Assembly: GCF_004803695.1 (NCBI RefSeq)
Contig: NZ_CP039393.1
Location: 2,852,001-2,916,000, forward strand
Direction of reading: 5' to 3'
DNA length: 64,000 nucleotides
Source of the DNA: Muribaculum gordoncarteri
GTDB taxonomy: Bacteria > Bacteroidota > Bacteroidia > Bacteroidales > Muribaculaceae
Both the position numbers and the translations under genes were made by a program. Positions within the stretch are counted from its first letter, which is position 1; the number at the start of each line of letters is the position of its first letter. The notes under the pieces were generated by a model, which did no database searches, was not told where the DNA came from, and worked only from the letters and a program-made list of their open reading frames with translations. Below are positions 1-64,000 of this stretch, piece by piece.

Positions 1-1268
1 TTCATGTTGAGCTCACCGTACTGGGCACCGCGCCAATCGGAGTAGGTGTATCCGTCGAGGCCCGAACCCTGACCGCTGTAACCGCCTCCGTTGGCAAGAG
101 AAACGTAAACAGCCGATGAGAGTGAAGAAGTTTCATCGATTTTCCAGATGTGGTTCAATGAAATCTGAGGCTTGTGATAGTAGTTATAGCTCGAGTTGCG
201 CATCTGTCCGTTATTGTCGTAACCGAATGTGGGGTTGTAACGGTACATGCTTTCGCTACCCATATAGCGCTTTGCATAGGTCTGATAGCCGTCAATTGTA
301 AGACCGCCATAGTTGGAGTCACGCTTGTAGTGAGTCTGAGGAGCACCGAAAGCGGTCAATGCCAACTGATGGTTTTCATTTATGCGCTTCGACACGTTCA
401 CGAAGTAGTTGTAGCTGTTGAAGGGAGTGCCCTGGATGTATCCGTCGCCCCACTTGCGCGAAGCAAGCACGGTTATAGCCCATCCGTTCTTCATAAGACC
501 GGTCGACACCTTCACACCGAAGTTGTTCATTCCGTCATTACCCATTCCATACCAAACGCTACCGCCCTTCTCGACATCGATAGTGCGGGTGGTGATGTTG
601 ATTGTACCGCCCACCGAGGGAGTCGACACGATAGTGGCACCAAGACCGCGCTGAGTCTGAATATTGGCAGCGACATCACCGAGTCCGGCCCAGTTGGACC
701 AATAAACACCTCCCCACTCCATGTCGTTGATGGGAATACCGTTGACCATCACAGCGACATTGGGGCTCTTGAAACCACGCATATTGGTCTTAGCGTCACC
801 GAAACCGCCACCGTCACGCGTTGTCCACACACCGGGTGTAGTCTTCAGCACTTCGGGGAGTTCCTGATTACCGAGCTTGACATCGATAGTCTGTGCTCCA
901 AGAGTCGACACTGCCACAGGAGTAAGACGTGTGCGGGCAGCCGACTGGGTTATCACGACATCCTTAAGCATCTGGGCCTCAACCTCCATGGGTATTGTAC
1001 CCATGTCGGGCTTTGCGACAACCTCAACGGGCTTGTATCCGATGTAAGTGATATTGAGTTTCTTGCCTTGGGGCACAAGCAAGGTAAAATGTCCGTCGAC
1101 ATCGGTAGCAGTGGCCGTGGAAGTTCCCGGAAGGGTCACTGTAGCACCGATGATAGGTTCGCCCTGCTCATCGACTACTACGCCACTACATTTGATATCA
1201 TCCGGCGCGGCTATCGCCGCTGCACACATGAGCCAGATAGCACTGGCCAAGAGAAGGAGTCTCTTCAT
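1..1268 (-). CDS. TonB-dependent outer membrane receptor, N-terminal part (cut by window edge)
   Basis: This reading frame is open from an ATG at 1268 leftward to the window edge, about 422 codons, so the C-terminal barrel is missing. It starts with a hydrophobic signal peptide (MKRLLLLASAIWLM, cleaved near residue 21). A carboxypeptidase-D-regulatory-like domain follows at about 25-95 (GVVVDEQGEPIIGATV). The plug domain lies at about 110-225, with GVWTTRDGGGFGDAK and the MVNGIPINDMEWGG segment typical of Bacteroidetes receptors. Such proteins import large substrates across the outer membrane using ExbBD-TonB energy. The substrate cannot be read from this part, and no SusD-like partner is visible inside the window. 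Confidence 0.9.
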   Translation of the reverse strand, partial: MKRLLLLASAIWLMCAAAIAAPDDIKCSGVVVDEQGEPIIGATVTLPGTSTATATDVDGHFTLLVPQGKKLNITYIGYKPVEVVAKPDMGTIPMEVEAQMLKDVVITQSAARTRLTPVAVSTLGAQTIDVKLGNQELPEVLKTTPGVWTTRDGGGFGDAKTNMRGFKSPNVAVMVNGIPINDMEWGGVYWSNWAGLGDVAANIQTQRGLGATIVSTPSVGGTINITTRTIDVEKGGSVWYGMGNDGMNNFGVKVSTGLMKNGWAITVLASRKWGDGYIQGTPFNSYNYFVNVSKRINENHQLALTAFGAPQTHYKRDSNYGGLTIDGYQTYAKRYMGSESMYRYNPTFGYDNNGQMRNSSYNYYHKPQISLNHIWKIDETSSLSSAVYVSLANGGGYSGQGSGLDGYTYSDWRGAQYGELNM

Positions 1269-1511
1269 AATAATAATGACTTGGTTTGATTGTTAATTAA
1301 ACTGTAACTATTTTAACACACAAAGTTGCAAATTGTAACCGGCTACTACGCTGACAAACTTCTATGTTATTGAACTGCAAACGATTCAGTAGGCTTGGGT
1401 GCTTAAATAATTATTTACAAAGATATTAAATTATATTGAATATCTATTAATAACACTACACCAAAATCACCGTTGAAGATGTTAAAAATTAGACAGGTCG
1501 GCAATAATCGC

Positions 1512-2645
1512 TTAAAAACGCGTGCCAATGTTTAATGTGACTGAATTATTGGAGTTGACAAATGTGTAGGAGCTTTTATAATATATGTGTCCGTCATATC
1601 GCCCTACGAGCGATGCATAAAGGCTCCTGTGGTTGTAGACAACCGACATCATAGCGCGCACATTGGTTGAAAACATGTCCTTGCGCCCTTCGGTAGCGCC
1701 TTCGTAGGAGTGGCGGTAGCCTATCGACGGCAGAATCGTGGCATTTATCAGCCACCGCTTGGGATGTAGCACCCAGTTATAGGCATAACCGCCTATAAGA
1801 CCATAGTCGGTGTAGTGAAAGCGATACTTTTCATAGTCGCCCGGGAGCTTTTCGAGCATTTCGGGTGGAAGTCCCGAGAAATCGATGTTGATGTTCTGAT
1901 GGGTCACCGCCGCGCCGGCAATCCACGAGCCAGCGCTTCGCAGCTGATACTTGGAGTAGCTGTAGGCAGCCGCCTGCGAATAGCGGGAATGGTTGAAGAA
2001 GTAGTATATGTCGCCTCCCACCGATGACAGCGACACATCGTCGAAGCGCTGCGACAGGTGCTCGCCCTTGTTGTAGTCGCCGAAGCGCGTTATGCGGGTA
2101 CCGCCCGAAGTCGACGACAGATTCAGGTTGGCCGAAAACAGGGCGCAGCAGAAATTGAAGTCGAAGTTATGGTGATTGGCCACAGGATGACCGAATACAT
2201 CGTTGGCATTAAGGGTGTAACCCACGCTCACGGCCATGAACGACAAGTAAGCACCGACATCGCTGAACACATCCGACACCATGTTCACCCTCATCTTGTG
2301 AGGGAATAGCAACGTATAGTTCTCCATCCAGTTGTAGCTCTTCAATCCCGCCTTCCAGTTTTTTCCGGCACCCACAACGTAATCGGGGTCATAGCTGTTG
2401 AAGGTGCGATCGCCCCAGTTGTAGACACCCACACACCATCGCCAGAATCCCGGATAGTCGATGTCGGGGTCGTTTATGTGAAATCCGTTATCGATCAGCT
2501 GACGATACCACTTTGCCGTGGGTGCCGAAAGTGTGTCAACCGAAGTCGAATCGGGCAAAACGCCGTCATGCGCAACGGCACCGGCCGAGCACAGCACAGC
2601 CAATGACACGAGAGTCAACCTAAGCCGGAGCAAGAGTGGGTTCAT
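1512..2645 (-). CDS. DUF4421-family outer membrane protein
   Basis: This is a 377-residue secreted protein with a signal peptide ending near AGAVAHDG. The pattern resembles the DUF4421 family of Bacteroidetes: a region rich in W, Y and D (GFWRWCVGVYNWGDRTFNSYDPDYV) followed by alternating hydrophobic strands that end in an aromatic C-terminus (LNIGTRF), typical of an outer-membrane beta barrel. The ATG at 2645 is preferred to the TTG one codon upstream. The function of the family is unknown to me. It lies on the same strand as the choloylglycine hydrolase gene, but a terminator-like hairpin separates them, so they are probably not co-transcribed. Confidence 0.8.
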   Translation of the reverse strand: MNPLLLRLRLTLVSLAVLCSAGAVAHDGVLPDSTSVDTLSAPTAKWYRQLIDNGFHINDPDIDYPGFWRWCVGVYNWGDRTFNSYDPDYVVGAGKNWKAGLKSYNWMENYTLLFPHKMRVNMVSDVFSDVGAYLSFMAVSVGYTLNANDVFGHPVANHHNFDFNFCCALFSANLNLSSTSGGTRITRFGDYNKGEHLSQRFDDVSLSSVGGDIYYFFNHSRYSQAAAYSYSKYQLRSAGSWIAGAAVTHQNINIDFSGLPPEMLEKLPGDYEKYRFHYTDYGLIGGYAYNWVLHPKRWLINATILPSIGYRHSYEGATEGRKDMFSTNVRAMMSVVYNHRSLYASLVGRYDGHIYYKSSYTFVNSNNSVTLNIGTRF

Positions 2646-2720
2646 CAACTATAACTATATTAACGTAATGCAAAAATAGCACTATTAATCGACAGCGCGC
2701 AATTCAAGAGCTATAAAAAT

Positions 2721-2751
2721 ATTCCGCCCGGTAGCAAAAGCCGGACGGAAT
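2721..2751 (-). terminator. Rho-independent terminator of the choloylglycine hydrolase gene
   Basis: Read on the minus strand, ATTCCGTCCGG and CCGGGCGGAAT form an 11-bp stem with one G-T pair around a 9-base loop. A run of mostly T follows. It sits 20-50 bases after the stop codon of the upstream minus-strand gene. Confidence 0.8.
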
Positions 2752-2773
2752 AAGAGGTTAACGCAACCAACAA

Positions 2774-3811
2774 TCAATACATGGGCTTGAAGGGTTCCGA
2801 CGACTTAAGACGATCGGTGACATCACCAATCATCACGCTCGACTTGGATGTGTCAAGCTTCATGACGGGAGCTCCGGGACGCAGGTCACACTTCTTAAGG
2901 TCGATGTAGTATATACCGGGGTTGGTCACAATGTCAAAGTAGTAAAGACGGTCGCGCAGATTGGCAAACGAACGCCACTGAGTCGATGACACATTGGGCT
3001 CGCCTTCGATACGATAGGTGTAAGGCACTGAAACGTTGACCAATATGCTTCGTATTATGGCAAGTCCGAGGTCAGAGTCGGCGGTTTTTTCAACATGGCC
3101 GTCAAAAAAGTATCCGCGTACAAAGCGGTCGGGGCTCTTTACAGTTCCGGGAAGCATGTTTTCGCCGCCAACCTTTATCCAGTACTCGTTGATAGCCTGC
3201 ATTTCGGGATAGGGAGGATCGTTTGTCATCGCCTTCATATCCTCACCCTCGTAAACCTTTATGGCTCCGTGGTCAAACTCAAGAATAGCGCTACGGCCCT
3301 GAGCATCGGTGATGCCCCAGTGTAGAGCCGACACCGTTCCGCCGTCGAATGTAGCACCCGAGATGTCGAAGTTGTGCTCCTTAAGCACCTTTACCACTTC
3401 GGGAGTCGTTGCATTCATGTCGAGCAACCAGGCAACAAACACGGCAAGCGACATTCCGGGACGGCCGGCAGTCGAGTCGTTGTTGTAGACCGTTCCCTTG
3501 CAGAACAGGCCGTTTATGGCAAGTCCCATCTCGTTCATGCCCTCGGTCACGCCTCCGTCGTAGCCTACGGCATATATGGAACCGTAACGAGAAGTCCATT
3601 TCACTACGTTATCTCCGACATTGCCAACCTTGGCCATTCCACGCGGATAGACATACAGGTTGGTGGGTATGGGAGTTTTCCAATCAAGCGAACGCCCCAC
3701 TATGCGAAGAGAATCCTCGCCCACATAAAGGATGCGGGAACAAGCATCGGCGCGAGGTGCGGTCAACGACGCCATCATAGCCGCAATACAAATAAAGAAT
3801 CGGAGTTTCAT
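2774..3811 (-). CDS. Choloylglycine hydrolase family protein (bile salt hydrolase / penicillin V acylase-like)
   Basis: This is a secreted Ntn-hydrolase of 345 residues that cleaves linear amide bonds; characterised members deconjugate bile salts or hydrolyse penicillin V. A signal peptide ends at ...RADA, exposing Cys24 as the N-terminal nucleophile (CSRILYVG). Arg40 and Asp43 (GRSLDW) and Asn100 (LAINGLFC) fall at the spacing expected for the family's catalytic set. A later Asn in MTNDPPYP and an Arg near SPDRFVRG also fit. I start at the ATG at 3811; a TTG two codons earlier is less likely. Family assignment is firm. The choice between bile salts and other amides is not decidable from the sequence, although the gut setting favours bile salts. 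Confidence 0.88.
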   Translation of the reverse strand: MKLRFFICIAAMMASLTAPRADACSRILYVGEDSLRIVGRSLDWKTPIPTNLYVYPRGMAKVGNVGDNVVKWTSRYGSIYAVGYDGGVTEGMNEMGLAINGLFCKGTVYNNDSTAGRPGMSLAVFVAWLLDMNATTPEVVKVLKEHNFDISGATFDGGTVSALHWGITDAQGRSAILEFDHGAIKVYEGEDMKAMTNDPPYPEMQAINEYWIKVGGENMLPGTVKSPDRFVRGYFFDGHVEKTADSDLGLAIIRSILVNVSVPYTYRIEGEPNVSSTQWRSFANLRDRLYYFDIVTNPGIYYIDLKKCDLRPGAPVMKLDTSKSSVMIGDVTDRLKSSEPFKPMY

Positions 3812-3942
3812 TGTCAAGACATTTTAATACTTACGATTAAAAACGCTTGAGAGGATTATTAAGTTCGGGTGTCATAACAGCCGTATAGAAAATTTTATAT
3901 CACAAAATTTTAACGAATTTATGTAATAAGGAACTTTTATTA

Positions 3943-3950
3943 TATCTTTG
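3943..3950 (+). promoter_or_regulatory. Bacteroidetes -7 box of the Na/Pi cotransporter gene
   Basis: TATCTTTG matches the TAnnTTTG consensus and lies about 49 bases before the ATG at 3999. It overlaps the TTG at 3948, which argues against that codon as the translation start. Confidence 0.7.
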
Positions 3951-3998
3951 TCGTTGGAAACAAAGAAGATTCTCATCAACGACTTCGATGCCTCAAGT

Positions 3999-5819
3999 AT
4001 GAACTATACATTATTAGACTTTTTAGCTCTCCTCGGTTCCGTCGGTTTGTTCCTCTACGGAATGAAAGTGATGAGCGAAGGCCTCCAGAAGGCTGCGGGC
4101 GACCGCTTGCGTAACATCCTTTCGGCAATGACCCGCAACAGATTCACAGGTACATTGACCGGTTTTGCCATCACCGCCCTGATTCAGAGCTCGTCGGCCT
4201 CCACCGTAATGGTAGTCAGCTTCGTAAATGCAGGCTTGATGACGCTGGCCCAATCAATGGCGGTCATCTTCGGAGCAAATGTGGGTACGACATTCACGGC
4301 ATGGATCATAGCCCTGTTCGGATTCAAAGTCGACACATCGCTCTTCATCCTCCCGCTCATAGCATGTTCCGTCCCGTTGCTCTTCTCAAAGAAAAGCCGC
4401 ACCAAGTCCATAGGCGAGTTCCTGATAGGATTCTCATTCCTCTTCATGGGTTTGGACATGATAAGCGACTATGTCCCCGACCTTCAGAGCAATCCCGAAA
4501 TGTTTGCCTTCCTCGAGCGTTACGCATCGATGGGCTTCACTTCAGTGCTGCTGTTCCTGCTTGTGGGTATAATAGTCACGGCAGTCATCCAGTCGTCGGC
4601 GGCGACATTCGCCATAGTACTTATAATGTGTACCAAGGGATGGATATCATTTGACCTTGCCTGTGCCGTAGTGCTCGGCAGCAACATAGGAACCACCATA
4701 ACGCCGCTGCTCGCGTCAATGAGCGGAAACGTTGCGGCAAAACGAACGGCGATGGGACACCTGCTGTTCAACGCCCTCGGCATAATATGGACTTTGTGTG
4801 TATTCTATCCGTTTGTCAACCTCAACGTGTGGATAACCGAAGCCCTCGGACAAGGCAATCCGGAAACTCTGTTTACCTACGTGAATACTCTCGAAGATAC
4901 ACAGCCCGACATATACAACCAACTCTTTGCCGGCAGTCTTCCGGCAGGACATGAAGTGCTGGCCAAGATCGCCATGATGCAGTTCAGCGTGTCATTCGGC
5001 CTCTCAATGTTCCACACCGTGTTCAATCTCATCAACCTTTCGATAATGATATGGCTCACGGGAATGTATGTGAAGATTGTCGAGAAGCTAATCCCCGCAA
5101 AGCACAAGGAGGACGAAGAGTTCCAGCTCAAATTCATATCGGCCGGCTTGCTCAGTGCTTCAGAACTCAACATAGCCCAGGCCGAGAAGGAGATGACCGT
5201 ATATGCCCAACGCGTACAGCGCATGATCGACATGGCGGAAAACCTCGTACACTCCAAGGAGAAGAGCGAGGAGTTCTCGCAACTGTTCTCGCGGCTTGAG
5301 AAATATGAGGAGATTTCCGACCGCATGGAAATCGAAATCGCCAACTACCTCAACCGATGCGCCGAGGGGCGACTCTCCAATGAAGGTAAACTCCACATCG
5401 CCGCGATGCTCAACATCGTCAGCGAAATCGAGAGCATAGCCGACTGCTGCTTCGGATGCGCCAAGATACTCATACGCAAGCAGGAGAGCGGTGTCGACTT
5501 CACCGAATTGATATACAAGAACATCGACACGATGTTTGGCTACCTGAAAGAGGCTATGACCGACATGATAGAGCTGCTCAGCGATGTAGAAAAAGCAAGG
5601 GAAGTGGCCATCATACGCTCCTACAACAAAGAGCGTGAGATCAACAACCTGCGCAATCAGCTGCGCACCAACAATGTCGAGAACATCAACAACAAGGTGT
5701 ACGAGTATCAGTCGGGCATATACTACATGGACATTATCAACGACCTCGAAAAGATGGGCGACTATATAATAAATGTAGTAGACACGATTCGCGACCATTT
5801 TCGCAAGCATGTTGCTTAA
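3999..5819 (+). CDS. Na/Pi cotransporter family protein with C-terminal PhoU-like domain
   Basis: This is a 606-residue inner-membrane protein. The N-terminal half (about 1-380) has many hydrophobic helices and the two inverted repeats typical of the NptA/PNaS family, each with a QSSSA-type motif (IQSSSASTVMVVSF and IQSSAATFAIVLIM). The C-terminal part (about 400-600) is a soluble, helical PhoU-like domain with two repeats (MIDMAENLVHSKEKSEEF and NDLEKMGDYIINVVDTI). It probably imports phosphate with sodium, or exports or regulates it. The ATG at 3999 is chosen because upstream in-frame TTG codons overlap the promoter. It is transcribed toward a response regulator gene, but a palindrome and a new promoter lie between them. 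Confidence 0.92.
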   Translation: MNYTLLDFLALLGSVGLFLYGMKVMSEGLQKAAGDRLRNILSAMTRNRFTGTLTGFAITALIQSSSASTVMVVSFVNAGLMTLAQSMAVIFGANVGTTFTAWIIALFGFKVDTSLFILPLIACSVPLLFSKKSRTKSIGEFLIGFSFLFMGLDMISDYVPDLQSNPEMFAFLERYASMGFTSVLLFLLVGIIVTAVIQSSAATFAIVLIMCTKGWISFDLACAVVLGSNIGTTITPLLASMSGNVAAKRTAMGHLLFNALGIIWTLCVFYPFVNLNVWITEALGQGNPETLFTYVNTLEDTQPDIYNQLFAGSLPAGHEVLAKIAMMQFSVSFGLSMFHTVFNLINLSIMIWLTGMYVKIVEKLIPAKHKEDEEFQLKFISAGLLSASELNIAQAEKEMTVYAQRVQRMIDMAENLVHSKEKSEEFSQLFSRLEKYEEISDRMEIEIANYLNRCAEGRLSNEGKLHIAAMLNIVSEIESIADCCFGCAKILIRKQESGVDFTELIYKNIDTMFGYLKEAMTDMIELLSDVEKAREVAIIRSYNKEREINNLRNQLRTNNVENINNKVYEYQSGIYYMDIINDLEKMGDYIINVVDTIRDHFRKHVA

Positions 5820-5891
5820 GTAATTACATCTATGTGGCAATACCGTGACTGATGTTACGAATTGCCATTGTAATGTGATATAAGGGTTAAA

Positions 5892-5929
5892 AATGTGCTA
5901 CAATGCGGTTACTAACATTGTAGCACATT
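5892..5929 (+). repeat. 14-bp perfect inverted repeat upstream of the response regulator
   Basis: AATGTGCTACAATG at 5892-5905 and CATTGTAGCACATT at 5916-5929 are exact reverse complements around a 10-base spacer. It could terminate the cotransporter transcript, though the following tract GCTTTTA is weak. It also covers the -33 region of the next promoter (-7 box at 5941), so it may be an operator. Confidence 0.75.
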
Positions 5930-5940
5930 GCTTTTACCGT

Positions 5941-5948
5941 TATCTTTG
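5941..5948 (+). promoter_or_regulatory. -7 box of the response regulator / rnhB unit
   Basis: TATCTTTG, a perfect TAnnTTTG match, lies 34 bases before the ATG at 5982. Confidence 0.65.
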
Positions 5949-5981
5949 TCATATCAGTCATGCGAAATCATCTCAACATTC

Positions 5982-6709
5982 ATGAAAATGCATCCTATTA
6001 TGAAGCATATAGAATCAACATCCGAGCAACCGTGCCGCATACTCATTGCCGACGATGAGCCGCTGGTGTGTGAACTTATGCAATTCAATCTGGAGAAAGA
6101 GGGATTTGAGGTTGATGTGTTCCGCAATGTCGATGAGGCTTATCAGGCCGATCTCCCCAACTATAATCTGTTTATAATCGATGTGATGATGAACGACATG
6201 ATGGGCATGCATTTTGCGCATCACCTCAAGCAGACAAAGAGCACCACATCGATTCCACTGATATTCTGTACGGCCTGCGATGGCGAAAATGACATCATCA
6301 ACGGCCTTAACTCGGGCGCCGACGACTATATCCTGAAACCCTTCTCGATGAAGGAGATGATAGCCCGTGTTAACGCAGTGCTGCGCCGCCACCGCATGAG
6401 CCCCCCACCCCGCCGGCAAAAGTGCTTACCTGCCGTGACATGAGAATCAACATCGACGACATGACCGTGTACATCGGCGACAAGCTGATTGACCTCACCA
6501 ACAACGAATTCTATCTGCTGACACTCTTTGTCAACAACCGCAACCGCCTTTTCAGCCACAACGAGATCATAGACACGATATGGCCGGGTGAAATGCCGGT
6601 GAGCCGACGCACTATAGACATAAACATAGCCCGACTGCGCAAGAAGCTCGGCAGCTACGCCGAACAGCTGGTCGACCGCCCGGGATTCGGTTACGGATAT
6701 GTTGAGTGA
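5982..6709 (+). pseudogene. OmpR/PhoB-family response regulator, frameshifted in a C6 tract
   Basis: The receiver domain is complete in one frame (about residues 18-137): acidic pair Asp24-Asp25, phospho-acceptor Asp67 (FIIDVMM), Thr in FCTACD, Lys in ILKPFS. The winged-helix domain follows in the -1 frame from about 6398 to 6709 ([35 protein letters not shown]). The frames break at the C6 tract 6401-6406; one extra C would give an uninterrupted 242-residue protein. Without it, translation adds about 15 unrelated residues and stops at 6443, giving a receiver with no DNA-binding domain. No histidine kinase is adjacent. The cause may be a true mutation, slippage-based phase variation, or a base error. 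Confidence 0.85.
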
Positions 6710-6710
6710 A

Positions 6711-7310
6711 ATGCTTCCCACATGCTATATAGCCGGGCGCAACGAAGCCGGCTGCGACGAAGCGGGACGAGGATGCCTTGCGGGATCGGTGTATGCCGCC
6801 GCAGTGATACTCCCCGACGACTTCCACCATCCGCTGCTTAACGACTCAAAACAGCTTACCGAAGCAAGGCGCGAGAAACTGCGCCCCATAATCGAGGCCG
6901 AGGCCGTTGCCTGGGCAGTGGGCATAGTAACTCCTGAAGAGATCGACCACATAAATATACTCAGGGCATCGATACTGGCAATGCATCGCGCCATAGATGC
7001 ATTGAGCATAAAACCCGGTGCAATAATAATCGACGGGAATCGATTCTCGGCCTATGGCGACATCCCTTTTCAAACTTTTGTCAAGGGCGACGGACGCTTT
7101 GGCAACATAGCGGCAGCGTCAATTCTCGCCAAGACCCACCGTGACGAGTACATGAGAAACCTGCATGAGCAATATCCGCAATACGGATGGAATGTTAACA
7201 AGGGCTATCCCACCCGCGCCCACCGCGCAGCAATAGCCGAATACGGTCCCACGCCCTACCACCGCATGACCTTCCGCCTCCTCGACCCCCAGCAGCTCAC
7301 CCTGTTCTAA
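6711..7310 (+). CDS. rnhB: Ribonuclease HII
   Basis: This 199-residue enzyme removes RNA from RNA-DNA hybrids, including single misincorporated ribonucleotides. The signature DEAGRG (Asp16, Glu17) opens the protein, followed by [11 protein letters not shown]. Further acidic residues lie in IIIDGNRF and in THRDEYM. The C-terminus [13 protein letters not shown], ending PQQLTLF, is typical. The ATG at 6711 puts the usual 12 or so residues before the AGCDEAGRG block. An ATG four codons earlier (6699) overlaps the response regulator. The gene follows the regulator almost without a gap, so the two are probably co-transcribed. Confidence 0.95.
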
Positions 7311-7400
7311 AGCCGTTAACACATTTTAAGCGGGGCGGGGCGATTATCGTAATATACTGTAATCCATTGTTGTTGATTTGCTGTTTTTGTTAAAAAGCAG

Positions 7401-7408
7401 TATATTTG
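7401..7408 (+). promoter_or_regulatory. -7 box of the GH31 gene
   Basis: TATATTTG lies 38 bases before the ATG at 7446. TTTG-like tracts about 13-18 bases upstream may supply the -33 element. Confidence 0.65.
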
Positions 7409-7445
7409 CATCGTCTCTATTTTTAAGAATTAGTTTACAATCAAC

Positions 7446-9827
7446 ATGCTAAAACGACTGAATCTAATCAGAACGGCGGTGATGGGTATTTTCGGAACCG
7501 TCGCCGTATGGCTCAATGCCGCACCTACAGGTACCATGACCACAGTCACTCCCGACGGCAACTGCGTAGTAGTCCGTGCCTTAAGCGACAATATAATCAG
7601 AGTAACCAATGCTCCCCGCGGCGTGAAACCAAGCCACACTCAAGCTGCCTCCATGAAGGCTGAAAAATTCAACGGTAAAATCGTAAAAAACGGCTCACAA
7701 ATCGTGATGACACTGCCTTCGGGTCTTGAAGTGTCGCTCAACACTGCGAGCGGCGCAACATCGTTCACCGGAGGAAAAGAGCGACTGCTCTATGACTCGG
7801 GAGTGAGGACAACAGCATCGGACGGACGCAAATCAATGTCACTCGTGCCGGCCAAAGGCGGCTCATTCTACGGAGCCGGAGAACGCGGCCACAGCTTCAA
7901 CATAGAGGGCGACACACTGGTGATGTATAACCGTCAGAACTACGGTTACGGCGAAGGCGATCCCCGCATAAACCAGATGAATATATGCATCCCGCTTTTT
8001 GTAAGCAACCAGGGTTACGGCGTGCTCTTTGACGACTATGCCGCAGCGGAACTGGTAATGAGCGATCCCATCACATATACCACCGAGGCCGAAGCCCCGA
8101 TATCATACTATTTCATATACGGAGCCGACAATCTTGCGTCGGTTACCCGTGAATACACCCGACTTACAGGCCGACAGGAGCTGCCTCCTTTCTGGTCGCT
8201 CGGATACATAACATCGAAATACGGATACCACAACGAATCGGAAACCCGCGGAGTGATCGACACGCTCAAGAATGCCGGATATTCGGTTGACGGGGTGGTG
8301 CTCGACCTATACTGGTACGGAAAGGAAACCGACATGGGACGGCTCGAATGGAACAAGGAGCAGTGGCCCGATCATCGCAAGATGCTCGCCGATCTTAAGG
8401 CTCAAGGAGTCAACACCGTACTAATATCGCAACCCTACATCAACAAGATAGGTGCAATTGACAACTACAATCAGCTTGCCGAAAAAGGCATGCTCACTCA
8501 TGACGCACAAGGCAAAATAAACGATGTCACCACTTGGGTGGGCGAGGCAGGAATGTTTGATGTAGCCAATCCCGACACACGCCGCTGGCTGCGCGAGCGT
8601 TACCGCACACTCACCGATGAAGGTGTAGGCGGATGGTGGGGCGACCTCGGCGAGCCCGAAGTGCATCCCGAAACCATAGTACACGCCAACGGAGAGAAGG
8701 CGCGTCAATACCACAATGTCTACGGCAATGTATGGAGCTCAATCATATATGACCTATATAAGGACGAATACCCCGACACACGACTGATGACGCTCATGCG
8801 AGGCGGAACTACCGGCCTGCAGCGTTACAGCGTATTCCCGTGGTCGACCGATGTGTCACGCTCATGGGCAGGCCTGCAGCCTCAAATAAAGATAATGCTC
8901 AATTCGGGCCTTAGCGGATTGGCATACATGTCACATGATGTGGGTGGATTCGCAATCGACAAGGAGAATCCCATTGATCCCGAACTATATGTGCGCTGGC
9001 TCCAGCTCGGAACATTCTCCCCCATTCTCCGCACCCACGCCCAGGAATTTGCCGAGCCTTACCACTATCCCGAATATGCCGATGAGCTGCTCGACTTGGT
9101 AAAAACTCGTTACCGTTGGTTGCCTTACAACTATACGCTTGCCTACGAAAACGCTTCGCAGGGATATCCGATGGTGCGTCCTCTCAACTTCGACACACAC
9201 GGAGCCACACCCTACGATTCGATAACCGATGAATACATGTGGGGCTCCGAGGTGCTTGTGGCACCCGTGCTGCAACAAGGCGCCCGCAAGCGCGACATCG
9301 TAGTGCCCGACGGCACATGGATCGACTACAACAACCCCGATGTCACCTATCACGGGCCATCGAAAATAAGTTACGACGCGCCCCTCAACGTATTGCCGAT
9401 GCTCATTCGCGCAGGAGCTTTCATCCCTCAGGCCGATTACGAGATGGACAACACGGGCGACTACGACGCATCGCGATACACAGTGCTTTACTATCCGCGA
9501 AGCAATGTGACGAGCGACTACGTGATGTTTGAGGACGACCGCAAGTCAACATCGTCACTTGACAACGGAGAGTATGCCCTGATTACATTCCGCGGGGCGG
9601 CATCGAAGTCATCGATAACCGTCGACATCGATATGTCGGGCGATTATCCGGGAATGCCAACCGAAAAGACAATCACACTGGTTCTGCCGGGAATCAAGAG
9701 TTCAAATATAAAATCAGTTACCGAAAACGGACGAGTTCGCACGATAACTGAATCAGCCGACAAATACTTCACTCTTACGGTGACGCTTACGCGCAACGAG
9801 CCGCTGAAAATAGTATTGTCACTGTAA
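7446..9827 (+). CDS. Glycoside hydrolase family 31 alpha-glucosidase/alpha-xylosidase, exported
   Basis: This is a 793-residue exported enzyme with a signal peptide ending near WLNAAPTG. The N-terminal beta-sandwich (about 30-240) is followed by the GH31 barrel. The nucleophile is Asp400 in WWGDLGEPE and the probable acid/base is Asp469 in PWSTDVSRSW. The substrate-loop motif MSHDVGGF (Asp498) and the C-terminal beta domains complete the family layout. It releases alpha-linked glucose or xylose from oligosaccharides, probably in the periplasm. Its own promoter and terminator make it a monocistron. The GH13 amylase downstream suggests joint use of alpha-glucans. Exact linkage specificity cannot be read from the sequence. 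Confidence 0.93.
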   Translation: MLKRLNLIRTAVMGIFGTVAVWLNAAPTGTMTTVTPDGNCVVVRALSDNIIRVTNAPRGVKPSHTQAASMKAEKFNGKIVKNGSQIVMTLPSGLEVSLNTASGATSFTGGKERLLYDSGVRTTASDGRKSMSLVPAKGGSFYGAGERGHSFNIEGDTLVMYNRQNYGYGEGDPRINQMNICIPLFVSNQGYGVLFDDYAAAELVMSDPITYTTEAEAPISYYFIYGADNLASVTREYTRLTGRQELPPFWSLGYITSKYGYHNESETRGVIDTLKNAGYSVDGVVLDLYWYGKETDMGRLEWNKEQWPDHRKMLADLKAQGVNTVLISQPYINKIGAIDNYNQLAEKGMLTHDAQGKINDVTTWVGEAGMFDVANPDTRRWLRERYRTLTDEGVGGWWGDLGEPEVHPETIVHANGEKARQYHNVYGNVWSSIIYDLYKDEYPDTRLMTLMRGGTTGLQRYSVFPWSTDVSRSWAGLQPQIKIMLNSGLSGLAYMSHDVGGFAIDKENPIDPELYVRWLQLGTFSPILRTHAQEFAEPYHYPEYADELLDLVKTRYRWLPYNYTLAYENASQGYPMVRPLNFDTHGATPYDSITDEYMWGSEVLVAPVLQQGARKRDIVVPDGTWIDYNNPDVTYHGPSKISYDAPLNVLPMLIRAGAFIPQADYEMDNTGDYDASRYTVLYYPRSNVTSDYVMFEDDRKSTSSLDNGEYALITFRGAASKSSITVDIDMSGDYPGMPTEKTITLVLPGIKSSNIKSVTENGRVRTITESADKYFTLTVTLTRNEPLKIVLSL

Positions 9828-9935
9828 AAAATAATTCTTGTCCTGAACCAAATTTTTAATGCTATGTTATAATAGTACATAGCAAAATTACTTTTTCCAT
9901 TGCAAGAAATGTGATAATGATTGGTTTATTATCAG

Positions 9936-9966
9936 GTAAGGGGATGCCGTGACGGCATTCCCTTAC
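9936..9966 (+). terminator. Terminator hairpin after the GH31 gene
   Basis: GTAAGGGGATGCCG and CGGCATTCCCTTAC form a 14-bp stem (one G-T pair) with a TGA loop, followed by TTAATTTAT. The T-tract is weak but the stem is very stable. Confidence 0.65.
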
Positions 9967-10135
9967 TTAATTTATGCAGCGCCCGCAAAATAAGGCTGAC
10001 CTAATAAGAATATTGACAACATTTGGCTTGAGCCTGGGCCGATAACTGAATATGACAACCTTTAGCAAATAGTAGTTGATTAACAACTCGTTAGCTTAAA
10101 GGGGAAAGCAATCGTAAAATTGAAATATGTTGCGT

Positions 10136-10170
10136 CATCAGGTATTGCGATGAACAATCGCAACGTGATG
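10136..10170 (+). promoter_or_regulatory. Nested stem-loop in the GH13 5' region
   Basis: The inner stem TTGCGAT (10145-10151) pairs with ATCGCAA (10157-10163). An outer stem CATCA (10136-10140) pairs with TGATG (10166-10170). It ends about 53 bases before the chosen GH13 start and has no T-tract, so a leader element or operator is more likely than a terminator. Confidence 0.4.
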
Positions 10171-10223
10171 GAAGTTATTTGTTGATAATGATTTTCACAC
10201 ACCTATTTCACTTACAAATTCTT

Positions 10224-11609
10224 ATGGAAACGAAACACAACAAACCGAGCAGCGACTGGAGGTCGCTAACAATCTATCAGATTATGGTCGGCTCTTTCCT
10301 CCATGGAGAAGGGGGTGCTGAAGGCTATGACAGCCTTTGGGGGCCGGCTGGGGAACGTAAAGACGGTAATCTGCAGGGAGTAATTCAGGCACTTGACCAT
10401 ATCGTACGCATAGGCGCCAATGCTATATGGTTAACGCCGATATTCGACAGTTCGGAGGCCGACGGTGGTGAAAAGCTTCAAGCCACAGGCTACTTTGCCA
10501 ACAATTATTTCAAGATTGACCCGCACTTCGGCACCGAGGATGACTTAAGGGAGCTTGTTGAGAAAGCCCATGAGCGCGGCATATACGTGTTTCTCGACGG
10601 TGTATTCGGCCATCATGGAGGCGTGAATGAACCCTCGCCATCGGGTTTTCAGATTGACTCTACGCCCTCACTCAGCGACAGAGGCGAAGACGGAGGCACG
10701 GGAAATGTAAAGTATCCCGAATCACTCGATTATTTCAAGGAGGTTGCCACCTATTGGATCGACAAGTTTGACATCGACGGCTGGCGATTTGACCAGTCCT
10801 ATCAGCTGTGCCAGAACGGCCATAACTACTGGTGCGAAATATCCCAAGCCGTGAGGGAAATTTGCGACAAACGCCGTAACGAAGGCAAAGAATGGGGCAT
10901 TCTCGGATACATGGTAGGTGAGGACTGGAGCGATGCAGGAAGCATCAGTTCAAGAATATTCCGCGATGGAGGCTTAAAAAGCGCATTTGACTTCGACGGC
11001 AAACAGCTTATCAGCGGTTCGATGAACGGTGACGACTACGGCGGCCTTGACAACGGATGGGACGACATAATGAGAGTGTACTCATCGCCTGCCGATCGAG
11101 GTTATGCTCCCGACGATGTGTTGCCCAACCTGTTTCTGACCAACCATGACGGAGTGAGAGTGGCCGACAGCTTCTATGACGACAATAATGAGATAAATCT
11201 AATGACCCGATTTGCCATCCTTGCAGGATACAACGGGCCGATAACGCTATATTACGGTGACGAATTTGCCGACCTTTCGCGCGACTGCGAAGGAAGTCAA
11301 TCGGACAACGCCTCACGCACATCGGGGCATCTGAAAGCCGATGACGACCGCGAACGCCGACTGTTTAACTACGTGTGTGACGCGATGACATTCAGGCGTG
11401 ACAATCCGGCCATGTGGAGAGGTCGAAACGAATTTGACCGATACCGAAAAGATGATGCCGAGATTCTTGTAGTCATTAAAACGGACGACGAAACAGGCAA
11501 TCGCGTGGCAATGATATTTTCAGACCGCGATGCCGATGTGACGCTGCCGGGGGAAGAGAATCCGCGAAAAGTGAGAGGCTATATCCCCGAGCTGATAAAA
11601 CTCGCATGA
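10224..11609 (+). CDS. Glycoside hydrolase family 13 alpha-amylase-like protein, cytoplasmic
   Basis: This 461-residue GH13 enzyme acts on alpha-1,4-glucans or maltodextrins. The conserved regions appear in order: DGVFGHHGG (region I), DGWRFDQ with nucleophile Asp190 (region II), MVGEDWSD with acid/base Glu233 (region III) and LTNHDGV with the transition-state Asp309 (region IV). No signal peptide follows the ATG at 10224, so it should act in the cytoplasm. Upstream TTG/ATG codons (10179, 10188) would add a short hydrophobic leader and are less likely. A strong terminator follows. It pairs functionally with the exported GH31 enzyme just upstream, but separate signals imply separate transcripts. 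Confidence 0.92.
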   Translation: METKHNKPSSDWRSLTIYQIMVGSFLHGEGGAEGYDSLWGPAGERKDGNLQGVIQALDHIVRIGANAIWLTPIFDSSEADGGEKLQATGYFANNYFKIDPHFGTEDDLRELVEKAHERGIYVFLDGVFGHHGGVNEPSPSGFQIDSTPSLSDRGEDGGTGNVKYPESLDYFKEVATYWIDKFDIDGWRFDQSYQLCQNGHNYWCEISQAVREICDKRRNEGKEWGILGYMVGEDWSDAGSISSRIFRDGGLKSAFDFDGKQLISGSMNGDDYGGLDNGWDDIMRVYSSPADRGYAPDDVLPNLFLTNHDGVRVADSFYDDNNEINLMTRFAILAGYNGPITLYYGDEFADLSRDCEGSQSDNASRTSGHLKADDDRERRLFNYVCDAMTFRRDNPAMWRGRNEFDRYRKDDAEILVVIKTDDETGNRVAMIFSDRDADVTLPGEENPRKVRGYIPELIKLA

Positions 11610-11944
11610 TACAATCCATTTAGCAGCACATGTTACAAATCACATAGTCGTCATAATGGAGTGAATTATATAACAAAAAAGGAAGCGAAAGAGGGTTGAA
11701 ACTCTTTCGCTTCCCTTTTTCATTTGAATATATCCTATGAAACGAGGCAAATCAATAAGTAGGTTATTAGATGAGCAAGCGTGGGAGAGCAGTATATGCG
11801 ATAGTTATGTGACTATTTATTGCAAAACGAATTGCCCAAAAGTCATAAAAGATCAGCTATATAAACGAATATCGGCCGTTAATAGTGTTGTGTTAGATTT
11901 TTGTCAAAATTGCTGTTTTAAAACCTATTAAAACAATATTTTAA
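11610..11944. other. AT-rich noncoding interval before the IS element
   Basis: It contains the GH13 terminator, then about 220 AT-rich bases with one 64-codon ORF (11737-11931) that shows no recognisable domain or start signals. It ends in the TTAA flanking the insertion sequence. Confidence 0.6.
11681..11720 (+). terminator. Rho-independent terminator after the GH13 gene
   Basis: GGAAGCGAAAGAG (11681-11693) pairs exactly with CTCTTTCGCTTCC (11702-11714) and is followed by CTTTTT. An A-run precedes it, so it may also work in the other direction. Confidence 0.92.
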
Positions 11945-13647
11945 TTAGGGATATTCAGTTAATGGCTTGATTTATCAAGCTGAAAATGGAGCGTGGTCGC
12001 CCTATGGCGGTGCTGTTTTGATTATGAGGGCAAATTTTCAATTCTCGGCGATAAAATATGACATTTCGGACAAATAGGGATACACTGATTCGCCTCCGAT
12101 GTGCTTCGGAGATGAGATGACAGTATGATTTTTCACGCTCGCTGTTTTTGTAACTGCTTCTCTTTTTCTTCGATGGCGAGTTGTCGGGCGGCAAGTGTTG
12201 CGGCGTTTGCCATGTGGATGCCGAAAAAGAGCAGCAGGGTTTCGCTGCGGGAGTTGCGTGCCGCTATCCGGCCAACGCTGTAGTGTTGTTTCTGATTACC
12301 GAAACTGCCCTCCATGGCGGTAGAGCGCAGTGTCCCGATTATTCGTCGGGCTGTGCTTATGTCAGCATCTTCATCCTTGGGCTTCGGGCCTTTGCGGACA
12401 AAACAGGTCGTCATGCCGTTTTCGGTGCAATACCGCCGGTTGTCGTTGTTGGCATAGATGGTGTCTGCCCCTACCCTGGTCACTTTGATACCGGTCAGTT
12501 CCTGTTGATATTCAATACACTCCTGTAATCTCACGCCCTCGTTGAAGGCTTCGAAGGAATGGTGTTCGATGAATGAAATTCCGTCAATCTGGATGTTGTT
12601 GACCTTGACTCCGAACTCCACTCGCTTGTTCTCCTTGCCTCTGACAATAGGACGGATGTACGGACGGTCTATGCTGACGATACGGTGTTTCACCTCCTTT
12701 TTCTGAGCAAGTGCGCTCTGCTGGCGATACACCTCTTTTAATGCACTGAGACGCTTGCTTTGCTCTGCGGTGAGCGTGATGTCAACGGTGTGTATCTTGC
12801 AGATTCTGTTCCATTGACCTATCTGTTTGGAAAGCAGGCCGAGCAATCGACGGCGGAGTTTGGCGGTTGCCGCCCTGGTGTGCTTGCGATGCTTGGCATA
12901 GGTGAGTCTGTCGCGGTCAATATCACGATACTTGTTGCGTGGCAACCGTTCCTTCAACGCCTTGCAGGTCTTTTTTATAAGTGATTGAATCCACTCGCAG
13001 CATTCCCACAACAGCTTTACATCTGTCGGGAATCGCAGATGGCTCTCGTAACAGGTGGCGTCGGTCAGGCACAGGTTCTTGTCTTTTAACAAACCGCCCC
13101 ACTTGTCATACAGCAATTTCTGTAGTTCTTTGATATCAAGAGCTCCGGCTATACGCTGACGGATAGCACTGACTATCTTGCCGTTCTTTATGGGGTTGGC
13201 CGGATCTATGAGCACCCCGCAGAACATCTGTATGTGTATACTGCCGTTGAGCATCTCGATCAGGCCGTCATCCGACTGTCCGGTATATGGCTTGAGAAAC
13301 ATCAGCGCCACCTCTCCCTCCGGCGGGAACATCGGAGTGTTGCCCTGAGGATGCGTTTTGGGAAAATGCGAACGGATTTTCTCTGCCAGTTCTTTCAATG
13401 GCAATTGCGCATGGATGCGCCCGAGCTCGCTTACGGCAAAACTCTCGCGATATTTTTGCATGAAATCGAACTCGGTAAACGGCAACGTGGCCGTAATCTC
13501 GGATATTTTTCGTAACTTCACGTACAATTATTTTAAGAATTACCCCCGAATAAGCCCGTGATGGGTCCATCGGGGGTTCATTGTAAAGTTACAAAATATC
13601 TACGACTTTGGCAAACAATTAGTTGGCAATTAACTGAGTATCCCTAA
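11945..13647 (-). mobile_element. IS1182-like insertion sequence, complete, 1.7 kb
   Basis: A single transposase gene lies between imperfect terminal inverted repeats. The outer 19 bases read TTAGGGATAYTCAGTTAAT at both ends, with one mismatch (T left, C right). Each end is flanked by TTAA (11941-11944 and 13648-13651), a palindromic 4-bp target duplication as expected for this family. The open transposase frame and near-identical ends point to a recent, possibly active insertion. It disrupts no visible gene. Confidence 0.85.
12133..13527 (-). CDS. DDE transposase of the IS1182-like element
   Basis: This 464-residue transposase has an N-terminal dimerisation/DNA-binding region (EVALMFLKPYTGQSDDGLIE) and a DDE core. 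The likely catalytic residues are Asp156 (CLTDATCY), Asp355 (RVGADTIYA) and Glu406 (TAMEGSFGNQ), and the Glu block carries the typical following Y. The frame is intact. The start is uncertain: TTG at 13527 or GTG at 13521 are the only early candidates, and the first ATG is 22 codons in. Length and order fit the IS1182 group of the IS5/IS4 superfamily. Exact IS identity needs ISfinder. Confidence 0.88.
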   Translation of the reverse strand: MYVKLRKISEITATLPFTEFDFMQKYRESFAVSELGRIHAQLPLKELAEKIRSHFPKTHPQGNTPMFPPEGEVALMFLKPYTGQSDDGLIEMLNGSIHIQMFCGVLIDPANPIKNGKIVSAIRQRIAGALDIKELQKLLYDKWGGLLKDKNLCLTDATCYESHLRFPTDVKLLWECCEWIQSLIKKTCKALKERLPRNKYRDIDRDRLTYAKHRKHTRAATAKLRRRLLGLLSKQIGQWNRICKIHTVDITLTAEQSKRLSALKEVYRQQSALAQKKEVKHRIVSIDRPYIRPIVRGKENKRVEFGVKVNNIQIDGISFIEHHSFEAFNEGVRLQECIEYQQELTGIKVTRVGADTIYANNDNRRYCTENGMTTCFVRKGPKPKDEDADISTARRIIGTLRSTAMEGSFGNQKQHYSVGRIAARNSRSETLLLFFGIHMANAATLAARQLAIEEKEKQLQKQRA

Positions 13648-13726
13648 TTAATAAGTGTTAAATAGCTTGGTGCTGTATTAAATTAAATGCAACTTTGTAC
13701 TATATATAGAATTGTTTTGATTCCAG

Positions 13727-14152
13727 ATGAAAAGTTATGATGACAAAACCACTCTTCTCAAAAAGCTCACTGACGCGGGCATAAGACCGTCTATGCAGAG
13801 GCTTGAGATTTTAGAATTTATATCCTCATGCGATAGTCATCCTACTGCCGATGAAATATATTCCTTCATGCATCAGAATAATCCAACACTATCACGCACA
13901 ACGGTATTCAATAGCGTAAAATTGCTCGCTGAGAATGGCCTTATAAACGATATCAACATATCATCCGGATCCACCAGGTACGATTCAACACTAAATACGC
14001 CGCACGCACATTTTATATGTCGCACCTGCAAAAAAATTTTTGACATTCCACTTGATATGTCGATATTGACAGTCCCTGCCGATTTTTTGTGTGATAACAT
14101 AAATGTATATTTTAAAGGCGTATGCCCGGAATGCAGCAAAAAACAAATATAA
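13727..14152 (+). CDS. Fur-family transcriptional regulator, PerR-like
   Basis: This 141-residue metalloregulator has an N-terminal winged helix ([37 protein letters not shown]) and a C-terminal metal-binding dimer domain. The structural zinc site is formed by Cys98/Cys101 (CRTC) and Cys133/Cys136 (CPEC). The HAHF segment supplies metal-site histidines. PerR members sense peroxide by iron-catalysed histidine oxidation. The peroxide-detoxifying rubrerythrin starts 31 bases downstream, which fits a PerR role better than an iron-uptake regulator. It begins 79 bases from the IS end. Confidence 0.88.
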
Positions 14153-14183
14153 ACAGTTTAATAACCAAATAATAATCAAGAAA

Positions 14184-14726
14184 ATGAAAGATTTAAAAGG
14201 AACAAAGACCGAGCGTAACCTTCAGGAAGCATTTGCCGGTGAATCAATGGCACGCAACAAGTATTCGTATTTTGCATCAAAAGCACGCAAGGACGGTTAC
14301 GAGCAGATTGCAGCAATCTTCGAGGAAACTGCAAACAACGAAAAAGAGCATGCTAAACTATGGTTCAAACTGCTGAACGGAGGCGAAATCTCGGACACGA
14401 TGGACAATCTGCAAGCTGCAGCGCAAGGAGAAAACTATGAATGGACCGAGATGTATTCAAAGATGGCTGAGGAGGCTGAAGCCGAAGGATTCCCGGAAAT
14501 AGCTTATCGCTTCCGCGCTGTCGCCGCGATAGAAAAGCACCACGAGGAACGCTACCGTCGTTTGTTGCAGAACATTGAAGAAGGCATCGTGTTTTCACGC
14601 GAGGGCGACACTGTATGGATTTGCCGTAATTGCGGACACATACACATCGGCAAGAAAGCCCCTGAACTCTGCCCCGTATGCCATCACAAGCGCAGCTTCT
14701 TTGAAATAGAGGCAAAAAACTATTAA
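14184..14726 (+). CDS. rbr: Rubrerythrin
   Basis: This 180-residue cytoplasmic peroxidase reduces H2O2 to water in anaerobes. The N-terminal ferritin-like domain carries diiron ligands in [28 protein letters not shown] and [11 protein letters not shown]. The C-terminal rubredoxin domain has the two iron-binding pairs CRNC and CPVC. The start is the ATG at 14184; frames further upstream run back into the regulator gene. The stop codon overlaps the next ATG (TAATG), so translation of the rubredoxin fusion downstream is probably coupled. Likely controlled by the PerR-like protein encoded just upstream. Confidence 0.95.
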
Positions 14727-15382
14727 TGCCGGAAGCGATGGACAGCAATGCTCTATATAACATAACTTACGGACTATATGTTGTCGGATGCTATTCCGAC
14801 GACAAGCCCGCCGGTTGCATTGTCAACACCTGTTTTCAAGTTACAAGTGAAAATCCTACGCTGGCAATTTGTCTAAACAAAAAGAATTACACCCTTGACT
14901 GTATAAAGAAGAATCCAAAATTCTGCATATCAATCATATCAGAAGATACTGATCCTATGATAATCAGCTCCTTCGGATTCAGGTCATCGCGTGATGCCGA
15001 CAAATATGCCGACTTCGGATATGTTGACCTTGACGGTGCTCCGGCTGTCAAAGGCAACTTCTGCGGCCGTCTTGTTCTGGATGCCACTGATTTCATAGAC
15101 TGCGGAACGCATGTCATTGTCATAAGCAAACTGAAGGATACGCAAGATGGAAGCGGCGCACCCATGACATACGAGTATTACCACAAAGTGATAAAAGGAA
15201 GCGCGCCCAAAAACGCCCCCACCTACCGTAGCGAACAGGAGTCGACTACAGTGACCAAGAAAGATGTGCGCAGATTCAAATGTGACATATGCGGCTATGA
15301 GGTAGAATCGGAAACTAATCTTCCTGACGATTTCGTATGTCCGATATGCGGATTCGACCGCTCGCATTTCAAAGAGATATAA
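14726..15382 (+). CDS. Flavin reductase-rubredoxin fusion (high-molecular-weight rubredoxin-like)
   Basis: This 218-residue protein has an FMN-binding split-barrel flavin-reductase domain (about 5-160, NTCFQVTSENPTLAICL) fused to a rubredoxin at about 180-218 (FKCDICGYEV and VCPICGFDRSHF, two CxxC pairs). The layout matches the Hrb proteins that pass electrons from NAD(P)H to oxygen- or peroxide-reducing enzymes. The direct overlap with rubrerythrin suggests it is the electron donor to that peroxidase; this is inference. The start may be the ATG at 14726 or the one at 14738. Confidence 0.9.
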   Translation: MPEAMDSNALYNITYGLYVVGCYSDDKPAGCIVNTCFQVTSENPTLAICLNKKNYTLDCIKKNPKFCISIISEDTDPMIISSFGFRSSRDADKYADFGYVDLDGAPAVKGNFCGRLVLDATDFIDCGTHVIVISKLKDTQDGSGAPMTYEYYHKVIKGSAPKNAPTYRSEQESTTVTKKDVRRFKCDICGYEVESETNLPDDFVCPICGFDRSHFKEI

Positions 15383-15424
15383 TCGAGCAATCGACCGACA
15401 GTCGAGCGGAGCTTCACAACTACT

Positions 15425-15477
15425 AAAGATTTTCTTTTCCTGCAGTCGATGATTCCTGCAGCGAAAAGAAAATCTTT
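15425..15477. terminator. Bidirectional terminator between Hrb-like and FRG genes
   Basis: AAAGATTTTCTTTTC (15425-15439) pairs perfectly with GAAAAGAAAATCTTT (15463-15477). The stem continues through CTGCAG/CTGCAG after a one-base bulge, giving 21 bp with a 10-base loop. A-runs and T-runs flank it, so it can serve both convergent genes. Confidence 0.88.
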
Positions 15478-15501
15478 TTGTCAGTAGGATTTCACAAAAT
15501 C

Positions 15502-16161
15502 CTAAGATAGCAAATCAATCATCGTATCAAACGGTGTCATATTCATACCGGGGGCCGATATATCAGCTTCCATGCCTATGGGCCACACTTGGTTATCCTG
15601 ATTTGGCCCGAAATTAAAAATACCCGTCGGCATAAAATATATAACGCCTTTTCTCACAATCTCCATAACCGGCCGATAGGTTTGTGTAAGGCTATCATAA
15701 TCGGAAGTAGCAAAAAATGCAGCTACGCCAAAACTGTTGGTCAAGTCAATCACATTGGTTTCTATGCCGTAATGTTGGGCAAGTCCGATATAATTGACAG
15801 CCAAACCGCCCTCAATCTCATCCTTTATTTCAGGATTGTCATTAAGGATAGTCTTGAAATCTTCTATCTGCACAAGCCGTTCCAACTTCTGCGAATCGCT
15901 CCATTTCCTGCGATAAAGCGATGGCAGACAACGCTCATAATAAGAGCTTTGCCCTCTATATAACGGCTGAAATGGAGTGGGCGATGCCACGACATGGTTA
16001 TCATACAATGTCATTACTTCAAAATGAGGTGCCGCATACCATCCAATGTCCCAGCCCTTGGACTTTATATAGTTGAACACTTCAAATACATCCTTAAAGA
16101 CATATCCATCGGAATTCACATCTTCATCCGAAGGCATCGAAGGGAATTTATCGTTCATCAT
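15502..16161 (-). CDS. FRG-domain protein
   Basis: This 219-residue protein carries the FRG domain, named for its F-R-G core: PLYRGQSSYYERCLPSLYR in the N-terminal half, then GLAQHYGIETNVIDLTNSF and GVAAFFATSDYD. The domain occurs in bacterial accessory and mobile regions; its biochemical role is not established to my knowledge. There is no signal peptide or membrane segment. The ATG pair at 16161/16158 is chosen; an upstream in-frame TTG lies inside a TATATTTG box (16168-16175, minus strand), which would make the transcript nearly leaderless. Base composition is AT-richer than the core genes. The C-terminus ends soon after the domain, so mild truncation is possible. Confidence 0.8.
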   Translation of the reverse strand: MMNDKFPSMPSDEDVNSDGYVFKDVFEVFNYIKSKGWDIGWYAAPHFEVMTLYDNHVVASPTPFQPLYRGQSSYYERCLPSLYRRKWSDSQKLERLVQIEDFKTILNDNPEIKDEIEGGLAVNYIGLAQHYGIETNVIDLTNSFGVAAFFATSDYDSLTQTYRPVMEIVRKGVIYFMPTGIFNFGPNQDNQVWPIGMEADISAPGMNMTPFDTMIDLLS

Positions 16162-16447
16162 AATATGCAAATATAAGCCCTGCAAATGAATTTATTGCAA
16201 TACAATCACACAAAAAAATAGAGGCAGTTCATTTTGACACTACCTCCTACGCATTAAAAGCCTGACGATTTTATATCAATACTTCTCTTTATTTAATGAT
16301 GTTTGAGAACCTATCTATCAATCAGTTGCATTATCGATTTATATAATATAACAAATCTATTTTGTCATAAAAGGCGATGGAATGCTATTAATTCTATGAA
16401 TTTATTATTCAGGCATTATTGATGACTAAGATTGCCGGATATTCCAG

Positions 16448-16487
16448 TCCAAACTATTCCAATTTTTCAAAATTGGAATAGTTTGGA
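16448..16487. repeat. Perfect 19-bp inverted repeat with 2-base loop
   Basis: TCCAAACTATTCCAATTTT (16448-16466) and AAAATTGGAATAGTTTGGA (16469-16487) are exact reverse complements separated by TC. GGAATAGTTT then recurs as a direct repeat at 16485-16494. The near-cruciform form without a GC-rich stem or T-run does not look like an ordinary terminator. Confidence 0.85.
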
Positions 16488-16628
16488 ATAGTTTTAGAAT
16501 TACAATAATTCCTTTTTTTGCCAATCATATCTCGTTTGGATTAAATGAGTTTCATCATCTTGTAAACTTTCATAATGCAGCGGGAAGCGAAGCTACGAGG
16601 TTGGACGTTTGCAATAAAAGTATACAAA

Positions 16629-16668
16629 AAGCGATTGACAAGTTTATCTATTCGCTTGCCAATCGCTT
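16629..16668. repeat. 14-bp imperfect inverted repeat
   Basis: AAGCGATTGACAAG (16629-16642) pairs with CTTGCCAATCGCTT (16655-16668) with one mismatch (A-C) and a 12-base loop. Confidence 0.7.
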
Positions 16669-16894
16669 GTATTTAAGCTGTTTATATCTTAAAATCGAGT
16701 TGATTTTATATCAATATTCCTCCTCTTTGAAAAGTTATACACATACTGATTATAAGTGTAATACAAAATAAGTAGTGTAAAGTGGACAAACAAATTCGGC
16801 ATGGACAAACAAACGGTAAAACAAAAAGAGACAAGCACTTCAATCGGCAAATATAATTAAGTTAATATGCGGAAACACAATGCTATAGATTATT

Positions 16895-16934
16895 ATTTAT
16901 CGCAAATTTGGATAAATTACGACAAATTGCTATA
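16895..16934 (+). repeat. 10-bp-phased AATT repeats in the Fic promoter
   Basis: ATTTATCGCA, AATTTGGATA, AATTACGACA and AATTGCTATA follow each other at exact 10-base steps and span the -33 to -7 region. Related decamers recur just after the gene (18271-18310), so the sites may bind one regulator. Confidence 0.6.
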
Positions 16935-16938
16935 TTTG
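16931..16938 (+). promoter_or_regulatory. Fic gene -7 box
   Basis: TATATTTG, with TTTG 20 bases upstream (16907-16910) as the -33 element. It starts 26 bases before the ATG. Confidence 0.7.
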
Positions 16939-16956
16939 TATTCTAAATAAACATAT

Positions 16957-18258
16957 ATGATTGAACAACCTCCATTTATTACGCAGGACATAGACACTTC
17001 ATTGGATAATGAAGAATTGAAGAATCTTATTTCCTCAATCAACAGTCGCTATCTTTATTGGAGTGATGTCAAATATCGTATGCCTTCAGGCATGACGGGC
17101 ATTGAATTATGGAGCAAGGTCAAATCAGTGAGAAATCTAACGGATGTCAAAATTTGGCCTCAGAATAACATACATTTCTCTCTGACAAATACAATGCAGA
17201 GGTTATGTCACGAGTTTGACATGAATTTTGGAGGCTCATGGGGTGCTTCCAGAATATTCCCTGACGACAAAACTACCCAGGAACTGTATCTTATCAGTTC
17301 TATAATGGAGGAGGCCATTGCCTCAAGCCAGATGGAGGGCGCCTCCACAACGCGTGAAGCTGCAAAAGAGATGCTTCGGAAAAAAGTATCTCCCAAAGAT
17401 AAGAGTCAGCGCATGATTCTCAACAACTACAATACAATCAATTTCATTCGCGATCATGCTAAAGAAAAGTTGACTCCGGCATTAATAATGCAGATACACG
17501 GCATGATGACAGAAAATGCACTTGATGTTCCAGATGCCGCCGGTCGTCTAAGGCGAGATGATGAAAATATTGTAGTTGGCAACGGCATAACTGGAGAAAT
17601 CGTGCACACTCCACCATCGGCAGAGTGTCTGAATGAATTCTTGGATTGTTTATGTACTTTTTTCAATGATGAGAATACCGGAATTTTCGTTCATCCGATA
17701 ATCAGGGCTATAACAATACATTTTCTTGTTGGTTATTACCATCCTTTTGCTGATGGCAATGGTCGCACCGCAAGAGCTCTGTTCTATTGGTATATGATGA
17801 AGTCAAACTATTGGCTTGTGCAGTATCTGTCTATTTCACGTATCATAAAAGGCTCTAAAAAATCTTATGAAAAAGCATTTCTTTATTCTGAAGCAGACGG
17901 TAATGATATAGGATATTTCATACAATACAATCTGGATGTGCTCCTAAAATCATTTGACGCATTGAGCCGATACATCAAACGGAAGAATAATGAGAAAAAG
18001 AAAGCCGAGAAACTTTTGCATCTTGGCAATATTACAAAACGCCAATCTCAAATCTTGAGTTTATGTATTGAGAATTCGGACATCGTACTTGTCTCGACCG
18101 ATATTGTTGGCAAATTTGGAGTAACTCCCAACACAGCAAAATCAGACTTAAGAAAACTGACCGAAAAAGGCTACTTGAGTGAAATCAGTTTGAACGGTAG
18201 GACAAAAGGTTATATACGCTCTGCTAATTTTGAACAACTTATAGGCAAAATCAAATAG
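16957..18258 (+). CDS. Fic-domain protein with N-terminal inhibitory motif and C-terminal winged helix
   Basis: This 433-residue protein has the catalytic Fic motif HPFADGNGR (His262), which normally transfers AMP from ATP to a protein hydroxyl. An inhibitory-helix motif of form S-x-x-x-E-G is present upstream (Ser123, Glu127 in SSQMEG), as in class II, self-inhibited Fic enzymes. The C-terminal 75 residues (RQSQILSLCIE, STDIVGKFGVTPNTAKSDLRKL) form a winged-helix DNA-binding domain. Together with phased repeats in its promoter this suggests autoregulation. No antitoxin gene is adjacent, consistent with built-in inhibition. The target protein is unknown. Confidence 0.92.
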   Translation: MIEQPPFITQDIDTSLDNEELKNLISSINSRYLYWSDVKYRMPSGMTGIELWSKVKSVRNLTDVKIWPQNNIHFSLTNTMQRLCHEFDMNFGGSWGASRIFPDDKTTQELYLISSIMEEAIASSQMEGASTTREAAKEMLRKKVSPKDKSQRMILNNYNTINFIRDHAKEKLTPALIMQIHGMMTENALDVPDAAGRLRRDDENIVVGNGITGEIVHTPPSAECLNEFLDCLCTFFNDENTGIFVHPIIRAITIHFLVGYYHPFADGNGRTARALFYWYMMKSNYWLVQYLSISRIIKGSKKSYEKAFLYSEADGNDIGYFIQYNLDVLLKSFDALSRYIKRKNNEKKKAEKLLHLGNITKRQSQILSLCIENSDIVLVSTDIVGKFGVTPNTAKSDLRKLTEKGYLSEISLNGRTKGYIRSANFEQLIGKIK

Positions 18259-18270
18259 AACATTCATATC

Positions 18271-18310
18271 AATTTATCGCAATTTATCGCAATTTACGAT
18301 AAGTTACGCG
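18271..18310 (+). repeat. Tandem decamer repeats after the Fic gene
   Basis: AATTTATCGC is repeated twice, then come AATTTACGAT and AAGTTACGCG: four 10-base units beginning 13 bases after the stop codon. They resemble the units in the Fic promoter. Confidence 0.8.
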
Positions 18311-18437
18311 TTAATTATTTAAGACACAGATACATATCGCACAAATAATGCCAAAACGCATATACCCTCGAAAATACTCTCCCTCTTTTGGGCAGACAAA
18401 TTTCGGTGTCTGACGGCATAAAATCTAATGGAAATAA

Positions 18438-18473
18438 CAATGGCCAAACAAATTGCATTTTGCTTGGCCATTG
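18438..18473 (-). terminator. Hairpin after the DUF2795 gene
   Basis: CAATGGCCAA and TTGGCCATTG form a perfect 10-bp stem with a 16-base loop, downstream of the minus-strand operon. The following tract (TTATTTCC) is only moderately T-rich. Confidence 0.5.
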
Positions 18474-18502
18474 ATTATAAGTTGTTTGCGTCAAATTTCC
18501 GA

Positions 18503-18724
18503 TCAATATTCTTCCTCGTTGAAGAAGAAGTCCTCTTTGCTGGGGTAGTCGGGCCAGATATCTTCGATGCATTCGTAGGTTTCGCCTTCATCTTCCATTT
18601 CCTGAAGATTTTCGATTACTTCAAGCGGCGCTCCCGAACGCATTGCATAGTCAATAAGTTCTTCCTTGGTTGCGGGCCAAGGTGCATCTTCGAGCTTTGA
18701 TGCAAGTTCCAATGTCCAATACAT
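18503..18724 (-). CDS. Small acidic DUF2795-like protein
   Basis: This is a 73-residue, strongly acidic cytoplasmic protein. The segment PWPATKEELIDYAMRSGAPLEVIENL resembles the DUF2795 helical fold, and the C-terminus is acidic and aromatic (FFFNEEEY). An ATG at 18724 is chosen over an upstream frame that would extend into the intergenic region. It lies 57 bases after the cobalamin adenosyltransferase stop and is probably its operon partner. Function unknown. Confidence 0.75.
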   Translation of the reverse strand: MYWTLELASKLEDAPWPATKEELIDYAMRSGAPLEVIENLQEMEDEGETYECIEDIWPDYPSKEDFFFNEEEY

Positions 18725-18781
18725 AGGCCTATTTAATTTTATAGTTATTAGAAAGGTAGAATTAGTCTGTCTATTGATCAA

Positions 18782-19345
18782 CTAACAATTCTTATCCCAA
18801 AATATTTCATCAAATTGATTGGCGACATTGTTAAAACGTGCAAACACAAACAGGAAGTCGCTTAATCGATTCACAAATTTCAATACATTGGGATCGACAT
18901 AGGTAGTGTTGGAAAGGGCAACTATGCGACGCTCGCAGCGACGGCACATTGTGCGGCACACGTGAGCGACTGCCGAGCGATGTGTTCCTCCGGGCAATAC
19001 AAACGATGTCAACGGGGGCAACTGCGCATCCATAACATCGATTGAGTTTTCGATACGCTCGATGTCCTCATAGGTCAATCCGTTGCAGTGGGTTATGGCA
19101 TTATCGACATTTGGAGTCGCAAGATATGCGCCTATGTTGAATAGCTTGTTCTGAACAAAACGGAGCAGGTCGACATATTCAGACTGAAGATTGGGGATTG
19201 CAATCAATACGCCGAGGTTGGCATTGAGTTCATCAACCGAACCGTAAGCCTCGATGCGTATGTCGGTTTTCTTCACTTTTTGTCCGCCAACGAGCGAAGT
19301 CACTCCGAGATCGCCCGTACGAGTGTATATCTTACTTTTAGTCAT
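18782..19345 (-). CDS. pduO: Cob(I)alamin adenosyltransferase, PduO type
   Basis: This 187-residue enzyme transfers the adenosyl group of ATP to cob(I)alamin to make adenosylcobalamin, the cofactor of methylmalonyl-CoA mutase. The N-terminal ATP motif TRTGDLGVTSL and the AYGSVDELNANLG segment are diagnostic. The C-terminal half has the helical-bundle residues CRRCERRIV and VLKFVNRLSDFLFVFAR. Members act as cytoplasmic trimers. No riboswitch-like element is visible in the 160-base divergent gap to the kinase-like gene. The small DUF2795-like gene follows in the same direction. Confidence 0.93.
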   Translation of the reverse strand: MTKSKIYTRTGDLGVTSLVGGQKVKKTDIRIEAYGSVDELNANLGVLIAIPNLQSEYVDLLRFVQNKLFNIGAYLATPNVDNAITHCNGLTYEDIERIENSIDVMDAQLPPLTSFVLPGGTHRSAVAHVCRTMCRRCERRIVALSNTTYVDPNVLKFVNRLSDFLFVFARFNNVANQFDEIFWDKNC

Positions 19346-19509
19346 AACGTTAAAAGTGTTTTTGATTTGTAATGGGCGGCAAAGGTAATCAAAAAAAGTG
19401 ACAAATACAATAAATAATCGTCTTGGATTTTTTTAACTGTTGTCGGAAACTTATTTGCCCTAACTTTTGTATCTTTACAAAAGTATAATTCATTTTCGAC
19501 TATTAAATT

Positions 19510-21180
19510 ATGAGCGACCAACTGAAAGTTTATTGTAAGAATATAGAAGAGTATATTCCGTTCAAGGGCGGCGACACGCTTATGGACATATACAACACCA
19601 TCGCCGACCGCATTCCCGAGCGTCCGATATGCGCTCATGTCAACAACAAGACCGAGGACCTGCAGTTTCCGTTGTTCGCTCCCAAGCAAGTCGAATTCCT
19701 CACCCGCCAAAGCCCTTCGGGACATCGTGTCTACGTGCGCTCGCTGTGCATGATGCTTTACAAGTCGGTAGTCGACCTGTTTCCGGGCGTCAGGCTCATA
19801 ATCGAGCATTCCATATCGCGCGGTTACTACTGCAGGCTTACAGGTGACATAACCGTAAACGAGGATGTAGTCACGCGACTAAAGGCCCGGATGACCGAAC
19901 TCGTAAAGCGTGATATAAAATTTGAGCGCAAGGAGCGTCTTACATCCGATGTTATAAAGATATTCGAGAAGCAAGGGCTTGACGACAAGGTTAAGCTGCT
20001 ACGCTCCATCCATGAATTATATACCGTATATTATCGCCTCGACAACGTGTGCGACAGCTACTATGGCAATCTCGCGCCGTCGACCGGCATGCTCAACATA
20101 TTTGACCTCCAATTGTATAAGGAGGGATTCCTGCTACTTGGAGCCGACAGCAGCAACCCGTCAATGGCCGCGTCACCAATAGTACAGGAGAAGATGTATC
20201 ACGCATTCACCGACTACCTGGCCTTCAACCGAGTGATCGGGGTCGACAACGTGGGTGAACTAAACGAAGCTGTGGCCAGCAAGGAGTCGGCCATGCTGAT
20301 AAATGTAGCCGAAGCACTGCATGACAAAAAAATAGGACGAATATCCGATGACATTTCACGCCGTTACGCCGAAGGAGGCGCAAGGATCGTACTCATCGCC
20401 GGACCGTCATCATCGGGAAAGACCACATTCACCAAGAGGCTTGCCATACAACTTATGACCAACCTCCTTGAGCCTAAAATGATATCGCTCGACGACTACT
20501 TTGTCAACCGCGAGGTTACACCGCGTGACATTGACGGCGACTATGACTACGAATCACTGTATGCCCTCGACCTCGAAACATTCAACCGCGACCTCAACGC
20601 TCTTATTGCCAGCGAAGAAGTGAATCTGCCCACCTATAACTTTGAGCTTGGACATCGTGTGTACAAAGGGAAAAAGCTGAAACTTAACAGCAATTCAGTG
20701 CTGCTAATCGAAGGTATCCACGGCCTTAACCCCGAACTCACGGCCCACATCGACGCCAAGATGAAATACCTCATCTATGTGTCGGCACTGACCACACTGT
20801 CGATCGACGACCACAACTGGGTGCCTACAACCGACAACCGACTGCTGCGCAGAATAATACGTGATTACAAATACCGTGGTGTTAGTGCCACCGACACCAT
20901 AAAGCGATGGCCAAGCGTGCGTCGCGGCGAAGAAAAGTGGATATTCCCGTTTCAGGAAAACGCCGATGCTATGTTCAACTCCTCGCTAATATTTGAGCTC
21001 GGCGTAATGAAAGAGTTTGCCGACGACATTCTCAACGGTGTTCCACGTGACATCAGAGAGTATGCCGAAGCCTACCGCTTGAGGAAATTGCTCAGCTACT
21101 TCACGCCCATCACCGACAGGCTTATACCGTCGACATCGCTTCTGCGTGAGTTCTTGGGAGGTTCTTCGTTCCACTATTAA
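19510..21180 (+). CDS. Uridine kinase-like P-loop protein with N-terminal threonyl-tRNA-synthetase-like region
   Basis: This 556-residue cytoplasmic protein has an N-terminal half (about 1-230) resembling the TGS and second additional domain of threonyl-tRNA synthetases (HVNNKTEDLQFPL, SRGYYCRL). A phosphoribulokinase/uridine-kinase domain follows, with P-loop GPSSSGKTT and MISLDDYFVNRE. The fusion is common in Bacteroidetes and Firmicutes and is usually annotated as nucleoside kinase; the substrate is not proven. It has no tRNA-ligase catalytic domain. Its 3' end overlaps the convergent TrmH gene by four bases. Confidence 0.88.
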   Translation: MSDQLKVYCKNIEEYIPFKGGDTLMDIYNTIADRIPERPICAHVNNKTEDLQFPLFAPKQVEFLTRQSPSGHRVYVRSLCMMLYKSVVDLFPGVRLIIEHSISRGYYCRLTGDITVNEDVVTRLKARMTELVKRDIKFERKERLTSDVIKIFEKQGLDDKVKLLRSIHELYTVYYRLDNVCDSYYGNLAPSTGMLNIFDLQLYKEGFLLLGADSSNPSMAASPIVQEKMYHAFTDYLAFNRVIGVDNVGELNEAVASKESAMLINVAEALHDKKIGRISDDISRRYAEGGARIVLIAGPSSSGKTTFTKRLAIQLMTNLLEPKMISLDDYFVNREVTPRDIDGDYDYESLYALDLETFNRDLNALIASEEVNLPTYNFELGHRVYKGKKLKLNSNSVLLIEGIHGLNPELTAHIDAKMKYLIYVSALTTLSIDDHNWVPTTDNRLLRRIIRDYKYRGVSATDTIKRWPSVRRGEEKWIFPFQENADAMFNSSLIFELGVMKEFADDILNGVPRDIREYAEAYRLRKLLSYFTPITDRLIPSTSLLREFLGGSSFHY

Positions 21181-21707
21181 CGGAGCGAAGCCTCAAAGAA
21201 GTGCCACATGGCCACAGCCGCGCTTACCGATACATTGAGCGAGTGCTTTGTGCCAAACTGGGGAATTTCGATGCACACATCGGCGGCATCCACAACCGAT
21301 TGTTCCACACCCTTGACCTCGTTGCCGGCAACAATAGCATATCGGCGACCGGGCTCGACCGTCATCTTCTCAAGCGACACGCTACCCTCGACCTGTTCGA
21401 GCACACACAGTGTGTAGCCCTCGGCCTGCAATTCCTTCACAGCCTCAAGAGTGTCCTTACAGTATTGCCAATCGACCGAATCCTCGGCACCAAGGGCGGT
21501 CTTGTGAATCTCGGGCGAAGGAGGACAGCCCGTGACACCGCACAGCAGTACCCGCTCAACCTTGAAGGCGTCGCAGGTGCGCAATATCGCGCCCACATTG
21601 GTAAGACTCCTCACATTGTCGAGCACCATTACAAGCGGAAGCTTTTCGGAAGCTTTGAATTCTTCGGGGGAGATGCGGTGCAAGTCCCAAATGGTCTTCT
21701 TTTTCAT
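21177..21707 (-). CDS. SpoU/TrmH-family RNA 2'-O-ribose methyltransferase
   Basis: This 176-residue SPOUT enzyme methylates the 2'-OH of a tRNA or rRNA ribose. All three motifs are visible: DNVRSLTNVGAILRTCDAF (motif 1), AIVAGNEVKGV (motif 2) and IEIPQFGTKHSLNVSVSAA (motif 3, the knot). It lacks the extra N-terminal RNA-binding domain of larger 23S rRNA enzymes, so a tRNA substrate is plausible but not shown. The stop overlaps the convergent kinase-like gene. Confidence 0.92.
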   Translation of the reverse strand: MKKKTIWDLHRISPEEFKASEKLPLVMVLDNVRSLTNVGAILRTCDAFKVERVLLCGVTGCPPSPEIHKTALGAEDSVDWQYCKDTLEAVKELQAEGYTLCVLEQVEGSVSLEKMTVEPGRRYAIVAGNEVKGVEQSVVDAADVCIEIPQFGTKHSLNVSVSAAVAMWHFFEASLR

Positions 21708-21762
21708 CTTGCCCGCAAAGGTAGCTAAAATCTACCTCTTAGGCAAAAATAGCCGTTACAAG

Positions 21763-22371
21763 CTACTGAGGCTTGGCAACCCGCACTATGTAGCAGCTGT
21801 CGTTATCCTCTACATAATCGACATTCAACCCGGCATGCCTCAGGTCATCGGCAAGCTCATCGGCCGACACAAGGAAATGACTGTGAACATGGTTATGCTG
21901 TCGCTCATGGTGAATGGAATTAATCTCCTCCTTGCTCGAAGGAAATGCAATCACGATGCGTCCGCCGGGCATCAGATTTCCTTCATAGAGTCGAGCCACC
22001 GTAGCCACAGGATCGTCAAGATGCGGAAGCATGCAGAACATCATTATTCGATCGTAGGCACCAAACAACCTGTCGCGCTCTATATTTCCCAAAATAAACC
22101 TTGCCTTTTCGGTCGACGAGAATTTACGGTGAGCCACCTTAAGCATCTCGGTCGACATGTCATAGGCATCGACCCATCCGTTTTCGGTAATTTTTTCCAC
22201 AACATAGGGGATAAGCACTCCCGTTCCGGTTCCACAGTCAAGCACAACATCATCAGGCCCGATACCGGCCTTGTCGATGATGTGGTTTATAGCTTCGACA
22301 TTATATGTGTTTATCTCATCCCATAACTCGGCTACGGAATCAAAAAAATCAACATTATTCTGACAGCTCAT
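21763..22371 (-). CDS. Class I SAM-dependent methyltransferase
   Basis: This 202-residue protein has a Rossmann methyltransferase core: motif I VVLDCGTGTGVL, acidic residue in DAYDMSTEML, motif IV MMFCMLPHLDD and GNLMPGGRIVIAF. The substrate is not identifiable; the family includes quinone, small-molecule and protein methylases. It lies 55 bases upstream of the TrmH-type gene on the same strand and may be transcribed with it. It is divergent from the TonB receptor. Confidence 0.85.
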   Translation of the reverse strand: MSCQNNVDFFDSVAELWDEINTYNVEAINHIIDKAGIGPDDVVLDCGTGTGVLIPYVVEKITENGWVDAYDMSTEMLKVAHRKFSSTEKARFILGNIERDRLFGAYDRIMMFCMLPHLDDPVATVARLYEGNLMPGGRIVIAFPSSKEEINSIHHERQHNHVHSHFLVSADELADDLRHAGLNVDYVEDNDSCYIVRVAKPQ

Positions 22372-22474
22372 AGTGATATGCTATATAATTTTACTAACTT
22401 TAAAACAATTTTATAATTTTAATTGTTCATTGTTAAAACAACGAACCCTAAATATTTACCCAAATCCCAAATCA

Positions 22475-24337
22475 ATGAGAAATCAATTATTGTCGATTGT
22501 GCTTTCGGCCTCAAGCCTTGTCACATTTGCCGGCTCGTTAAATGACACAATACCGCTGCATGAAGTCCAATTCATACAGCCCGGCAAAACAAATATCGAG
22601 CTTATTCCCCTGAACTCAATGCGCATAACAGCCGAACAGATAAACCGAAGCACCGAAACATCCCTGCTTCCGGTGCTTGTCAACAAAGTGCCCGGACTCT
22701 TCGTCACCGAGCGAGGCATGGCCGGATACGGAGTTTCAGGCGGCTCGGCCGGAACAATCAACATACGCGGTGTGGGACAAGGCAACAAAGTGCTGTTTAT
22801 GATCAACGGCCTACCCAACTGGGCGGGAATATACGGACACTCGCTCGCCGACACATACACAACCACCGAAGTTGACCATCTGGAGGTGGTGCGCGGCCCG
22901 TCATCGCTGCTCTACGGCTCAAATGCAATGGGCGGCTCGGTCAACATCATAACCCGCGACCAGGATCGAAACGGATTTCAAGGAAGAGCCCGCATGATGT
23001 GGGGCACTCACGCAACACAACGTTACGGCATAAGCCTCGGTTACCGTCACAATAAATTCCAGGCTACAGCCGGAGCTCAATACGACCGCTCCAAAAACAA
23101 TCGCCCCGGAAGCAACTTCTGGCTTGCCAACGAGGTGGCCCAGATACGCTACAATGCATCCAAGAACTGGAACGCAGGAGCCAACATCAACCTCACGCAA
23201 AGTTTAGCCCGAAATCCGGGTGCAACCAACGAACCGCTGCTGTCGATGTGGACTCACTTCTTCCGTGGCACAGCCGCGTTATATGCCAACAATGTGTATG
23301 ACCGGTTGAGAGGCGGTGTTCAGATGTACTACAGCTGGGGACAACATTGGGTCGATGACGGATATGCTCCCGATGCCGAACCGTCGGACTACATTTTCCG
23401 ACTATCCGACTTCAACCGCGGATTTACCGCTTACGAAACATTGAACCCGTGGACCGGCAGCGACCTAAGCCTCGGATTTGACTACAAGCAATACGGAGGC
23501 CACGCCTGGAACGACCTTGATGAAGGAGGCCGGGAAGAGATAATCGACCGCAAGGAAACCGAAGTAGCAGGCTACCTGATGCTCCAGCAGCAACTGTGTG
23601 AAATGATGTCGGTAAACGCCGGAGTACGACTCGAGCATAACACTCAATTCGGTAACGAATGGGTACCTCAGGCCGGATTCATATTGCATCCCGTGCTCAA
23701 CAACACCGTGAAGTTCTCGTTCAGCAAAGGATATAGGGCTCCAAACCTTCGCGAGCTCTACCTCTACCGTCCGGCCAATCCCAACCTCAACCCCGAATAC
23801 ATGTATAACTACGATGTCGAAATACGCCAGCGACTGCTTGACGGACATCTCGACATGGGGCTGTCGCTATTCTTCATCGATGGAAAAGACATGATACAAA
23901 CATCGATGGTCGACGGCCGTCCGCTCAACGGCAACACCGGATCGTTCATCAACAAAGGCGTGGAATTTGACGCTACATATATAATCAACCGTCAATGGAA
24001 CGCCAACGCCAACTACAGTTATCTGCATACATCAAAACCCCTGCTGGCCGCTCCCCGCAACAAGTTCAACGCGGAGGTCAACTACAATCCGGGGCAATTT
24101 GAGTTCACCGCCGAAGTACAGTCGATATGGGGGCTGTACACCAATGTCACCTCAGGCACCAAAAACGATTACACTCTGCTTAATCTACGTGCAGCCTATA
24201 ATGTCGACATTGCCGGAATATGCGATGCCAAGATATTCGTAAAAGGCGACAACCTCACCAACAAGCACTATGAAATAAACGAAGGTTTCCCCATGCCCGG
24301 CGCAACCGTAATGGCCGGATTTGAAGTGAAATTCTAA
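22475..24337 (+). CDS. TonB-dependent receptor without carboxypeptidase-regulatory domain
   Basis: This 620-residue outer-membrane receptor has a signal peptide (MRNQLLSIVLSASSL, cleaved near FAGS). It leads directly into the plug: VLVNKVPGLFVTERG, GTINIRGVGQGNKVLFMI, then HLEVVRGPSSLLYGSNAMGG, the classic plug end. The barrel ends with the aromatic VMAGFEVKF. The short N-terminus and compact size resemble receptors for siderophores, haem or cobalamin rather than SusC-type glycan importers. The ATG at 22475 gives a proper signal peptide; an upstream in-frame start does not. A strong terminator follows, so it is monocistronic. Confidence 0.9.
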   Translation: MRNQLLSIVLSASSLVTFAGSLNDTIPLHEVQFIQPGKTNIELIPLNSMRITAEQINRSTETSLLPVLVNKVPGLFVTERGMAGYGVSGGSAGTINIRGVGQGNKVLFMINGLPNWAGIYGHSLADTYTTTEVDHLEVVRGPSSLLYGSNAMGGSVNIITRDQDRNGFQGRARMMWGTHATQRYGISLGYRHNKFQATAGAQYDRSKNNRPGSNFWLANEVAQIRYNASKNWNAGANINLTQSLARNPGATNEPLLSMWTHFFRGTAALYANNVYDRLRGGVQMYYSWGQHWVDDGYAPDAEPSDYIFRLSDFNRGFTAYETLNPWTGSDLSLGFDYKQYGGHAWNDLDEGGREEIIDRKETEVAGYLMLQQQLCEMMSVNAGVRLEHNTQFGNEWVPQAGFILHPVLNNTVKFSFSKGYRAPNLRELYLYRPANPNLNPEYMYNYDVEIRQRLLDGHLDMGLSLFFIDGKDMIQTSMVDGRPLNGNTGSFINKGVEFDATYIINRQWNANANYSYLHTSKPLLAAPRNKFNAEVNYNPGQFEFTAEVQSIWGLYTNVTSGTKNDYTLLNLRAAYNVDIAGICDAKIFVKGDNLTNKHYEINEGFPMPGATVMAGFEVKF

Positions 24338-24356
24338 CCATGACATCAAAATCAAA

Positions 24357-24393
24357 GGAAGTCACTCTCGCATTTAAGCGAAGGGTGACTTCC
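24357..24393. terminator. Terminator between TonB receptor and ribF
   Basis: GGAAGTCACTCTCGC pairs with GCGAAGGGTGACTTCC with one bulged base around a 6-base loop, then TCGTTTATT. It sits between convergent genes and can serve both. Confidence 0.85.
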
Positions 24394-24429
24394 TCGTTTA
24401 TTATCGTTATGTGACGGCGGCAATCTGCG

Positions 24430-25353
24430 CTATAGCAACAGGGCATTGGCAGCCTCGACATCACGCGCAAGTTGCGCTTTCAATTCGTCAAGTCCTGAAA
24501 AGCGCATCTCCTTGCGCAGAAAAGCCATAAACTCAATGCGCATTTCCGTTCCGTAAAGATCGCCGTCATAATCAATTATGTGTACCTCAATGTTCACCGG
24601 TGAATCGCATCCGTCAACCGTAGGACGATGACCTATGTTCAATATTGCCCTGTGGCGACTGCCGTCACTTAGGGTGGCAAATGCGGCATACACTCCGTTA
24701 CCCGGCACCAATATGGAATCACCTATCGGCTCTATATTAGCAGTAGGGAAACCCAATTGACGACCAAGTTTCTTGCCGTGTATCACACGCCCCCTTATCG
24801 AGTAAGGTCGGCCAAGCAGCTCGGCCACCTTCCCCACTTCATGCTCATGCAGTAACTTCCTTACAGTCGACGAACTTACCGAAGGTGTCGCCACGCTACG
24901 ATATTCATCGGCGCATATTATCTCAACACCCTCCTCGCGGCCAATCCTGATGTAGTCATCCATGTCAAGGTTCCTCTCATGTCCGAAGCGGTTGTTAAAA
25001 CCCTTCACCATGGCCTTTACCGAATAACCGTCGCGCAGCATGACAATGAAGTCGCGGGCTGACATGGAGCGCAACCCGTCGTTAAAGTCCATCACCACAC
25101 AATCGGCTATCCCGGCATGGGAAAGCATCTCCAGCCGGTCGTCAAGCGTCGAAAGCATCTCCACACGTGAACCGGGATTCACCACCTTGCGAGGATGATT
25201 GCGAAACGTAATCACCGTAGGCGACAATCCCATCTCGTCGCCCGCCTGACAGAGCACATCAAGGAGATGACGGTGTCCGGCATGGACTCCGTCAAACATC
25301 CCCACGGCCGCAATTCTCGGCCGCGTCCTGTCATAGGAAGTCAGCAGATTCAT
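24430..25353 (-). CDS. ribF: Bifunctional riboflavin kinase / FAD synthetase
   Basis: This 307-residue enzyme converts riboflavin to FMN and then FAD. The N-terminal nucleotidyltransferase domain has GMFDGVHAGHRHLL and SSSTVRKLL; the C-terminal riboflavin-kinase domain has GRQLGFPTANI, NIGHRPTV and the EVHIIDYDGDLYG segment. Length is normal. It begins 2 bases after the apbC stop and ends an apparent operon with the S24 regulator, trmB and apbC. Confidence 0.96.
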   Translation of the reverse strand: MNLLTSYDRTRPRIAAVGMFDGVHAGHRHLLDVLCQAGDEMGLSPTVITFRNHPRKVVNPGSRVEMLSTLDDRLEMLSHAGIADCVVMDFNDGLRSMSARDFIVMLRDGYSVKAMVKGFNNRFGHERNLDMDDYIRIGREEGVEIICADEYRSVATPSVSSSTVRKLLHEHEVGKVAELLGRPYSIRGRVIHGKKLGRQLGFPTANIEPIGDSILVPGNGVYAAFATLSDGSRHRAILNIGHRPTVDGCDSPVNIEVHIIDYDGDLYGTEMRIEFMAFLRKEMRFSGLDELKAQLARDVEAANALLL

Positions 25354-25355
25354 CC

Positions 25356-26462
25356 TTAAGAGTGAGTCACAACCTTTGCCGACGGAGGCAGCTGGGAGTT
25401 ACGCTCTTCAACCGCTTCAACAACCGAACGCCCGAGGTCGAGGAACGCCTCACCGGTTATGCTGTCGTTCAATGCGATGGGCGAACCGCTGTCACCACCT
25501 TCACATATTGTACCAACAATAGGTATCTGCGCGAGAAGCTTCACCTTAAGCTCTTCGGAAAGCTTGACAGCTCCATCGCGGCCAAAGAGATAGTAACGCT
25601 CGTCGGGGTGAGCGGCAGGAGTGAACCATGCCATGTTTTCCACGATTCCAAGCACCGGCACATTGACCTTTTCATCGGTAAACATGGCGATACCCTTACG
25701 TGCATCGGCAAGTGCCACTTCCTGAGGCGTACTTACAATCACGACACCCGTAACGGCAAGTGTCTGCACAAGAGTAAGATGTATGTCGCTCGTTCCGGGA
25801 GGCATATCGATGAGGAAATAGTCGAGTTCGCCCCAGTTGGCTTGAGTTATGAGCTGATTCAATGCTCGCGAAGCCATTGCACCGCGCCAAAGCACGGGGC
25901 TGTTACGGTCGACAAGGAATCCGATTGAAAGCACCTTCACTCCGTACTTCTCGATTGGAACTATGAGGTCATTTCCATCGACTGTTTCCATATATATGGG
26001 CTCGTCCTCGACTCCAAACATCTTGGGAACCGAAGGCCCGAATATGTCGGCGTCAAGCAATCCCACCTTATAGCCGAGGCGCGCCAAGGCCACAGCCAGA
26101 TTGCTCGCAACGGTCGACTTGCCCACTCCGCCTTTACCCGACGACACACCTATGATGTTTTTAACACCGGGAAGCGGATTCTCTCGCGGTTCGGGAGCTG
26201 TGTGACGGAATTTCACCGCAATGTTTCCCTTTATCTCAACTTCAGGCGAGATGTAGGTATTGATAGCCGTTTCGGCAGCCTTAACGAGCGACTTCACAAA
26301 GGGATCGGTCGACTTGTCGAAAATCAGTGAAAAACTCACCTTGTTACCGTCGATGCGAATGTCGTCCTCCACCATTCCAAGTTCGACGATGTTCTTGCCG
26401 TTACCCGGATAACGCACATTGGTAAGCGCGTCAAGAATAAGACGAGGGTATAATGTTTCCAT
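25356..26462 (-). CDS. apbC: Mrp/ApbC-type iron-sulfur cluster carrier ATPase
   Basis: This 368-residue P-loop ATPase carries [4Fe-4S] clusters to target apoproteins. A MIP18/DUF59-like domain at about 1-95 precedes the deviant Walker A GVSSGKGGVGKST at residues 105-117. Further motifs are GLLDADIFGPSVPKMFG, DMPPGTSDIHLT and a late region that should hold the CxxC pair; I see no clear CxxC near residue 280-300, where NMAW replaces the usual NMS-C pattern. The missing cysteines are known from some Bacteroidetes homologues but are worth checking. It overlaps no neighbour. Confidence 0.92.
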   Translation of the reverse strand: METLYPRLILDALTNVRYPGNGKNIVELGMVEDDIRIDGNKVSFSLIFDKSTDPFVKSLVKAAETAINTYISPEVEIKGNIAVKFRHTAPEPRENPLPGVKNIIGVSSGKGGVGKSTVASNLAVALARLGYKVGLLDADIFGPSVPKMFGVEDEPIYMETVDGNDLIVPIEKYGVKVLSIGFLVDRNSPVLWRGAMASRALNQLITQANWGELDYFLIDMPPGTSDIHLTLVQTLAVTGVVIVSTPQEVALADARKGIAMFTDEKVNVPVLGIVENMAWFTPAAHPDERYYLFGRDGAVKLSEELKVKLLAQIPIVGTICEGGDSGSPIALNDSITGEAFLDLGRSVVEAVEERNSQLPPSAKVVTHS

Positions 26463-26494
26463 ATCTATGATGTTATTTTATTGTTTTATGAATC

Positions 26495-27295
26495 TTATTT
26501 TTCACTTTGACTCCCCTTAGGGCGCACTTCGGGATTGTTGCACAGTTCGGGACATTGAAGCTCACCGCGCGAGAAACTTCGATAAGTGTCGTGCTCTATC
26601 TCCACATCGGGCTCCTGCAACGGAGTTTCACGGTCAAGCTTCCACGCTATATACTTTATGGTAAGTCCGCGGTCGAGCCACTGCTGCTCATAGAAAGTGC
26701 GTATGCCGAGTATGTCACCGCCCACCGAAGCGTCATGATACAAGTCGTCGGTATCGGTAATCACCTCAAAACCGTTGAGCTGCGTCATCAATCGCGTATA
26801 GGTATAAAGGAAGGGGCTGTCGCTCTTAAGGTTTATCATGCCCCCATCCTTCATCACCTGCCGGTAAAGTCCGAGAAAGCGGGTTCCGGTAAGACGCTTT
26901 GTCACCTTCTTCATCTGCGGGTCAGGGAAGGTAATCCATATCTCGTCAACCTCATCGGGCGCGAAAAAGTAGGGTAGCAACTCAATGTTGGTACGCAGAA
27001 ACGCGGCATTCTTCATTCCGCGTTCACGCACCTGACAGGCGCCGGTCCACATGCGGGCGCCCTTTATATCGATGCCTATGAAATTGCGGTCGGGAAACCT
27101 TTCGGCAAGTCCTACCGTGTACTCACCCTTTCCACAACCCAATTCAAGCACAATTGGGTTGTAATTATGAAAATAGTCGCGCCTCCAGCTGCCCTTCATC
27201 GGGAATCCCGACTCTTTAAGCACACCAAACGGATATTGGAACACGCAATCCATCGTGGCCATGTCGTTGAATTTCTTTAGCTTGTTCTTGCCCAT
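26495..27295 (-). CDS. trmB: tRNA (guanine-N7-)-methyltransferase
   Basis: This 266-residue enzyme makes m7G46 in the tRNA variable loop. The SAM-binding motif [18 protein letters not shown] and the signature [19 protein letters not shown] are diagnostic. The ATG at 27295 (MGKNKLKKF) lies one base after the stop codon of the upstream S24 regulator, so translation is probably coupled; a TTG six codons earlier is unlikely. The C-terminal 40 residues are longer than in E. coli and charged ([12 protein letters not shown]). Confidence 0.94.
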
Positions 27296-27296
27296 G

Positions 27297-27995
27297 TCAT
27301 ATACACATTTCAAGATTTATAATGCACTTCACCGGATACAGGGCCACTATTTCGCTCCGCTGCAACTCGATGTCGTCAAAGTTCTCATTGCGACTGCGCA
27401 ATATCACCTTTTCGGGATCGTCGGGATGCTTGCGCACATATTTCACTACACGAAAATCATCGGTAACCACTACATATATCTGTCCCCACAATATCGATGA
27501 AGGGTCGCTCTCGCGATCGATTGCAAGGTAACCGCCATTGCGTATGACAGGCTGCATCGACTCGCCCGACACCTTAACCACACACCAGTCACGGTTCAAG
27601 TTGGGCAGATTGATGCATCCTATAATGTTTTCGCGAGTCAGCTCACGGCTTAGAACCGTAGTTCCCGCTGCCACATCGATATTATAGACCGGCATTCCCT
27701 CCTGTGATTGACTCACAGGTCGCTCGACATCATCGGCATCGTTATCGTGAGCCGGCGACGTCTTTTCATAAGGCAACCCCATACCATCCTTAAGCCACGA
27801 CTTCGACACGTTGAGATTTACGATTATCCTGTTGATCAATGCGTCACTCACCGGAAGCCTTCCGCTCAAATATTTTGACACATTGGATGCGTCGATACCG
27901 ATAAGCTTGGCAAGCCCGGCCTGGGAAAGATGGTTGAGATACATCAGGTGACGTATACGCCCTATTATTCCGCCTTGAGTCTGTGATGTTTCCAT
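27297..27995 (-). CDS. XRE-family regulator with S24 (LexA/CI-like) peptidase domain
   Basis: This 232-residue protein has an N-terminal helix-turn-helix ([21 protein letters not shown], about 23-43) and a C-terminal S24 fold. The Ser-Lys dyad is present: Ser146 in SGESMQP and Lys185 in FRVVKYV. An Ala110-Gly111 pair lies where self-cleavage occurs in LexA and phage repressors. The ATG at 27995 is chosen because an upstream frame enters the promoter. It heads the operon trmB-apbC-ribF, an unusual place for a phage-type repressor. An imperfect palindrome about 20-40 bases upstream could be its operator. Confidence 0.88.
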
Positions 27996-28013
27996 AATAG
28001 TGATTTTTAACAA

Positions 28014-28036
28014 TGCAAATTTACACATAAATTGCA
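28014..28036. promoter_or_regulatory. Imperfect palindrome upstream of the S24 regulator
   Basis: TGCAAATTT (28014-28022) and AAATTGCA (28029-28036) face each other with a one-base difference. Minus-strand -7-like boxes TAAATTTG and TATATTTG lie over or beside the arms, as expected for an autoregulated operator. Confidence 0.4.
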
Positions 28037-28141
28037 AATATACAATCGCTTCTATCGTTAATATTTAGCTAAAAAATAAGTAAAAAACAGCGAAACAGCC
28101 AATTTTGAATAAATATGCTTGCTTGTGATATATATAAAGGG

Positions 28142-28149
28142 TAACTTTG
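28142..28149 (+). promoter_or_regulatory. panB -7 box
   Basis: TAACTTTG lies 29 bases before the panB ATG; a TTG about 19 bases upstream may be the -33 element. Confidence 0.65.
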
Positions 28150-28177
28150 CGCGGTTTTTCATCCCAAATAGATAATC

Positions 28178-28996
28178 ATGTCAACATACACTGAAGACAG
28201 GCGCAAGGTAACCACCCACCGCCTTACCGAAATGAAGCAGCGCGGTGAAAAAATCGCAATGCTCACAGCCTACGACTACTCAATGGCCAAATTGATCGAC
28301 GAGGCCGGAATGGATGTAATACTCGTAGGAGATTCAGCATCAAATGTAATGGCCGGCAACATAACGACACTGCCTATAACTCTTGACCAGATGATCTATC
28401 ACGCCAAGTCGGTAGTAAAAGGAGTAAGCCGCGCACTTGTAGTAGTAGACCTTCCCTTCGGAAGCTATCAGGGCAACAGCAAGGAAGCTCTCGCATCAGC
28501 AGTACGCATCATGAAGGAGAGCCATGCCGAAGCCGTAAAGATGGAGGGAGGCTCCGAAATACGCGAATCAATAGAGCGTGTGTTATGCGCAGGTATCCCC
28601 GTAATGGGACACCTCGGACTGACACCTCAGTCAATCAACAAATTCGGCACCTACGCTGTGCGCGCCAAGGAAGAAGCCGAAGCCAACAAGCTGATCGAAG
28701 ATGCCAAAATGCTTGAGGAGATCGGATGTTTCGCTCTCGTGCTCGAAAAGATTCCCGCCGCACTTGCCTCACGCGTAGCTCAGGAAGTGTCGATTCCCGT
28801 CATAGGCATCGGAGCCGGAGGCGGCACCGACGGTCAGGTTCTCGTAATGCACGACATGCTCGGAATCAACAAGGGCTTCTCTCCGCGATTCCTTCGCCGT
28901 TATGCCGACCTTTCAACCGTCATCAACGATGCGGTGGCATGCTACATCGACGATGTAAAGACCGGCGACTTCCCCAACTCATCGGAACAATACTAA
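28178..28996 (+). CDS. panB: 3-methyl-2-oxobutanoate hydroxymethyltransferase
   Basis: This 272-residue enzyme makes ketopantoate from alpha-ketoisovalerate and 5,10-methylene-THF, the first committed step of pantothenate synthesis. Conserved blocks are [50 protein letters not shown] and [12 protein letters not shown]. The length is normal for the family. A promoter and a strong terminator enclose it, so it is a single-gene unit; panC and panD are not in the window. Confidence 0.97.
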
Positions 28997-29052
28997 GAGC
29001 CGGTACGACAATAAATTTTAATAAGAGCCGTAACTACACACGGCAAAAAATA

Positions 29053-29086
29053 CGCGCAGCCTGCTGAATTGCCAGCACGCTGCGCG
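29053..29086. terminator. Terminator between panB and the LEA-like lipoprotein gene
   Basis: CGCGCAGC-C-TGCTG pairs with CAGCA-C-GCTGCGCG with one C-C mismatch (13 pairs). ATTTTAATTT follows, and A-runs precede it, so both convergent genes can use it. Confidence 0.85.
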
Positions 29087-29122
29087 ATTTTAATTTCTTA
29101 ATTGTTTAATCCCGAGGTGAAA

Positions 29123-29653
29123 TTATTTGCCAAGCGCATCCTTAAGCTTATCGGCACCCTGCTGAACAGCGTCGGCAGCCTTGCCCTTAATTTCCTCAGC
29201 CTTGTCGGCGGCTTTTGCCTTAACCTCATCAGCCTTAGATTCAGCTGCGGCCTTTGTTTCAGCGGCCTTGTCGGCAACTGCCTGCTGAGCCTGATCGGCG
29301 GCTGCGCTTATGCTGTCGCCAACTGCCGATGCAGCATCGTCAACCTTGCCGGGAAGTGCATCAACGCCGCTCTTCAATGTTTCAAAAGCACCTGCCAAAG
29401 AGGGCACCTTCTCCTTGATTGTGGGCTCAACCTTATCAAGGAACGCCTTGGCCTCGTCAACCTTACCCTCAGCAACAAGCTTCTGATAGTAAGCCTGAGC
29501 CTGAGCTGCGTAGGCCTTCAAGCTGTCGGGATTGGTGCAATTCTCAATCTTTGACTGCATTGAAGATGCTTCGTCCTGAACTTTCTTCTCTCCGCTACAA
29601 GCGGCAAAAACCATAGTAGCAACCACTGCTACCGAAAAAATAACCTTTTTCAT
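29123..29653 (-). CDS. Alanine/lysine-rich lipoprotein with LEA-like repeats
   Basis: This 176-residue lipoprotein has a lipobox ending at Cys19 (VFAACSG). After a short helical region (about 30-90) the C-terminal half (about 95-176) is almost wholly A, K, E, D and Q in roughly 11-residue repeats (ADKAAETKAAAESKADEVKAK style), with no aromatic residues. This amphipathic pattern resembles late-embryogenesis-abundant (group 3) or apolipoprotein-like helices. A periplasmic or envelope stress role is inference. It is expressed alone, between two terminator-bearing intervals. Confidence 0.8.
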   Translation of the reverse strand: MKKVIFSVAVVATMVFAACSGEKKVQDEASSMQSKIENCTNPDSLKAYAAQAQAYYQKLVAEGKVDEAKAFLDKVEPTIKEKVPSLAGAFETLKSGVDALPGKVDDAASAVGDSISAAADQAQQAVADKAAETKAAAESKADEVKAKAADKAEEIKGKAADAVQQGADKLKDALGK

Positions 29654-29826
29654 TTTTCCTTAATAAAAATTTCACACTAACATAGTAACAAATTTATTGC
29701 TAAATGTTTCATAGAAATATATTTTTTGTGAAAAAAATTTGACTATGTGTGTGTGCGAAATCCTAATTTTTCACACTTTTTATATAAAGAATCCAAAATA
29801 AAATTGGTTTTACAAAAAATATGTTA

Positions 29827-29834
29827 TATATTTG
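29827..29834 (+). promoter_or_regulatory. -7 box of the candidate small RNA
   Basis: TATATTTG matches TAnnTTTG exactly. Transcription would begin near 29840. Confidence 0.6.
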
Positions 29835-29839
29835 TGGTG

Positions 29840-29951
29840 TGAAAGTTGACCAAATCACAAAAACAAACCGTATTAAGCATAATCACATCCCTGTATACAC
29901 TTTACAACATTTATTAGAGCCTTGTCGTGAGATACGGCTCTTTTTTCTTTT
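29840..29951 (+). ncRNA. Candidate small RNA, about 105-110 nt
   Basis: A promoter box at 29827 and a terminator at 29916-29951 bound a transcript with no ATG-started ORF. The terminator stem is AGAGCC/GGCTCT with a 14-base loop and the tract TTTTTCTTTTTTT. The interior is A-rich and mostly unstructured. It does not show the conserved SRP RNA loop or a recognisable 6S or tmRNA pattern. It could instead be an attenuated leader of the acyltransferase operon, but a second promoter follows at 29989. Confidence 0.5.
29916..29951 (+). terminator. Terminator of the candidate small RNA
   Basis: AGAGCC (29916-29921) pairs with GGCTCT (29936-29941) and is followed directly by a long T-rich tract. There is no coding sequence upstream on this strand since panB, which already has its own terminator. 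Confidence 0.8.
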
Positions 29952-29988
29952 TTATGACCGCTCGATTTGTTGTGTGAACGATATTTAG

Positions 29989-29996
29989 TAACTTTG
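29989..29996 (+). promoter_or_regulatory. -7 box of the acyltransferase-secG operon
   Basis: TAACTTTG with TTTG 19 bases upstream (29966-29969), ending 19 bases before the ATG at 30016. Confidence 0.7.
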
Positions 29997-30015
29997 TAGT
30001 TCATAGATTGATGTA

Positions 30016-30873
30016 ATGGACACAAACAACAATTCAGCAGTCAACGCACCCATCAAGCGCACTGTTCTCGATTATAACGATATCGTGGAGATAGCTCCAC
30101 AGGCCCGCGGTCACGAAAAGCTCGTGAACCGTGTGCTTCATTGGCTCTCGGTCGACAAGGTGAACGATGTACATGACCGCTATTGCGACAAGCCCGGTCC
30201 CGAATTTGCCCGCAACCTGCTAAAGGATTTCGACATAAATCTACGCATCGACGGAAAGGAAGTACTCGACAACCTGCCCGAAGGAGCTTTCATCACTGTA
30301 AGCAACCACCCGTTTGGCGCTCTCGACGGAATATCGCTCATAGCAATGATGGGTTCGATACGCCCCTCGTTTAAAGTGATGGTGAACATGGTGCTTAACC
30401 ACATATCGGCAATGAGGCCCAACTTCATAGCCGTTGACGCGCTTGCGTCGGACGATCCGGCCAAGAAAGCCGTGTCGATGAAAGGCATCAAGGAAGCCAT
30501 AATGCAGGTACGCCGCGGAAATCCCATCGGATTCTTCCCCGCCGGAGCCGTAAGCAAAATCAACGGCAAGCTGCGCATCGAGGACCGCGAATGGCAACCT
30601 TCGATCATACGACTCATCCAGCAACTCAACGTGCCTGTGATACCTATATATTTCCACGGCCACAACAGCCTGTGGTTCAACATTCTCGGCATGATAAGCT
30701 GGCAACTGCGCACATTGCGCCTTCCTGCCGAAGTGTGGCGCAAATGTCACACTACAATACACGTATCGGTGGGCGACATCATAACTCCCGAGGAGCAGAA
30801 ACAGCATGAATCGGTGGAAGCACTCGGAACATTCCTGAAAAGTAAAACCTACGAATTACGCGACCGTCGATGA
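30016..30873 (+). CDS. Lysophospholipid acyltransferase-family protein
   Basis: This 285-residue protein belongs to the PlsC/LPLAT superfamily, with the catalytic block TVSNHPFGALDGIS (His and Asp of H-x4-D; here HPFGALD) and the substrate block GFFPAGAVSKI. It resembles the COG3176 hemolysin-like acyltransferases of Bacteroidetes, some of which make acyl-amino-acid or ornithine lipids. The acyl acceptor cannot be read from the sequence. The 3' end overlaps the sigma54 activator by 4 bases, so the two are translationally coupled. Confidence 0.87.
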   Translation: MDTNNNSAVNAPIKRTVLDYNDIVEIAPQARGHEKLVNRVLHWLSVDKVNDVHDRYCDKPGPEFARNLLKDFDINLRIDGKEVLDNLPEGAFITVSNHPFGALDGISLIAMMGSIRPSFKVMVNMVLNHISAMRPNFIAVDALASDDPAKKAVSMKGIKEAIMQVRRGNPIGFFPAGAVSKINGKLRIEDREWQPSIIRLIQQLNVPVIPIYFHGHNSLWFNILGMISWQLRTLRLPAEVWRKCHTTIHVSVGDIITPEEQKQHESVEALGTFLKSKTYELRDRR

Positions 30874-32087
30874 GTTTAGTAGACATTTCAGCTGAAGTAC
30901 AGCAAGCCAAGGCCCGATTCGGAATCGTTGGAAACGCTCCGGCACTCACCGCAGCAGTCCAGCGTGCGTTGCGCGTGGCCCCGATCGACCTGTCGGTGCT
31001 CATAACGGGCGAAAGCGGCACGGGAAAGGAGTTTTTTCCGCAGATAATACACCAATACGGAGCACGCAAACACTCCAAGTATATCGCCGTAAACTGCGGC
31101 GCGATACCCGAAGGCACTATCGACTCCGAGCTTTTCGGTCATGAGAAGGGAGCGTTTACCGGTGCCGTGGCATCGCGCAAAGGCTACTTTGAGGAGGCCG
31201 ACGGCGGCACTATATTCCTCGACGAGGTCGCCGAACTTCCATTGACTACACAGGCCCGACTGCTGCGAGTGCTTGAAAGCGGCGAGTTCATAAAAGTGGG
31301 CTCTTCGACCGTACAGAAAACCAATATACGCATCGTGGCGGCAACCAATGTCGACATGATGAAGGCCATCGAGAAAGGACGATTCCGCGAGGACCTCTAT
31401 TACCGACTCTCGACAGTGCACATAACCGTGCCGCCCCTACGCGAAAGAGGCAGTGACATACTGCTGCTCACGCGAAAATTCGCAGCCGATTTTGCCGAAC
31501 GTTATCGCACACCCGCCGTGACATTTGAGGAGAGCGCGTCACATGCTTTGCTACACTACCGATGGCCCGGAAACGTAAGACAATTAAAGAATGTAGTAGA
31601 ACAGATAGCGCTTTTTGAAGCCGGCAATGAAATAACCGCCGAAAACCTCCACGGTTATCTGCCGTCGGCCACATCGGTGTTCACGCCCGCCGTATCGCAG
31701 GAAGGAGGACACTCCTACGCCTCGGAGCGCGAGCTGCTGTTCAACATGATATTCCGCATGCGCAACGAAATCGACTCATTGCGGTCGACTGTCGAATCGC
31801 TTGAAATGCAAAACGGACGACACTCCTACAACGAAGCCGTTACGGTCGACGACTCACCACGTTCACTGGTGCGTTACACCCCGGTACACGACCTTTTTAA
31901 AGAGCAGCCCGCACCGCAAGCCGATGTCGACAACATCGACTCGGGAATGACGCTCGAGGACACCGAACGCGAAACGATTAAGCGTGCGCTTGAACGCAAT
32001 GAAGGCCGTCGCAAAGCAACGGCACAGGAGCTCAACATATCGGAGCGCACTCTCTATCGCAAAATCAAGGAATACGGACTCGAATAG
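30870..32087 (+). CDS. Sigma54-interacting transcriptional activator without receiver domain
   Basis: This 405-residue AAA+ activator has Walker A GESGTGKE at 47-54, the sigma54-contacting loop GAFTGA at 94-99 and Walker B GGTIFLDEV. The R-fingers follow in FREDLYYRLS. A Fis-type helix-turn-helix closes the protein (ATAQELNISERTLYRKIKEYG). There is no N-terminal receiver or PAS domain, only about 20 residues, so activity is probably controlled by expression or an unseen partner. A long, poorly conserved linker separates AAA+ and HTH. It sits in an envelope operon with lptE and secG. Confidence 0.93.
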   Translation: MSLVDISAEVQQAKARFGIVGNAPALTAAVQRALRVAPIDLSVLITGESGTGKEFFPQIIHQYGARKHSKYIAVNCGAIPEGTIDSELFGHEKGAFTGAVASRKGYFEEADGGTIFLDEVAELPLTTQARLLRVLESGEFIKVGSSTVQKTNIRIVAATNVDMMKAIEKGRFREDLYYRLSTVHITVPPLRERGSDILLLTRKFAADFAERYRTPAVTFEESASHALLHYRWPGNVRQLKNVVEQIALFEAGNEITAENLHGYLPSATSVFTPAVSQEGGHSYASERELLFNMIFRMRNEIDSLRSTVESLEMQNGRHSYNEAVTVDDSPRSLVRYTPVHDLFKEQPAPQADVDNIDSGMTLEDTERETIKRALERNEGRRKATAQELNISERTLYRKIKEYGLE

Positions 32088-32121
32088 TACTCAAAACATA
32101 AACCAATACAATATCCGCAAG

Positions 32122-32664
32122 ATGCGCAACAACTTCATGTCACGATATAAAAGCCGGCTGGCCGGAATAGCCGTACTTTGCCTCACCGTAATGCTCGCAT
32201 TCCAGAGCTGCACGATAAGCTACAAGTTCAACGGAGCCGCACTTGACTACAATGTCTACAAGACTATAAGGGTGTCACAGTTCCCCATACGAGCCGCCCT
32301 GGTATATCCTCCGCTACAGCAACTGTTTGAGAACGAATTGCTCGACTACATAACGCGCAACACCCGACTTCAGGTCGTGGACGGAGCAAGCGACCTCGAG
32401 ATGGAGGGCGAGATAACCGGCTACAGCCTCAGCCCGCAGGCCGTAACCGAAAACGCCATCGCATCAAAGACACGACTCACCATAACAGTGAGGGTGAAGT
32501 ACACCGACACCAAGAATGAGAAAAACGATGTCGACCAAACCTTCTCGGCCTATCAGGACTTCGACAGCTCCGAAATGCTGACCGATGTGCAGGACCAGCT
32601 GTGTCAGGAGATTACCGATCAGCTCATAGACCTTATTTTCAACGCCACCCTCGGTAACTGGTAA
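32122..32664 (+). CDS. lptE: LptE-like LPS assembly lipoprotein
   Basis: This 180-residue outer-membrane lipoprotein has a lipobox with Cys30 (LAFQSC) after a hydrophobic signal. The body resembles Bacteroidetes LptE proteins that plug the LptD barrel during LPS insertion: SYKFNGAALDYNVYKTI, PPLQQLFENELLDYI, and the DLEMEGEITGYSLSP strand. The ATG at 32122 puts the signal at the N-terminus; a longer in-frame extension overlaps the previous gene and is not used. It lies in the same operon as the sigma54 activator, the next hypothetical gene and secG. Confidence 0.85.
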   Translation: MRNNFMSRYKSRLAGIAVLCLTVMLAFQSCTISYKFNGAALDYNVYKTIRVSQFPIRAALVYPPLQQLFENELLDYITRNTRLQVVDGASDLEMEGEITGYSLSPQAVTENAIASKTRLTITVRVKYTDTKNEKNDVDQTFSAYQDFDSSEMLTDVQDQLCQEITDQLIDLIFNATLGNW

Positions 32665-32674
32665 TCGACAAGCA

Positions 32675-33457
32675 ATGGAAACTCTGCGTGAAACACTTGT
32701 ACGCTTGCTTGAAAACGGCTCCGACAAAGTCGATTCGTCATGGGTCGATGAGATGTCACGCCAATACCCCTACTTCACCGTCCCCGCGCTGCTGCAAGTT
32801 GAGCGTGACAACGGCATGAGCGACGAACGCAGGCGCAAACTATTGCGGCGCATAGCCTTGAACACACCCTCAAAGGATGTGCTCTACTCTATAGTCGAAC
32901 CGATGGCCGCCGACATAGCCGACATATATCCGCCCGACGACCGTCCGTCGGCACCCACGACCGATGAAGCAATCGACACCTTCATCGTAAACTACGGAAA
33001 GCCGACTCCCCGCGAGGACGAGCTGCTCGAACGCCTCATATTCAATCCCACCCCCGACTATGCCCTACTGCTCGCCGATGAAGAGGAGCACAGCCTGCCC
33101 CTTCCCGAAGAAGCCGCAGGCGACAGTCAGGAGAGCATGATAAACGCATTTATCATCAAGAGCAAGGAGAATCACGGACACTTCCCGGCGACAAGCGAAG
33201 AGAGCGCCGAGAAGCCCGAATACACCGTCATTGAAAAAACGCCCGAAGAGCCCATTCAGGCTCCTGAAGTGCAGGACGACTCCCTATTAAGCGAAAGTTT
33301 GGCCAAAATTTACATAAAACAACACCGTTATGCCAAAGCTTTTGAAATTATAAGCGGTTTAAGTTTGAAATATCCGGAAAAAAGTGTTTACTTTGCAGAC
33401 CAATTACGTTTCTTACAGAAACTTATCATAAATCAGCAATATCAAAAACAAAAATAA
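32675..33457 (+). CDS. Conserved hypothetical protein with TPR-like C-terminus
   Basis: I do not recognise a named family for this 260-residue soluble protein. The N-terminal third is helical (METLRETLVRLLENG), the middle is acidic and proline-rich and likely disordered, and the last 60 residues (ESLAKIYIKQHRYAKAFEIISGL) look like a tetratricopeptide repeat. There is no signal peptide. It follows lptE by 10 bases and precedes secG by 12, so it is part of the same operon; a role in export or envelope assembly is inference. Confidence 0.75.
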   Translation: METLRETLVRLLENGSDKVDSSWVDEMSRQYPYFTVPALLQVERDNGMSDERRRKLLRRIALNTPSKDVLYSIVEPMAADIADIYPPDDRPSAPTTDEAIDTFIVNYGKPTPREDELLERLIFNPTPDYALLLADEEEHSLPLPEEAAGDSQESMINAFIIKSKENHGHFPATSEESAEKPEYTVIEKTPEEPIQAPEVQDDSLLSESLAKIYIKQHRYAKAFEIISGLSLKYPEKSVYFADQLRFLQKLIINQQYQKQK

Positions 33458-33469
33458 CAACAAAAAACA

Positions 33470-33829
33470 ATGCACGTAGTCGTTATCACTCTCACTGTTA
33501 TCGCCTCGATTCTCATGATCGGAGTGGTACTTATACAGAAATCAAAAGGCGGAGGCCTTTCTTCACAATTCGGTGGTGCCAACCAGGTAATGGGTGTACG
33601 CCGCACCAATGACTTCATCGAAAAAGCAACATGGTGGATTGCAGGTGCAATATGCCTTCTTGCCATACTCGGTGTATTCACAATGCCGCGCAACATCATC
33701 CAAAGCTCATCGCGCATCGTGCCTCAGGCTACCGAACAGACTCAGCCCGCCGACTTCAACTCCGATGTAGCTCCCGCAGCAACTCCCGTGCTTCCCACAG
33801 CACCTGCAACAGCTCCCGAAGGCGAATAA
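33470..33829 (+). CDS. secG: Preprotein translocase subunit SecG
   Basis: This 119-residue inner-membrane protein of the SecYEG channel has two hydrophobic helices (about 2-22 and 52-74). The conserved linker QKSKGGGLSSQFGGANQVMGVRR lies between them (positions 21-44). A low-complexity Ala/Pro/Thr tail is typical of Bacteroidetes SecG. It ends the operon; a strong terminator follows 25 bases after the stop. Confidence 0.95.
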   Translation: MHVVVITLTVIASILMIGVVLIQKSKGGGLSSQFGGANQVMGVRRTNDFIEKATWWIAGAICLLAILGVFTMPRNIIQSSSRIVPQATEQTQPADFNSDVAPAATPVLPTAPATAPEGE

Positions 33830-33854
33830 TAACGCACAACAGCGTAAAATACAC

Positions 33855-33896
33855 AACCACCCTGCGGTACACAATCTACCGCAGGGTGGTTTTTTA
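33855..33896 (+). terminator. Terminator of the secG operon
   Basis: AACCACCCTGCGGTA pairs exactly with TACCGCAGGGTGGTT around a 7-base loop and continues into TTTTT. Confidence 0.93.
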
Positions 33897-34030
33897 ATAT
33901 TCCACCATATAAACCACAAATACTTTCTTAATGACTAAACGGGATTACCCGATAGAGCTGTTTTTCGATTAATCAGTCATGAAATGAATGATTTTTATGA
34001 CACTTTGCTTTGTTTCTAAAAAATAATCAC

Positions 34031-34038
34031 TACTTTTG
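34031..34038 (+). promoter_or_regulatory. -7 box of the Lrp-family gene
   Basis: TACTTTTG fits TAnnTTTG and lies 39 bases before the ATG at 34077. Confidence 0.6.
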
Positions 34039-34076
34039 CTTTCCATTTCAACTTAAAACGATAATTTTGTTCCTGT

Positions 34077-34538
34077 ATGGATAGAATTGACAACCTAGAC
34101 CGAAAAATACTTGAAATAGTGATGCGCAATGCACGAATCCCGTCAAAGGACGTGGCAACAGAGTGTGGCGTGTCACGCGCTGCAATACATCAGCGCATTC
34201 AACGAATGATTGATTTGAAGGTAATAACCGGATCGGGCTACCATGTAAACCCCAAAGTGCTCGGCTACCGCACATGCACCTATATAGGCGTCAACCTTGA
34301 ACGCGGAGCCATGTATCGTGATGTAGTCCCCGAACTTGAAAAAATCCCCGAGGTAGTAGAATGTCACTTCACTACCGGCCCCTACACCATGCTGATAAAG
34401 CTATATGCTCGCGACAACGAGCATCTTATGGAGCTGCTTAACGACAAAATACAGATGATTCACGGTGTAAAAGGCACCGAAACGCTCATTTCGCTTGATG
34501 ACAGCATCAACCGCGAAATTCCGGTACACTACGAATAA
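34077..34538 (+). CDS. Lrp/AsnC-family transcriptional regulator
   Basis: This 153-residue protein has an N-terminal winged helix-turn-helix (LDRKILEIVMRNARIPSKDVATECGVSRAAIHQRI) and a C-terminal RAM/ACT-like domain (TCTYIGVNLERG, VVECHFTTGPYTMLIKLYARD) that binds amino acids and mediates oligomers. It is monocistronic with its own promoter and terminator. The ligand is unknown; members usually respond to leucine or other amino acids. Confidence 0.94.
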   Translation: MDRIDNLDRKILEIVMRNARIPSKDVATECGVSRAAIHQRIQRMIDLKVITGSGYHVNPKVLGYRTCTYIGVNLERGAMYRDVVPELEKIPEVVECHFTTGPYTMLIKLYARDNEHLMELLNDKIQMIHGVKGTETLISLDDSINREIPVHYE

Positions 34539-34568
34539 CAAGGATTTTTACATTCGCCTCTATATAGA

Positions 34569-34600
34569 AAGTCCCTGCCGCTCATAAACGGCAGGGACTT
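34569..34600. terminator. Terminator between the Lrp and FKBP genes
   Basis: AAGTCCCTGCCG and CGGCAGGGACTT form a perfect 12-bp stem with an 8-base loop, followed by ATTTTAT. Convergent genes on both sides can use it. Confidence 0.9.
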
Positions 34601-34626
34601 ATTTTATATATGGTGTGCGATACTAC

Positions 34627-35523
34627 TTACTTTTTGGGAGTTTCGTTTACACCTGCTACTTCTACAGTGAACACGAGAGTCTGGTTGGGGCCGATCTTTG
34701 CGTAGGGTTGTCCTTCAACACCGTAAGCAAGGTCACCGGGGATGTAGAGGATGTACTTGGCACCCTTCTTCATCAGCTTAAGACCTTCACCGAAACCGGG
34801 CACTACGCTGCGGGGGCTGAATGTGCGAGCCTCACCCTTTGAATCATCAAATACGGTTCCGTCGGTAAGCTCACCCTTATAGATGACAGCCACACGGTCG
34901 GTATCGGTTATTGAATCACCTGCACCTTCAGTGATCACCTTATATGAAAGACCCGATTCGGTAGTCTTGATTGAGGGATCCTTTGCCTTCAAGTCGGCAA
35001 TGAACTTCTCACCTGCCTCACGATTGGCCTTTGCCTCGGGAGCATTTTCAAGCTCAGCCTTGCGACGCTCCTCGCTGCGCTGCTGTGCACGCTGCATCAT
35101 CAACTGGAGAGCCATGTTGTTGGCCGACAACTCATCCGAGTTTACACTGTCGGCAAGGAATGCCTTCTTAAACGAAGCCATGAACACGTTGCGGTCGATA
35201 TCGATGCCGCCCTGCTTGGCCATAGCGTCAAAGTTCTGTGCGAGGTTTACACCTGCGCGCAATCCCTGAAGATATGCGATATCCGATGTATCAGCCATGA
35301 TGGCAACCTGCATACCGCGTATGTAGGCATCCTTCTTAAGCTGTTCGGGAGTCATTGACTGACCAAGACTTCCGGCGATTTCCGAGCCGATTACCTTTCC
35401 GGCGAGTTCGGCGATTGAATCATTGAACGCAGCGTCCTCATTTCCGGCCGCGTTGCTTTTATTGCATGCGGTAGCACTAAAAAGCATTGCGCACACTCCG
35501 CAAGCCATAAATAATTTCTTCAT
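34627..35523 (-). CDS. FKBP-type peptidyl-prolyl isomerase, lipoprotein (FkpA-like)
   Basis: This 298-residue envelope foldase has a lipobox at Cys20 (FSATACNKS). The N-terminal helical dimerisation domain of FkpA/Mip proteins spans about 35-175, including the charged RSEERRKAELENAPEAKA segment. The FKBP domain occupies the last 100 residues (DRVAVIYKGELTDGTVFDDS, FSPRSVVPGFGEGLKLMKKGAKY, IPGDLAYG). It catalyses cis-trans proline isomerisation in the periplasm. It lies 32 bases after a cytoplasmic-type FKBP and probably shares its transcript. Confidence 0.93.
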   Translation of the reverse strand: MKKLFMACGVCAMLFSATACNKSNAAGNEDAAFNDSIAELAGKVIGSEIAGSLGQSMTPEQLKKDAYIRGMQVAIMADTSDIAYLQGLRAGVNLAQNFDAMAKQGGIDIDRNVFMASFKKAFLADSVNSDELSANNMALQLMMQRAQQRSEERRKAELENAPEAKANREAGEKFIADLKAKDPSIKTTESGLSYKVITEGAGDSITDTDRVAVIYKGELTDGTVFDDSKGEARTFSPRSVVPGFGEGLKLMKKGAKYILYIPGDLAYGVEGQPYAKIGPNQTLVFTVEVAGVNETPKK

Positions 35524-35555
35524 AATTCCTTTTTTTGATTTGATTATAAATTGGT

Positions 35556-36176
35556 TTAATTCACTTTTATAAGCTCTACATCGAATATCAAGGTAGAGTT
35601 GGGGCCGATTATGTTACCGGCGCCGTTAGGTCCGTAAGCAAGGTTTGACGGAATGAAAAGACGCCACTTTGCGCCCTCCTTCATCATTTGAAGAGCCTCG
35701 ACCCATCCGGGTATCACCTGAGTTACGCCGAAAGTTGCAGGTGCTCCGCGGTCGACCGAGCTGTCAAATACAGTACCGTCGATGAGCTTGCCGGTGTAAT
35801 GTACGGTAACGTTGTCGCCTGCTGAAGGCTGCTTGCCTGTTCCCTCTTCCAGCACCTCATACTGAAGTCCCGAAGGAGTAACGTTGACTTCCACACGCTT
35901 GCCGTTCTCTTCAAGGAAAGCCTTTCCGGCAGCGGCATTCACCTCACCCATCTTCTGAGCGGCTGCACGCTGCTCCTCTTCCATGGCCTGGAAGAAAATG
36001 CGTATCTCTTCCTTTGCCTCGTCATAGCTCATTTTAGGTTTGGCGCCTTCAAAAACTGCGGCAACTCCATCGGCAAAATCACGGACATTGATAGTCTTGA
36101 TTCCCGAATTGCGGAAATTATTGCCCATACTCAACCCTAAAGCATAGCTTATACGGTCTAAATCTTGGTTATCCAT
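35556..36176 (-). CDS. FKBP-type peptidyl-prolyl isomerase (FklB-like)
   Basis: This 206-residue isomerase has no signal peptide. Its N-terminal dimerisation region (ISYALGLSMGNNFRNSG, about 5-85) is followed by the FKBP domain with DNVTVHYTGKLIDGTVFDSS, VTQVIPGWVEALQMMKEG and IPSNLAYGPNGAG. Length and order match FklB/FKBP22. A minus-strand -7 box TAAATTTG lies at 36222-36229, about 46 bases upstream, serving this gene and probably the FkpA-like gene behind it. Confidence 0.93.
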   Translation of the reverse strand: MDNQDLDRISYALGLSMGNNFRNSGIKTINVRDFADGVAAVFEGAKPKMSYDEAKEEIRIFFQAMEEEQRAAAQKMGEVNAAAGKAFLEENGKRVEVNVTPSGLQYEVLEEGTGKQPSAGDNVTVHYTGKLIDGTVFDSSVDRGAPATFGVTQVIPGWVEALQMMKEGAKWRLFIPSNLAYGPNGAGNIIGPNSTLIFDVELIKVN

Positions 36177-36521
36177 GTTGTTTATAATTAAGTAAAAAAT
36201 TTCGATAACTTTACCAAGCTACAAATTTAGATAGAATATTTGAATTGTCAAAAAATCAGCTATATGACACATGAATCATTTGACGACGGCGTCCCGCGAC
36301 ACAATCATATTTTACCTCTGTTTGCAGTCATTCAACCATATAACATAACATCCTCGGCCAATGTTCCGCAACCCCGCTCCAACACCGTGATAAACAATAT
36401 TTTTTAACCCTTCGACATGCTTTATATTCAAATAGCTACATTTCTCAAGACGATTGTTTCGATTATTATTAATTTTATGTAATTTTGTAGCAAACGACTA
36501 AATTTTTATTGCCATTATATT
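36177..36521. other. Divergent intergenic region, promoters only
   Basis: It holds a minus-strand -7 box (TAAATTTG, 36222-36229) for the FKBP pair and a plus-strand box (36480-36487) for the peptidase. I see no ORF, repeat or RNA gene in it. Confidence 0.6.
36480..36487 (+). promoter_or_regulatory. -7 box of the C1 aminopeptidase gene
   Basis: TAATTTTG lies 35 bases before the ATG at 36522. Confidence 0.6.
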
Positions 36522-37718
36522 ATGAAACTGCTTTTAAGTGCCATTTTGGCCGGCGCAGTGGCTTTCAACGCCAGCGCCGACGACAAGGCTGCCAAAAACG
36601 ACAGCACAGGATTCAAATTCACCGATGTGAAAGTGGTTAAGACCACACCCGTTAAGGACCAGAACCAGACCGGTACATGCTGGTGCTTCTCAGGAAACTC
36701 ATTCTTTGAGGAAGAGGCCATGCACAAAGGCGCTCCCGAAGTCGATCTCAGCGAAATGTTTGTTGTGCGCAACTGCTACATCGACAAGGCAAAGAAATAC
36801 GTAAGGATGAACGGTGCCACCAACTTTTCACAGGGCGGCAGCATTCTTGATGTTCCCTACGTGTGGGAACACTACGGCGCAATGCCCGAAGAGGCTTACG
36901 CAGGCTTGAACTATGGCGAGAAAAAGCACGTTCACGGTGAGCTTTCGGCTGTCATGAAGGCCTATCTTGACGCAGTTATCGCCAAGCACGACCGCAAATA
37001 TTCGACTGCATGGCTTAAGGGATTTGAAGGAATCCTCGACGCCTATCTGGGAGAAGTGCCCGAATCGTTCACTTATAACGGCAAGACCTACACCCCGCAA
37101 AGCTTCGCAGCCGAGCTCAATCTCGACATGGACGACTATGTTCCCCTCACCTCGTTCACTCATCACCCCTACTACAAGCCTTTCGGTCTTGAAGTTTCCG
37201 ACAATTGGCTTTGGGGCAACTACTACAACCTGCCTCTTGACGAGCTGAAGACTGTTGTTGACAACGCTATCGACAAAGGCTACTCGGTTGTATGGGCTGC
37301 CGATGTAAGCGAAGGCGGCTTCAAGTGGAATGAAGGCTTTGCCGTAATGCCTAAGGAAAAGGACGAGAAGGACCTTACCGGAACCGAACTCGCCCGTTGG
37401 GTGAAGCTTTCCGACCGTGACCGCGCCAACTCACGCTTCGACATAAAGGGCCCGGTTGAAGAGATGGAAATCACCCCCGAGATACGCCAGGACATGTTTG
37501 ACCGTCAGGAAACAACCGACGACCACGGCATGGTCATCGTAGGCAAGGCCGTAGACCAGAAGGGCAACAAGTATTACAAGGTAAAGAACTCTTGGGACAC
37601 CAATCAGGTGTATGACGGATATTTCTACGTATCGGAACCCTATTTCCTCGCAAAGACTCTCAGCGTGCTCGTTAACCGCAACGCAATACCTGCGGCAACA
37701 GCGGCAAAGATAAAATAA
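36522..37718 (+). CDS. C1-family aminopeptidase (bleomycin hydrolase/PepC-like), exported
   Basis: This 398-residue papain-fold aminopeptidase carries the catalytic Cys53 in QNQTGTCWCFSG, with the oxyanion Gln just before it. The His is in TDDHGMVIVGK and the Asn in YKVKNSWD. Unlike cytoplasmic PepC it begins with a signal peptide (MKLLLSAILAGAVAFNASAD), so it should act in the periplasm or outside. Bacteroidetes commonly encode such exported C1 enzymes, presumably for peptide use. The tcdA gene follows after 30 bases. Confidence 0.93.
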   Translation: MKLLLSAILAGAVAFNASADDKAAKNDSTGFKFTDVKVVKTTPVKDQNQTGTCWCFSGNSFFEEEAMHKGAPEVDLSEMFVVRNCYIDKAKKYVRMNGATNFSQGGSILDVPYVWEHYGAMPEEAYAGLNYGEKKHVHGELSAVMKAYLDAVIAKHDRKYSTAWLKGFEGILDAYLGEVPESFTYNGKTYTPQSFAAELNLDMDDYVPLTSFTHHPYYKPFGLEVSDNWLWGNYYNLPLDELKTVVDNAIDKGYSVVWAADVSEGGFKWNEGFAVMPKEKDEKDLTGTELARWVKLSDRDRANSRFDIKGPVEEMEITPEIRQDMFDRQETTDDHGMVIVGKAVDQKGNKYYKVKNSWDTNQVYDGYFYVSEPYFLAKTLSVLVNRNAIPAATAAKIK

Positions 37719-37748
37719 CGACTCCCCCACAACCGCAATTGCACGCCA

Positions 37749-38474
37749 ATGCCGGTAAATGAATTCAACCAACGCACGGCTCTGCTGCTCGGAAACGAAG
37801 CAGTGGAGCTGCTTGCTACACGGCGCATAACCGTTGTGGGCACCGGCGGTGTGGGCAGTTACGCGGTGGAGATGCTCGCCCGTGCCGGTGTGGGACACAT
37901 AACCATCGTCGATGCCGATGTAGTGGCTCCGAGCAACCTCAACCGACAGTTGCCGGCCCTACACTCGACAATAGGAGCGCCCAAGGTCGAGGTCATGAAA
38001 CGCCGCATCCACGATATAAATCCCGAATGTACCGTCACGGCATTGGAGATGTTCATGACTCCCGATAACGTATCGTCGATTCTCGGCGACAATCCCCACT
38101 ATGTCATCGACGCCATCGACTCCATAGCCCCCAAGATAGCATTGATAGAGCACTGCTATCGCAATAAGATCAAGCTTATATCGTCGATGGGTGCGGGAGG
38201 ACGCGTCGACCCCACGAAAATACGTTACGCCGACATCTCCGAAACATTCCATGACGGGCTTGCCCGAGTGGTGCGTCAGCGGCTTAAACAGTGCGGAATC
38301 ACTTCGGGAGTAAAGGTGGTGTTCTCTACCGAACAGGCGCAGCGCAGCTCCCTCATACTCACCGACGAGATGCCCTGCAAGGCATCATCATTCGGAACCG
38401 TGGCATGGATACCGGCAATATTCGGCATGATGCTTGCCGCCTATGCCATAAACAGCATTACAGGAAAAAGATGA
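37749..38474 (+). CDS. tcdA: tRNA threonylcarbamoyladenosine dehydratase
   Basis: This 241-residue E1-like enzyme cyclises t6A37 in tRNA to ct6A using ATP. The Rossmann/adenylation motif [19 protein letters not shown] and the [13 protein letters not shown] block are typical of the ThiF/MoeB/TcdA group; [14 protein letters not shown] and the hydrophobic C-terminal helix favour TcdA. No catalytic CxxC zinc pairs are seen, as expected for this branch. Its TGA overlaps the next ATG (ATGA). Confidence 0.92.
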
Positions 38475-39151
38475 TACAAGTACGCGACATATCAAAGAGC
38501 TACGGCAACCTGCAGGTGCTCTCCGACATAAACCTCGACATTATGAAGAGCGAAATAGTGTCGATTGTGGGCCCCAGCGGAGCGGGAAAGACAACTCTGC
38601 TGCAAATAATAGGCACTCTCGAACGCCCCGACTCGGGCAAGGTGCTTTACGACGGCGAGGATGTCATGTCGCTTAAGGACGCGCGACTTGCAAAATTCCG
38701 CAACCGCAACATAGGCTTTGTTTTCCAGTTTCATCAACTTTTGCCCGAGTTTACCGTTGTTGAGAATGTGGCAATGCCGGCACTTATCGGAGGAAGCAGC
38801 CGTGCGGCAGCCTTCTCCAAGGCCAAGGAGCTGATAGAGTACCTCGGACTCGCTGACCGCGCCGACCATAAGCCGGCTCAGCTATCGGGAGGAGAGCGAC
38901 AGCGTGCCGCCGTGGCACGTGCGCTTGTCAACAGCCCTCGTGTAGTGCTAGCCGACGAGCCGTCGGGAAGCCTCGACAGCCACAACAGGCGTGAGCTGCA
39001 CAAGCTGTTCTTCGACCTTCGTCGCGACATGGGACACACGTTTGTCATCGTCACCCATGACGAGTCGCTGGCCGCCGACACCGACCGCATAATACACATG
39101 CGTGACGGTCACATAACAGAAATAATAAATCAAAAAGACATCATTGCCTAA
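38471..39151 (+). CDS. lolD: ABC transporter ATP-binding protein, LolD-like
   Basis: This 226-residue ATPase has Walker [11 protein letters not shown], signature LSGGERQR and Walker [10 protein letters not shown], with the [20 protein letters not shown] segment typical of LolD/MacB-type lipoprotein-release ATPases. No permease is adjacent, as often in Bacteroidetes, where lolC/E lie elsewhere. The ATG overlaps the tcdA stop, and the following NigD-like gene begins immediately after its own stop. Confidence 0.9.
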
Positions 39152-39823
39152 ATGACACATATTTTCCGATATAAGACAATCGCATCATTCATGGCCGCAT
39201 TAATGGCTGTGACCATGAGCTCATGCAGCGACGAGGAGTATAGCACCGAGATGATGCTTAGTGACATTGTCACTGTCACATCGGTGGGCAATGACACAAG
39301 ATTTGAATTTCAGCGTTACGATGACTCTCCGCTCATAAAACTCACCGCCGGCAATGTAGACCTCCCCGAAAAAATAGTCAACAACCGAGTGTTGCTGCGT
39401 TACTATCCAGAATCGGGAGAGCCCTATACTTCGGGAGCGGTAAAGGTAGTGGGACTCACCCTTATCAACAACGACACGACGCGCATACGCCCCATCGAAA
39501 AATACAACTGGACAGCCACGCCGGTCTATCTTAACTCGATATGGCGCACCGGCAACTACCTGAATCTGCGCATGAAGGTGGAATACTCCGAGAAACCGCG
39601 TCAATTCGGACTTGTGGTCGACTCTCTCACTCTGAAAAATCCGCAGCCCGAGGTCTACCTCGTCCATGACAAGCAAGGTCAGCCCGAAAACTACATGATG
39701 GAAACCTATGCTTCATTCGACATGACCAACTTGTGGTCACTCCCCACTTGTCAGTCGATAAAAGTACATGTCAACGACACAAACCTAAAAAAGGACATCT
39801 ACATATTCACTAAAAAACAATAA
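39152..39823 (+). CDS. NigD-like lipoprotein
   Basis: This 223-residue lipoprotein has a lipobox at Cys25 (VTMSSCSDEE). The N-terminal beta-rich OB-like region (LSDIVTVTSVGNDTRFEF, VLLRYYPESG) and C-terminal immunoglobulin-like strands match the NigD-like family found in Bacteroides. The original NigD is a bacteriocin-immunity-associated protein; the role of the many chromosomal relatives is unknown. Its ATG directly abuts the lolD stop codon, suggesting a shared transcript. Confidence 0.88.
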   Translation: MTHIFRYKTIASFMAALMAVTMSSCSDEEYSTEMMLSDIVTVTSVGNDTRFEFQRYDDSPLIKLTAGNVDLPEKIVNNRVLLRYYPESGEPYTSGAVKVVGLTLINNDTTRIRPIEKYNWTATPVYLNSIWRTGNYLNLRMKVEYSEKPRQFGLVVDSLTLKNPQPEVYLVHDKQGQPENYMMETYASFDMTNLWSLPTCQSIKVHVNDTNLKKDIYIFTKKQ

Positions 39824-39835
39824 CACCCTCACGAT

Positions 39836-40147
39836 ATGGATAACAACAACGGAAAAAAGAACGAGATTAAGATAGAGCTTACCCCCGAAGTGGCAAACGG
39901 TCACTACGCCAATCTCGCAATGATAGTACATTCGCCCAACGAATTTTTCATGGACTTCATCGCGCTTGCGCCAAACATGCCGCAAGCCAAGGTGCAGAGC
40001 CGCATAATCATGACTCCCGAAAATGCCAAGCAGCTGCTTTTTGCCCTGCGTGAGAATGTCGAACTGTATGAGAAGACCTTCGGCGTAATCGAGCCTCGCC
40101 GTCCTATGGGCAACAACGGCGACCTGCCCAATCCCTTCAAAGCTTGA
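39836..40147 (+). CDS. DUF3467 family protein
   Basis: This 103-residue protein has a single compact domain (IKIELTPEVANGHYANLAMI, VHSPNEFFMDFIALAPN, IIMTPENAKQLLFALRENV) matching DUF3467, widespread in Bacteroidetes and some other phyla. Function is unknown. There is no signal peptide. It lies 12 bases after the NigD-like gene and 32 bases before cysS. Confidence 0.88.
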   Translation: MDNNNGKKNEIKIELTPEVANGHYANLAMIVHSPNEFFMDFIALAPNMPQAKVQSRIIMTPENAKQLLFALRENVELYEKTFGVIEPRRPMGNNGDLPNPFKA

Positions 40148-40179
40148 TAATAAAAAAGTAACTCACAAAAATTACGACT

Positions 40180-41670
40180 ATGATCGAAAATTATCTTTCT
40201 TTATATAACTCACTGTCACGCCGCAAGGAACGTTTCGTCCCCATACACGAAGGAAGAGTGGGAATGTATGTATGCGGCCCAACCGTCTACGGTGACGGAC
40301 ATCTCGGTCACGCACGCCCTGCAATAACATTCGACATCCTTTACCGTTACCTCAACCATCTCGGCTACAAGGTGCGTTACGTGCGCAATATAACCGATGT
40401 GGGTCATCTTGAACACGATGCCGACGAAGGCGAGGACAAGATTGCCAAGAAAGCTCGACTTGAACAGCTCGAGCCCATGGAAGTGGTACAGCACTATCTC
40501 AACCGCTACCACAAGGCCATGGACGACCTGAACGTATTGCCGCCGTCAATCGAGCCTCACGCATCGGGTCACATTATCGAACAGATTGAATATATCAAGA
40601 AGATTCTTGACAGCGGATATGCCTACATCAGCGAAGGTTCGGTATATTTCGATGTCCCAAAGTACAATCGCGACCACCATTACGGCAAACTTTCGGGACG
40701 CAACATTGACGAGCTGCTCGCCACCACACGTGCGCTTGACGGTCAGCAGGAGAAGCACAATCCGGCCGATTTCGCCCTTTGGAAAAAGGCAGCGCCCGAA
40801 CACATAATGCACTGGCCTTCGCCCTGGAGCGAGGGATTCCCCGGCTGGCACCTCGAATGTTCGACCATGGGCGAAAAGTATCTCGGTGAAACATTTGACA
40901 TACACGGAGGCGGCATGGACCTGATGTTCCCCCATCACGAATGTGAGATAGCTCAGTCGGTGGCTCACAACGGCAAGGAAACCGTACACTACTGGATGCA
41001 CAACAACATGATTACCATCAACGGACAGAAGATGGGCAAATCACTCGGCAACTTCATCACACTCGATGAGTTCTTCACCGGTTCGCATCCGTCGCTTGAA
41101 CAGCCCTACTCTCCCATGACCATACGCTTCTTCATCCTGCAGGCACAATACCGAAGCACTCTCGACTTCTCTAACGAAGCGCTCCAGGCATCGGAGAAAG
41201 CTCTTAACCGAATGCTTGAGGGATGGCGACGACTCTACGAACTCACGCCGTCGGAAACATCGACAATCGATGTAAAGGATCTTCGTGCAAAATGCTACGA
41301 GGCAATGGACGACGACCTCAACACTCCTATTGTAATCGCACACCTGTTTGAGGCTTGCCGACTCATAAATCAAGTCAACGACGGAAAGGCCACCGCTACA
41401 GCCGACGACATCAAGGAACTGAAGGAGCTCTTTGACATATTCCTGATCAACATTCTCGGCATACGCACCGACATTCTCGGCAACGGAGCGTCATCAGGCG
41501 AGGCTCTGAAGCCCTTTGAGGATGCTGTGGGACTACTTCTCGACATCCGCGCCAAGGCTAAAGCGTCGAAGGATTGGGCAACAAGCGACCTTATACGCAA
41601 TCGCCTCTCTGAAATAGGTTTTGACATCAAGGACACCAAGGACGGCTACGAATGGAGTCTCAAAAAATAG
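40180..41670 (+). CDS. cysS: Cysteinyl-tRNA synthetase
   Basis: This 496-residue class I aminoacyl-tRNA synthetase charges tRNA-Cys. HIGH-type motif GHLGHARP, zinc ligands in [15 protein letters not shown] and [10 protein letters not shown], and KMSKS-type motif KMGKSLGNF are all visible, followed by the DALR domain and a short C-terminal domain. Length is normal. It is probably transcribed with the preceding DUF3467 gene and may read into the DMT exporter 17 bases downstream. Confidence 0.97.
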
Positions 41671-41687
41671 CGATTCATAACTGAAAA

Positions 41688-42632
41688 ATGACTCGTACAC
41701 TATCCGACAACGGAGCTTGGAAAGGACATCTGGCAATGTTGTTTGCCAATATGGTGTGGGGTATAATGGCCCCAATCTCCAAGACCATACTGCTTACAGG
41801 GCTGGTCAGCCCGGTTGCTCTCTCGGCGATAAGAATCGCCGGGGGAGCTTTGGTTTTCTTCATCATGGACATGATATTGCCGTCGTCCATTGTAAAGAAG
41901 GAGAAAATAATGCGAGGCGACTACATGAAGCTGTTTCTCGCATCCATCCTGATGATTGCCTGCAACCAAGGGCTTTACATCATGGGTGTAGGCCTCACAT
42001 CACCCATCGACGCCACCGTCATGTGCACCATCACGCCTATTTTCACCATGATTCTTGCGGCAATACTCATAGGAATGCCCATAACATGGATGAAGGCTGC
42101 CGGTGTGGCCGTGGGCCTTGGAGGTGCGTTGATGCTCGTGTTGTCGGACAGCGACAGCTCCCATGGCTCGACCAACCCCGTACTCGGCGACATCCTGTGC
42201 CTTGCCGCCCAATTCTGCGCAGCGTTGTACTACGTTATATTCAAGGACATCATAAGCCGCTACTCGCCATGGACCATGATGAAGTGGATGTTCTGGTTCT
42301 CGGCCGTCACCTACGTGCCCTGTTGTCTACCGTGGCTTATGGAGGTCGACTACACCTCGCTGCCGCCTTTCGTGTGGTGGTCGATGGCCTACATCATCAT
42401 TTTCGCATCATTCATCGCCTATCTGCTCATACCCTACTCCCAGCGTTTGCTTAAGCCTACGGTAGTGAGCATGTACACCTATTTCCAGCCGGTATTCTCG
42501 GCCCTGCTTGCAACAGCAATAGGAATCGCAGCTTTCGGATTGACCAAAATCACCGCAACGGCGCTGATATTCATAGGCGTGGCTTTCGTTACGCGCTCCA
42601 CGACCGACAAGCCGCAACCGGCAAAACAATAG
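41688..42632 (+). CDS. EamA/DMT-family membrane transporter
   Basis: This 314-residue inner-membrane protein has about ten hydrophobic helices in two EamA repeats (LAMLFANMVWGIMAPISK and GDILCLAAQFCAALYYVIFK). The second repeat ends with QRLLKPTVVSMYTYFQPVFSALLA at 263-286, a typical drug/metabolite-transporter block. Family members export amino acids, nucleotides or drugs; the substrate is unknown. It begins 17 bases after cysS and is followed 9 bases on by the RecD-like helicase. Confidence 0.9.
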   Translation: MTRTLSDNGAWKGHLAMLFANMVWGIMAPISKTILLTGLVSPVALSAIRIAGGALVFFIMDMILPSSIVKKEKIMRGDYMKLFLASILMIACNQGLYIMGVGLTSPIDATVMCTITPIFTMILAAILIGMPITWMKAAGVAVGLGGALMLVLSDSDSSHGSTNPVLGDILCLAAQFCAALYYVIFKDIISRYSPWTMMKWMFWFSAVTYVPCCLPWLMEVDYTSLPPFVWWSMAYIIIFASFIAYLLIPYSQRLLKPTVVSMYTYFQPVFSALLATAIGIAAFGLTKITATALIFIGVAFVTRSTTDKPQPAKQ

Positions 42633-42641
42633 ACCCGCACG

Positions 42642-44042
42642 ATGGATACGATGCAGTTTGCCGAGCTTGTCGTGAGCTCATTGCCCTACACCCCCACTTC
42701 ACAGCAAGTCGAGGTGATAGCGGCGTTGTCACGATTCTGCTCGTCACGCACACCTTCCGACACCGTATTCCTGCTCAACGGTTATGCCGGCACGGGAAAA
42801 ACATCGTTATGTGCCGCACTTGTACGCACACTCAATTCGGTGGGCATAGGCACCGTGCTACTCGCGCCTACGGGACGCGCCGCCAAGGTGCTCGGCGCAT
42901 TTGCCAAGCACCCCTCCTACACGATACACAGGCGTATTTACAGTGTAGGAGGCAACGACATCACATCGGCACGTGTGCTCCGTCAGGCACGTAACAACTC
43001 GACAAATGTCGTATTCATCGTCGACGAAGCATCCATGATAGGCGACGACAGCTCATCGGGCAATCTTCTTGAAAACCTTGTACACTATGTCTATTCAGGC
43101 ATCAACTGCCGACTGATTCTACTCGGCGACACCGCCCAGCTGCCTCCTGTAGGATGCGAGGAGAGTCCTGCCATGAGCGTTAAGCAGCTGCGGTCGCTCG
43201 GGTTGAGAGTCAATCGTGCGGTGCTCACTGCAACCGTCAGGCAGGCATCCGACTCCGGAATCCTATATAACGCCACATGGCTTAGACGGGCTATGAAAAA
43301 GGATCCCCTGCCCCCGCCAAAGCTCACCGTAACACCATTTAGTGATGTAAACGTGGTTGACGGTGAAGAGCTTGAGGACATGATAAACGAAGCCTATGCA
43401 CGTGACGGTGTGTCACAATCCATATTGATAACACGCTCCAACAAACGCGCCACCGAGTTTAATCTCGCAATACGCTCACGCATCTTCTACAGCGAAGAGG
43501 AGCTTACATCCGAGGAGCTGCTTCTTGTCGCCAAAAACAACTACTACTGGAGCAAGAAGATAAAGGGACTCGACTTCATTGCCAACGGCGATGTGGCAAT
43601 GGTTGAAAAAATCTATTCCACCGAGTCACGCTACGGTCACCGGTTTGCCGATGTGCGATTACTTCTCCCCGACCGTGAAATAACTCTCGACTGTAAGATT
43701 ATGCTCGACACTCTTGTGTCGGACGACGCTTCAATGAGCCGCGAGGTGATGATGAAACTCTACGAAAGCATAGTCGCCGACCCCGACGACAGCGAGCAAT
43801 CGGCAGCAACACGAGCCGCCAACGCCTTGAAGAGCCCCTACTTCAATGCAATACAGGTGAAGTATGCCTACGCCGTGACATGTCACAAGGCGCAGGGCGG
43901 ACAATGGAGCAATGTTTTTGTCGACATGAGCTACATTCCTCCCGAAGCTATGGGAATCGACTTCTACCGTTGGCTGTACACTGCCGTGACACGCGCCACC
44001 TCCAATCTATACCTGCTTAGCCCTACGGTTGAAATAATCTGA
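42642..44042 (+). CDS. RecD-like ATP-dependent DNA helicase
   Basis: This 466-residue SF1 helicase has Walker A LLNGYAGTGKTSLC, motif Ia APTGRAAKVL, Walker B VFIVDEASMIGD, motif III LLGDTAQLPPVG and a UvrD-C2-like C-terminus YAVTCHKAQGGQWSNVFVD. It is shorter than RecD2 because the N-terminal helix-hairpin-helix region is absent. It matches the compact RecD-like helicases common in Bacteroidetes, whose exact role in repair or phage response is unclear. It follows the DMT transporter by 9 bases. Confidence 0.92.
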   Translation: MDTMQFAELVVSSLPYTPTSQQVEVIAALSRFCSSRTPSDTVFLLNGYAGTGKTSLCAALVRTLNSVGIGTVLLAPTGRAAKVLGAFAKHPSYTIHRRIYSVGGNDITSARVLRQARNNSTNVVFIVDEASMIGDDSSSGNLLENLVHYVYSGINCRLILLGDTAQLPPVGCEESPAMSVKQLRSLGLRVNRAVLTATVRQASDSGILYNATWLRRAMKKDPLPPPKLTVTPFSDVNVVDGEELEDMINEAYARDGVSQSILITRSNKRATEFNLAIRSRIFYSEEELTSEELLLVAKNNYYWSKKIKGLDFIANGDVAMVEKIYSTESRYGHRFADVRLLLPDREITLDCKIMLDTLVSDDASMSREVMMKLYESIVADPDDSEQSAATRAANALKSPYFNAIQVKYAYAVTCHKAQGGQWSNVFVDMSYIPPEAMGIDFYRWLYTAVTRATSNLYLLSPTVEII

Positions 44043-44144
44043 TTGTGTTATAATCAAATCTATTTTTCGCTAACCAAGATTACAATTTGGTTAATTGATG
44101 GTCTGTTTTAATCGTTTTTATACTACGCTTTTCACAAAAATCCC

Positions 44145-44152
44145 TATTTTTG
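44145..44152 (+). promoter_or_regulatory. -7 box of the orphan histidine kinase
   Basis: TATTTTTG lies 23 bases before the ATG at 44176, leaving an untranslated leader of about 18 bases. Confidence 0.6.
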
Positions 44153-44175
44153 CAATATTAACCTAACATGACATA

Positions 44176-46272
44176 ATGTCCCGATTAAAGCTATTTTTGT
44201 TCGTCACACTACTGATGACGAACATCAACCATCTATTATCAGCACCTATATCTGTTCGTGACAGTCTGCAGCGTGAACTATCCCGGTCAAAAACCGTTGC
44301 CGACAGTCTGAACATAATGTATAATATATTCGACATTACACCACGCAAGGATCAAAAGGAAATAGGTAATGAACTTTACGAATTTGCCAAGGCAAACAAG
44401 CTCTACGATGTACAGCTTGACATACTTCGTAATCTCTCAAACCTATATCTGATCGCACCGTCCGATTCGATGCACAAAGTGCTAATAGCCGAAACCGAAC
44501 TCGTTCCTGAGAGCGATGACAAGAAAATGACAAAACTTTTTCTTGAAATAGCGCTTAACGCCAAACAAGCAAGCAACGCAACCGAAGCCGAGCGCCAGTA
44601 CCGACTGCGCGAGCTTATGAAAGAATACAACGAAGAACCCAGCAACGACCTGTACGACCGCATACGCCAACTCTTCAACCTATGCATATATCTTGGAACC
44701 ACAACCCACGGTGAGCTATATGTCGACTATGCCAACAAGCTAATAAACCTCATCAATCGACTGCCCCAGGAATATAACCCGCTACGCAATATGTACTATT
44801 CGCAGATGGGGCCGATATACACAGCCAATAACCAGTATGTTCAGGCTATAGCCGCCGATAAGGAGCAGCTGAAGATTGTCAAAGAACTTGAAAAACGTTA
44901 TCACAGTCAAGGACGACGCTACAGGAATTACGACGCAAACTACTATAACGTTTATCGTCGCATGCTCAGCAACTACTCGGTGCTCTCGCCCGAAGAGATC
45001 GAGGACTACAACAATCAGATAAACGCGATATCACGCCGCAATTCGACCATCAGAAACGACATCATGCACAATCAGCGCAGCACCATATACTATCTTATGG
45101 CGACAAAGCGCTACAAGGAAGCCCTGCATCTGTTGAAAAAGCAGATCGACAATCCCGTCAACGCACAGCATAGGCGTCAATTCCTCAAGCTGATGATGGA
45201 GGCTGCCGGCGCGATAAACGACAAGGAGTCACTCCTTGAAGCCACAATGGCCTACAACAAGCAGCTTGAAGAGTACAACAAGCTGAAAGCCGCCGAAATA
45301 TACAAGGAACTTCAGATAAAATTTGACATAAACGAGCTGCGCAACCGCAATGTCGAGCTTGAACTTGAGATGCGAAACTCCGAACTGGAGTCCAACCGCA
45401 AGCTACTGCGCGTCGTCATTACAGCGGGTATCATCCTGCTGGTAATGCTCGTAATAGCTATATGGCTATATCTCAGGACAAGACGACTTGCCAAGAATCT
45501 CGAAAAATCACGCGAAAAGCTGCAACGGGAACAGGAAAACCTCATCACGGCGCAACAGGAGCTAATCGAGGCCCGCAACCAGGCCGAGAGCGCCAACAAG
45601 ATGAAAACCCAGTTCATCAGAAACATGCGTCACGAAATCCGCACCCCGTTGAGCGCCGTCATAGGATTCTCGCAACTTATTGTCGACAGCATACCCGAAA
45701 AATATCGAGGCGACATGGAACGCTATTCCGACATAATCATGATCAACAACGAAATGATTCTCACGCTCATAAACGATGTGCTTGATACCGCCGGAATGGA
45801 AACGGGAACAATTAAGCTTGACCCCAAACCCACATCGCTACAGCAAATATGTTCGATAGCCATAAGCGTGGTCGAGCACCTCGCCAACCCCGGAGTAATC
45901 ATGAAGTTTGAAAACGAAGGCGATAAAGACTTCGTTCTCAACACCGATGCCGCCCGTGTCGAGCAAGTTCTCATAAACCTTCTCAAAAATGCCACAAAAT
46001 TTACATCTCGGGGCTCGATAACTTTGGGATACAAAGTAGACAAGGAAAATAAACAGGTGGTATTCTCGGTTACCGATACGGGAATAGGCATCCCGGCCGA
46101 CAAGATGAAGATGATATTCAACCGATTTGAGAAAGTCAACAACTTCTCACAAGGCTCAGGACTCGGATTGCATATATGCCGACTTATAGCCAACATGGTT
46201 AACGGTGAAGTGTGCATCGACCCCAACTACCGCAACGGAGCCCGATTCCTGTTCATCCATCCCATTGTCTAA
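44176..46272 (+). CDS. Sensor histidine kinase with periplasmic TPR-like region
   Basis: This 698-residue membrane kinase has an N-terminal signal/anchor and a long helical tetratricopeptide-like region (about 30-410). A membrane helix follows at about 414-435 (VVITAGIILLVMLVIAIWLY) and a coiled coil at about 440-475. The H-box has phospho-acceptor His486 (MRHEIRTPLSAVIGF), and the ATPase domain carries VTDTGIGIP and GSGLGLHICRL. No receiver domain or response regulator is encoded next to it, so it is an orphan. The TPR region suggests it senses a protein or peptide partner. Confidence 0.92.
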   Translation: MSRLKLFLFVTLLMTNINHLLSAPISVRDSLQRELSRSKTVADSLNIMYNIFDITPRKDQKEIGNELYEFAKANKLYDVQLDILRNLSNLYLIAPSDSMHKVLIAETELVPESDDKKMTKLFLEIALNAKQASNATEAERQYRLRELMKEYNEEPSNDLYDRIRQLFNLCIYLGTTTHGELYVDYANKLINLINRLPQEYNPLRNMYYSQMGPIYTANNQYVQAIAADKEQLKIVKELEKRYHSQGRRYRNYDANYYNVYRRMLSNYSVLSPEEIEDYNNQINAISRRNSTIRNDIMHNQRSTIYYLMATKRYKEALHLLKKQIDNPVNAQHRRQFLKLMMEAAGAINDKESLLEATMAYNKQLEEYNKLKAAEIYKELQIKFDINELRNRNVELELEMRNSELESNRKLLRVVITAGIILLVMLVIAIWLYLRTRRLAKNLEKSREKLQREQENLITAQQELIEARNQAESANKMKTQFIRNMRHEIRTPLSAVIGFSQLIVDSIPEKYRGDMERYSDIIMINNEMILTLINDVLDTAGMETGTIKLDPKPTSLQQICSIAISVVEHLANPGVIMKFENEGDKDFVLNTDAARVEQVLINLLKNATKFTSRGSITLGYKVDKENKQVVFSVTDTGIGIPADKMKMIFNRFEKVNNFSQGSGLGLHICRLIANMVNGEVCIDPNYRNGARFLFIHPIV

Positions 46273-46274
46273 GC

Positions 46275-46982
46275 CTACATCTTGATTATAGGCCATCGGT
46301 AAGCTTTGAGCTTGCGTTCAAGCTCGGCGGCACGCCCCGAACAAAGTTTGTCACATATCGCATGGAAGCGCTTGGAGTGTGACATCTCCTCAAGATGCGC
46401 GAGCTCGTGACACACTATGTAGTCACGCAGCTCCTGAGGCATGAACACAAGCACGTAACTCAGATGTATAACGCCTGAACCGCTGCAGCGGCCCAGCGTG
46501 GAATGTCCTCGCATTATTCCCCACTCCGCCGGGCGGCGATTCAGTTCCGCAGCCAGCTTGCGGGCTCCGGGCAGCAACACCTTGTCGGCAACCTTCAGTG
46601 CAATGCGGCACATAATCCTGCTTATGGCACGCTTCACATCGATGTCGTCCATGTCGAGCGACACACCCACCTCAATAAAGGCCCTCGGCATCATTATCGA
46701 GCCAAGCACCTTTCCGGGGCAAACGCTTTGTCGCCTGATTTCAAAGGTTATACCTTCAAATTCCATGACTCCTTCACGGTAAGTGACATCCTTGCGCAAC
46801 GACATAAGTCGTGGCGTAAAACGCTCTATTGTCCTCAAAATTTCATTGAAATCCATCCCCGCAGGAGCCGATACACTCACAATGCCGTCCTTCCATCGCG
46901 CACTGATGCGTGACGTGTTGTTGCGAAACGCTATTCTCACCGTTCCCAAATCGGGAAATTCGACAAGCTTTGCCTCACTCAT
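46275..46982 (-). CDS. YgjP-like metal-dependent hydrolase (DUF45)
   Basis: This 235-residue protein of the M48-like YgjP/DUF45 family carries the zinc motif HELAHLEEMSHSKRFH (HExxH plus a downstream His). E. coli YgjP has been annotated as a UTP pyrophosphatase; protease activity is also proposed, so function is open. Its ATG overlaps the nadK stop (ATGA), and the gene ends the minus-strand operon CBS protein-nadK-ygjP. It lies 2 bases from the convergent kinase gene. Confidence 0.88.
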   Translation of the reverse strand: MSEAKLVEFPDLGTVRIAFRNNTSRISARWKDGIVSVSAPAGMDFNEILRTIERFTPRLMSLRKDVTYREGVMEFEGITFEIRRQSVCPGKVLGSIMMPRAFIEVGVSLDMDDIDVKRAISRIMCRIALKVADKVLLPGARKLAAELNRRPAEWGIMRGHSTLGRCSGSGVIHLSYVLVFMPQELRDYIVCHELAHLEEMSHSKRFHAICDKLCSGRAAELERKLKAYRWPIIKM

Positions 46983-47848
46983 CTTTTGTCAATGCCCCAA
47001 AGCAATTTGTCGCGCAACGTGTCGGAAAAATGGTGGTCCTGGCTTTGAATAACTTTTGTCACGAAAGGCGCACGCCTCATCGTCACGGTTGTTCCGGCGG
47101 CAAGGCTCACCGAACGACCGTCAAGACTCAGTCGATAGGCATCCGACCGTGAATGTGTCGTGACCGAAAACACGCTGTCATCGCTGACAACAAGCGGCCT
47201 CATGGTCAACGAATGGGCGGCAATGGGCGATATGGCCCACACAGGTGCCGAAGGCTCCAATATCGGTCCGCCCACCGACAGATTATAACCGGTCGAACCG
47301 GTAGGTGTCGATACTATCAATCCGTCGCCCCGGTAATTGGCGAGCAATACATCGCCTATTCGGGCCTCCATGTCGATCATCGACGATGTATCCTGCTTCA
47401 GAATGGCCACCTCATTAAGTGCGTAAGGCCATCCGTCAACATCGGTTTCAGCACAATCGACCTCAATCATCGTGCGTGAATCTATGCGGTGGTTTCCGTT
47501 GAATACGCATTCAAGGCATTTGCCCACATCGCTTATTCTCACATCGGCAAGATATCCCAGATGCCCGGTGTTTATTCCCAATATCGGAATCTCCTTTTTC
47601 CCCACCCATTGCGCGGTGCGCAGGAAAGTTCCGTCACCGCCGAGGCTTAAGGCAATGGCGGCCGAAAAATCGTCGCCCTCTATCACATCGTTTATTTTTG
47701 GAGGCGTAGGCAACACCTTACACAGATAACGGTAGAACGAAGCCTCAATCTCAACCCAGGCATTATGCGTCGACAGCAACTCAAAAAGCGCCGAAAGCTC
47801 TTCAAGATGCTCTTCCTGGTAACTGTTGCCGTAAACCGCTATTCTCAT
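46979..47848 (-). CDS. nadK: NAD kinase
   Basis: This 289-residue enzyme makes NADP from NAD and ATP. The GGDG motif (LSLGGDGTFLRTA, about 70-82) and the second conserved block DGLIVSTPTGSTGYNLSVGGP are diagnostic; the ALNEVAILK segment is also typical. It lies between the CBS-domain gene and ygjP on the minus strand, with pdxJ divergent, a gene order I associate with Bacteroidales. Confidence 0.96.
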   Translation of the reverse strand: MRIAVYGNSYQEEHLEELSALFELLSTHNAWVEIEASFYRYLCKVLPTPPKINDVIEGDDFSAAIALSLGGDGTFLRTAQWVGKKEIPILGINTGHLGYLADVRISDVGKCLECVFNGNHRIDSRTMIEVDCAETDVDGWPYALNEVAILKQDTSSMIDMEARIGDVLLANYRGDGLIVSTPTGSTGYNLSVGGPILEPSAPVWAISPIAAHSLTMRPLVVSDDSVFSVTTHSRSDAYRLSLDGRSVSLAAGTTVTMRRAPFVTKVIQSQDHHFSDTLRDKLLWGIDKR

Positions 47849-47875
47849 AACATCAATATCCGTTTAATTCTTATG

Positions 47876-48532
47876 TCACACCTCCAGATAGTGCAACAAG
47901 GCGTTCACCCTCTCGGCAAGATCCGAATTTACAAGTCCCGGCGTGCCGCCCATTTCAACCGTGTCATATCCGTAACGCTGAAGCGAGCGTGCCACCGACT
48001 CTCCGCGACTGTGGTTGACACGCAACTGCACTGTCGTGGGGCTGTCGGGTGCCGTGCCGGCTGTAACATTAAGATTAAGCAGATGCGCGTCGGCATCCTC
48101 AACGGCATGCGCTATGGCCGATGCACTGTATTGGCTCGGACGACAGGTTATGGTCAATTCAGTGGATTCATCAACCTGAGGGAAAAGCCGCGCTACCGAC
48201 CTGATAATCGACTCTCGGTCGACAGCTCCTATGTAATCGCCGGTAAGGTCGTCGACAACAGGGAATATCGAAGCCTGCTCATCGACCATTCGCCACAACA
48301 GCAGCGGCATTGGGGTGGACGCAATTACCGGCTTCATAACGGTGACCGCATCGCCTACACTCTCCATAGCATAAAGCGGTGCCGAGTCGCTAACCAAGCC
48401 TATATACACCCCGTCGTCAACCACCGGGAGAATGTGACGGCCTGCGTTACGCATCTCTTCAAGACCCTCTCTATAGGTAGTAGCCGAGCGTAAAGGTACA
48501 ATTTGTGTCGATATGGCGTCTTTTGCTGTCAA
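47876..48532 (-). CDS. CBS-domain protein with ACT-like C-terminus
   Basis: This 218-residue protein has tandem CBS domains (about 5-55 and 65-118), which bind adenine nucleotides, and an ACT-like domain at about 125-205 (TCRPSQYSASAIAHAVEDADA). The layout is AcuB-like. No in-frame ATG occurs before residue 27, inside the first CBS domain, so the TTG at 48532 is the best start. It is transcribed ahead of nadK; adenine-nucleotide sensing next to NADP synthesis is suggestive, but that link is inference. Confidence 0.85.
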   Translation of the reverse strand: MTAKDAISTQIVPLRSATTYREGLEEMRNAGRHILPVVDDGVYIGLVSDSAPLYAMESVGDAVTVMKPVIASTPMPLLLWRMVDEQASIFPVVDDLTGDYIGAVDRESIIRSVARLFPQVDESTELTITCRPSQYSASAIAHAVEDADAHLLNLNVTAGTAPDSPTTVQLRVNHSRGESVARSLQRYGYDTVEMGGTPGLVNSDLAERVNALLHYLEV

Positions 48533-48560
48533 AACTTTTCGCTTTCTTATTTATTCTGAT

Positions 48561-48568
48561 TACTTTTG
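48561..48568 (+). promoter_or_regulatory. pdxJ -7 box
   Basis: TACTTTTG fits TAnnTTTG. The leader to the pdxJ ATG would be about 90 bases. A minus-strand TATATTTG for the CBS operon lies at 48589-48596, so the two start regions face each other and the transcripts would overlap by a few bases. Confidence 0.6.
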
Positions 48569-48582
48569 TAGTCGCTATTTTT

Positions 48583-48624
48583 AGCTTACAAATATAAGAA
48601 TTTTATTCCACACTAAAGTAAGCT
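48583..48624 (+). promoter_or_regulatory. Stem-loop in the pdxJ leader
   Basis: AGCTTAC (48583-48589) pairs with GTAAGCT (48618-48624), extended by A-T pairs, around a 28-base loop. The second arm is followed by TTTAATAA. Possible weak attenuator or leader structure; it also overlaps the divergent promoter. Confidence 0.35.
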
Positions 48625-48666
48625 TTTAATAATAACAACACTTTACTACTATTAGAGGTAAAAAAG

Positions 48667-49380
48667 ATGACTAATTTAAGTGTAAATATCAACAAAATAG
48701 CCACCTTGCGAAATGCAAGAGGTGAGAATGTGCCTAACGTGGAGCAAGTTGCTATTGATTGCGAATCATTCGGAGCCAACGGTATAACCGTACATCCGCG
48801 CCCCGACGAGCGTCACATCCGTCATGACGATGTATTTGCCCTACGCCCGCTTGTTAAAACTGAATTCAACATTGAGGGATATCCTTCTCCGGAGTTCTTG
48901 GATCTCGTTCTAAAAGTGAAACCCGAACAAGTGACCCTTGTACCCGATGCTCCCGATGCAATAACGTCAAGCGCAGGATGGAACGTAAAGGAAAACATGG
49001 AATTCCTGACTGACATAGTCGATCGCCTTCGTGATGCCGGAATACGTTCATCGATATTCGTGGACACCGATATTGAAAACATAAAAAACGCCGCAGCCAC
49101 AGGCGCCGACCGCGTGGAGCTGTACACCAAGCCCTATGCCGACTTGTATCCCACCAATCCCGAAAAAGCGGTGGCTCCCTTCGTCGAAGCAAGCCGCGCA
49201 GCCCACAAGGCAGGTCTTGGCGTAAATGCAGGTCACGACCTCAGCCTCGCCAACCTGAAGTTCTTCCACGAGCGTGTACCGTTTCTCAACGAAGTGTCGA
49301 TAGGACATGCGCTGATTTCCGATGCCCTCTATCTCGGACTGAAAGAAACAATCAGGCAATACAAGGAGTGCCTTGCCTGA
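48667..49380 (+). CDS. pdxJ: Pyridoxine 5'-phosphate synthase
   Basis: This 237-residue TIM-barrel enzyme condenses 3-amino-1-phosphoacetone with deoxyxylulose phosphate to make pyridoxine phosphate (vitamin B6). Conserved blocks: [48 protein letters not shown] and [14 protein letters not shown] good ribosome site (AGAGGTAAAAAAG) precedes the ATG. exbB follows after 44 bases. Confidence 0.97.
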
Positions 49381-49424
49381 GATAACAAATCCTCTACAAG
49401 AATTCATCACAATAAATATATTTC

Positions 49425-50228
49425 ATGTCAACCCTAAACTCGCTTATCTCACAGGTATTCGATGCTGCAACCCACATCATATCCACGGTTGCAAATAGCG
49501 CATCGACCGTAACAGGCATTATTAAAGCCCAAGTACCCGACACGCTGACCGACACCGTAACCACGACTGCCGAAGTGGTGGAGAGCATTCCGGCTCCCGA
49601 GCCCGTTGAGCTTTCAGTGTGGGAATTGTGTCTTAAAGGTGGATTCATAATGATTCCGTTGGCCCTCCTTTCCATAATATGCATATACATATTCATTGAA
49701 CGCTATATCGTACTGCGCCGCGCCAACCGCGAAGACGCATCGTTCATGAAGCGCATAAAGGACTACATCCATGAGGGCGAGATCGAGAGCGCGAAAAATC
49801 TTTGCAAGAAGAACGGTTCGCCCTACGCCCGACTGATATTAAAGGGCATAAGCCGAATAGGACGCCCGATGAACGATGTGCTTGTAGCAATCGAGAACAC
49901 CGGCAACCTTGAGATAGCCAATCTCGGAAAAGGACTGCCCTGGCTCGCAACAACCGCTGCGGGAGCGCCCATGCTCGGATTCCTCGGAACGGTAATAGGT
50001 ATGGTCGAGGCATTCTTCTCGCTTGCAAGCGCAGGCTCGGCCGCCAATATCGGCGTACTTGCCGGAGGTATCTATGAAGCGCTTGTCACTACCGTAGCAG
50101 GTCTTGTGGTAGGTATTATCGCTCTGTTTGCCTACAACTACCTTGTGTCACGCATCAACGGCGTCATGAAGCTTCTTGAGGGTAAGACTATGGAATTCAT
50201 GGATTTGCTCAACGAGCCGGCCCAATAA
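49425..50228 (+). CDS. exbB: ExbB/TolQ-type proton channel
   Basis: This 267-residue inner-membrane protein powers TonB- or Tol-dependent transport with the proton gradient. After a long N-terminal region come three membrane helices (about 72-92, PLALLSIICIYIFIERYIV; then LATTAAGAPMLGFLGTVIGM and GIYEALVTTVAGLVVGIIAL), the MotA/TolQ/ExbB hallmark. It heads the exbB-exbD-tonB-like set, whose genes are separated by only 14 and 36 bases. Confidence 0.94.
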   Translation: MSTLNSLISQVFDAATHIISTVANSASTVTGIIKAQVPDTLTDTVTTTAEVVESIPAPEPVELSVWELCLKGGFIMIPLALLSIICIYIFIERYIVLRRANREDASFMKRIKDYIHEGEIESAKNLCKKNGSPYARLILKGISRIGRPMNDVLVAIENTGNLEIANLGKGLPWLATTAAGAPMLGFLGTVIGMVEAFFSLASAGSAANIGVLAGGIYEALVTTVAGLVVGIIALFAYNYLVSRINGVMKLLEGKTMEFMDLLNEPAQ

Positions 50229-50242
50229 AAACGCAACCAGTC

Positions 50243-50692
50243 ATGGCACTTAGACGACCCCACGACATGATGGCGATGTTTTCGATGGCATCAATGACCG
50301 ATGTCATCTTCCTTCTGCTCATCTTCTTCATGGTCACTTCCACATTCGTTTTCCCTACGGCTCTTGAAGTGAATCTGCCCCAAAGCTCCGAGCAGACAGC
50401 CATCAAACCCGGCACAAGGGTGTATATCGACAAGGAGCATCGGCTCTACGCATCATTTGGCGACGAGGAGCCTCAGGCTATCGAGCCTGAAGCTCTGTTG
50501 GCATTCCTCCAGCTTGCCCAGAAGAGCGAGCCCGAAAGCTTCATTGCCATATACGCCGACGAAGAGGTACCCTACGGAAAGATTGTTGAGGTTCTTGACA
50601 TGGGAGCCCGCAACAACCTCAAGATGGTGCTTGCCACCAAACCTACACAAACTACACCGTCAGCGGCCGCAAACCCGCAACCGCTTCAATAA
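50243..50692 (+). CDS. exbD: ExbD/TolR-type stator protein
   Basis: This 149-residue protein has one membrane helix (about 13-33, MTDVIFLLLIFFMVTSTFVF) carrying the proton-accepting Asp, followed by a periplasmic domain with AIEPEALLAFLQ and ESFIAIYADEEVPYGKIVE. The C-terminus is Pro/Ala/Thr-rich. It forms the stator with the ExbB-like protein just upstream. Confidence 0.93.
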   Translation: MALRRPHDMMAMFSMASMTDVIFLLLIFFMVTSTFVFPTALEVNLPQSSEQTAIKPGTRVYIDKEHRLYASFGDEEPQAIEPEALLAFLQLAQKSEPESFIAIYADEEVPYGKIVEVLDMGARNNLKMVLATKPTQTTPSAAANPQPLQ

Positions 50693-50728
50693 ATATAACG
50701 CTCAAAACAACAACACCTCTCACGCACG

Positions 50729-51532
50729 ATGAAACAATCACAGAAAGATCGCATCATAGCCGGAGTCGGAACAGCCGTGTTTCACATAATCGTCGCGGCT
50801 ATACTGCTCCTGGTCTACTTGCATTATAGCGGAGAGGCCGAAGAACGCCGCTGGCCTCCCGAGGACACAAGCGAAATCGTATTCGGAGGAGAATATGTGA
50901 TGTTGGGCGACATCCAGCAGGAAGTGGCACAGACCGACAACACACCGGCACCCGCCGAAGCGGTGAACGCCCCGTCGCATTCGGGTCAGGACATGACCAA
51001 CGAAGGACTGCCATCCGACGAAGCTGCTCCGTTGACAACAAGCCAGCAGGAATCGCCGATGAAGGAGCAGGCGAAACCGAAACCCGCACCAACAGGCCCC
51101 ACAAAAGAGGAACTTGCCGAACGTGAGCGGGTTAAGCGCGAGAAAGAACGCGCCGAAAAGCAATCCAAGATAAGCGACCGACTCAAAAGCGGCTTCTCAG
51201 GAAAGAAAGGCTCAGGCAAGACCGGCTCGCCCAACGGAAACTCGACAACCGGGGCTGTGAGCGGAATGCCGGGACACAACCTCAAGGGCCGCACGGCCGA
51301 GTCATGGGGCCGCCCGAGCAGTACGCTCAGCGGAACGATACGCATACGCGTAAGCGTCAACCGACAGGGTAGGGTGGTTGGCAATCCCACCTATGTGGGA
51401 GGTAGCGGACCGGCGGCAGCCAACAGCGCCACTCGCCGAAGCTGCATCGAGGCATCGCGCAACTCACGGTTCTCGGTCGACCTCGACGCCCAGGCCGAAC
51501 AGGTGGGCATCATCACATGGAACTTTGAATAA
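50729..51532 (+). CDS. TonB/TolA-like energy-transducing protein
   Basis: This 267-residue protein has one N-terminal membrane anchor (about 10-33, GVGTAVFHIIVAAILLLVYL). A long proline/glutamine/lysine-rich periplasmic linker follows (about 60-175), then a small C-terminal TonB-like domain (IRIRVSVNRQGRVVGNPTY, ending IITWNFE). It probably couples the ExbB/ExbD pair to outer-membrane receptors or to a Tol-type envelope complex. The linker has a KREKERAEKQ coiled-coil-like stretch, as in TolA. The last gene of the set; no terminator is obvious. Confidence 0.88.
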   Translation: MKQSQKDRIIAGVGTAVFHIIVAAILLLVYLHYSGEAEERRWPPEDTSEIVFGGEYVMLGDIQQEVAQTDNTPAPAEAVNAPSHSGQDMTNEGLPSDEAAPLTTSQQESPMKEQAKPKPAPTGPTKEELAERERVKREKERAEKQSKISDRLKSGFSGKKGSGKTGSPNGNSTTGAVSGMPGHNLKGRTAESWGRPSSTLSGTIRIRVSVNRQGRVVGNPTYVGGSGPAAANSATRRSCIEASRNSRFSVDLDAQAEQVGIITWNFE

Positions 51533-51600
51533 TCGTTAAAGTTAAATCACGATATTCACATTTACACCCTCCGAAGCGGCATTATACCGAGATAAATACT

Positions 51601-51608
51601 TATCTTTG
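51601..51608 (+). promoter_or_regulatory. -7 box of the DUF2723 gene
   Basis: TATCTTTG lies 51 bases before the ATG at 51659. Confidence 0.65.
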
Positions 51609-51658
51609 CGTGTTTATTTTGGCTGACAGGCCTTTATTGTCACATTTTTCCCTAACGG

Positions 51659-54600
51659 ATGAAACAATATCGCATACTAAACAACTCGCTCGGATGGCTG
51701 ATGTTTGTAATCGCAGCCGTCACCTATCTGCTCACACTCGAGCCCACCGCGAGCTACTGGGACTGCCCAGAATTCATATCACAAGGTTATAAACTTGAAA
51801 TCGGACACCCGCCGGGCAACCCGATATTCATGCTTGCCGCACGATTCTTCGTCAACTTCGCACCCGACGCCCAGCATGTGGCAATAGCAGTCAACACAAT
51901 GTCGGCGTTATTGAGCGCAGGCACCATCCTGTTGCTCTTCTGGACCATCACCCACCTTGTCAAGAGGCTGATTGTCAATGATGATGCGACAAAGGTGTCA
52001 CTCACCCAGATGCTTGCCATATTCGGTTCAGGTGTATGCGGTGCGCTTGTATATACTTGGAGCGACACCTTCTGGTTCTCGGCCGTAGAGGGTGAGGTTT
52101 ACGCCTTTTCATCGTTCTGTACCGCCTTGGTGTTTTGGCTCATCCTCAAGTGGGAAAACAGGGCCGACCAGCCTCACAGCGACCGTTACCTCGTACTCAT
52201 TGCCTACGTAATCGGCATATCGATTGCCGTGCACCTGCTCAACCTGCTCTGTATTCCGGCAATCGTGCTTGTGTTCTACTATAAGAAATTCAAGAACCCC
52301 GACGGCAAGGGCTCGCTCATTGCACTGCTCGTGTCGTTTGTAATCGTGGCACTGATTCTCTACGGACTCGTTCCCGGATTCATCGAGATGGCACAGTATT
52401 GCGAGCTGTTGTTTGTCAACGTATTCGGAATGGGCTACAACAGCGGAGCATTGGCCTACACCATCATTGCATTGGGCATGATGATATGGGCTGTCTATGA
52501 GCTTTACCGTCAGCGCAATGAGAAGCTGATGAAGCTATCATTCTTCCTTGCGGTATTCCTGTCGGGTATAACCTTCATCGGCGACGGGTGGTTGATTCCC
52601 GTAGTGCTGCTCGGCGCTTTGCTCTACTACCTGTTTGTCTATCTCAAGAAGATACCCGTGCGCATCTTCAATGTGATATTGTTGAGCATAACGGTAATCT
52701 TCATCGGCTACTCCTCCTATGCGTTGCTGCTCATACGTTCATCGGCCAACACGCCCATGAATCAGAATGCGCCCGACAACGTATTCGACCTCAGCTCCTA
52801 TCTTAACCGAGAGCAGTATGGCGACCGTCCGCTGCTTTACGGCAACACATTCAATTCGGGCATAGTCTACGAAGTCGATGCCTCAGGCCAGCCCAAGGCC
52901 ATGAAGGAAGAGGGTAAGGTACTCTACGGCAAGAGCGTAAAGACATCGCCCGACGACCCCGACCGTTACGAAGTGATCGGTCACAAGAGTGAGTATGTCA
53001 TGACTCCCGAGCTCAACATGCTATTCCCGCGAATGTATGACGGAAAATATGCAGGCGCCTACAAGGACTGGACCGGAATGAAGGGCAAGCCCGTTACGGT
53101 GACAACCGCTGTCGACCAGAACGGAAATCCCTATCCCGGCAATCAGCAGACCCGCATAAAGCCTACATTCCTGGAAAACCTTCAGTTCTTCTTCAACTAC
53201 CAGCTCAACCACATGTACTGGCGTTACTTCCTGTGGAACTTTGCAGGACGACAGAACGACATACAGGGTAACGGTGAGGTGACCCACGGTAACTGGATAT
53301 CGGGCATCCCCTTCATCGACAATCCCCGCCTCGGCGACCAGTCGCTGCTTCCCGAACCCCTCGGCAAGGGCAACAAGGGACACAACGTGTTCTATATGCT
53401 GCCGCTTCTGCTCGGTATAATAGGAATCGGCTGGCAGTCATTCACTTCAAAGCGTGGCATCGAGCAATTCTGGGTGGTTGCATTCCTCTTCTTCATGACC
53501 GGAATAGCCATCGTGCTTTACCTGAACCAGACACCCAACCAGCCCCGTGAGCGTGACTACGCATTTGCCGGATCGTTCTACGCATTTGCAATATGGGTGG
53601 GCATGGGAGTCGCCGGTATATGGCGACTGATTGTCAACGCCGTTGAATCCAAGAAAAAGCGTCCGGCGGCTTCGACTGTTGATTCGGAGGAAACTCCCTC
53701 ACAGCGCCGCACCGGCATAATAGCCGTGTCGATTGCATGCCTTATAGGCTTGATTGTTCCGTTACAGATGGTGTCGCAGACTTGGGACGACCACGACCGT
53801 TCGGGACGATATGCGGCACGTGACTTCGGTATGAATTACCTGTCAAGCGTCGAGCCAAACGGTATCATATTCACCAACGGCGACAATGATACATTCCCCT
53901 TGTGGTATGCCCAGGAAGTCGAGGGATTCCGCACCGATGTAAGAGTCGTAAACCTCTCCTACCTGACAACCGACTGGTATGTCAACCAGATGAAGTATCC
54001 GACCTATGACGCTGCGGCAATCGACATGATGGCTACGCCCGACAAATATGCCCACGACAAGCGACAATTCAACTACTTCCTCACTCCCGACACCGCCAAG
54101 GTAAACGCCCTGTCGGCGTTGAAGGCTCTCTATTCCGATGATTCCAACAAGAATTCATGGGGATTGTCGGAGTTCCGCTACCCCAACATGTACATTCCCG
54201 TCGACAAGGAAGCCGTAGTAAAGGAGGGTAGGGTGAGCGAAGATGAAGCAGCCGCTGTTGAGGAATACATTGATGTGAATCTTAGCGATGTGCCCGACGG
54301 AGGACTTTCGCTTAGCAATGTCATATCACTCGACATGATCGCCACCAATGCCGCAAACGGATGGAAACGACCCATCTACTTTGCGATGACTATTCCCGAC
54401 GACTACTATCTCAACTTGTCGCCCTACATGCGCTCGACCGGAATGGCCTACGAAGTTGGTCCGATAAAGAACCACGACTTCGACGGCTACACAATCGATG
54501 TAAACACCGACAAAGCCTATGACAATGTCGTGAACAAATTCCGTTGGGGAGGCATCGACAAAGCCAAGAGCGCCGACGACATATATCTCGACGAAACGGT

Positions 54601-55171
54601 AAGGCGCATGGTGACGACAACCCGCAGCACCATACTACGACTTGCAACCTCGCTCTACAACGAAGGAGTGGGAGCCGAGATATATCTCAACAACGACAGC
54701 GCGTCGATGGATGAGGCTCAGCGTGAAAAGATTCACAAATTCATTGTCGATCGTTACACCAAGGCTCAGAACGTTCTCGACCTCATGACCGAGAAACTCC
54801 CTGAATATACCTCGCCCTACGGCATACAGATAGGCGCTCAGGTTGCCGATCTCTACGACAGGCTCGGACTTGTCATGGATCGAAAGGACGACATTGAAAA
54901 AGCTCAGGAAATCCTGTTGCACGAGATAGAGCTCTATACAGGCTACATACTCTACTTCCAAAGCCTGTCGCCCGCACAGTACTCTACGCTCCCGCGCGAC
55001 GACCGTTACATCAACGACACCTACTATCTGCAGCTGCTTCAGCAATATGCCGAGGCCGGAGGCGATGCCGAGTCGTTGATGAAGGATCTTCAGGCTCGCG
55101 GAGTCAACTTCTCGCGCTATCTGCGCGCAGCCGAAGAGGCTCTTCCCCAATCAATTGACGAGAATCTATAA
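51659..55171 (+). CDS. DUF2723-family membrane glycosyltransferase
   Basis: This is a very large 1170-residue inner-membrane protein. The first 350 residues carry many helices; the TYLLTLEPTASYWDCPEFI segment and the HPPGNPIFML block are DUF2723 signatures, related to GT-C transferases. A second helical block lies at about 580-710. The C-terminal 450 residues are soluble (NGDNDTFPLWYAQEVEGFRTD; TPDKYAHDKRQFNYFL). The family includes human TMEM260, a protein O-mannosyltransferase, so lipid-linked sugar transfer to exported proteins is a reasonable inference. Polysaccharide deacetylase follows 15 bases on. Confidence 0.88.
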   Translation: MKQYRILNNSLGWLMFVIAAVTYLLTLEPTASYWDCPEFISQGYKLEIGHPPGNPIFMLAARFFVNFAPDAQHVAIAVNTMSALLSAGTILLLFWTITHLVKRLIVNDDATKVSLTQMLAIFGSGVCGALVYTWSDTFWFSAVEGEVYAFSSFCTALVFWLILKWENRADQPHSDRYLVLIAYVIGISIAVHLLNLLCIPAIVLVFYYKKFKNPDGKGSLIALLVSFVIVALILYGLVPGFIEMAQYCELLFVNVFGMGYNSGALAYTIIALGMMIWAVYELYRQRNEKLMKLSFFLAVFLSGITFIGDGWLIPVVLLGALLYYLFVYLKKIPVRIFNVILLSITVIFIGYSSYALLLIRSSANTPMNQNAPDNVFDLSSYLNREQYGDRPLLYGNTFNSGIVYEVDASGQPKAMKEEGKVLYGKSVKTSPDDPDRYEVIGHKSEYVMTPELNMLFPRMYDGKYAGAYKDWTGMKGKPVTVTTAVDQNGNPYPGNQQTRIKPTFLENLQFFFNYQLNHMYWRYFLWNFAGRQNDIQGNGEVTHGNWISGIPFIDNPRLGDQSLLPEPLGKGNKGHNVFYMLPLLLGIIGIGWQSFTSKRGIEQFWVVAFLFFMTGIAIVLYLNQTPNQPRERDYAFAGSFYAFAIWVGMGVAGIWRLIVNAVESKKKRPAASTVDSEETPSQRRTGIIAVSIACLIGLIVPLQMVSQTWDDHDRSGRYAARDFGMNYLSSVEPNGIIFTNGDNDTFPLWYAQEVEGFRTDVRVVNLSYLTTDWYVNQMKYPTYDAAAIDMMATPDKYAHDKRQFNYFLTPDTAKVNALSALKALYSDDSNKNSWGLSEFRYPNMYIPVDKEAVVKEGRVSEDEAAAVEEYIDVNLSDVPDGGLSLSNVISLDMIATNAANGWKRPIYFAMTIPDDYYLNLSPYMRSTGMAYEVGPIKNHDFDGYTIDVNTDKAYDNVVNKFRWGGIDKAKSADDIYLDETVRRMVTTTRSTILRLATSLYNEGVGAEIYLNNDSASMDEAQREKIHKFIVDRYTKAQNVLDLMTEKLPEYTSPYGIQIGAQVADLYDRLGLVMDRKDDIEKAQEILLHEIELYTGYILYFQSLSPAQYSTLPRDDRYINDTYYLQLLQQYAEAGGDAESLMKDLQARGVNFSRYLRAAEEALPQSIDENL

Positions 55172-55186
55172 ACGCGTCACTGATAC

Positions 55187-55804
55187 ATGTTTATCGAACA
55201 ACCGCCATTGCTCTACCGCATTCTGTTTCCCGAAGCGGTGTGGCGCATAAAGCGTAAGAAACGCAAGGTGGTATACCTTACATTCGACGACGGCCCGATA
55301 CCCGAGGTAACTCCTTGGGTATTGGACCTCCTCGATTATTACGGTATAAAGGCAACATTCTTCCTTGTAGGCGATAACGTTAAGCGCAATCCGCATCTGC
55401 TTGAAGAGATAAAGAAGCGCGGACACAGCTGGGGCAACCACACTATGAACCATCTGCAAGGTTTCAAGGTGCAGACACCGCGTTATCTCCGCAACATCAA
55501 GGAGGCCGACGACCTCATCGACAGTCCCCTCTACAGGCCGCCTCACGGCATAATGCGCTGGGGACAGGCCAAGGTCATCAAGGAGCATTTCAACATCATC
55601 ATGTATGACCTTGTGTCACGCGACTACTCCAAGAAACTCAACGGCGAGCAGGTGCTGAAGAACATAAAGCGTTTTGCCCGCAACGGTTCCATTATTGTTT
55701 TTCACGACTCACTGAAGGCCGAGCGCAACCTGCGTTACGCACTGCCCCGCGCCATCGAGTGGCTTAAGGAGCAGGGCTATGAGTTCAGGGCCATCGATAT
55801 GTAA
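55187..55804 (+). CDS. Polysaccharide deacetylase family protein (NodB-like)
   Basis: This 205-residue protein has the NodB homology domain: metal-binding LTFDDGPIPEVT, the HTMNH pair (GNHTMNHL), then YRPPHG and the catalytic-base-type block MYDLVSRDYSKK. It removes N-acetyl or O-acetyl groups from sugar chains; peptidoglycan, chitin-like or capsular substrates are possible. There is no clear signal peptide, so it may be an intracellular or membrane-linked member. Its 3' end overlaps queG by 26 bases. Confidence 0.9.
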   Translation: MFIEQPPLLYRILFPEAVWRIKRKKRKVVYLTFDDGPIPEVTPWVLDLLDYYGIKATFFLVGDNVKRNPHLLEEIKKRGHSWGNHTMNHLQGFKVQTPRYLRNIKEADDLIDSPLYRPPHGIMRWGQAKVIKEHFNIIMYDLVSRDYSKKLNGEQVLKNIKRFARNGSIIVFHDSLKAERNLRYALPRAIEWLKEQGYEFRAIDM

Positions 55805-56717
55805 GGACGACCTCATCGACGAGGCCCGCCGACTCGGCATAACCGACATAGGCATCGCAGCGGCCGAGCCTGTCGACCCCGAAACCATGTCACGCTATAG
55901 TCAATGGATTGCCGAGGGATGTCACGGCACCATGTCCTATCTTGAACGTTATCCCGATCTTCGCGCCGACCCGCGATTGATTCTTCCTGAAGCACGAAGC
56001 ATAATAACAGCAGCATTCAACTACTATCCTGCACAATTCAGGCAGCCCGACAATCTGCGTTTTGCCTACTACGCCTACGGCCGTGACTACCACGAAGTGG
56101 TGCGCGAACGCTTGTCACGCCTTGCCGATTATGTGACGCAGCTCACCGGAGCGGCCACACGCGTGTGTGTCGACACCGCCCCGGTGCTTGAGCGTTATTG
56201 GGCCATAAAGTCGGGCCTTGGATTCAAGGGGCTGAATTCGCTGCTTATCCTGCCCTCTCGCGGCTCCTACTTCTTTCTTGGGGAAATCCTCACCACTGCC
56301 GAGATAACGCCTACAGAGCCTTGTAACAGGCGTTGTGGCGACTGTGGGGCTTGTCAGCGTGCATGTCCTGCCGGAGCAATCAGAGGCGACGGCACCATCG
56401 ACGCGTCACGATGCCTCTCCTATCTCACCATCGAGTATCGCGGCGAGCTTCCCGACAGTGTGGATCTCGGCAACCGCATATACGGCTGCGACACCTGCCA
56501 GAGAGTGTGTCCCCACAACCGCAAGAGCCGTCCCACTGAAATTGAGGATTTCACTCCGTCACCCGAATTTCTCGCCCTCGACCGCGACGAAATTGCCAAC
56601 CTAACGCCCGAGCGTTTCAATGCGCTGTTCAGGCACTCGGCCATAAAGCGCACGAAACTTTCAGGGCTGTTGCGCAACCTCAACCGGTTGTCGCCCGACA
56701 ATCAAAATCTTACCTGA
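55779..56717 (+). CDS. queG: Epoxyqueuosine reductase
   Basis: This 312-residue iron-sulfur and cobalamin enzyme performs the last step of queuosine formation in tRNA. Two [4Fe-4S] sites are visible: CNRRCGDCGACQRACPAGAI and GCDTCQRVCPHN. The cofactor region includes VDTAPVLERYWAIKSGLGFKG. The length fits the short QueG form lacking HEAT repeats. The ATG at 55779 lies inside the deacetylase gene and is the only early in-frame ATG; the two genes are probably co-transcribed. Convergent with the TonB receptor gene, overlapping by 16 bases. Confidence 0.96.
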   Translation: MSSGPSICKDDLIDEARRLGITDIGIAAAEPVDPETMSRYSQWIAEGCHGTMSYLERYPDLRADPRLILPEARSIITAAFNYYPAQFRQPDNLRFAYYAYGRDYHEVVRERLSRLADYVTQLTGAATRVCVDTAPVLERYWAIKSGLGFKGLNSLLILPSRGSYFFLGEILTTAEITPTEPCNRRCGDCGACQRACPAGAIRGDGTIDASRCLSYLTIEYRGELPDSVDLGNRIYGCDTCQRVCPHNRKSRPTEIEDFTPSPEFLALDRDEIANLTPERFNALFRHSAIKRTKLSGLLRNLNRLSPDNQNLT

Positions 56718-59257
56718 ACCGAAGCCAACACGTTGCGCGGCCTTATACGGTAGACATATTCGCTTTGCGACAATGTGCCATAGCTCATGTAACGGTAACT
56801 GCGCTCATCAAGCAGATTGGATGCGGTGAGCGATAAGCGTGTCCGTCCGGTAATCTGCCACACAACCGATGCGTCAAACAGCACCAGATTGGAGTGATTG
56901 CCCTCGGCAAACCGCGTGTAATAGTGCTCACATCCCGCTGTAAACATCCAGTAATCATTAGGCACCACCGTCAACGACAGCGAGTGGTTGAACGAATTTA
57001 CGTGACTTGACGGCTCTTCCTCGACGGCGAAACTGTTGTGCTGTCCGTGCATGTCGTAGGCCATCGACAGCCATCGCACGATGTTGCCTTTTACATAGGG
57101 ATTCACCGACACAAACCATTGCTTGTACGGGACCTTGCCACCTTCGCGCATTGTTGCCGATGTGACATGGTTCGTCGAGGCATCGATGCCCACTACAAGC
57201 CGTCCGTGACCAATACCCTTGCTAAGACCGCCCGAAAGCGACATGATGCGGCTTGTGCAGGCCATAGGCGAGTAGGTCGACACTATAAAATCACCCATAA
57301 AAAGCTGATTGGACATAAAAGGCGCACGACTAAGCTGAAACGAGCCCGATATGTTGGCAAAAAAGGCCGACAACGGATTGCGGTAGTTGTAGGTTAGCGA
57401 GGCCGACGAACTGTTGGTATAACGCTCCATAGCCACCGCACGATAGATATTGCGGGAGTCGAGCATGAATGGCGTGTCGACAAACATTTCAGCTGAAGGC
57501 GACGACATTGCATAGGCCACCGAAGCCGAAAACTCCGATTTCGCCCCTATTTGCTTGCGCACCCACACCCGCGGCGACACATCTACAAAGTCACGATTGC
57601 CGGCTATACTGTAGTGACGCCACTTGACAGGCAGCCAAATCGACAGGTTGAACGACCTGTAATCGTAGTCGAGCTGCGGCGTGACATAGATACCCGACAC
57701 AAAGGCATTATAGTGTCCGTCACCTTCCTCAGGCAACTCCCGGCCCGTAAGCGACGACTTAAGCCGGTGGTAGTTCAAGTCGACACCTCCCGAGGTATAC
57801 AGTTTCCATCGCCCGAAAAAGCGTCCATACTTCACCTCGGTGGTGCTACGCACATCGGTTGTGTGTATCCATTGGTCGGCGTTAATCTCATCGCCCGTCA
57901 CATTCAGCTCCTGCGGATTGTGGTTCACCGAGTTGCGCGACGACACTGTTATGAGCCGTTTGTCGTTGCGCTTTACAAGCCGAAGGTCGTCGACAACCGA
58001 CAGCGTGCGACGCTTCACCCGTTGCCCGAGGCTGTAAGAGCCCGACACATCAGAGTCGGAGTTACGCCACAAGGCATCGGCCACAAGCTTGTTTTTCAGA
58101 TAGTATCCGCTCTTGTTCACCTCCGAGTTGAGCTGCGCCGTGACATCATGGATTGATGTGCACAGCGACTTGTTCTGAACGAAGTCGGGTATGTCGCTGC
58201 TGAAATAATCGGTAGTCACTCCCGAGCCGTAATCGAGGCGATCGCCCGAATAATTGAGCTTAAGCCTCATCGATGTGTCGCCAGTGCGCCAGGCAGTTAT
58301 GGCATTGGCAAGCATCGACAGGTTGTCGCGTGTGCGCTTGTCGGCAAGCGGAATGCTCACGGCATCGGCCGATATGTAGTCGCTCCATATATTTGCGTCG
58401 TAACTCCGGTCAAAAAGCATCTCATAATCATGCTCGATTATCTGTGTCGACGGGTCCCAGCCGGTATTGTCGACCTTAAGCGTAAACATATTCTGAATCT
58501 TGGAGGCAATGCGCATCGTAAAAAGCGATGCGTCATATAGCATCGGCGAAAATCCGGCGGCTCCCTGGGCTACGCCCACCCACTTTTGCCTGGCATCCTC
58601 CTTTAGCTTGAGGTTTATACCCGCCTGATCGGAAAACTCTATGTCATCGAGGGCCTTTATGGGTTGATGGTTTTCAAGCACCTCTACCGACTTCACGTCA
58701 TCCTTCGACAGATTATTTGTCGCAAGCCCGTACTGGCCGCCGATGAAGTCGTTACCGTCGATGTAGAATTTGTTGATGGGCTTTCCGTTATACACGATTG
58801 TGCCGTCGTCGTCAACCTTTATTCCAGGCAGACGCTTTATGACATCTATTATGGCGTCATCCTGCTGCTTGGCAAACTTGTCGACATTGTAGACCAGCGT
58901 ATCGCCTTTCTGGTATATGTCGGGGGCCTTTATTATCACATCGCGGAGCTGCGTTGCCTTGGGCGACATCTTCACCGACGCGAAGTCGTCGGTCACCTTC
59001 ATCGACAACGTTTCGTAGCCCATGCAGCGAAATGTCACACTCACACCGCTCTTGACATTCAGCGTAAACGACCCGTCGGCCTTGGTCGATGAAAAGCTCA
59101 CCGACTTCGACGCTTCATTTATCGACTGCACGACAACACCGGGCAGCGGCTCTCCGCTTTCGCTGTCGGTGACGGTGCCCCTGATTATCTCAGGCGCAGC
59201 CGTCATGACGGCGATTCCCAATAGCGTCGACAGAAATAGAGTGATATAACGCTTCAT
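56702..59257 (-). CDS. TonB-dependent-receptor-like outer membrane protein with carboxypeptidase-regulatory domain
   Basis: This 851-residue outer-membrane protein has a signal peptide (MKRYITLFLSTLLGIAVM), then a CarboxypepD_reg-like domain (IRGTVTDSESGEPLPGVVVQ, about 25-100). A plug-like region follows (VIKRLPGIKVDDDGTIVYNG; FYIDGNDFIGGQYGLATNNL) and a large barrel ending RPRNVLASVQVRF. The plug keeps a reduced set of motifs, as in outer-membrane-beta-barrel proteins often paired with GLPGLI proteins. Its start overlaps the GLPGLI stop by four bases, so the two are co-transcribed. Substrate unknown. Confidence 0.9.
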   Translation of the reverse strand: MKRYITLFLSTLLGIAVMTAAPEIIRGTVTDSESGEPLPGVVVQSINEASKSVSFSSTKADGSFTLNVKSGVSVTFRCMGYETLSMKVTDDFASVKMSPKATQLRDVIIKAPDIYQKGDTLVYNVDKFAKQQDDAIIDVIKRLPGIKVDDDGTIVYNGKPINKFYIDGNDFIGGQYGLATNNLSKDDVKSVEVLENHQPIKALDDIEFSDQAGINLKLKEDARQKWVGVAQGAAGFSPMLYDASLFTMRIASKIQNMFTLKVDNTGWDPSTQIIEHDYEMLFDRSYDANIWSDYISADAVSIPLADKRTRDNLSMLANAITAWRTGDTSMRLKLNYSGDRLDYGSGVTTDYFSSDIPDFVQNKSLCTSIHDVTAQLNSEVNKSGYYLKNKLVADALWRNSDSDVSGSYSLGQRVKRRTLSVVDDLRLVKRNDKRLITVSSRNSVNHNPQELNVTGDEINADQWIHTTDVRSTTEVKYGRFFGRWKLYTSGGVDLNYHRLKSSLTGRELPEEGDGHYNAFVSGIYVTPQLDYDYRSFNLSIWLPVKWRHYSIAGNRDFVDVSPRVWVRKQIGAKSEFSASVAYAMSSPSAEMFVDTPFMLDSRNIYRAVAMERYTNSSSASLTYNYRNPLSAFFANISGSFQLSRAPFMSNQLFMGDFIVSTYSPMACTSRIMSLSGGLSKGIGHGRLVVGIDASTNHVTSATMREGGKVPYKQWFVSVNPYVKGNIVRWLSMAYDMHGQHNSFAVEEEPSSHVNSFNHSLSLTVVPNDYWMFTAGCEHYYTRFAEGNHSNLVLFDASVVWQITGRTRLSLTASNLLDERSYRYMSYGTLSQSEYVYRIRPRNVLASVQVRF

Positions 59258-60132
59258 TTCTCCCTCCAGTCACGTTCTATATAATCGTAATCCAGCTCCA
59301 TGGGATCGAAAGCTGTAAGATCGGGATTTCCGGCCTCGTCGGTCACGGTGACGGAGCCGCCGGTAGTCGTCTGATAATAGCTGAAAGGATTTGTATCATA
59401 GCGATGCAGCGTGTCGTAGAATTTCTTGCGTGTAGTGTTGTTGTAGGAAACATCGTACACCGTTATGTCACGCGACGAGTGTGAATTGATGCTTATGCAC
59501 TCAAATGCGTACTCCCTGTTGGCATCGTGGGCGGCCATAATCAGTCCGGGAAGCCCGTGAAATTTCCATGGCCCGTCCATAACAGGTATCTCCACACAAT
59601 AGTACACTATCCATTCACGGCCGCGGAACGAGCATCGGGCACCCTTGCACTCATAACCCAATACGGTGGTAACGCTGTCGACAAGCTCCCATTCAAACTC
59701 CGGAGCAGGCTCCTCATACTTGAACCAGTCGAGGCATATTTTCTCGGAATGGGTGAATTTACCCGCCGTGTAATCCTTCAAAATTATCATGGGTATGCCG
59801 TTGGCCAGCTTTTCAGCATTTGCAGCAATCTCATCGGGTGACATCGTATTGATGAGTGAATCGACATTCATGTTGGTGTAGCTTGAAAACTTTGACATCT
59901 CAGGAGAAATCTGAAGCATCATCTTGTCGCGGATGTCAAAGTTGTTGCCCACCGTGTCGACCTTATAGCAGAAGTCATAGATAAACTCCATGTTGTCGGT
60001 TGCAAGTGTCTTTGAATCCGGCACCCAGCTTTGAAGAATATTCAACTGACGGTGCAGCAACTTTGCATCGGCTATGTCAGGCAGCAATGTAATTGCACAC
60101 AAAATCATAAAAAGAATCGTTCGTTTGATCAT
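59254..60132 (-). CDS. GLPGLI family protein
   Basis: This 292-residue exported protein has a signal peptide (MIKRTILFMILCAITLLP, cleaved near ADAK). It carries the family motif in the segment WKFHGLPGLIMAAHD (about 213-227) together with VLGYECKGARCSFRGREW. The family is common in Bacteroidetes and of unknown function, often next to TonB-linked outer-membrane proteins, as here. I start at the ATG at 60132, since the longer frame lacks a signal at its N-terminus. It is divergent from a two-component system. Confidence 0.92.
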   Translation of the reverse strand: MIKRTILFMILCAITLLPDIADAKLLHRQLNILQSWVPDSKTLATDNMEFIYDFCYKVDTVGNNFDIRDKMMLQISPEMSKFSSYTNMNVDSLINTMSPDEIAANAEKLANGIPMIILKDYTAGKFTHSEKICLDWFKYEEPAPEFEWELVDSVTTVLGYECKGARCSFRGREWIVYYCVEIPVMDGPWKFHGLPGLIMAAHDANREYAFECISINSHSSRDITVYDVSYNNTTRKKFYDTLHRYDTNPFSYYQTTTGGSVTVTDEAGNPDLTAFDPMELDYDYIERDWREK

Positions 60133-60289
60133 AACTCTTAATTGTTTTAAATTTCCGAAGGCAAAGTAACAAAGAGCAACCCCTATCAACCGAAAATAAT
60201 CCTTATCCAATTATTGCACAATTATTACTAAATTATTACTCCACACGAAAAACGGCTTCCGACACCACACATAATCGATTGACAATACG

Positions 60290-60297
60290 TAAATTTG
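60290..60297 (+). promoter_or_regulatory. -7 box of the two-component system genes
   Basis: TAAATTTG ends 5 bases before the ATG at 60303, so transcription would start at or near that ATG, giving a leaderless message. Confidence 0.55.
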
Positions 60298-60302
60298 CCT
60301 AT

Positions 60303-61784
60303 ATGGAACGACGCATCAAAATAATATACATCATCACGATAGTATCAATCATCGCATTTCTGAGTATGCAAGCCTACTGGCTGAACTCACGCTACGAGTA
60401 CTCCATAACGGAGTATTGTGCAGCCGTTAACGAAAAAATAATGACTGCGATAAAAGCATACCGAAATTACCAAAGTGAAAACAAGAACATCCCACCCGGT
60501 GACTATAGATATAATACAAGATACTCTCTGTCATACAACCGAGATATAAACAAATACGACTCTCCAAATAGCAAAATAGCCCACATAACCACCTACGTTT
60601 TTGATGCCCACAAGCTGCTTTCGATTCCACGTAACCGACAATTGACCAAAGAGCAAGAAGAGGAGGCCAACAATATCGCATTAAATAAAATCAAAGATCT
60701 TGATTATACCGATTGCACATTCGAGGTTAATAACGCACCGAAAGAGTCGGATATATGGGATGCCATGAGGGACTTTGAGCTTGAAGTATATTCGCCTTTC
60801 ACGGCCGAGGGACTGGACTCGGTGCTGCAACGGGAGGATATAACGGCCCACATAACGGTTGCCACTCTCGACACGATGCTGTGGCAAAATAAGCTTGAAC
60901 AACAAAAGTCATTCACATCGCCTCACATCAGGATAACGAGCCCCTTCAGCACCCTTGAAAAGAAGGTTGTGATAATTGACTACGACATTCCCGTGTCCAA
61001 TGTAATAAAAATAATGATGGACACGTTGATTCTCAGCACCATCATATCGCTGCTGCTAATATTGTGTCTTATCTGGCAAATATCCACAATATTCAAGCAA
61101 AACCGCCTCGACAAGATGCGCAACGACTTCGTAAGCACGATGATTCACGAGCTGAAACGCCCCATAGCCACCTTGAAGATGTGTGTTTCGGGACTCAACA
61201 ACCAACGCATGCTGGAAAACAGTGAAACACGCAATGAAATCCTCTCCGACAGCCGTGACGCACTCGACAGCCTGTCGGCCTATTTCACAAAACTGCGTGA
61301 CATAACATTCAACAAAGTGGAGCAGATTCCGCTGAACGCAACCAGGTTCAGCCTGCGTGACATGCTTGAAGATGTAATTGCCAAGACCCACCTGCCGTCA
61401 TATAAGTCGGTCGACATAAAAATCATTCCCGATGACGATGTGACGATAAAGGCCGACTTCATACACCTGTCAAACATCATGAGCAACCTTATCGAAAATT
61501 CCATAAAATATTCATCTGACAACGTGGAGATAGACATCGACTACCGCATTGCCGACAACATTGCGACAATATCAGTTACCGACAACGGATTCGGAATATC
61601 GGCCAAGGATATATCCCGCATATTCGACAAATATTACCGCGTGACATCACATAACGATGTACCCGGCATGGGACTCGGCCTTACCTACATAAAGATGCTC
61701 GTAGAGGCACATAACGGCACCATCAACGTGAGCAGCAAGCCCGGACAAGGCTCGACATTCACCATCACCATTCCTCAGGCATGA
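60303..61784 (+). CDS. Sensor histidine kinase
   Basis: This 493-residue membrane kinase has an N-terminal helix (about 7-28), a periplasmic domain of about 200 residues and a second helix near 240-260 (LILSTIISLLLILCLIW). The H-box carries His282 in MIHELKRPIATLKM, with the unusual K-R-P after the HEL core. The ATPase domain follows with VTDNGFGIS and GMGLGLTYIKMLV. Its stop overlaps the response regulator start (ATGA), so they form a pair. It is divergent from the GLPGLI-receptor operon, a probable target. Confidence 0.94.
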   Translation: MERRIKIIYIITIVSIIAFLSMQAYWLNSRYEYSITEYCAAVNEKIMTAIKAYRNYQSENKNIPPGDYRYNTRYSLSYNRDINKYDSPNSKIAHITTYVFDAHKLLSIPRNRQLTKEQEEEANNIALNKIKDLDYTDCTFEVNNAPKESDIWDAMRDFELEVYSPFTAEGLDSVLQREDITAHITVATLDTMLWQNKLEQQKSFTSPHIRITSPFSTLEKKVVIIDYDIPVSNVIKIMMDTLILSTIISLLLILCLIWQISTIFKQNRLDKMRNDFVSTMIHELKRPIATLKMCVSGLNNQRMLENSETRNEILSDSRDALDSLSAYFTKLRDITFNKVEQIPLNATRFSLRDMLEDVIAKTHLPSYKSVDIKIIPDDDVTIKADFIHLSNIMSNLIENSIKYSSDNVEIDIDYRIADNIATISVTDNGFGISAKDISRIFDKYYRVTSHNDVPGMGLGLTYIKMLVEAHNGTINVSSKPGQGSTFTITIPQA

Positions 61785-62464
61785 ACAAACGACTCAACAT
61801 ATTGCTCGTCGATGACGACCTCAAAAACGCCATGTTGCTGAAGCGGTTTCTTGAAGCCGAAAACTACGGCGTCACCTATGCCAACAACGGCAGGGTAGGA
61901 TGGGAGCTCTACTCATCGGAGAAACCCGACCTCATTCTGCTCGACATAAACATGCCCGAGATGAACGGTTTTGAGCTGGCCGCGCTGATAAGGGAGCACG
62001 ACAAGCGCACTATAATATTTTTCCTGACCGACCGCACTGAAAAAGCCGACCGATTGAAAGGATTCAGCCTCAAAGGCAACGACTATATACCCAAGCCATT
62101 CTATCCCGAGGAGCTGATTGCCAAAATAGAGGAGCGCTTCAACGACGACACAATCGCCGACGAGCGCATATATCAGCTTGGCAACACCCTCTTCAACGTG
62201 TCGCAGTCATCACTCACCTACAACAATGAAACGACGGCCATATCGGTGCGACAGGCCGAAATCCTCGACATACTTGCCGCCAACAGCAACCACATTGTCA
62301 ACCGCGACACAATACTTGAAAGCGTGTGGGGCGATGCCAGCTACTCCAACTCATTGGCTCTCAACGTTCAGATAACCTATCTGCGCCGACACATCACCGA
62401 CCCCCTGCTCACCATCATCTCCATTAAAAAACGCGGCTACATCCTGCAGATCAAGCCGGCTTAG
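61781..62464 (+). CDS. OmpR-family response regulator
   Basis: This 227-residue regulator has a receiver domain (phospho-acceptor Asp55 in LILLDINMPE, acidic pair in VDDDLKN, Lys in YIPKPF) and a C-terminal winged helix (VRQAEILDILAANSNHIVNRDTI, NVQITYLRRHI, KKRGYILQI). It is the partner of the overlapping kinase. Its stop overlaps the convergent transposase-like gene by four bases. Confidence 0.95.
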   Translation: MNKRLNILLVDDDLKNAMLLKRFLEAENYGVTYANNGRVGWELYSSEKPDLILLDINMPEMNGFELAALIREHDKRTIIFFLTDRTEKADRLKGFSLKGNDYIPKPFYPEELIAKIEERFNDDTIADERIYQLGNTLFNVSQSSLTYNNETTAISVRQAEILDILAANSNHIVNRDTILESVWGDASYSNSLALNVQITYLRRHITDPLLTIISIKKRGYILQIKPA

Positions 62465-63339
62465 CAACCCTCAGTAATTTGGTTGGCGAGAGCATTCATG
62501 GTGAGGCACACGGGGCGTGTCAGCGGACCGGGAAGTCCGGCCGAGATGATGAGGAGGCGTCCTTCTTCGCACAGCCGGAACTCACGACCGGCGGGCTTAT
62601 ATCGCTCTTCCATAGGTTGACCGACGATGTGGATGAAGCGGGCGCCGACACTCTCGGCTTCGTCACGGATAGTCTTCTCCGATGCCGAGATAAATGGCGA
62701 AACAAGCACTCCGCCGTTGGAGCCGGTGTAAATCCACTTCTCACGGTTGAGCCGGCGCGTTTCAGGCGAGTCTTTGCGGTGGATAATTACCTGTTCCTTG
62801 AACGGGCAGTCGAGGAGCTGGAAGTTACCGTAGGCGTTATATGTGCTGTCGCCGATACGCAGGGCGTTGACGCGCCTGAAAAATTCGGGATGCTCGCGCC
62901 GAACCGCCATCCTCCGCGGATTTTCGCGAATGTACCGGTATATAGTGTCGAGCGACCGGGAGGGGCGAAGAATGCAATCATAAAAATCCTTTTCAAAAAC
63001 CGTCAGCGCCTCTCCGCTAATCTGCCGGTAATCCTGATGGATTCGCACTTTCAGCATGCTTATATAGGCTCCGAGATGACGGCTGAGAGGGGCGGTTACA
63101 AAAATCAGCAGGTGGACATGATCCGGCATTATGCAATACTGAAGAACCCGCAAGGCACTGTCGAAGGAGCCCATTCGCCGGATATTTTTCTCTATGACCG
63201 CTCCCAGCCGGCTGCGCACAATGACCGAATCAGGGAAATGGCCGCACAGATGGCCAAAGACCGGAATTTCCCCGGCTTTACTGAGGGTTATGTGATAAAT
63301 GCACCTTCCTTTATAATCATGTAAATAGCAGCGGCCCAT
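62461..63339 (-). CDS. REP-associated Y1 transposase-like protein with C-terminal extension
   Basis: This 292-residue protein has an N-terminal Y1 HUH domain: MPDHVHLL with His74/His76 as metal ligands and a probable catalytic Tyr134 (or 136) in IYRYIRENPRR, the RAYT signature. Such enzymes cut and rejoin single strands at REP hairpins. Residues about 170-292 are an extra domain (EKWIYTGSNGGVLVSPFIS, YKPAGREFRLCEEGRLLIIS) with a Rossmann-like look that might relate to DprA-type folds; this is inference. It sits next to the competence-linked comM gene. Confidence 0.85.
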   Translation of the reverse strand: MGRCYLHDYKGRCIYHITLSKAGEIPVFGHLCGHFPDSVIVRSRLGAVIEKNIRRMGSFDSALRVLQYCIMPDHVHLLIFVTAPLSRHLGAYISMLKVRIHQDYRQISGEALTVFEKDFYDCILRPSRSLDTIYRYIRENPRRMAVRREHPEFFRRVNALRIGDSTYNAYGNFQLLDCPFKEQVIIHRKDSPETRRLNREKWIYTGSNGGVLVSPFISASEKTIRDEAESVGARFIHIVGQPMEERYKPAGREFRLCEEGRLLIISAGLPGPLTRPVCLTMNALANQITEGC

Positions 63340-63362
63340 AGATGATTTTTGTCTGATGTGAA

Positions 63363-63376
63363 GGAGGCTTGCCTCC
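63363..63376. repeat. Small GC-rich hairpin between the RAYT-like gene and comM
   Basis: GGAGGC and GCCTCC pair around TT, directly upstream of the RAYT-like gene. It may be a REP-like target site or only a local structure; no other copy was seen in the window. Confidence 0.35.
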
Positions 63377-63408
63377 GCCTGTCTGTCTCCGCTTGCTTGA
63401 AAAGAGGC

Positions 63409-64000
63409 TCACGGGAGCGGCGAGGTGACGCCCCACGACGAGCGGTCAAGGCTGCGGTAGCCGACGGCCTCGCGGATGTGGGAGGGAAGGATAGAGGGCG
63501 ATGAGTCGAGGTCGGCGATTGTGCGTGCAACCTTGAGGATGCGGTCGTAGGCGCGGGCACTCATGTCGAAGCGTTCCATCGACTGCCGCAATATCTCAAG
63601 GCACTCATCGGTAAGCGCGGCATAGGTCTTAAGTAGGCGTGAGTTCATCTGTGCGTTACAATGAACACCCTTGCAATCCTTGAAACGAAGCTGCTGAATA
63701 TGACGGGCTTTGACGACACGCGCCCTTATCGAAGCACTCGATTCACCGGCCGTGTCCGACGACATCTCCTTGAACGGAACCGGCATTATCTCCACCTGAA
63801 TGTCGATACGGTCGAGCAGGGGACCCGAAATGCGATTCAAGTACTTCTGCACCGCTCCGGGCGGACATACACACACCTTTGTGGGATGATTATAGTAGCC
63901 GCAGGGGCATGGATTCATCGATGCCACAAGCATGAAACCCGCCGGATAGTCGACCTGATACTTGGCGCGTGATATCGATATGTGCCTGTCCTCAAGAGGC
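63409..64000 (-). CDS. ComM/YifB-family Mg-chelatase-like AAA+ protein, C-terminal part
   Basis: The frame is open from the right window edge to a stop at 63409 (about 197 codons), so the N-terminal and Walker A regions are missing. Visible are the sensor region LEDRHISISRAK, the cysteine-rich FMLVASMNPCPCGYYN and CVCPPGAV, the arginine-bearing ISGPLLDRIDIQVE, and the C-terminal SARAYDRILKVARTIADLD block. ComM promotes branch migration during natural transformation; YifB is the same family. It runs on the same strand as the RAYT-like gene. Confidence 0.93.
   Translation of the reverse strand, partial: PLEDRHISISRAKYQVDYPAGFMLVASMNPCPCGYYNHPTKVCVCPPGAVQKYLNRISGPLLDRIDIQVEIMPVPFKEMSSDTAGESSASIRARVVKARHIQQLRFKDCKGVHCNAQMNSRLLKTYAALTDECLEILRQSMERFDMSARAYDRILKVARTIADLDSSPSILPSHIREAVGYRSLDRSSWGVTSPLP

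Follow-up and report, generated by a model that had tools for sequence, protein, structure and literature searches.

The locus raises the question of why the receiver (PF00072) and winged-helix (wHTH, PF00486) domains of one OmpR-type response regulator are encoded in two different reading frames. The break might be a real mutation, a reversible switch, a site of slippage or restart, or a single base misread in the assembly. The window, which is the whole 64-kb stretch of DNA analysed here, was compared with related loci, and all C and G runs of six or more bases in the source genome were assessed.

Structure of the split regulator

The original prediction had placed the receiver and the DNA-binding domain in two frames, with a run of six C at the switch. 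The reading frames, the domain matches and the coding potential all confirmed this (Table 1). The two pieces were searched separately, the first matching PF00072 with 83.7 bits and the second PF00486 with 62.1 bits. Candidate ATG starts of the receiver ORF are at 5982, 5988 and 6000, and its stop is TGA 6441-6443, 17 residues past the LRR motif at the end of the receiver. The product has one residue fewer than the "about 154" predicted for the receiver-only form. Judged from its sequence, the predicted product is the truncated form of a broken regulator. The wHTH frame is open from 6374 to 6709 and otherwise intact, out of frame with the receiver. The 243 codons predicted after the addition of one C follow from the coordinates by arithmetic. 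Key residues were predicted to be intact in both domains, and they are. The receiver active-site residues D, D, D, T, Y and K are all present in the window, and the wHTH keeps what we take to be a typical stretch resembling a recognition helix.

A hexamer coding model was trained on 44 ORFs of the window, each 200 codons or longer, with the regulator excluded. It showed strong coding potential on either side of the break and a change of frame at about 6400. Comparison by eye with L006 (RRKRMSSPAKP) placed the break between RMS and PAK, at or beside the C tract. The 67-nt switch interval holds the only G/C run of at least six bases in the window, for which the arithmetic chance in a random 67-nt interval is about 0.001. 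A scan of the window for same-strand frame changes returned 17, of which 16 resembled gene junctions by eye, the next start codon lying close to the stop before it; the 17th was the regulator break. Receiver and Trans_reg_C together in one protein, the OmpR/PhoB-type arrangement, were found in 34 orthologs; in the window they are spread over two frames.

Table 1. Features of the regulator locus in the window and receiver-only loci in relatives
Feature	Position	Strand	Evidence
Na/Pi cotransporter with PhoU domain, upstream neighbour	3948..5819	+	PF02690 208 bits, PF01895 48 bits
Possible Bacteroidota -7 promoter element TATCTTTG	5941..5948	+	Sequence; putative
Receiver ORF	5982..6443	+	153 residues from ATG 5982; PF00072 over 6039-6371; NF053854 162 bits
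Frame-switch interval	6374..6440	+	wHTH frame opens at 6374; receiver stop at 6441
C6 tract at frame switch	6401..6406	+	Sequence; sole G/C run of ≥6 in the 64-kb window
wHTH frame from GTG 6422	6422..6709	+	PF00486 62.1 bits over 6485-6694; NF053854 98 bits; coding potential
ATGA overlap	6440..6443	+	Receiver ORF stop and ATG in wHTH frame; putative restart
rnhB (ribonuclease HII), downstream neighbour	6699..7310	+	PF01351 130 bits
Receiver-only loci, genus g1			L002, L003, L004, L005, L008
Receiver-only loci, genus g6			L053, L058, L059
Receiver-only locus, genus g13			L080

Genomic context and affiliation

The window lies in a genome of 3.43 Mb (G000) with three contigs and a completeness of 99.99%. 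The Na/Pi cotransporter is found upstream in many orthologous loci as well. The putative promoter element was matched to TAnnTTTG, which we take to be the Bacteroidota -7 promoter motif. On the minus strand, at 12133-13527, the window carries a 464-residue ORF that appeared transposase-like by eye; a search of 12100-13600 against the plasmid collection in near mode gave no match.

The best NCBIfam model for both regulator pieces was NF053854 (PhoB of Bacteroidota), whose cut-off of 270 bits applies to the whole protein, the window pieces being scored apart. Three other members above the cut-off were present in the source genome, with 332.5, 327.9 and 290.8 bits. The two highest-scoring paralogs (L021, L030) adjoin ORFs that were histidine-kinase-like by eye. 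The matches to this PhoB model point to a member of the Bacteroidota, perhaps of the Muribaculaceae. Since no kinase adjoins the window regulator, it is regarded as an orphan PhoB-like regulator of the OmpR type, with three paralogs in the genome fitting PhoB better. It shares its best model with PhoB of Bacteroidota but belongs to an rnhB-linked group whose full-length members mostly fall below the cut-off. Only 4 of the 34 exceeded it (G098, G045, G082 and G023), and 28 scored 198-253 bits, G001 and G008 lying outside the rows listed. Ortholog L054 passed with 298 versus 270 bits. PstB above the cut-off was found in none of 45 genomes. A Pst system was rejected as the missing signal: sub-cut-off PstB matches occurred in five of the 45 genomes, all of genus g6, three of them receiver-only and two full-length, so that PstB does not distinguish the states.

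The rnhB locus in the family

Receiver relatives, paralogs included, were detected in all 14 genomes of the genus, and rnhB in 145 of 149 family genomes. A total of 113 rnhB loci was read. Thirteen of them belong to the 14 of the genus, the window's included and that of G007 left out; the other 100 were among the 135 found elsewhere in the family, taken mainly from the head of the list, with 35 omitted. A receiver was located beside rnhB at 44 of the 113 loci. It was full-length in 34, receiver-only in nine and split in one, the window. This division of rnhB-linked receivers into full-length, receiver-only and split states is new here. Among the titles listed in a literature search, none dealt with this locus, subscription papers being mostly outside its scope. 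A search of a contig collection gave 22 loci, the best 42% identical. The other 69 rnhB loci had no receiver match within the stretch read, an absence that is not firm where contigs were short (L064 has 789 bases). In L055 and L060, two such loci, about 80 nt lie between the end of a cotransporter match and the rnhB match downstream of it.

The wHTH was absent at 5 of the 12 congener loci read. In seven of the nine receiver-only loci, 9-34 nt separate the receiver stop from the start of the rnhB match, and the DNA for the wHTH has therefore disappeared. The other two, L053 and L059, showed no wHTH at E 1e-3 and have rnhB 1.8-2.1 kb downstream. Receiver-only proteins stop 3-9 residues past the LRR motif, the window ORF after 17. 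The three receiver-only loci of genus g6 carry A6 or A7 just past the LRR motif, at the end of the protein; A7 is also present there in the full-length L026.

On a tree of receiver and RNase HII (44 rows), the locus must have changed between the full-length and the receiver-only state three times or more, a count that cannot by itself separate loss from gain. Full-length forms are spread across the tree, and the wHTH-less states are therefore read as probable losses rather than gains. The receiver-only L080 formed a long branch of unsure placement. The window grouped weakly with the five receiver-only congeners (88/73). With the cotransporter added, both the union of these five in one clade (p-AU 0.0385) and that of the window with the seven full-length congeners (p-AU 0.0351) were weakly rejected; these AU tests are borderline, the groups were picked after a tree had been seen, and 6 of the 20 rows lacked the cotransporter.

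Selection and conserved residues

Within the receiver-only clade L002/L003/L004, dN/dS of the receiver was 0.046, 0.039 and 0.061, at a dS of 0.47-2.5 that is partly saturated, and that of rnhB was 0.066, 0.034 and 0.065. The receiver in this clade is thus shown to be under purifying selection similar to that on rnhB. The g6 receiver-only proteins diverge faster, with a dN/dS of 0.105 for L058/L059 and saturation in the remaining two pairs.

The phosphoacceptor Asp, the first acidic Asp and the Lys were retained in all nine receiver-only proteins. Deviations comprised the second acidic residue, which was Asn in two and Ala in one, and the Thr/Ser position, which was Ala in one. The phosphoacceptor of the 34 full-length orthologs was Asp in 19, Glu in 12 (L081, L102, L090, L101, L106, L111, L131, L136, L138, L139, L142 and L150) and Asn in three (L006, L010 and L027). 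The substitutions suggest that the orthologs with Asn or Glu are phosphorylation-independent regulators. Retention of Asp thus stood at 9/9 receiver-only versus 19/34 full-length proteins (Fisher p 0.017, ancestry ignored). A mutual exclusion of phosphoacceptor loss and wHTH loss was rejected; three independent pairs on starred branches gave no significance once ancestry was considered.

Real mutation or sequencing error

The explanation preferred here, to which about an even chance of being correct is assigned, is a recent real contraction that leaves the window gene with a receiver-only protein. Its closest competitor, less probable but to be taken seriously, is an assembly or base-calling error at the C homopolymer, the real gene being one intact full-length regulator. 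The errors that persist in long-read-only assemblies are typically homopolymer indels (PMC8812927), and the three contigs of the source assembly suggest long reads. Also in favour of an error, the switch interval holds the window's sole G/C run of six or more bases. A completeness of 99.99% counts against it.

All 89 exact C6/G6 runs in the genome were assessed for frame. At the 120-nt setting, 39 were coding on both sides; 38 of these kept their frame and the window's run alone switched, which counts against an error. With the other three settings, 35-39 runs kept their frame and the window's was again the sole switch. Among 18 longer G/C runs, three to four had coding sequence on either side; of four coding runs of C7 or longer at the 120-nt setting, three were in frame. 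A G8 run, L233 (G000:C1:246466-246473), showed a frame switch at two of the four settings, a possible second case that would favour error. By eye it lies in a small HTH repressor-like gene in a mobile-element-like region. Widespread homopolymer errors were thus not seen in the census, and a single switch among 39 coding C6 runs indicates that errors are not rampant; one miscall is possible. C7 words numbered 24 in 3.43 Mb of the source assembly, or about 7 per Mb; each of the 13 congeners had more, at about 17-42 per Mb. This scarcity would result from homopolymer shortening, to which composition could be an alternative.

The good conservation of the wHTH is in favour of an error. Its mean identity to 27 orthologs outside the genus was 0.371 in the window and 0.214-0.321 in the seven full-length congeners. 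A domain kept this well fits a one-base misreading of an intact gene, and it implies that the break is either very young or absent, in agreement with the prediction that decay is very recent or not real. The absence of the wHTH from 5 of 12 congeners argues against an error, as it makes a loss credible.

Possible switching and slippage

A reversible slip of the C tract between full-length and receiver-only forms was the mechanism put forward in the original prediction. As an evolved switch it was not supported by the comparison with relatives, and phase variation is considered unlikely. In its favour, both domains are intact on either side of the tract, and there is a precedent in a two-component protein. 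In bvgS of Bordetella pertussis, a one-base change in a six-C run (C6/C7) truncates the protein (PMC1891110). The likeness extends to the six-C run, the one-base change and the truncated product; six C in bvgS is the full-length state and variation was observed, whereas six C in the window is the broken state, seen in one genome per species. The window tract is short, at six bases, and it is not conserved: no G/C run of at least five was present in the linker of 41 of 43 relatives. The exceptions were L111, of another genus, with C6 and an intact frame, and L073 with C5. Conservation of the tract among orthologs, as for a phase-variable contingency gene, was thus not found, a conserved slippery tract was rejected, and a conserved phase switch is not supported. 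Improbable, too, is a combined scenario in which the regulator has been converted repeatedly across the family into a receiver-only modulator, an output-free receiver being of use as a decoy or sink for paralog kinases, and in which the C tract switches reversibly in the cell line of the window and so displays the conversion under way.

Slippage during translation or transcription, or reinitiation at the ATGA overlap, yielding full-length and short products or two separate domains, is very unlikely despite the C run and the overlap, since the two domains lay in two frames in none of the 43 relatives and in one frame in 34 of these, and the segment 6395-6480 folds no better than shuffled sequences (z 0.57); a conserved programmed frameshift with a stimulator fold was rejected on the same grounds.

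Proposed course of events and significance

Under the preferred explanation of a recent real contraction, the DNA-binding half of the rnhB-linked PhoB-like regulator would be dispensable in the family and would have been lost several times; in at least one clade, selection maintains the leftover receiver. A recent net contraction by one base at the C tract of the interdomain linker would have led to the same end state in the window. Translation would stop 17 residues past the LRR motif and give a receiver-only protein, the out-of-frame wHTH having not yet decayed. The contraction is presumed to be present in the living strain. The ATGA overlap could permit separate translation of the wHTH.

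That a receiver-only product could still act, as originally predicted, is consistent with the nine relatives that have such an ORF. Single-domain response regulators are widespread and act by protein contact or as a shuttle or sink (PMC8995066). CheY, Spo0F, DivK and McvR likewise combine a receiver and its phosphoacceptor with no output domain; the difference here is that the receivers occupy an OmpR-type locus, which has no wHTH in several lineages of a single family. The receiver-only form may work through protein contacts, or it may be a phosphate sink into which the kinases of the PhoB-like paralogs discharge. Given that two paralogs in the genome are linked to kinases, a role as sink or decoy is the preferred guess.

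The transition from multi-domain to single-domain response regulators is usually inferred over long distances. Here, within one genus and family, the regulator at a single syntenic locus is full-length in some species, split in another and wHTH-less in others. One can thus ask directly whether selection acts on the receiver by itself, and which kinase that receiver serves. The break in the window may be a genuine stage in an evolutionary trend that repeats itself, and the locus cautions against dismissing its gene as simply a pseudogene or simply an error.
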